DNA of 10,269 nucleotides from Clostridia bacterium (GTDB lineage: Bacteria > Bacillota > Clostridia > Oscillospirales > Butyricicoccaceae): contig JAFYMQ010000029.1 in NCBI GenBank assembly GCA_017556565.1, forward strand, positions 1 through 10,269. The letters are read 5' to 3'. This document shows, piece after piece, positions 1 to 10,269 of this stretch; within the stretch, counting starts at the first letter, position 1, and each line of letters starts with the position of its first letter. The position numbers and the translations under genes were made by a program. The notes beneath the pieces were generated by a model. That model ran no database searches and had not been told where the DNA came from. It worked only from the letters and a program-made list of their open reading frames with translations.

Positions 1-1
1 G

Positions 2-430
2 GTGGCGCATACCGTGGAGCTTGCACACAAAGCAGGCAAAGCCATCTTTATCCACGCCGATCTGACCCACGGAATAGCCAAGGACAAATGGGGCATCGAG
101 TATCTTGCGTCCGTCGGCGCGGACGGCATCATCAGCACACACGCAAATCTTATCAGGTACGCAAGAGAGCTTGGACTGCTCTGCGTGCAGCGGTATTTTG
201 CCGTTGATTCTCAGGGCCTGAGCAGCATCCGCGAGATGATACACCAGACCAAGCCCGACCTTGTGGAGATACTGCCCGGTGTCATAGACAAGGTTATCAG
301 GCACTTTGCAAGCGAGAATATCCCGGTCATCGCAGCAGGTCTGATAGAGACCAAATCCGAGGTAACACGAGCTCTGTCAAGCGGCGCAATCGCCGTGTCC
401 ACGGGCAAAAAAGAGCTTTGGGACATATAA
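2..430 (+). CDS. glpP: GlpP-type glycerol-3-phosphate-responsive antiterminator, 3' part
   Basis: This is the last 142 residues of a GlpP protein. The reading frame is open to the left edge, and family members are usually about 180-190 residues, so roughly 40-45 N-terminal residues are missing; the GTG at base 2 is probably internal. Family-typical segments are visible: FIHADLTHGIAKD near residue 16, GIISTHANLI near 42, VQRYFAVDS near 62, a VEILPGVIDK segment near 88, and AAGLIET followed by AVSTGKKELW at the C-terminus. In Bacillus subtilis GlpP binds glycerol 3-phosphate and the leader mRNA of glp genes, preventing termination and stabilising the message. Here it lies directly upstream of a leader-like hairpin and a GlpA-like gene, which fits regulation of that operon. 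The family call is confident. The RNA target is inferred from position. Confidence 0.93.
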   Translation: MAHTVELAHKAGKAIFIHADLTHGIAKDKWGIEYLASVGADGIISTHANLIRYARELGLLCVQRYFAVDSQGLSSIREMIHQTKPDLVEILPGVIDKVIRHFASENIPVIAAGLIETKSEVTRALSSGAIAVSTGKKELWDI

Positions 431-465
431 TGTAAAAACAGTTTAATATTCCGAAGAGATTTAGA

Positions 466-518
466 GAAACGGACGTAACAAGACGAAGCTTGCTTCGCCT
501 TGTTTGCCGTTTCTTTTT
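466..518 (+). terminator. Long leader hairpin with T tract, candidate GlpP-controlled terminator
   Basis: Bases 466-472 pair with 507-513 (7 bp). After a small internal loop, 477-488 pair with 493-504 (11 of 12 pairs, one A/C mismatch at 483/498), closing on a 4-nt loop CTTG. The 3' side runs into TTTCTTTTT (510-518). This is an intrinsic terminator between glpP and the GlpA-like gene, about 35 nt upstream of that gene's start. It could simply end glpP transcription. Because GlpP proteins act on terminators in glp leaders, it is a strong candidate for a conditional terminator. A 5-nt segment upstream (452-456, CGAAG) could pair with 493-497 of the 3' arm as a weak alternative fold. Confidence 0.8.
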
Positions 519-539
519 ATTATGCAAAATTATCCTGAT

Positions 540-544
540 GGGGG
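540..544 (+). promoter_or_regulatory. Ribosome binding site of the GlpA-like gene
   Basis: A GGGGG run followed by TAAAAAAT places the ATG at 553 at a normal 8-nt spacing. An in-frame ATG at 538 and a TTG at 490 lie upstream, but the first has no Shine-Dalgarno sequence and the second sits in the terminator loop. The 553 start also puts the FAD-binding glycine motif at residues 9-14, as usual for the family. Confidence 0.6.
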
Positions 545-552
545 TAAAAAAT

Positions 553-1986
553 ATGATTTATGACATCGCAATAGTCGGAGCAGGCGTATGCGGCGGTATG
601 ATAGCAAGAGAGCTGTCTCGCTATGACCTGCGTGTCTGCCTGCTTGAGCGCGCCAACGACGTTGCCATGGGTGCATCCAAAGCAAACAGCGGCATCATCC
701 ACGGCGGATTTGATCCCGAGCCGGGCACGCTCAAGCAGAAGTTCAACACAGAGGGCAGAGAACTTTTGTTCGATGCAGCCCGTGAGCTTTCTGTGCCGCA
801 CATCCGCAACGGCTCGCTGGTCTGCGCATTCACACCCGAAGAGGAGGAGCAGGTGCGCGAGCTTTATGCCCGCGGCGCGACAAACGGCATAGACAATCTG
901 CATCTTATCTCGGGCGAGCAGGCAAGAGCGCTTGAGAGCTCTCTGTCACAGGGTGTCACCCTTGCTCTGCACGTGCCCGACGCAGGCATCGTCTGCCCCT
1001 ACAAGCTGACCATTGCCGCAGTGGGCAACGCTATGGACAACGGCGTTGAGCTGCACCGCAATTTTGAGGTCACAGGCATCGAGCATAGCGGCGGGATCTT
1101 TACCCTCAAAAGCGCCGCAGGGGAGAGCGTGAGCACCAAGTATCTCATCAACTGCGCAGGCGGCCATGCAGGCAAGGTTGCCGCTATGGCAGGTGATGAC
1201 AGTATAGAGATCATCCCCCGTGCAGGCGAGTATATGCTGCTCGACCGCAGCGAGGGCAAGACTGTAGGGCACACCATCTTCCGCGCTCCCTCAAAAGAGG
1301 GCAAGGGCATACTTGTATCTCCCACCGCAGACGGAAACCTGCTGCTTGGCCCCACCGCGGTGCGTGTAGACACCCCCGACAGTACACAGACCACCCGTGA
1401 GGGTCTTGCCGCCGTTGCCCGCTCGGTAAAAGAGAGCGTACCGAACGTTGACTTGAGCCGAGTCATCACGTCCTTTACCGGTGTGCGCGCATCTCACGCA
1501 GCGGGAGATTTTATCGTCGGGCAGTCCAAAACTGTTGACAATATGATCAACGTTGCGGCTATCGACTCGCCCGGTCTGACCGCCTGCGTAGCCATTGCGC
1601 GCTACGTAACGGATATTCTCGGCGGCATGGGCGTGCAGCTTGACAGAAAGCCCGATTGGTGCGGCAAGCGCGAGGACACGGAGGCATTTTCCAAGCTGAC
1701 CGACGAGGAGAAAGACGCGGTCATCAAACAAAACCCCGCATACGGCAGAATAATCTGCCGTTGCGAAGAAATAACCGAGGGTGAGATAAGAGCGGCACTG
1801 CATATCAATCCTCCCGCTCTCGATATGGACGGTGTCAAGCGCCGTACCCGCTCGGGAATGGGCAGATGTCAGGGCGGCTTCTGCGCACCTTTTGTGATGA
1901 AGCTTATTGCCGAGGAGCGGCAGATAGAGCTTGAGGAAGTCACCAAAAACGGTGGCAGCTCAAAAATGCTGACAGGGAGGATATAA
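553..1986 (+). CDS. glpA: GlpA-like FAD-dependent glycerol-3-phosphate dehydrogenase with C-terminal [2Fe-2S] domain
   Basis: The 477-residue protein is predicted to oxidise sn-glycerol 3-phosphate to dihydroxyacetone phosphate in the cytoplasm. The N-terminus carries a Rossmann FAD motif GAGVCGG (G9, G11, G14), followed by an acidic strand end (LLERA) and the DAO-family segment NSGIIHGGFDPEPG near residue 46. The region around 300-345 (FTGVRASHA...) is typical of the DAO fold. The C-terminal ~75 residues form a BFD-like [2Fe-2S] domain with cysteines at 402, 404, 439 and 444 (CxC ... Cx4C), the same domain found at the end of E. coli GlpA. There is no membrane segment. The gene follows glpP and a leader hairpin and is 3 nt from the next gene. 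Some homologues act on other 2-hydroxy acids, but glpP upstream and GDPD downstream favour glycerol 3-phosphate. The start is set by the site at 540-544. Confidence 0.88.
   Translation: MIYDIAIVGAGVCGGMIARELSRYDLRVCLLERANDVAMGASKANSGIIHGGFDPEPGTLKQKFNTEGRELLFDAARELSVPHIRNGSLVCAFTPEEEEQVRELYARGATNGIDNLHLISGEQARALESSLSQGVTLALHVPDAGIVCPYKLTIAAVGNAMDNGVELHRNFEVTGIEHSGGIFTLKSAAGESVSTKYLINCAGGHAGKVAAMAGDDSIEIIPRAGEYMLLDRSEGKTVGHTIFRAPSKEGKGILVSPTADGNLLLGPTAVRVDTPDSTQTTREGLAAVARSVKESVPNVDLSRVITSFTGVRASHAAGDFIVGQSKTVDNMINVAAIDSPGLTACVAIARYVTDILGGMGVQLDRKPDWCGKREDTEAFSKLTDEEKDAVIKQNPAYGRIICRCEEITEGEIRAALHINPPALDMDGVKRRTRSGMGRCQGGFCAPFVMKLIAEERQIELEEVTKNGGSSKMLTGRI
1975..1980 (+). promoter_or_regulatory. 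Ribosome binding site that fixes a GTG start
   Basis: GGGAGG lies inside the last codons of the GlpA-like gene, 9 nt before the GTG at 1990. The next in-frame ATG, at residue 16, would delete the FAD-binding glycine motif, so the GTG is the real start. The position suggests translational coupling with the upstream gene. Confidence 0.75.
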
Positions 1987-1989
1987 GCT

Positions 1990-3234
1990 GTGAAGAATCA
2001 CGATATAGTTATTATCGGCGGCGGCCCTGCAGGTATGGCAGCAGCCGTGGCGGCTTTTGACAGCGGTGTCAGAGACGTTGTTATCATCGACCGCGAAGAT
2101 AATCTGGGCGGCGTGCTCAAGCAGTGCATCCACAACGGCTTCGGCCTGCACAAGCTGGGCAAAGAGCTGACAGGCCCCGAGTATGCACACGTTTATGCTC
2201 AGCAGGTAAGAGAGCGTGGGATAAAGGTCTATTCGGGCACAACGGTCACACGCATCACAAGTGACAAAATCGTTACCGCGACCAATACGGACGGAATACT
2301 CAAAATACAGGCAAAAGCCGTGGTGCTTGCCATGGGCTGCCGTGAGCGCAGCCGCGGCGCACTCAATATCAGCGGCACCCGCCCCGCAGGCGTGTACAGC
2401 GCAGGCACGGCACAGAAGCTTATCAACTGCGACGGATACATGGTGGGCAAGCGTGTGGTCATACTGGGCTCGGGCGATATAGGCCTGATCATGGCTCGAC
2501 GTATGACCCTGCAGGGGGCAAAAGTCGAGGCAGTCTGCGAGATTTTGCCCTATTCGGGCGGTCTGACCCGTAATATCGTGCAGTGCCTTGAGGATTACGG
2601 TATACCCCTGCACCTCAGCACGACCGTTGCCGAGATACACGGCAGCGAGCGGCTTGAGGGCGTTACCGTAGCGCAGGTCGACCAAAACCGCGCACCCATC
2701 GAGAGCACAAGGAGATATATCCCCTGCGACACACTGCTGCTGTCCTGCGGCCTGATACCCGAAAACGAGCTTACCCTCAATGCGGGCATAGAGCTGGACA
2801 AGGTTACGGGCGGCGCTGTGGTCGATCAGTTCAGACAGACGTCGATTGATGGCATCTTTGCCTGCGGAAACGTGCTGCAGGTACACGATCTTGTCGACCA
2901 CGTGTCCGACGAGGCAGAGTGTGCAGGTGCATCTGCTGCCAAGTACGTGCTGGGCAACCCTTCAGAGTGCGGCCGCATCACTACCTGCGCCGGCGAGGGA
3001 GTACGCTACGTGCTGCCCCAGCGGGTGCTTTTGAGCGGTGAGCAGGTATCGCTGTATCTGCGTGTCAGAGAGCCTCAGACCGGAGTAAAACTGGTGGTAA
3101 AAAGCGGCGAGCGGATAATCAAAACCTTCCCCCGACTCAAAGCCGCCCCCGGTGAGATGGAAAAGCTGGACATTCCCATGTCGCTGCTTTCCGATGCCGA
3201 TAAGACCCTGACCGTATCTATGGAGGTGCAATAA
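1990..3234 (+). CDS. FAD/NAD(P)-type oxidoreductase, second subunit of the GlpA-like dehydrogenase
   Basis: The 414-residue flavoprotein has the two-dinucleotide-binding (Pyr_redox_2) architecture. The first motif is GGGPAG (G10, G12, G15), followed by a segment at 38-52 (NLGGVLKQCIHNGFG) characteristic of the proteins encoded next to clostridial GlpA-like genes. The second Rossmann motif, GSGDIG (160-165), could bind NAD(P)H. The closing FAD motif GIFACGN is at 288-294. Residues after about 330 form an extra C-terminal domain I do not recognise. The paired Cys of classical disulfide reductases is not evident; C46 stands alone in that region. It takes the operon position of E. coli glpB but looks closer to pyridine-nucleotide oxidoreductases, so it may pass electrons from the GlpA-like subunit to a nicotinamide or Fe-S acceptor (inference). 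It starts 3 nt after the previous gene and overlaps the next in TAATG. Confidence 0.85.
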   Translation: MKNHDIVIIGGGPAGMAAAVAAFDSGVRDVVIIDREDNLGGVLKQCIHNGFGLHKLGKELTGPEYAHVYAQQVRERGIKVYSGTTVTRITSDKIVTATNTDGILKIQAKAVVLAMGCRERSRGALNISGTRPAGVYSAGTAQKLINCDGYMVGKRVVILGSGDIGLIMARRMTLQGAKVEAVCEILPYSGGLTRNIVQCLEDYGIPLHLSTTVAEIHGSERLEGVTVAQVDQNRAPIESTRRYIPCDTLLLSCGLIPENELTLNAGIELDKVTGGAVVDQFRQTSIDGIFACGNVLQVHDLVDHVSDEAECAGASAAKYVLGNPSECGRITTCAGEGVRYVLPQRVLLSGEQVSLYLRVREPQTGVKLVVKSGERIIKTFPRLKAAPGEMEKLDIPMSLLSDADKTLTVSMEVQ

Positions 3235-3581
3235 TGACCAGAACACTTACGTGCATAATCTGTCCCCGAGGCTGCACTTTGCAGGCCGAGATAAACGGCG
3301 ACAGCGTATCTGTCAGCGGCAACGCCTGCAAGCGCGGCGAGGAGTACGGAAGGAGCGAATGCCTGCATCCCGTACGCACCGTAACCGCCGTGATCAGGGT
3401 GGAAAACCGTCCCGACTGCGCTCTCAGCGTCAAGACCGCACAGCCCATTGCAAAAGAGCATATTTTTGATCTTATGGCAGTTTTGCGCGGCATGACCGTA
3501 AAAGCCCCTGTTGCAATTGGCGAAGTTATATGCGACAATATATACGGAACACAGGTCATTGCAACGGGGAGCGTGGAATAA
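3234..3581 (+). CDS. DUF1667 small Cys-rich protein
   Basis: The 115-residue soluble protein matches my recollection of the DUF1667 family, which is found almost always beside the preceding two oxidoreductases in Firmicutes and Thermotogae. The N-terminus has CIICPRGC (C7, C10, C14), with further cysteines at C32 (GNACKRGEEY) and C43. Four or five cysteines at this spacing suggest an Fe-S cluster or a zinc site. The C-terminal half holds a HIFDLMAVLRG helix and an APVAIGEVICDNIYG segment typical of the family. No function is established that I know of. By context it may be the electron-transfer subunit replacing the Fe-S protein GlpC of E. coli (inference). The start overlaps the upstream stop (TAATG), with GGAGG at 3222-3226, so translation is probably coupled and the products may be stoichiometric. 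Confidence 0.88.
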   Translation: MTRTLTCIICPRGCTLQAEINGDSVSVSGNACKRGEEYGRSECLHPVRTVTAVIRVENRPDCALSVKTAQPIAKEHIFDLMAVLRGMTVKAPVAIGEVICDNIYGTQVIATGSVE

Positions 3582-4381
3582 TGGAAAACACTCTTAAAAA
3601 TATCCGGCTGTTTTTGTTCGATATGGACGGCACTCTGTATCTGGGCAGCAGACTTTTTGACTTTACCGTCGAGCTGCTGGATACCATCAAGGCTCAGGGC
3701 AAAAAATATATGTTCATGACCAACAACTCGTCCAAAAGCGTTGAAGATTACGTCACAAAGCTTGCCGCCCTGGGCATAGAGGCCACAGAGGATGATTTTT
3801 TTACCTCCTCTCAGGCTACCGCTCTGTATCTGCTTGAGCATCACAAAAATCAGCGTCTGTACGTCTGCGGCACCCGGTCGCTCAAAGCCGAACTGAGCAA
3901 AAACGGCTTTGAGATCACCGAGGATACAGCCGATACCGACTGTATCGTTATGGGCTTTGATACCGAGCTGACCTTCAAAAAGCTCCACGATATTTCCTAT
4001 CTGCTGCTGACACGCCCCGACATTCCCTATATCGCAACCAACCCCGACTACGTATGTCCCACCGAGTTCGGCTCTGTGCCCGACTGCGGCAGCGTGTGCG
4101 ATATGCTCTTTAACGTCTCCCGCCGCCGTCCCATCGTCATCGGCAAGCCTCAGCCCGAAATGCCCCTGCTCGCCATGGCAAAAGCCGGCACAGCGCCTGC
4201 AGAGACCGCGGTCATAGGCGACAGAATATACACCGATATCAAGAGCGGACTCAGTGCAGGCGCGTATACCGTGCTGGTGCTCAGCGGCGAGACCACAAGA
4301 GAGATACTGGACGCATCTTTTGATAAGCCCCACGCGGTAATGGACAGCGCGGCGCAGCTGCTTGATATACTCAAAGGTTAA
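3581..4381 (+). CDS. HAD-IIA family phosphatase (NagD/AraL/phosphoglycolate phosphatase-like)
   Basis: The 266-residue cytoplasmic HAD hydrolase has all four catalytic motifs. Motif I is FDMDGT with nucleophile D14 and acid/base D16; motif II is TNNSS at 47-51; the motif III lysine is K189 in IGKPQPEM; motif IV is GDRIYTD with D214 and D219. The cap between motifs II and III is the C2 type of subfamily IIA. Family members dephosphorylate small phosphates such as phosphoglycolate, p-nitrophenyl phosphate, nucleotides or glycerol 3-phosphate. In this operon the plausible roles are glycerol-3-phosphate phosphatase, or repair of toxic 2-phosphoglycolate or related by-products. The sequence alone does not decide. 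The ATG at 3581 shares a base with the DUF1667 stop (TAATG) and has GGGGAG upstream. The frame is open 17 codons further upstream, but the overlap start fits the motif spacing. Confidence 0.88.
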   Translation: MENTLKNIRLFLFDMDGTLYLGSRLFDFTVELLDTIKAQGKKYMFMTNNSSKSVEDYVTKLAALGIEATEDDFFTSSQATALYLLEHHKNQRLYVCGTRSLKAELSKNGFEITEDTADTDCIVMGFDTELTFKKLHDISYLLLTRPDIPYIATNPDYVCPTEFGSVPDCGSVCDMLFNVSRRRPIVIGKPQPEMPLLAMAKAGTAPAETAVIGDRIYTDIKSGLSAGAYTVLVLSGETTREILDASFDKPHAVMDSAAQLLDILKG

Positions 4382-4394
4382 TGGGAGGTACATT

Positions 4395-5114
4395 ATGGAT
4401 ACCGTCAGACTTACCGAAAAAGGCAATACAAAAATGATCGCCCACCGTGGCGTGAGCAAGCTTGAGCGGGAGAATACTATGCCCGCCTTCGTAGCCGCAG
4501 GCAACCGCAGCTACTGGGGCATAGAGACCGACATCCACGTCACCAGTGACGGTAAATATATTGTATATCACGATACCAATATTCAGCGCCTGACAGGCGT
4601 TGATGCAATCATTGAGGAGCAAACCTTTGATTATCTGCGCAGTCTGCCCATCATAGACTTTGACGAGCAGCCCCGTGTTGATCTGCATATGCCCTCGCTG
4701 CAGGAGTATATAAAAATCTGCAAAAAATACGGCAAGATCGCCGTACTGGAGCTGAAAAACGCCATGACACGCGAGCAGGTATACGCAGTCTGCGACGTGC
4801 TTGACGGGCTTGAGTACCGCGGGGGCGTGGTCGTCATCTCCTTTGACTACGATAACCTGCTCTACGTCAAAGCAAAACACCCCGAGCAGAAAGTGCAGTT
4901 TTTGTGCAAAGAGTATGACGAAGAACTGATCCTCAAGCTGAAAAAAGACGGCATGGATCTGGATATCCACCGCGGCGCAGTGGACAAAAATCTGGTCGAT
5001 CTGTGCCACAAAAACGGCCTCGAACTCAACGCATGGACGGTTGACGATCCTGAGCAGGCTATGAGTTTTATCGAGATGGGTATCGACTACATAACTACAA
5101 ATATACTTGAGTGA
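4395..5114 (+). CDS. Glycerophosphodiester phosphodiesterase, cytoplasmic UgpQ-like
   Basis: The 239-residue GDPD-family enzyme hydrolyses glycerophosphodiesters to glycerol 3-phosphate and an alcohol. The catalytic signature is intact: HRG with H17, the REN triad at 25-27, metal ligands E44 and D46 in IETDIHV, and second catalytic histidine H59 in YHD. Further family segments are VLELKN near 118 and NAWTVDDPEQ near 214, followed by GIDYITTN at the C-terminus. There is no signal peptide or membrane segment, so it acts on imported or internally generated diesters, like UgpQ rather than periplasmic GlpQ. GGGAGG at 4383-4388 sets the ATG at 4395. The gene is 13 nt after the phosphatase and is the last of the operon, before a strong terminator. 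Its product would feed the GlpA-like enzyme upstream. Confidence 0.93.
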   Translation: MDTVRLTEKGNTKMIAHRGVSKLERENTMPAFVAAGNRSYWGIETDIHVTSDGKYIVYHDTNIQRLTGVDAIIEEQTFDYLRSLPIIDFDEQPRVDLHMPSLQEYIKICKKYGKIAVLELKNAMTREQVYAVCDVLDGLEYRGGVVVISFDYDNLLYVKAKHPEQKVQFLCKEYDEELILKLKKDGMDLDIHRGAVDKNLVDLCHKNGLELNAWTVDDPEQAMSFIEMGIDYITTNILE

Positions 5115-5120
5115 GCACTG

Positions 5121-5158
5121 TCCGCGGGCATTTTGCCCGCGGATTTTCTTTTTCTTTT
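5121..5158 (+). terminator. Intrinsic terminator after the glycerol-phosphate operon
   Basis: A perfect 10-bp GC-rich stem (5121-5130 with 5134-5143) closes on a TTT loop and is followed by TTTTCTTTTTCTTTT. It lies 6 nt after the GDPD stop codon and marks the end of the glp-type operon. Confidence 0.95.
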
Positions 5159-5233
5159 GCTGAATACCGTGGCTTTCGGGTGCAAAAAATAACAGTTGAA
5201 CAGTAAAACAAAAAAGCAAAAGAAAGGGAAAAT

Positions 5234-5659
5234 ATGAAAAAAGTTGCAGTGGTATATTGGAGCGGCACGGGCAATACCAAACAGATGGCAGAGTATATCG
5301 CCGAGGGCGTGAGAAAAGCAGGGGAGCAGGCATATATTTTTACTCCCGACAGGTTTGAGCCGGGTATGATAGACGCCTATGATGCAATAGCTTTCGGCTG
5401 CCCCGCAATGGGCATCGAGAGCCTTGAGGAGGGGGAGTTTGCGCCTATGTTCGGTGAGTGCCAAAGCCGCCTGAAAAGCAAAAAAATCGCCCTCTTCGGC
5501 TCTTACGGCTGGGGCAGCGGCGAGTGGATGCGCAAGTGGGAAAAAGAGTGTAATGATGCCGGCGCGGTGCTCATGGGCGAGGGGGTAAAATGCTGCGGCA
5601 GCCCCGACGAGATAGCCTATGCCGAGTGTCTGGCTCAGGGCGAGTTTCTGGTCAGATAA
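5234..5659 (+). CDS. Short-chain flavodoxin
   Basis: The 141-residue FMN-binding electron carrier is of the length usual for clostridial short-chain flavodoxins. The phosphate loop SGTGNT is at 10-15. The first isoalloxazine loop (FGCPAMGIE) lies near residue 55 and the second (GSYGWGSGEWM) near 90. The C-terminal part contains KCCGSPDE, where many homologues have a similar GAPDE stretch. Flavodoxins can replace ferredoxin as a low-potential carrier, for example under iron limitation. It is a single-gene unit: a terminator lies 75 nt upstream and another starts 12 nt downstream. AAAGAAAGGG just before the ATG serves as the ribosome site. I see no convincing promoter in the 5159-5225 gap, which is A/T-rich. 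The neighbouring Nfn and Hyd-like enzymes normally use ferredoxin, so a shared electron pool is plausible. Confidence 0.93.
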   Translation: MKKVAVVYWSGTGNTKQMAEYIAEGVRKAGEQAYIFTPDRFEPGMIDAYDAIAFGCPAMGIESLEEGEFAPMFGECQSRLKSKKIALFGSYGWGSGEWMRKWEKECNDAGAVLMGEGVKCCGSPDEIAYAECLAQGEFLVR

Positions 5660-5671
5660 ACAAATTATTAG

Positions 5672-5709
5672 AAAATAAGTATACCCAATATACGGGTATG
5701 CTTATTTTT
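5672..5709 (+). terminator. Intrinsic terminator after flavodoxin
   Basis: A 15-bp stem pairs 5672-5686 with 5694-5708, including one T/G wobble, and closes on a 7-nt loop. It ends in TTTTT (5705-5709). The 5' side is A-rich, so the element could also work on the opposite strand. Confidence 0.9.
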
Positions 5710-5796
5710 GTGTGCAGACCTGCCGAAACTATGCAATTTGTTGTATTTTTTTGCAAAAATTAGTAAGAAAAAAGGCGTCAAAAACAATCTTTTCTG

Positions 5797-5825
5797 TTGT
5801 CAAGCATCGGGTTTTGTGATAGAAT
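5797..5825 (+). promoter_or_regulatory. Sigma-A-type promoter of the Nudix-nfnAB unit
   Basis: TTGTCA (5797-5802) and TAGAAT (5820-5825) are separated by exactly 17 nt, each matching the consensus hexamer at 5 of 6 positions. The upstream stretch (about 5735-5795) is A/T-rich. Initiation would fall near 5832, giving a leader of about 60 nt before the Nudix ATG. A weak stem could form in that leader (5829-5835 with 5844-5850). No operator was recognised. Confidence 0.75.
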
Positions 5826-5890
5826 ACACAGGGGGGAAAGCAGCCTCCTGTTATTATCGCGCCCAAGACTACATAAACGAGGTCGATATT

Positions 5891-6472
5891 ATGCAGCCAC
5901 TTGACAAAAACGGCCTTACCGAGGCGGAGTTTTTGAGCCGGTACAGCAGCGAGCGATACCCCAAACCATCCCTGACAGCCGATACGGTTTTACTGACCGG
6001 GAGCGAGGGTGAGATGCGCGTTCTGCTTATATGCAGAAGCGGTCATCCCTGCATAGGTCAGTGGGCATTTCCCGGCGGATTTGCCGAAGAGCGCGAGAGC
6101 ATCGAGCAGACCGCTCTGCGTGAACTGTATGAGGAAACGGGCATCACAGATGCCGTGCTTTTGCCGGTGGGTCTGTTCAGCAAACCCGGCAGGGACAAGC
6201 GGGGATGGGTAGTCTCCCAGTGCTTTGTGTCCGTGCTGCCCGAGGCAGCTATGGCAAAAGCAGGGGATGACGCAGCTCAGGCTGAGTGGTTTACGCTCAG
6301 GCTGGCAGATAACACAGTGAATCTTACGGGCCGTTCGGCAGAGATAAAAATCGGCTACGGTGTATCGGACGGACAGGTGTATACACAGAGTCTGTCGCAG
6401 GATGCCCTGGCATTTGATCATGCCGATATGCTCGTCAGAGCTTTAATATGTATTCAAAAAATCCGGATATGA
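5891..6472 (+). CDS. Nudix hydrolase, ADP-ribose/nucleoside-diphosphate type
   Basis: The 193-residue protein carries a complete Nudix box at G63-I85 that fits GX5EX7REUXEEXGU exactly, with the catalytic REL-x-EE core at 77-82. The segment just before the box (QWAFPGGF) and the N-terminal PSLTADTVLL stretch resemble ADP-ribose pyrophosphatase and the Nudix domain of the NAD regulator NrtR. The winged-helix domain of NrtR is absent, since the protein ends soon after AFDHADMLVRAL, so an enzymatic role is more likely than repression. The substrate is unproven. The ATG at 5891 has GAGG 8 nt upstream. The frame is open to about 5708, but that stretch covers the promoter. The gene ends 15 nt before nfnA, so the two are probably cotranscribed, linking nucleotide housekeeping with NAD(P) redox balance. 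Confidence 0.88.
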   Translation: MQPLDKNGLTEAEFLSRYSSERYPKPSLTADTVLLTGSEGEMRVLLICRSGHPCIGQWAFPGGFAEERESIEQTALRELYEETGITDAVLLPVGLFSKPGRDKRGWVVSQCFVSVLPEAAMAKAGDDAAQAEWFTLRLADNTVNLTGRSAEIKIGYGVSDGQVYTQSLSQDALAFDHADMLVRALICIQKIRI

Positions 6473-6487
6473 AAAGAGGAGTAAACT

Positions 6488-7336
6488 ATGTACAAGATCG
6501 CTGCCAGAAAGGAGCTCAATCCCACTGTTACCCAGCTGGAGATCGAAGCACCTCTTGTTGCGAAAAAAGCACAGCCCGGTCAGTTCATCATCCTTCGCGT
6601 GGATGAAGACGGAGAGAGAATACCTCTTACCGTTGCCGGCTGCGACAAAGAAGCAGGCACCGTCAAGATCATTTTCCAGATCGTCGGCGGCACCACCACC
6701 AAGCTCAACGCAAAGCGTGAGGGCGAGTACATCCAGGACTTCGTAGGTCCTCTGGGTGTTGCTACCCACCTCGACGGCCTCAAGAAGGTCTGCATCGTCG
6801 GCGGCGGCGTCGGCTGTGCAATCGCTATGCCTATTGCTCAGGCTCTCCACGAGCTGGGCGCAGAAGTTACCAGCATCATCGGCTTCCGCAACAAGGATCT
6901 GGTCATTCTGGAAGATGAGTTCACCGCTTGCACCGACAAGCTGGTTATGATGACCGACGACGGCTCCTACGGCCGCCACGGCAACGTCACCGTACCCCTC
7001 AAGGAAATGCTTGAAGCAGGCGAGAAGTTCGACATGGTCATCACCATCGGCCCCCTGATCATGATGAAGTTCGTCACCCTGACCGCAAAGCCCTTCGGCG
7101 TACCCTGCACAGTTTCCATGAACCCCATCATGATCGATGGTACCGGTATGTGCGGCGGCTGCCGTCTTACCCTCAACCAGGATGGCAAGAAGGTCACCAA
7201 GTTTGCTTGTGTTGACGGTCCCGATTTCAACGGCTACGAAGTCGACTTTGACGAGGCTATGTCCCGCGGCAGAATGTACGCAGACTTCGAGCGTCATGCA
7301 TACGAAGAGGCATGCAACCTCTTCAAAAAGGCTTAA
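6488..7336 (+). CDS. nfnA: NfnA/SudB: NADH-dependent ferredoxin:NADP+ oxidoreductase, small (alpha) subunit
   Basis: The 282-residue protein belongs to the ferredoxin-NADP reductase / dihydroorotate dehydrogenase electron-transfer superfamily. The N-terminal barrel has the FAD motif RIPLT (44-48) after PGQFIIL. The nucleotide-binding domain begins with VGGGVG (104-109). The C-terminal [2Fe-2S] site shows DGTGMCGGC with D217, C222 and C225, plus C241 in FACVDGP. In characterised NfnA this cluster uses an Asp and three Cys, which fits D217. With NfnB it forms the soluble electron-bifurcating complex coupling NADH and reduced ferredoxin to NADP+ reduction. NfnB follows 15 nt downstream. The alternative name SudB (sulfide dehydrogenase) reflects the homologous Pyrococcus enzyme. 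AGAGGAG precedes the ATG. Codon use is much more biased than in the upstream genes, suggesting high expression. Confidence 0.92.
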   Translation: MYKIAARKELNPTVTQLEIEAPLVAKKAQPGQFIILRVDEDGERIPLTVAGCDKEAGTVKIIFQIVGGTTTKLNAKREGEYIQDFVGPLGVATHLDGLKKVCIVGGGVGCAIAMPIAQALHELGAEVTSIIGFRNKDLVILEDEFTACTDKLVMMTDDGSYGRHGNVTVPLKEMLEAGEKFDMVITIGPLIMMKFVTLTAKPFGVPCTVSMNPIMIDGTGMCGGCRLTLNQDGKKVTKFACVDGPDFNGYEVDFDEAMSRGRMYADFERHAYEEACNLFKKA

Positions 7337-7351
7337 AGGAGGAAAAGAGCA

Positions 7352-8761
7352 ATGGCTATAGATCCCAAAAAGCATGAGATGCCCTCGCAGGAGCCTGCGG
7401 TGCGTGCTCATAATTTCAAAGAGGTTGCCCTGGGCTACACCATGGAAGTCGCAGTAGAAGAGGCAAAGCGCTGCCTCAACTGCAAGACCCAGCCCTGCGT
7501 AAGCGGCTGCCCCGTTAACATCAACATCCCTGATTTTATCACCCAGATCAAAGAAGGCAAGTTCGAAGAAGCATATCAGATCATCACCAAGACTTCTTCT
7601 CTGCCCGCAGTCTGCGGCCGTGTCTGCCCCCAGGAGAGCCAGTGCGAGAGCAAGTGTACTCTGGGCGTAAAGTTCGAGCCCGTAGGTATCGGCAGACTGG
7701 AGCGCTTTGTTGCTGACTGGCACAATGCCAACGTCACCGAGAAGCCCGCTGCTCCCGAGAGCAACGGCCACAAGGTAGCTATCGTCGGTTCCGGCCCCTC
7801 CGGTCTGACCTGCGCAGGCGACCTGGCAAAGAAGGGCTACAAGGTCACCGTATTCGAAGCTCTGCACACCGCAGGCGGCGTTCTGGTATACGGTATCCCC
7901 GAGTTCCGTCTCCCCAAGAGCATCGTTGCCAAGGAAGTTGACACCCTCAAGGCTCTGGGCGTTGACGTTGAGACCAACGTTGTTATCGGCAAGACCCTGA
8001 CCATCGACGAGCTGTTCGAGATGGGCTACGAGGCTGTATTCGTAGGCTCCGGTGCAGGTCTGCCCAACTTTATGAACATCCCCGGCGAGGCACTCAAGGG
8101 CGTTTACTCCGCAAACGAGTTCCTTACCCGCAGCAACCTGATGAAGGCTTATCTGGACAACCCTGTCACCCCCATTCAGAAGGGCGGCAAGGTAGCAGTT
8201 GTCGGCGGCGGTAACGTTGCTATGGACGCTGCAAGAACAGCTCTCCGTCTGGGCGCAGAAAAGGTCTACATAGTATACCGCCGCTCCATGGAAGAGCTGC
8301 CCGCAAGGCACGAAGAGGTCGAGCATGCAATCGAAGAGGGCATCGACTTCCAGCTGCTGCGTAACCCCGTTGAAATCCTGGGCTACCAGAATCCCGACGA
8401 TCCCAGAGATCCCAGAAACGGCTTTGTCACCGGTATGAAGTGCGTCAAGATGGAGCTGGGCGAGCCTGATGCAAAGGGCCGCCGCCGTCCCGTCGAGATC
8501 CCCGGCAGCGAGTTCGTTCTGGACGTTGACACCGTCATCATGTCCATCGGTACTTCTCCCAACCCCCTGATCAAGAGCACCACCAAGGGTCTGGAAGTCA
8601 ACAACCACGGCGGCATCATCGTCAACGAAGACGGCCTGACCTCCCGTGAGGGCGTCTATGCAGGCGGTGACGCAGTTACCGGCGCAGCAACCGTTATCTC
8701 GGCTATGGGCGCAGGCAAGACCGCTGCAAAGGCTATCGACGAGTTCCTCAGCGCAAAATAA
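7352..8761 (+). CDS. nfnB: NfnB/SudA: NADPH-dependent large (beta) subunit, GltD/GltA-like
   Basis: The 469-residue flavoprotein has an N-terminal two-cluster [4Fe-4S] domain followed by two dinucleotide-binding folds. Cys clusters are C41/C44/C49/C53 (CLNCKTQPCVSGCP) and C88/C92/C98/C102 (CGRVCPQ...C...C). The FAD motif GSGPSG is at 146-151. The second motif GGGNVA begins at 285 and is followed by VYRRS, a basic stretch usually associated with NADPH rather than NADH. The closing FAD motif (VYAGGDAVTGAATV) is near the C-terminus. The family includes the small subunit of glutamate synthase and is often annotated gltA, but the adjacent nfnA and the absence of a GltB large subunit identify it as NfnB. 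A near-perfect AAAGGAGG (7335-7342) sits 9 nt from the ATG and overlaps the nfnA stop. It shares the biased codon use of nfnA. Confidence 0.93.
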   Translation: MAIDPKKHEMPSQEPAVRAHNFKEVALGYTMEVAVEEAKRCLNCKTQPCVSGCPVNINIPDFITQIKEGKFEEAYQIITKTSSLPAVCGRVCPQESQCESKCTLGVKFEPVGIGRLERFVADWHNANVTEKPAAPESNGHKVAIVGSGPSGLTCAGDLAKKGYKVTVFEALHTAGGVLVYGIPEFRLPKSIVAKEVDTLKALGVDVETNVVIGKTLTIDELFEMGYEAVFVGSGAGLPNFMNIPGEALKGVYSANEFLTRSNLMKAYLDNPVTPIQKGGKVAVVGGGNVAMDAARTALRLGAEKVYIVYRRSMEELPARHEEVEHAIEEGIDFQLLRNPVEILGYQNPDDPRDPRNGFVTGMKCVKMELGEPDAKGRRRPVEIPGSEFVLDVDTVIMSIGTSPNPLIKSTTKGLEVNNHGGIIVNEDGLTSREGVYAGGDAVTGAATVISAMGAGKTAAKAIDEFLSAK

Positions 8762-8773
8762 ACCAAACAAAAC

Positions 8774-8809
8774 AGCGCGGCAGACTGTTTTTTGACGGTT
8801 TGCCGCGCT
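8774..8809 (+). terminator. Stem-loop after nfnB, first of a tandem pair
   Basis: The arms 8774-8787 and 8796-8809 form 14 bp, of which 9 outer pairs are perfect (AGCGCGGCA/TGCCGCGCT) and the inner part includes two G/T wobbles. The loop is T-rich. There is no T tract directly 3' on this strand; the next hairpin supplies one. On the opposite strand the stem is followed by a T-rich stretch (complement of 8762-8773), so it could also stop antisense transcription. Confidence 0.6.
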
Positions 8810-8813
8810 TGAG

Positions 8814-8831
8814 AGCGTAATAACGCTTTTT
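8814..8831 (+). terminator. Small hairpin with T tract, second of a tandem pair
   Basis: A 5-bp stem (AGCGT 8814-8818 with ACGCT 8823-8827) and an AATA loop run into TTTTT (8827-8831). It is weak alone, but with the preceding 14-bp stem it probably separates nfnAB transcription from the NuoE/NuoF-like genes, at least partly. Confidence 0.55.
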
Positions 8832-8867
8832 GCACAATCCCCAAAAATACATTAAGGAGAGTACAGA

Positions 8868-9353
8868 ATGAGCGCACAGTTCGATTTTGCTGTCGTTGAC
8901 AAGGTTCTTGCCGCTCACGATTGCAAGCAGTCCGGGATCATTGCCATTCTGCAGGAGATCCAGGAGCACTATCATTATCTTCCCAGAGAAATATTCCCCT
9001 ATATATCCGCCAAGCTCGATATGAGCGAGGCTGAGATCTACAGCGTTGCAACATTCTACGAGAACTTCTCTCTCGAGCCCAAGGGCAAGTATGTTATCAA
9101 AATCTGTGACGGTACCGCATGCCACGTCCGTCGCTCCATACCCATCCTTGACCGTATCCGTGCAGAGCTTGGTCTGTCTGCAGAAAAGAAGACCTCCGAT
9201 GATCTCAACTTTACCGTTGAGACCGTTTCCTGCCTGGGCGCATGCGGTCTGGCTCCCGTTCTTACAGTCAACGATGTAGTTTATCCCGCAATGACTCCTG
9301 ACAAGGCAAGCGCCCTGCTCAAGGAACTCAGAGAGGAGCTCGCCAATGCTTAA
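8868..9353 (+). CDS. nuoE: NuoE/HydC-type [2Fe-2S] subunit of a NADH-oxidising complex
   Basis: The 161-residue protein of the complex I 24-kDa family has an N-terminal helical part (GIIAILQEIQEHYHYLP, with SVATFYENFS near 60) and a C-terminal thioredoxin-like [2Fe-2S] domain. Ligands are C80 and C85 (CDGTAC) and C122 and C126 (CLGAC), the family's Cx4C...Cx3C pattern. In anaerobic Firmicutes this subunit usually serves an electron-bifurcating [FeFe] hydrogenase (HydC) or a NAD-dependent formate dehydrogenase rather than respiratory complex I. AAGGAGAG upstream supports the ATG at 8868. The 3' end overlaps the next gene by 8 nt. The tandem hairpin upstream suggests that a separate transcript, or read-through from nfnB, feeds this operon. 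Its codon use resembles nfnAB. Confidence 0.92.
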   Translation: MSAQFDFAVVDKVLAAHDCKQSGIIAILQEIQEHYHYLPREIFPYISAKLDMSEAEIYSVATFYENFSLEPKGKYVIKICDGTACHVRRSIPILDRIRAELGLSAEKKTSDDLNFTVETVSCLGACGLAPVLTVNDVVYPAMTPDKASALLKELREELANA

Positions 9354-10269
9354 GAACAGACAGGATTTTATTGCCTACCGCGAAGCTGCCGAGGCAGCTT
9401 ACGGCGCACAGGCTGAGAAGATCATCGTTTGCGCAGGTACAGGCTGCGTTGCAGGCGGATCTCTCAAAATATACGACCGTCTCAAGGAACTCATGGCTGC
9501 CAAGGGTCTCCATGTAGCAGTTGAGCTGGAAGTCGATCCCCATGACAATACAGTAGGTCTCAAGAAGAGCGGCTGCCACGGCTTCTGCGAAATGGGTCCT
9601 CTGGTACGTATCGACCCTCAGGGTTGGCTGTATACCAAGGTCAAGCTTGACGATTGCGAAGAGATCGTTGAGAAGACCATCTGCAAGGGCGAGCACATCG
9701 AGCGCCTTGCATATACCAAGTGCGACTGCGTATACAAGAAGCAGGACGAGATCCCCTTCTACGCAGGTCAGACCCGTGTGGTTCTGGAGCACTGCGGTAA
9801 GATCGATGCAACATCCATCCGCGAGTACGTTGCCATCGGCGGCTACTCTGCTTTTGAAAAGGCTCTGTTCGACATGAACGCCGACCTGATCGTAGAGCAG
9901 GTCAGCAAGTCCGGCCTCAGAGGCCGCGGCGGCGGCGGTTTCCCCGCCGGCAAGAAGTGGGAGCAGGTAAAGCGCCAGAAGGCTCTGCCCAAGTACGTCG
10001 TATGTAACGGCGACGAGGGTGACCCCGGTGCATTCATGGACCGCTCCATCATGGAAGGCGACCCCCACAGAATGCTGGAAGGCATGATGATCGCAGGTCT
10101 GGCAACAGGCGCAAGCCACGGCTACATCTACGTCCGTGCCGAGTATCCTCTGGCAGTTGACAGACTGCGCACCGCTATCGCACAGGCTGAGGAGCTTGGT
10201 CTGCTGGGCGACAACATCATGGGCACAGACTTCAGCTTCCATATGCACATCAACCGCGGTGCAGGCGCA
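9346..10269 (+). CDS. nuoF: NuoF/HydB-type NADH-binding flavoprotein subunit, 5' part
   Basis: This is the first 308 codons of a 51-kDa-type subunit, open at the right edge. An N-terminal thioredoxin-like [2Fe-2S] domain, typical of HydB and absent from complex I NuoF, has cysteines C29, C34, C77 and C81. The FMN/NADH fold follows, with GLRGRGGGGFPAGKKW at 190-205 and CNGDEGDPGAF at 220-230, both diagnostic for NADH binding and FMN contact. The missing part should hold the SLBB domain, the N1-like [4Fe-4S] site and, for HydB, extra C-terminal [4Fe-4S] clusters. The ATG lies inside the end of the upstream gene (ATGCTTAA), with GAGAGGAG before it, so translation is coupled. The fused N-terminal domain points to HydABC-like hydrogenase, or a related formate dehydrogenase, as the complex. 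Confidence 0.92.
   Translation, partial: MLKNRQDFIAYREAAEAAYGAQAEKIIVCAGTGCVAGGSLKIYDRLKELMAAKGLHVAVELEVDPHDNTVGLKKSGCHGFCEMGPLVRIDPQGWLYTKVKLDDCEEIVEKTICKGEHIERLAYTKCDCVYKKQDEIPFYAGQTRVVLEHCGKIDATSIREYVAIGGYSAFEKALFDMNADLIVEQVSKSGLRGRGGGGFPAGKKWEQVKRQKALPKYVVCNGDEGDPGAFMDRSIMEGDPHRMLEGMMIAGLATGASHGYIYVRAEYPLAVDRLRTAIAQAEELGLLGDNIMGTDFSFHMHINRGAGA

Follow-up and report, generated by a model that had tools for sequence, protein, structure and literature searches.

A clostridial locus for a predicted soluble glycerol-3-phosphate dehydrogenase of the GlpTk-NOX-MOX type

Introduction

A glycerol-3-phosphate (G3P) dehydrogenase of the GlpTk-NOX-MOX type is reported from Thermococcus, Thermotoga, Clostridium, and, in fused form, protists, and both the synteny and the phylogeny of GlpTk have been published (PMC11962113). 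In Thermococcus kodakarensis, for which complex formation is described (Koga 2019 as cited in PMC11962113), the gene of a DAO-superfamily G3P dehydrogenase is followed by genes for an NADH-oxidase-like protein (NOX) and “MOX”; Thermotoga maritima and Clostridium perfringens are among the published members (PMC11962113). The protist homologues are fused (PMC4450592, PMC10480196): Entamoeba EhG3PDH carries DAO, BFD, Pyr_redox_2, and DUF1667 domains in a single chain, and GlpA-like, Pyr_redox_2, and DUF1667 regions are reported in Giardia gG3PD. The Giardia homologue oxidizes G3P in assays with PMS/MTT, and the published assays of homologues were run in the oxidizing direction. The literature searched does not name the physiological acceptor, which may nevertheless be in print (Koga 2019; PMC11962113, Fig. 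9).

Here we analyze a window of 10,269 nt, positions 1 to 10,269 of a contig from a Clostridia bacterium of the family Butyricicoccaceae, in which the corresponding domains are encoded by three separate genes. An initial annotation drew attention to this trio; the system is not new but already described, and the window adds one more locus of the known GlpTk-NOX-MOX kind. Placement in GlpTk was made by domain content and gene order, independently of the Thermococcus and Thermotoga sequences, and we put the probability that the trio encodes a soluble G3P dehydrogenase complex of this published type at roughly 0.75.

Gene organization and leader control

The genes of the trio (Table 1) are separated by 3 nt and then overlap by 1 nt, so coupled translation is probable. 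The HAD-IIA phosphatase ATG in turn overlaps the DUF1667 stop. This phosphatase, for which G3P and phosphoglycolate are guesses at the substrate, and the glycerophosphodiester phosphodiesterase (GDPD), which would release G3P, are additions to the operon relative to the described GlpTk-NOX-MOX arrangement; homologues occur in 13 and 3, respectively, of the best 80 of 286 confirmed relatives' loci.

Table 1. Features of the glp locus and their supporting matches
Feature	Positions	Strand	Evidence and remarks
GlpP, glycerol-3-phosphate responsive antiterminator	2..430	+	Pfam G3P_antiterm 7.4e-50, profile 34-173 of 173; 5' end lost at contig edge
Terminator-like hairpin + U-run, probable GlpP antitermination target	463..521	+	Between glpP and glpTk
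GlpTk-type glycerol-3-phosphate dehydrogenase, 477 aa	553..1986	+	DAO (residues 4-354) + BFD-like [2Fe-2S] (residues 400-454); Pfam DAO 5.4e-69, Fer2_BFD 2e-12
NOX, TrxR-like FAD/NAD-type flavoprotein, 414 aa	1990..3234	+	Pfam Pyr_redox_2 2.1e-34; beta-rich C-terminal extension
DUF1667 (“MOX”) protein, 115 aa	3234..3581	+	Pfam DUF1667 2.4e-25; probable [4Fe-4S] domain in residues 1-45; residues 45-115 similar to C. perfringens CPE0013
HAD-IIA family phosphatase	3581..4381	+	TIGR01460 HAD-IIA 146 bits, cutoff 100.15
Glycerophosphodiester phosphodiesterase	4395..5114	+	Pfam GDPD 2.3e-31; start read at 4395
Terminator-like hairpin, probable operon end	5120..5144	+	11-pair stem (8 G-C) with T-rich tail, 6 nt past GDPD stop

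Positions 455 to 530 fold with −27.4 kcal/mol (z −5.0; none of 200 shuffles folds as well). A hairpin with a U-run no more than 130 nt from the glpTk start was found at 26 of 34 loci with GlpP vs 7 of 53 without it, a criterion passed by 4 of 1740 shuffled upstream sequences. Among 61 genomes of the family, GlpP exceeded its cutoff in 15 of 20 DUF1667 carriers vs 2 of 41 others (Fisher 2.4e-8, kinship ignored). The leader hairpin is likely the GlpP target, and GlpP would probably switch transcription of the trio at this terminator.

A terminator-like hairpin that probably ends the operon follows the GDPD gene; sites of this sort are not enriched across the region (13 observed vs 10.1 expected, sd 3.0). 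Further downstream lie nfn, flavodoxin, and hydC-like genes. That these form one machine with the trio, and that flavodoxin accepts its electrons, is highly improbable: the arrangement glpP-trio-HAD-GDPD-fld-nfnA-nfnB-hydC is kept in a stretch from the same genus (L123, G006), but in this one alone among 41 stretches from the phylum, none of these genes was found in the best 80 of 286 relatives' loci, and the hairpin behind the GDPD gene lies between. The single-machine arrangement was rejected on these counts, and the downstream nfn genes are probably a separate unit.

The order of the trio itself is kept in all of the best 80 of 286 relatives' loci as far as their contigs reach (79 with GlpTk and 79 with DUF1667; L010 and L050 end too early) and in 40 of the 41 phylum stretches; GlpK occurs in 26 of these 41. 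Natural fusions join GlpTk to NOX (L127) and NOX to DUF1667 (L122, L140, and L141) and, like the protist fusions, speak indirectly for a complex. A DUF1667 protein was found in 133 of 398 sampled genomes of the phylum; T. maritima was the sole match among 14 control genomes.

A predicted dehydrogenase with a GlpO-like active site

The first protein, previously labeled GlpA, is neither canonical GlpA nor canonical GlpO by the NCBIfam models. Its best-scoring model is that of type 2 G3P oxidase (NF033460, 307.8 bits; cutoff 460), and it reaches 149.1 bits with TIGR03377 GlpA (cutoff 552.8). The closest solved structure by profile is Mycoplasma pneumoniae GlpO (4x9m, 6.9e-87). H50, K251, R312, and S339 of GlpTk, invariant in 44 of 44 aligned sequences, align with the G3P-site residues His51, Lys258, Arg320, and Ser348 of that enzyme. 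His51 is its proposed base (PMC10726252). The invariance of these residues fits the predicted activity as a G3P dehydrogenase. While the active-site residues are thus the same as in the Mycoplasma type 2 oxidase, the protein differs from it in falling below the model cutoff and in carrying a BFD domain besides and having partner genes. The FAD and BFD-type [2Fe-2S] site postulated earlier for this subunit is supported by the Pfam DAO and Fer2_BFD matches (PF04324, 47.7 bits; cutoff 26) and by the ligands C402, C404, C439, and C444 (C-x-C ... C-x4-C), which are likewise invariant in all 44 sequences.

With E. coli GlpABC the trio shares an FAD dehydrogenase with a BFD domain and a predicted role in anaerobic G3P oxidation, whereas the TIGR03377 score is far below the cutoff and the other two subunits were not found: GlpC had no match in the host's own genome (75.9% complete), and none of the 61 family genomes reached the GlpB cutoff of 174.15 (31 gave weak hits, none above 26.8 bits and almost all within the first 30 to 60 profile positions). 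So far as these searches extend, the earlier statement that a GlpC-like or membrane subunit is lacking holds.

Partner proteins and predicted electron path

An FAD and NAD-type domain in the second protein agrees with the Pyr_redox_2 match and with the second GxGxxG motif, GSGDIG (residues 160 to 165), which all 60 aligned sequences keep unchanged. The second NAD-type strand ends in C-E (C183 in at least 90% and E184 in all 60) and is free of the arginines typical at this position of NADPH enzymes. A beta-rich C-terminal stretch of about residues 326 to 414 was absent from the initial annotation's account; it is not covered among the matches listed in a whole-protein structure search. Profile matches include NfnA of NfnABC (9n5u, 2.6e-12), with thioredoxin reductases and CoA disulfide reductases scoring higher. 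Residue spacing pointed to C46 as the counterpart of the lone redox cysteine in NADH oxidase/CoA disulfide reductase, an assignment that was dropped because the profile alignment sets this cysteine opposite F51, with gaps around C46.

The DUF1667 protein contains seven cysteines, not five as first counted, and C7, C10, C14, and C32 (CxxCxxxC...C) are invariant in 63 of 63 sequences. Residues 1 to 45 show an apparent likeness to the molybdopterin oxidoreductase [4Fe-4S] domain, which narrows the metal site proposed before to a probable [4Fe-4S] cluster. No mention of such a cluster in DUF1667 was found in the literature searched, and one could be in print (Koga 2019; PMC11962113, where Fig. 9 gives cofactor content).

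Pairing of DAO-type and Pyr_redox-type proteins is shared with dye-linked proline dehydrogenase and heterotetrameric sarcosine oxidase (1y56_B, 6.5e-26 with GlpTk; 2gag_A, 1.8e-13 with NOX), but their substrates differ, and we know of no DUF1667 partner for either.

Domain content supports the soluble three-subunit G3P dehydrogenase that had been predicted. G3P, supplied by glycerol kinase (gene elsewhere in the genome) or by the phosphodiesterase of the same operon, would be oxidized to DHAP at the GlpTk FAD, from which electrons would pass through the BFD-type [2Fe-2S] cluster to the NOX FAD; NOX would contribute the NAD-type nucleotide domain, and DUF1667 a [4Fe-4S] cluster like that of molybdopterin oxidoreductases but with no pterin. 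The initial annotation regarded activity of GlpA without its partners as an argument against such a complex. In part this activity exists, since the N-terminal half of the Giardia homologue has 30.5 nmol/min/mg vs 86.7 for the full-length protein with an artificial acceptor; the result locates the active site and does not thereby make the other parts dispensable.

In P. thermosuccinogenes, the trio is strongly upregulated under CO2 limitation, and a role as a ferredoxin/NADH-to-NADP+ oxidoreductase was suggested there, with a link to glycerol kinase noted too (PMC7282089). We consider such a function, linked to glycerol genes by chance, extremely improbable here, given the invariant G3P-site residues, the GlpP and GlpK links, G3P oxidation by the Giardia homologue, and the C-E strand end of NOX.

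Electron acceptor

UbiA is absent from the host genome and, within its family, from 19 of the 20 genomes that carry DUF1667, while each of the 14 controls has a match; a quinone acceptor is therefore unlikely in the host. Were the acceptor a quinone, or a membrane partner whose gene lies elsewhere, the complex would resemble canonical anaerobic GlpABC of E. coli, which reduces menaquinone (PMC11962113), and UbiA-family proteins do occur in 69 of 133 carriers across the phylum, although the family also covers other prenyltransferases. They are rarer there than in other genomes (216 of 265; Fisher 1.9e-9, kinship ignored), and together with the negative GlpB and GlpC searches this leaves the quinone route very unlikely. 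Because of those 69 genomes, quinone absence was discarded as a phylum-wide rule, and the claim is kept to the host family.

The acceptor in the host is most likely the NAD(H) pool rather than quinone. We would give somewhat less than even odds to NAD(H) as the direct acceptor, hold its use together with reduced ferredoxin to be rather unlikely, and leave the remaining weight to other carriers. The G3P/DHAP couple lies near −190 mV; the earlier remark that reduction of NAD+ with G3P is uphill, and that confurcation may come into play, stands. RnfC exceeded its cutoff in 60 of 61 family genomes, and ferredoxin/NAD exchange therefore exists.

An electron-confurcating G3P dehydrogenase, with the NOX FAD as the crossing point, is a speculative and on balance unlikely form that the complex might take. 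GlpTk FAD and [2Fe-2S] would form the high-potential branch, the DUF1667 [4Fe-4S] cluster and ferredoxin the low-potential branch, and G3P and reduced ferredoxin would yield two NADH. From textbook potentials this reaction is near equilibrium (from +5.8 kJ/mol with ferredoxin at −420 mV to −9.6 kJ/mol at −500 mV). NfnAB and related electron-bifurcating flavoproteins also combine a TrxR-like FAD protein, a [2Fe-2S]+FAD branch, and a [4Fe-4S] site, but only one [4Fe-4S] cluster is predicted here, in a cofactor layout deduced from the protein sequences. Analogous coupling is described for lactate dehydrogenase/Etf, where the lactate couple is likewise too positive for NAD+ (PMC12051018).

Direction of the reaction

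The complex might instead run mainly in reverse in vivo, with NAD(P)H (or ferredoxin) reducing DHAP to G3P and the HAD phosphatase freeing glycerol as an electron sink. Passing electrons from NADH to DHAP would release about 25 kJ/mol (textbook potentials), and the overlap of the HAD-IIA gene with the DUF1667 stop and its recurrence in relatives' loci fit this direction. Silencing of the fused Entamoeba homologue is reported to lower glycerol by 45.5% (PMC10480196), and a Thermoanaerobacterium saccharolyticum strain without tsac_1205/1206 to give slightly less glycerol (PMC12288451). We nonetheless judge mainly reverse operation improbable: control by the G3P-responsive GlpP and GlpK neighbors suit catabolism, published assays used the oxidizing direction, and 19 of 20 family carriers, including the host genome, have an NAD(P)-dependent G3P dehydrogenase of the GpsA family. 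The GpsA-family proteins also led us to reject the idea that the cell obtains its G3P from the trio.

Implications

One third of the phylum's sampled genomes carry DUF1667, and the trio extends to gut protists. If NAD+ and ferredoxin are both involved, glycerol and G3P from lipids would share the redox currency on which gut anaerobes form hydrogen and acetate, and DUF1667 could be assigned the role of carrying electrons on a [4Fe-4S] cluster. If the complex confurcates, it would add a fifth bifurcation wiring to those of Nfn, Etf, HdrA, and Bfu and account for G3P oxidation by quinone-less fermenters.

Operon structure and surroundings

The window is contig C82 of a 1.44-Mb draft genome (G000; 75.9% complete). 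From glpP through the glycerophosphodiester phosphodiesterase (GDPD) gene, all genes lie on one strand and overlap or are separated by short spacers. Terminator-like sites show no excess across the region (13 observed versus 10.1 expected). In a genome of the same genus (G006, locus L123), the order glpP-trio-HAD-GDPD-fld-nfnA-nfnB-hydC is kept, the trio being glpTk, nox and the DUF1667 gene. NOX of a relative (P0125) is 83% identical to the window protein.

Features of the window
Feature	Position	Strand	Remark
glpP	2-430	+	window begins inside gene
glpTk	553-1986	+	
nox	1990-3234	+	
DUF1667 gene	3234-3581	+	
HAD-IIA phosphatase	3581-4381	+	
GDPD	4395-5114	+	
Terminator-like hairpin	5120-5144		3' of GDPD gene
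Flavodoxin, NUDIX protein, nfnA, nfnB, NuoE/HydC-like gene	5234-9353		beyond hairpin

Constancy of the trio

Among whole genomes, 20 of 61 in Butyricicoccaceae and 133 of 398 in Bacillota carry DUF1667. One scan of genome contigs gave at least 597 pattern matches and at least 286 confirmed ones, the best 80 of which were taken as loci. Among these best 80, GlpTk is upstream of NOX in 79 and DUF1667 downstream of it in 79, the two exceptions (L010 and L050) reaching a contig edge; they also contain GlpP (25/80), HAD (13/80) and GDPD (3/80) homologues and GlpK (1/80). Ten of the 80 have a 463-aa protein 3' of the trio, by its look presumably an alpha-L-fucosidase, and ten have an upstream ABC transporter ATPase, which we take to be of the sugar type.

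From Bacillota, 43 stretches were fetched and 41, from 39 genomes, were scored, leaving out L125 (a GlpK stretch) and L143. The trio is in order in 40 of the 41, a share that is no random estimate because the stretches were chosen via DUF1667 matches, mainly the strongest (G049, G006 and G018 were picked deliberately). GlpK occurs in 26 and GlpP in 18 of them. At L164 (G103:C34), a DUF1667 gene stands without GlpTk or NOX within ~6 kb on either side, possibly a relic or a gene with another partner. L142 (G366:C97), where GlpTk and NOX are each split over two frames and the DUF1667 match lies inside a 454-aa frame, is a broken copy or a sequencing error.

Natural fusions join GlpTk to NOX (L127, 917 aa) and NOX to DUF1667 (L140 and L141, one genus, 536 and 580 aa; L122, G049:C48, 454 aa). 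The last, shorter than 414 plus 115, may be without the beta-rich C-terminal end of NOX. In a draft genome, a single fusion can stem from misassembly; published protist fusions, however, agree with those seen here.

Substrate and cofactor sites

GlpTk comprises a DAO and a BFD-like [2Fe-2S] domain. Its best NCBIfam model is type 2 glycerol 3-phosphate (G3P) oxidase (307.8 bits, below the cut-off of 460), followed by L-2-hydroxyglutarate oxidase (154.4) and GlpA (149.1, below 552.8), and the top structure match of a profile of 44 relatives is Mycoplasma pneumoniae GlpO (4x9m, 6.9e-87). Residues H50, K251, R312 and S339, invariant in 44/44 aligned relatives, align opposite the GlpO G3P-site residues His51, Lys258, Arg320 and Ser348 (M. 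pneumoniae numbering). His51 is the base proposed in PMC10726252. Since the GlpO-equivalent residues are invariant and GlpO is nearest by models and structure, the substrate is very probably G3P. The BFD cysteines (C402, C404, C439, C444) are likewise invariant (44/44).

NOX C46, C117, C199 and C246 are invariant in 60/60 aligned sequences. Clostridium perfringens CPE0013 (PDB 2jov) spans the C-terminal half of DUF1667 only, and the structure-search matches include no solved structure of its cysteine-rich N-terminal part.

Probable regulation by GlpP

GlpP exceeds its cut-off in 15 of the 20 family carriers of DUF1667 versus 2 of the 41 other family genomes, and in 12 of those 15 it lies within 4 kb on the same contig. 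In Bacillus subtilis, GlpP acts by antitermination at leaders with hairpins of the kind found between glpP and glpTk (hairpin plus U-run, -27.4 kcal/mol, z -5.0). Such an element occurs within 130 nt upstream at 26/34 loci with GlpP versus 7/53 without (Fisher, 3e-9, for loci that are not independent); 4/1740 shuffled controls pass. G000 also encodes a full glycerol kinase (C153; 738.9 bits, cut-off 590.35) and GpsA (C247).

Electron acceptor

Reduction of NAD+ by G3P, described as uphill in the initial annotation, indeed computes to 25 kJ/mol uphill with assumed potentials, which also put the required G3P/DHAP ratio above ~560-5600 at NAD+/NADH of 30 to 3. UbiA has no match in G000 or in 19/20 family carriers (controls, 14/14 positive), the one carrier with UbiA, G027, having just two partial DUF1667 matches; RnfC exceeds its cut-off in 60/61 family genomes. 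The electrons in this host therefore most likely pass to a soluble carrier. Phylum-wide, UbiA occurs in 69/133 carriers versus 216/265 others.

G000 has an RnfC-family match (C139:2907-4271) whose N-terminal part follows its C-terminal part. G012, G014, G022, G031 and G047 have similarly rearranged matches, and some of all these contain an in-frame stop; they may represent a circularly permuted relative.

Read most simply, the acceptor would be NAD(H) at NOX. Reduced ferredoxin used together with G3P would abolish the uphill step to NAD+, and the inferred layout, [2Fe-2S]/FAD, NOX FAD, [4Fe-4S], is the same as that of NfnAB; we give an electron-confurcating G3P dehydrogenase a low probability (roughly 0.18).

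PMC11962113 names GlpTk, with members including those of Thermotoga maritima, C. perfringens and protists, gives the NOX-MOX gene order (MOX being DUF1667) and credits Koga 2019 with showing that the complex forms in vitro. Other papers report that silencing an Entamoeba homologue lowered glycerol by 45.5% (PMC10480196), that glycerol was slightly lower upon loss of tsac_1205/1206 (PMC12288451), and that the trio occurs with GlpP and glycerol kinase and is up under CO2 limitation, a ferredoxin-to-NADP+ role being suggested (PMC7282089). As the trio type is already in print, the find is an ordinary one; the question it raises is the identity of the electron acceptor, which is amenable to test.
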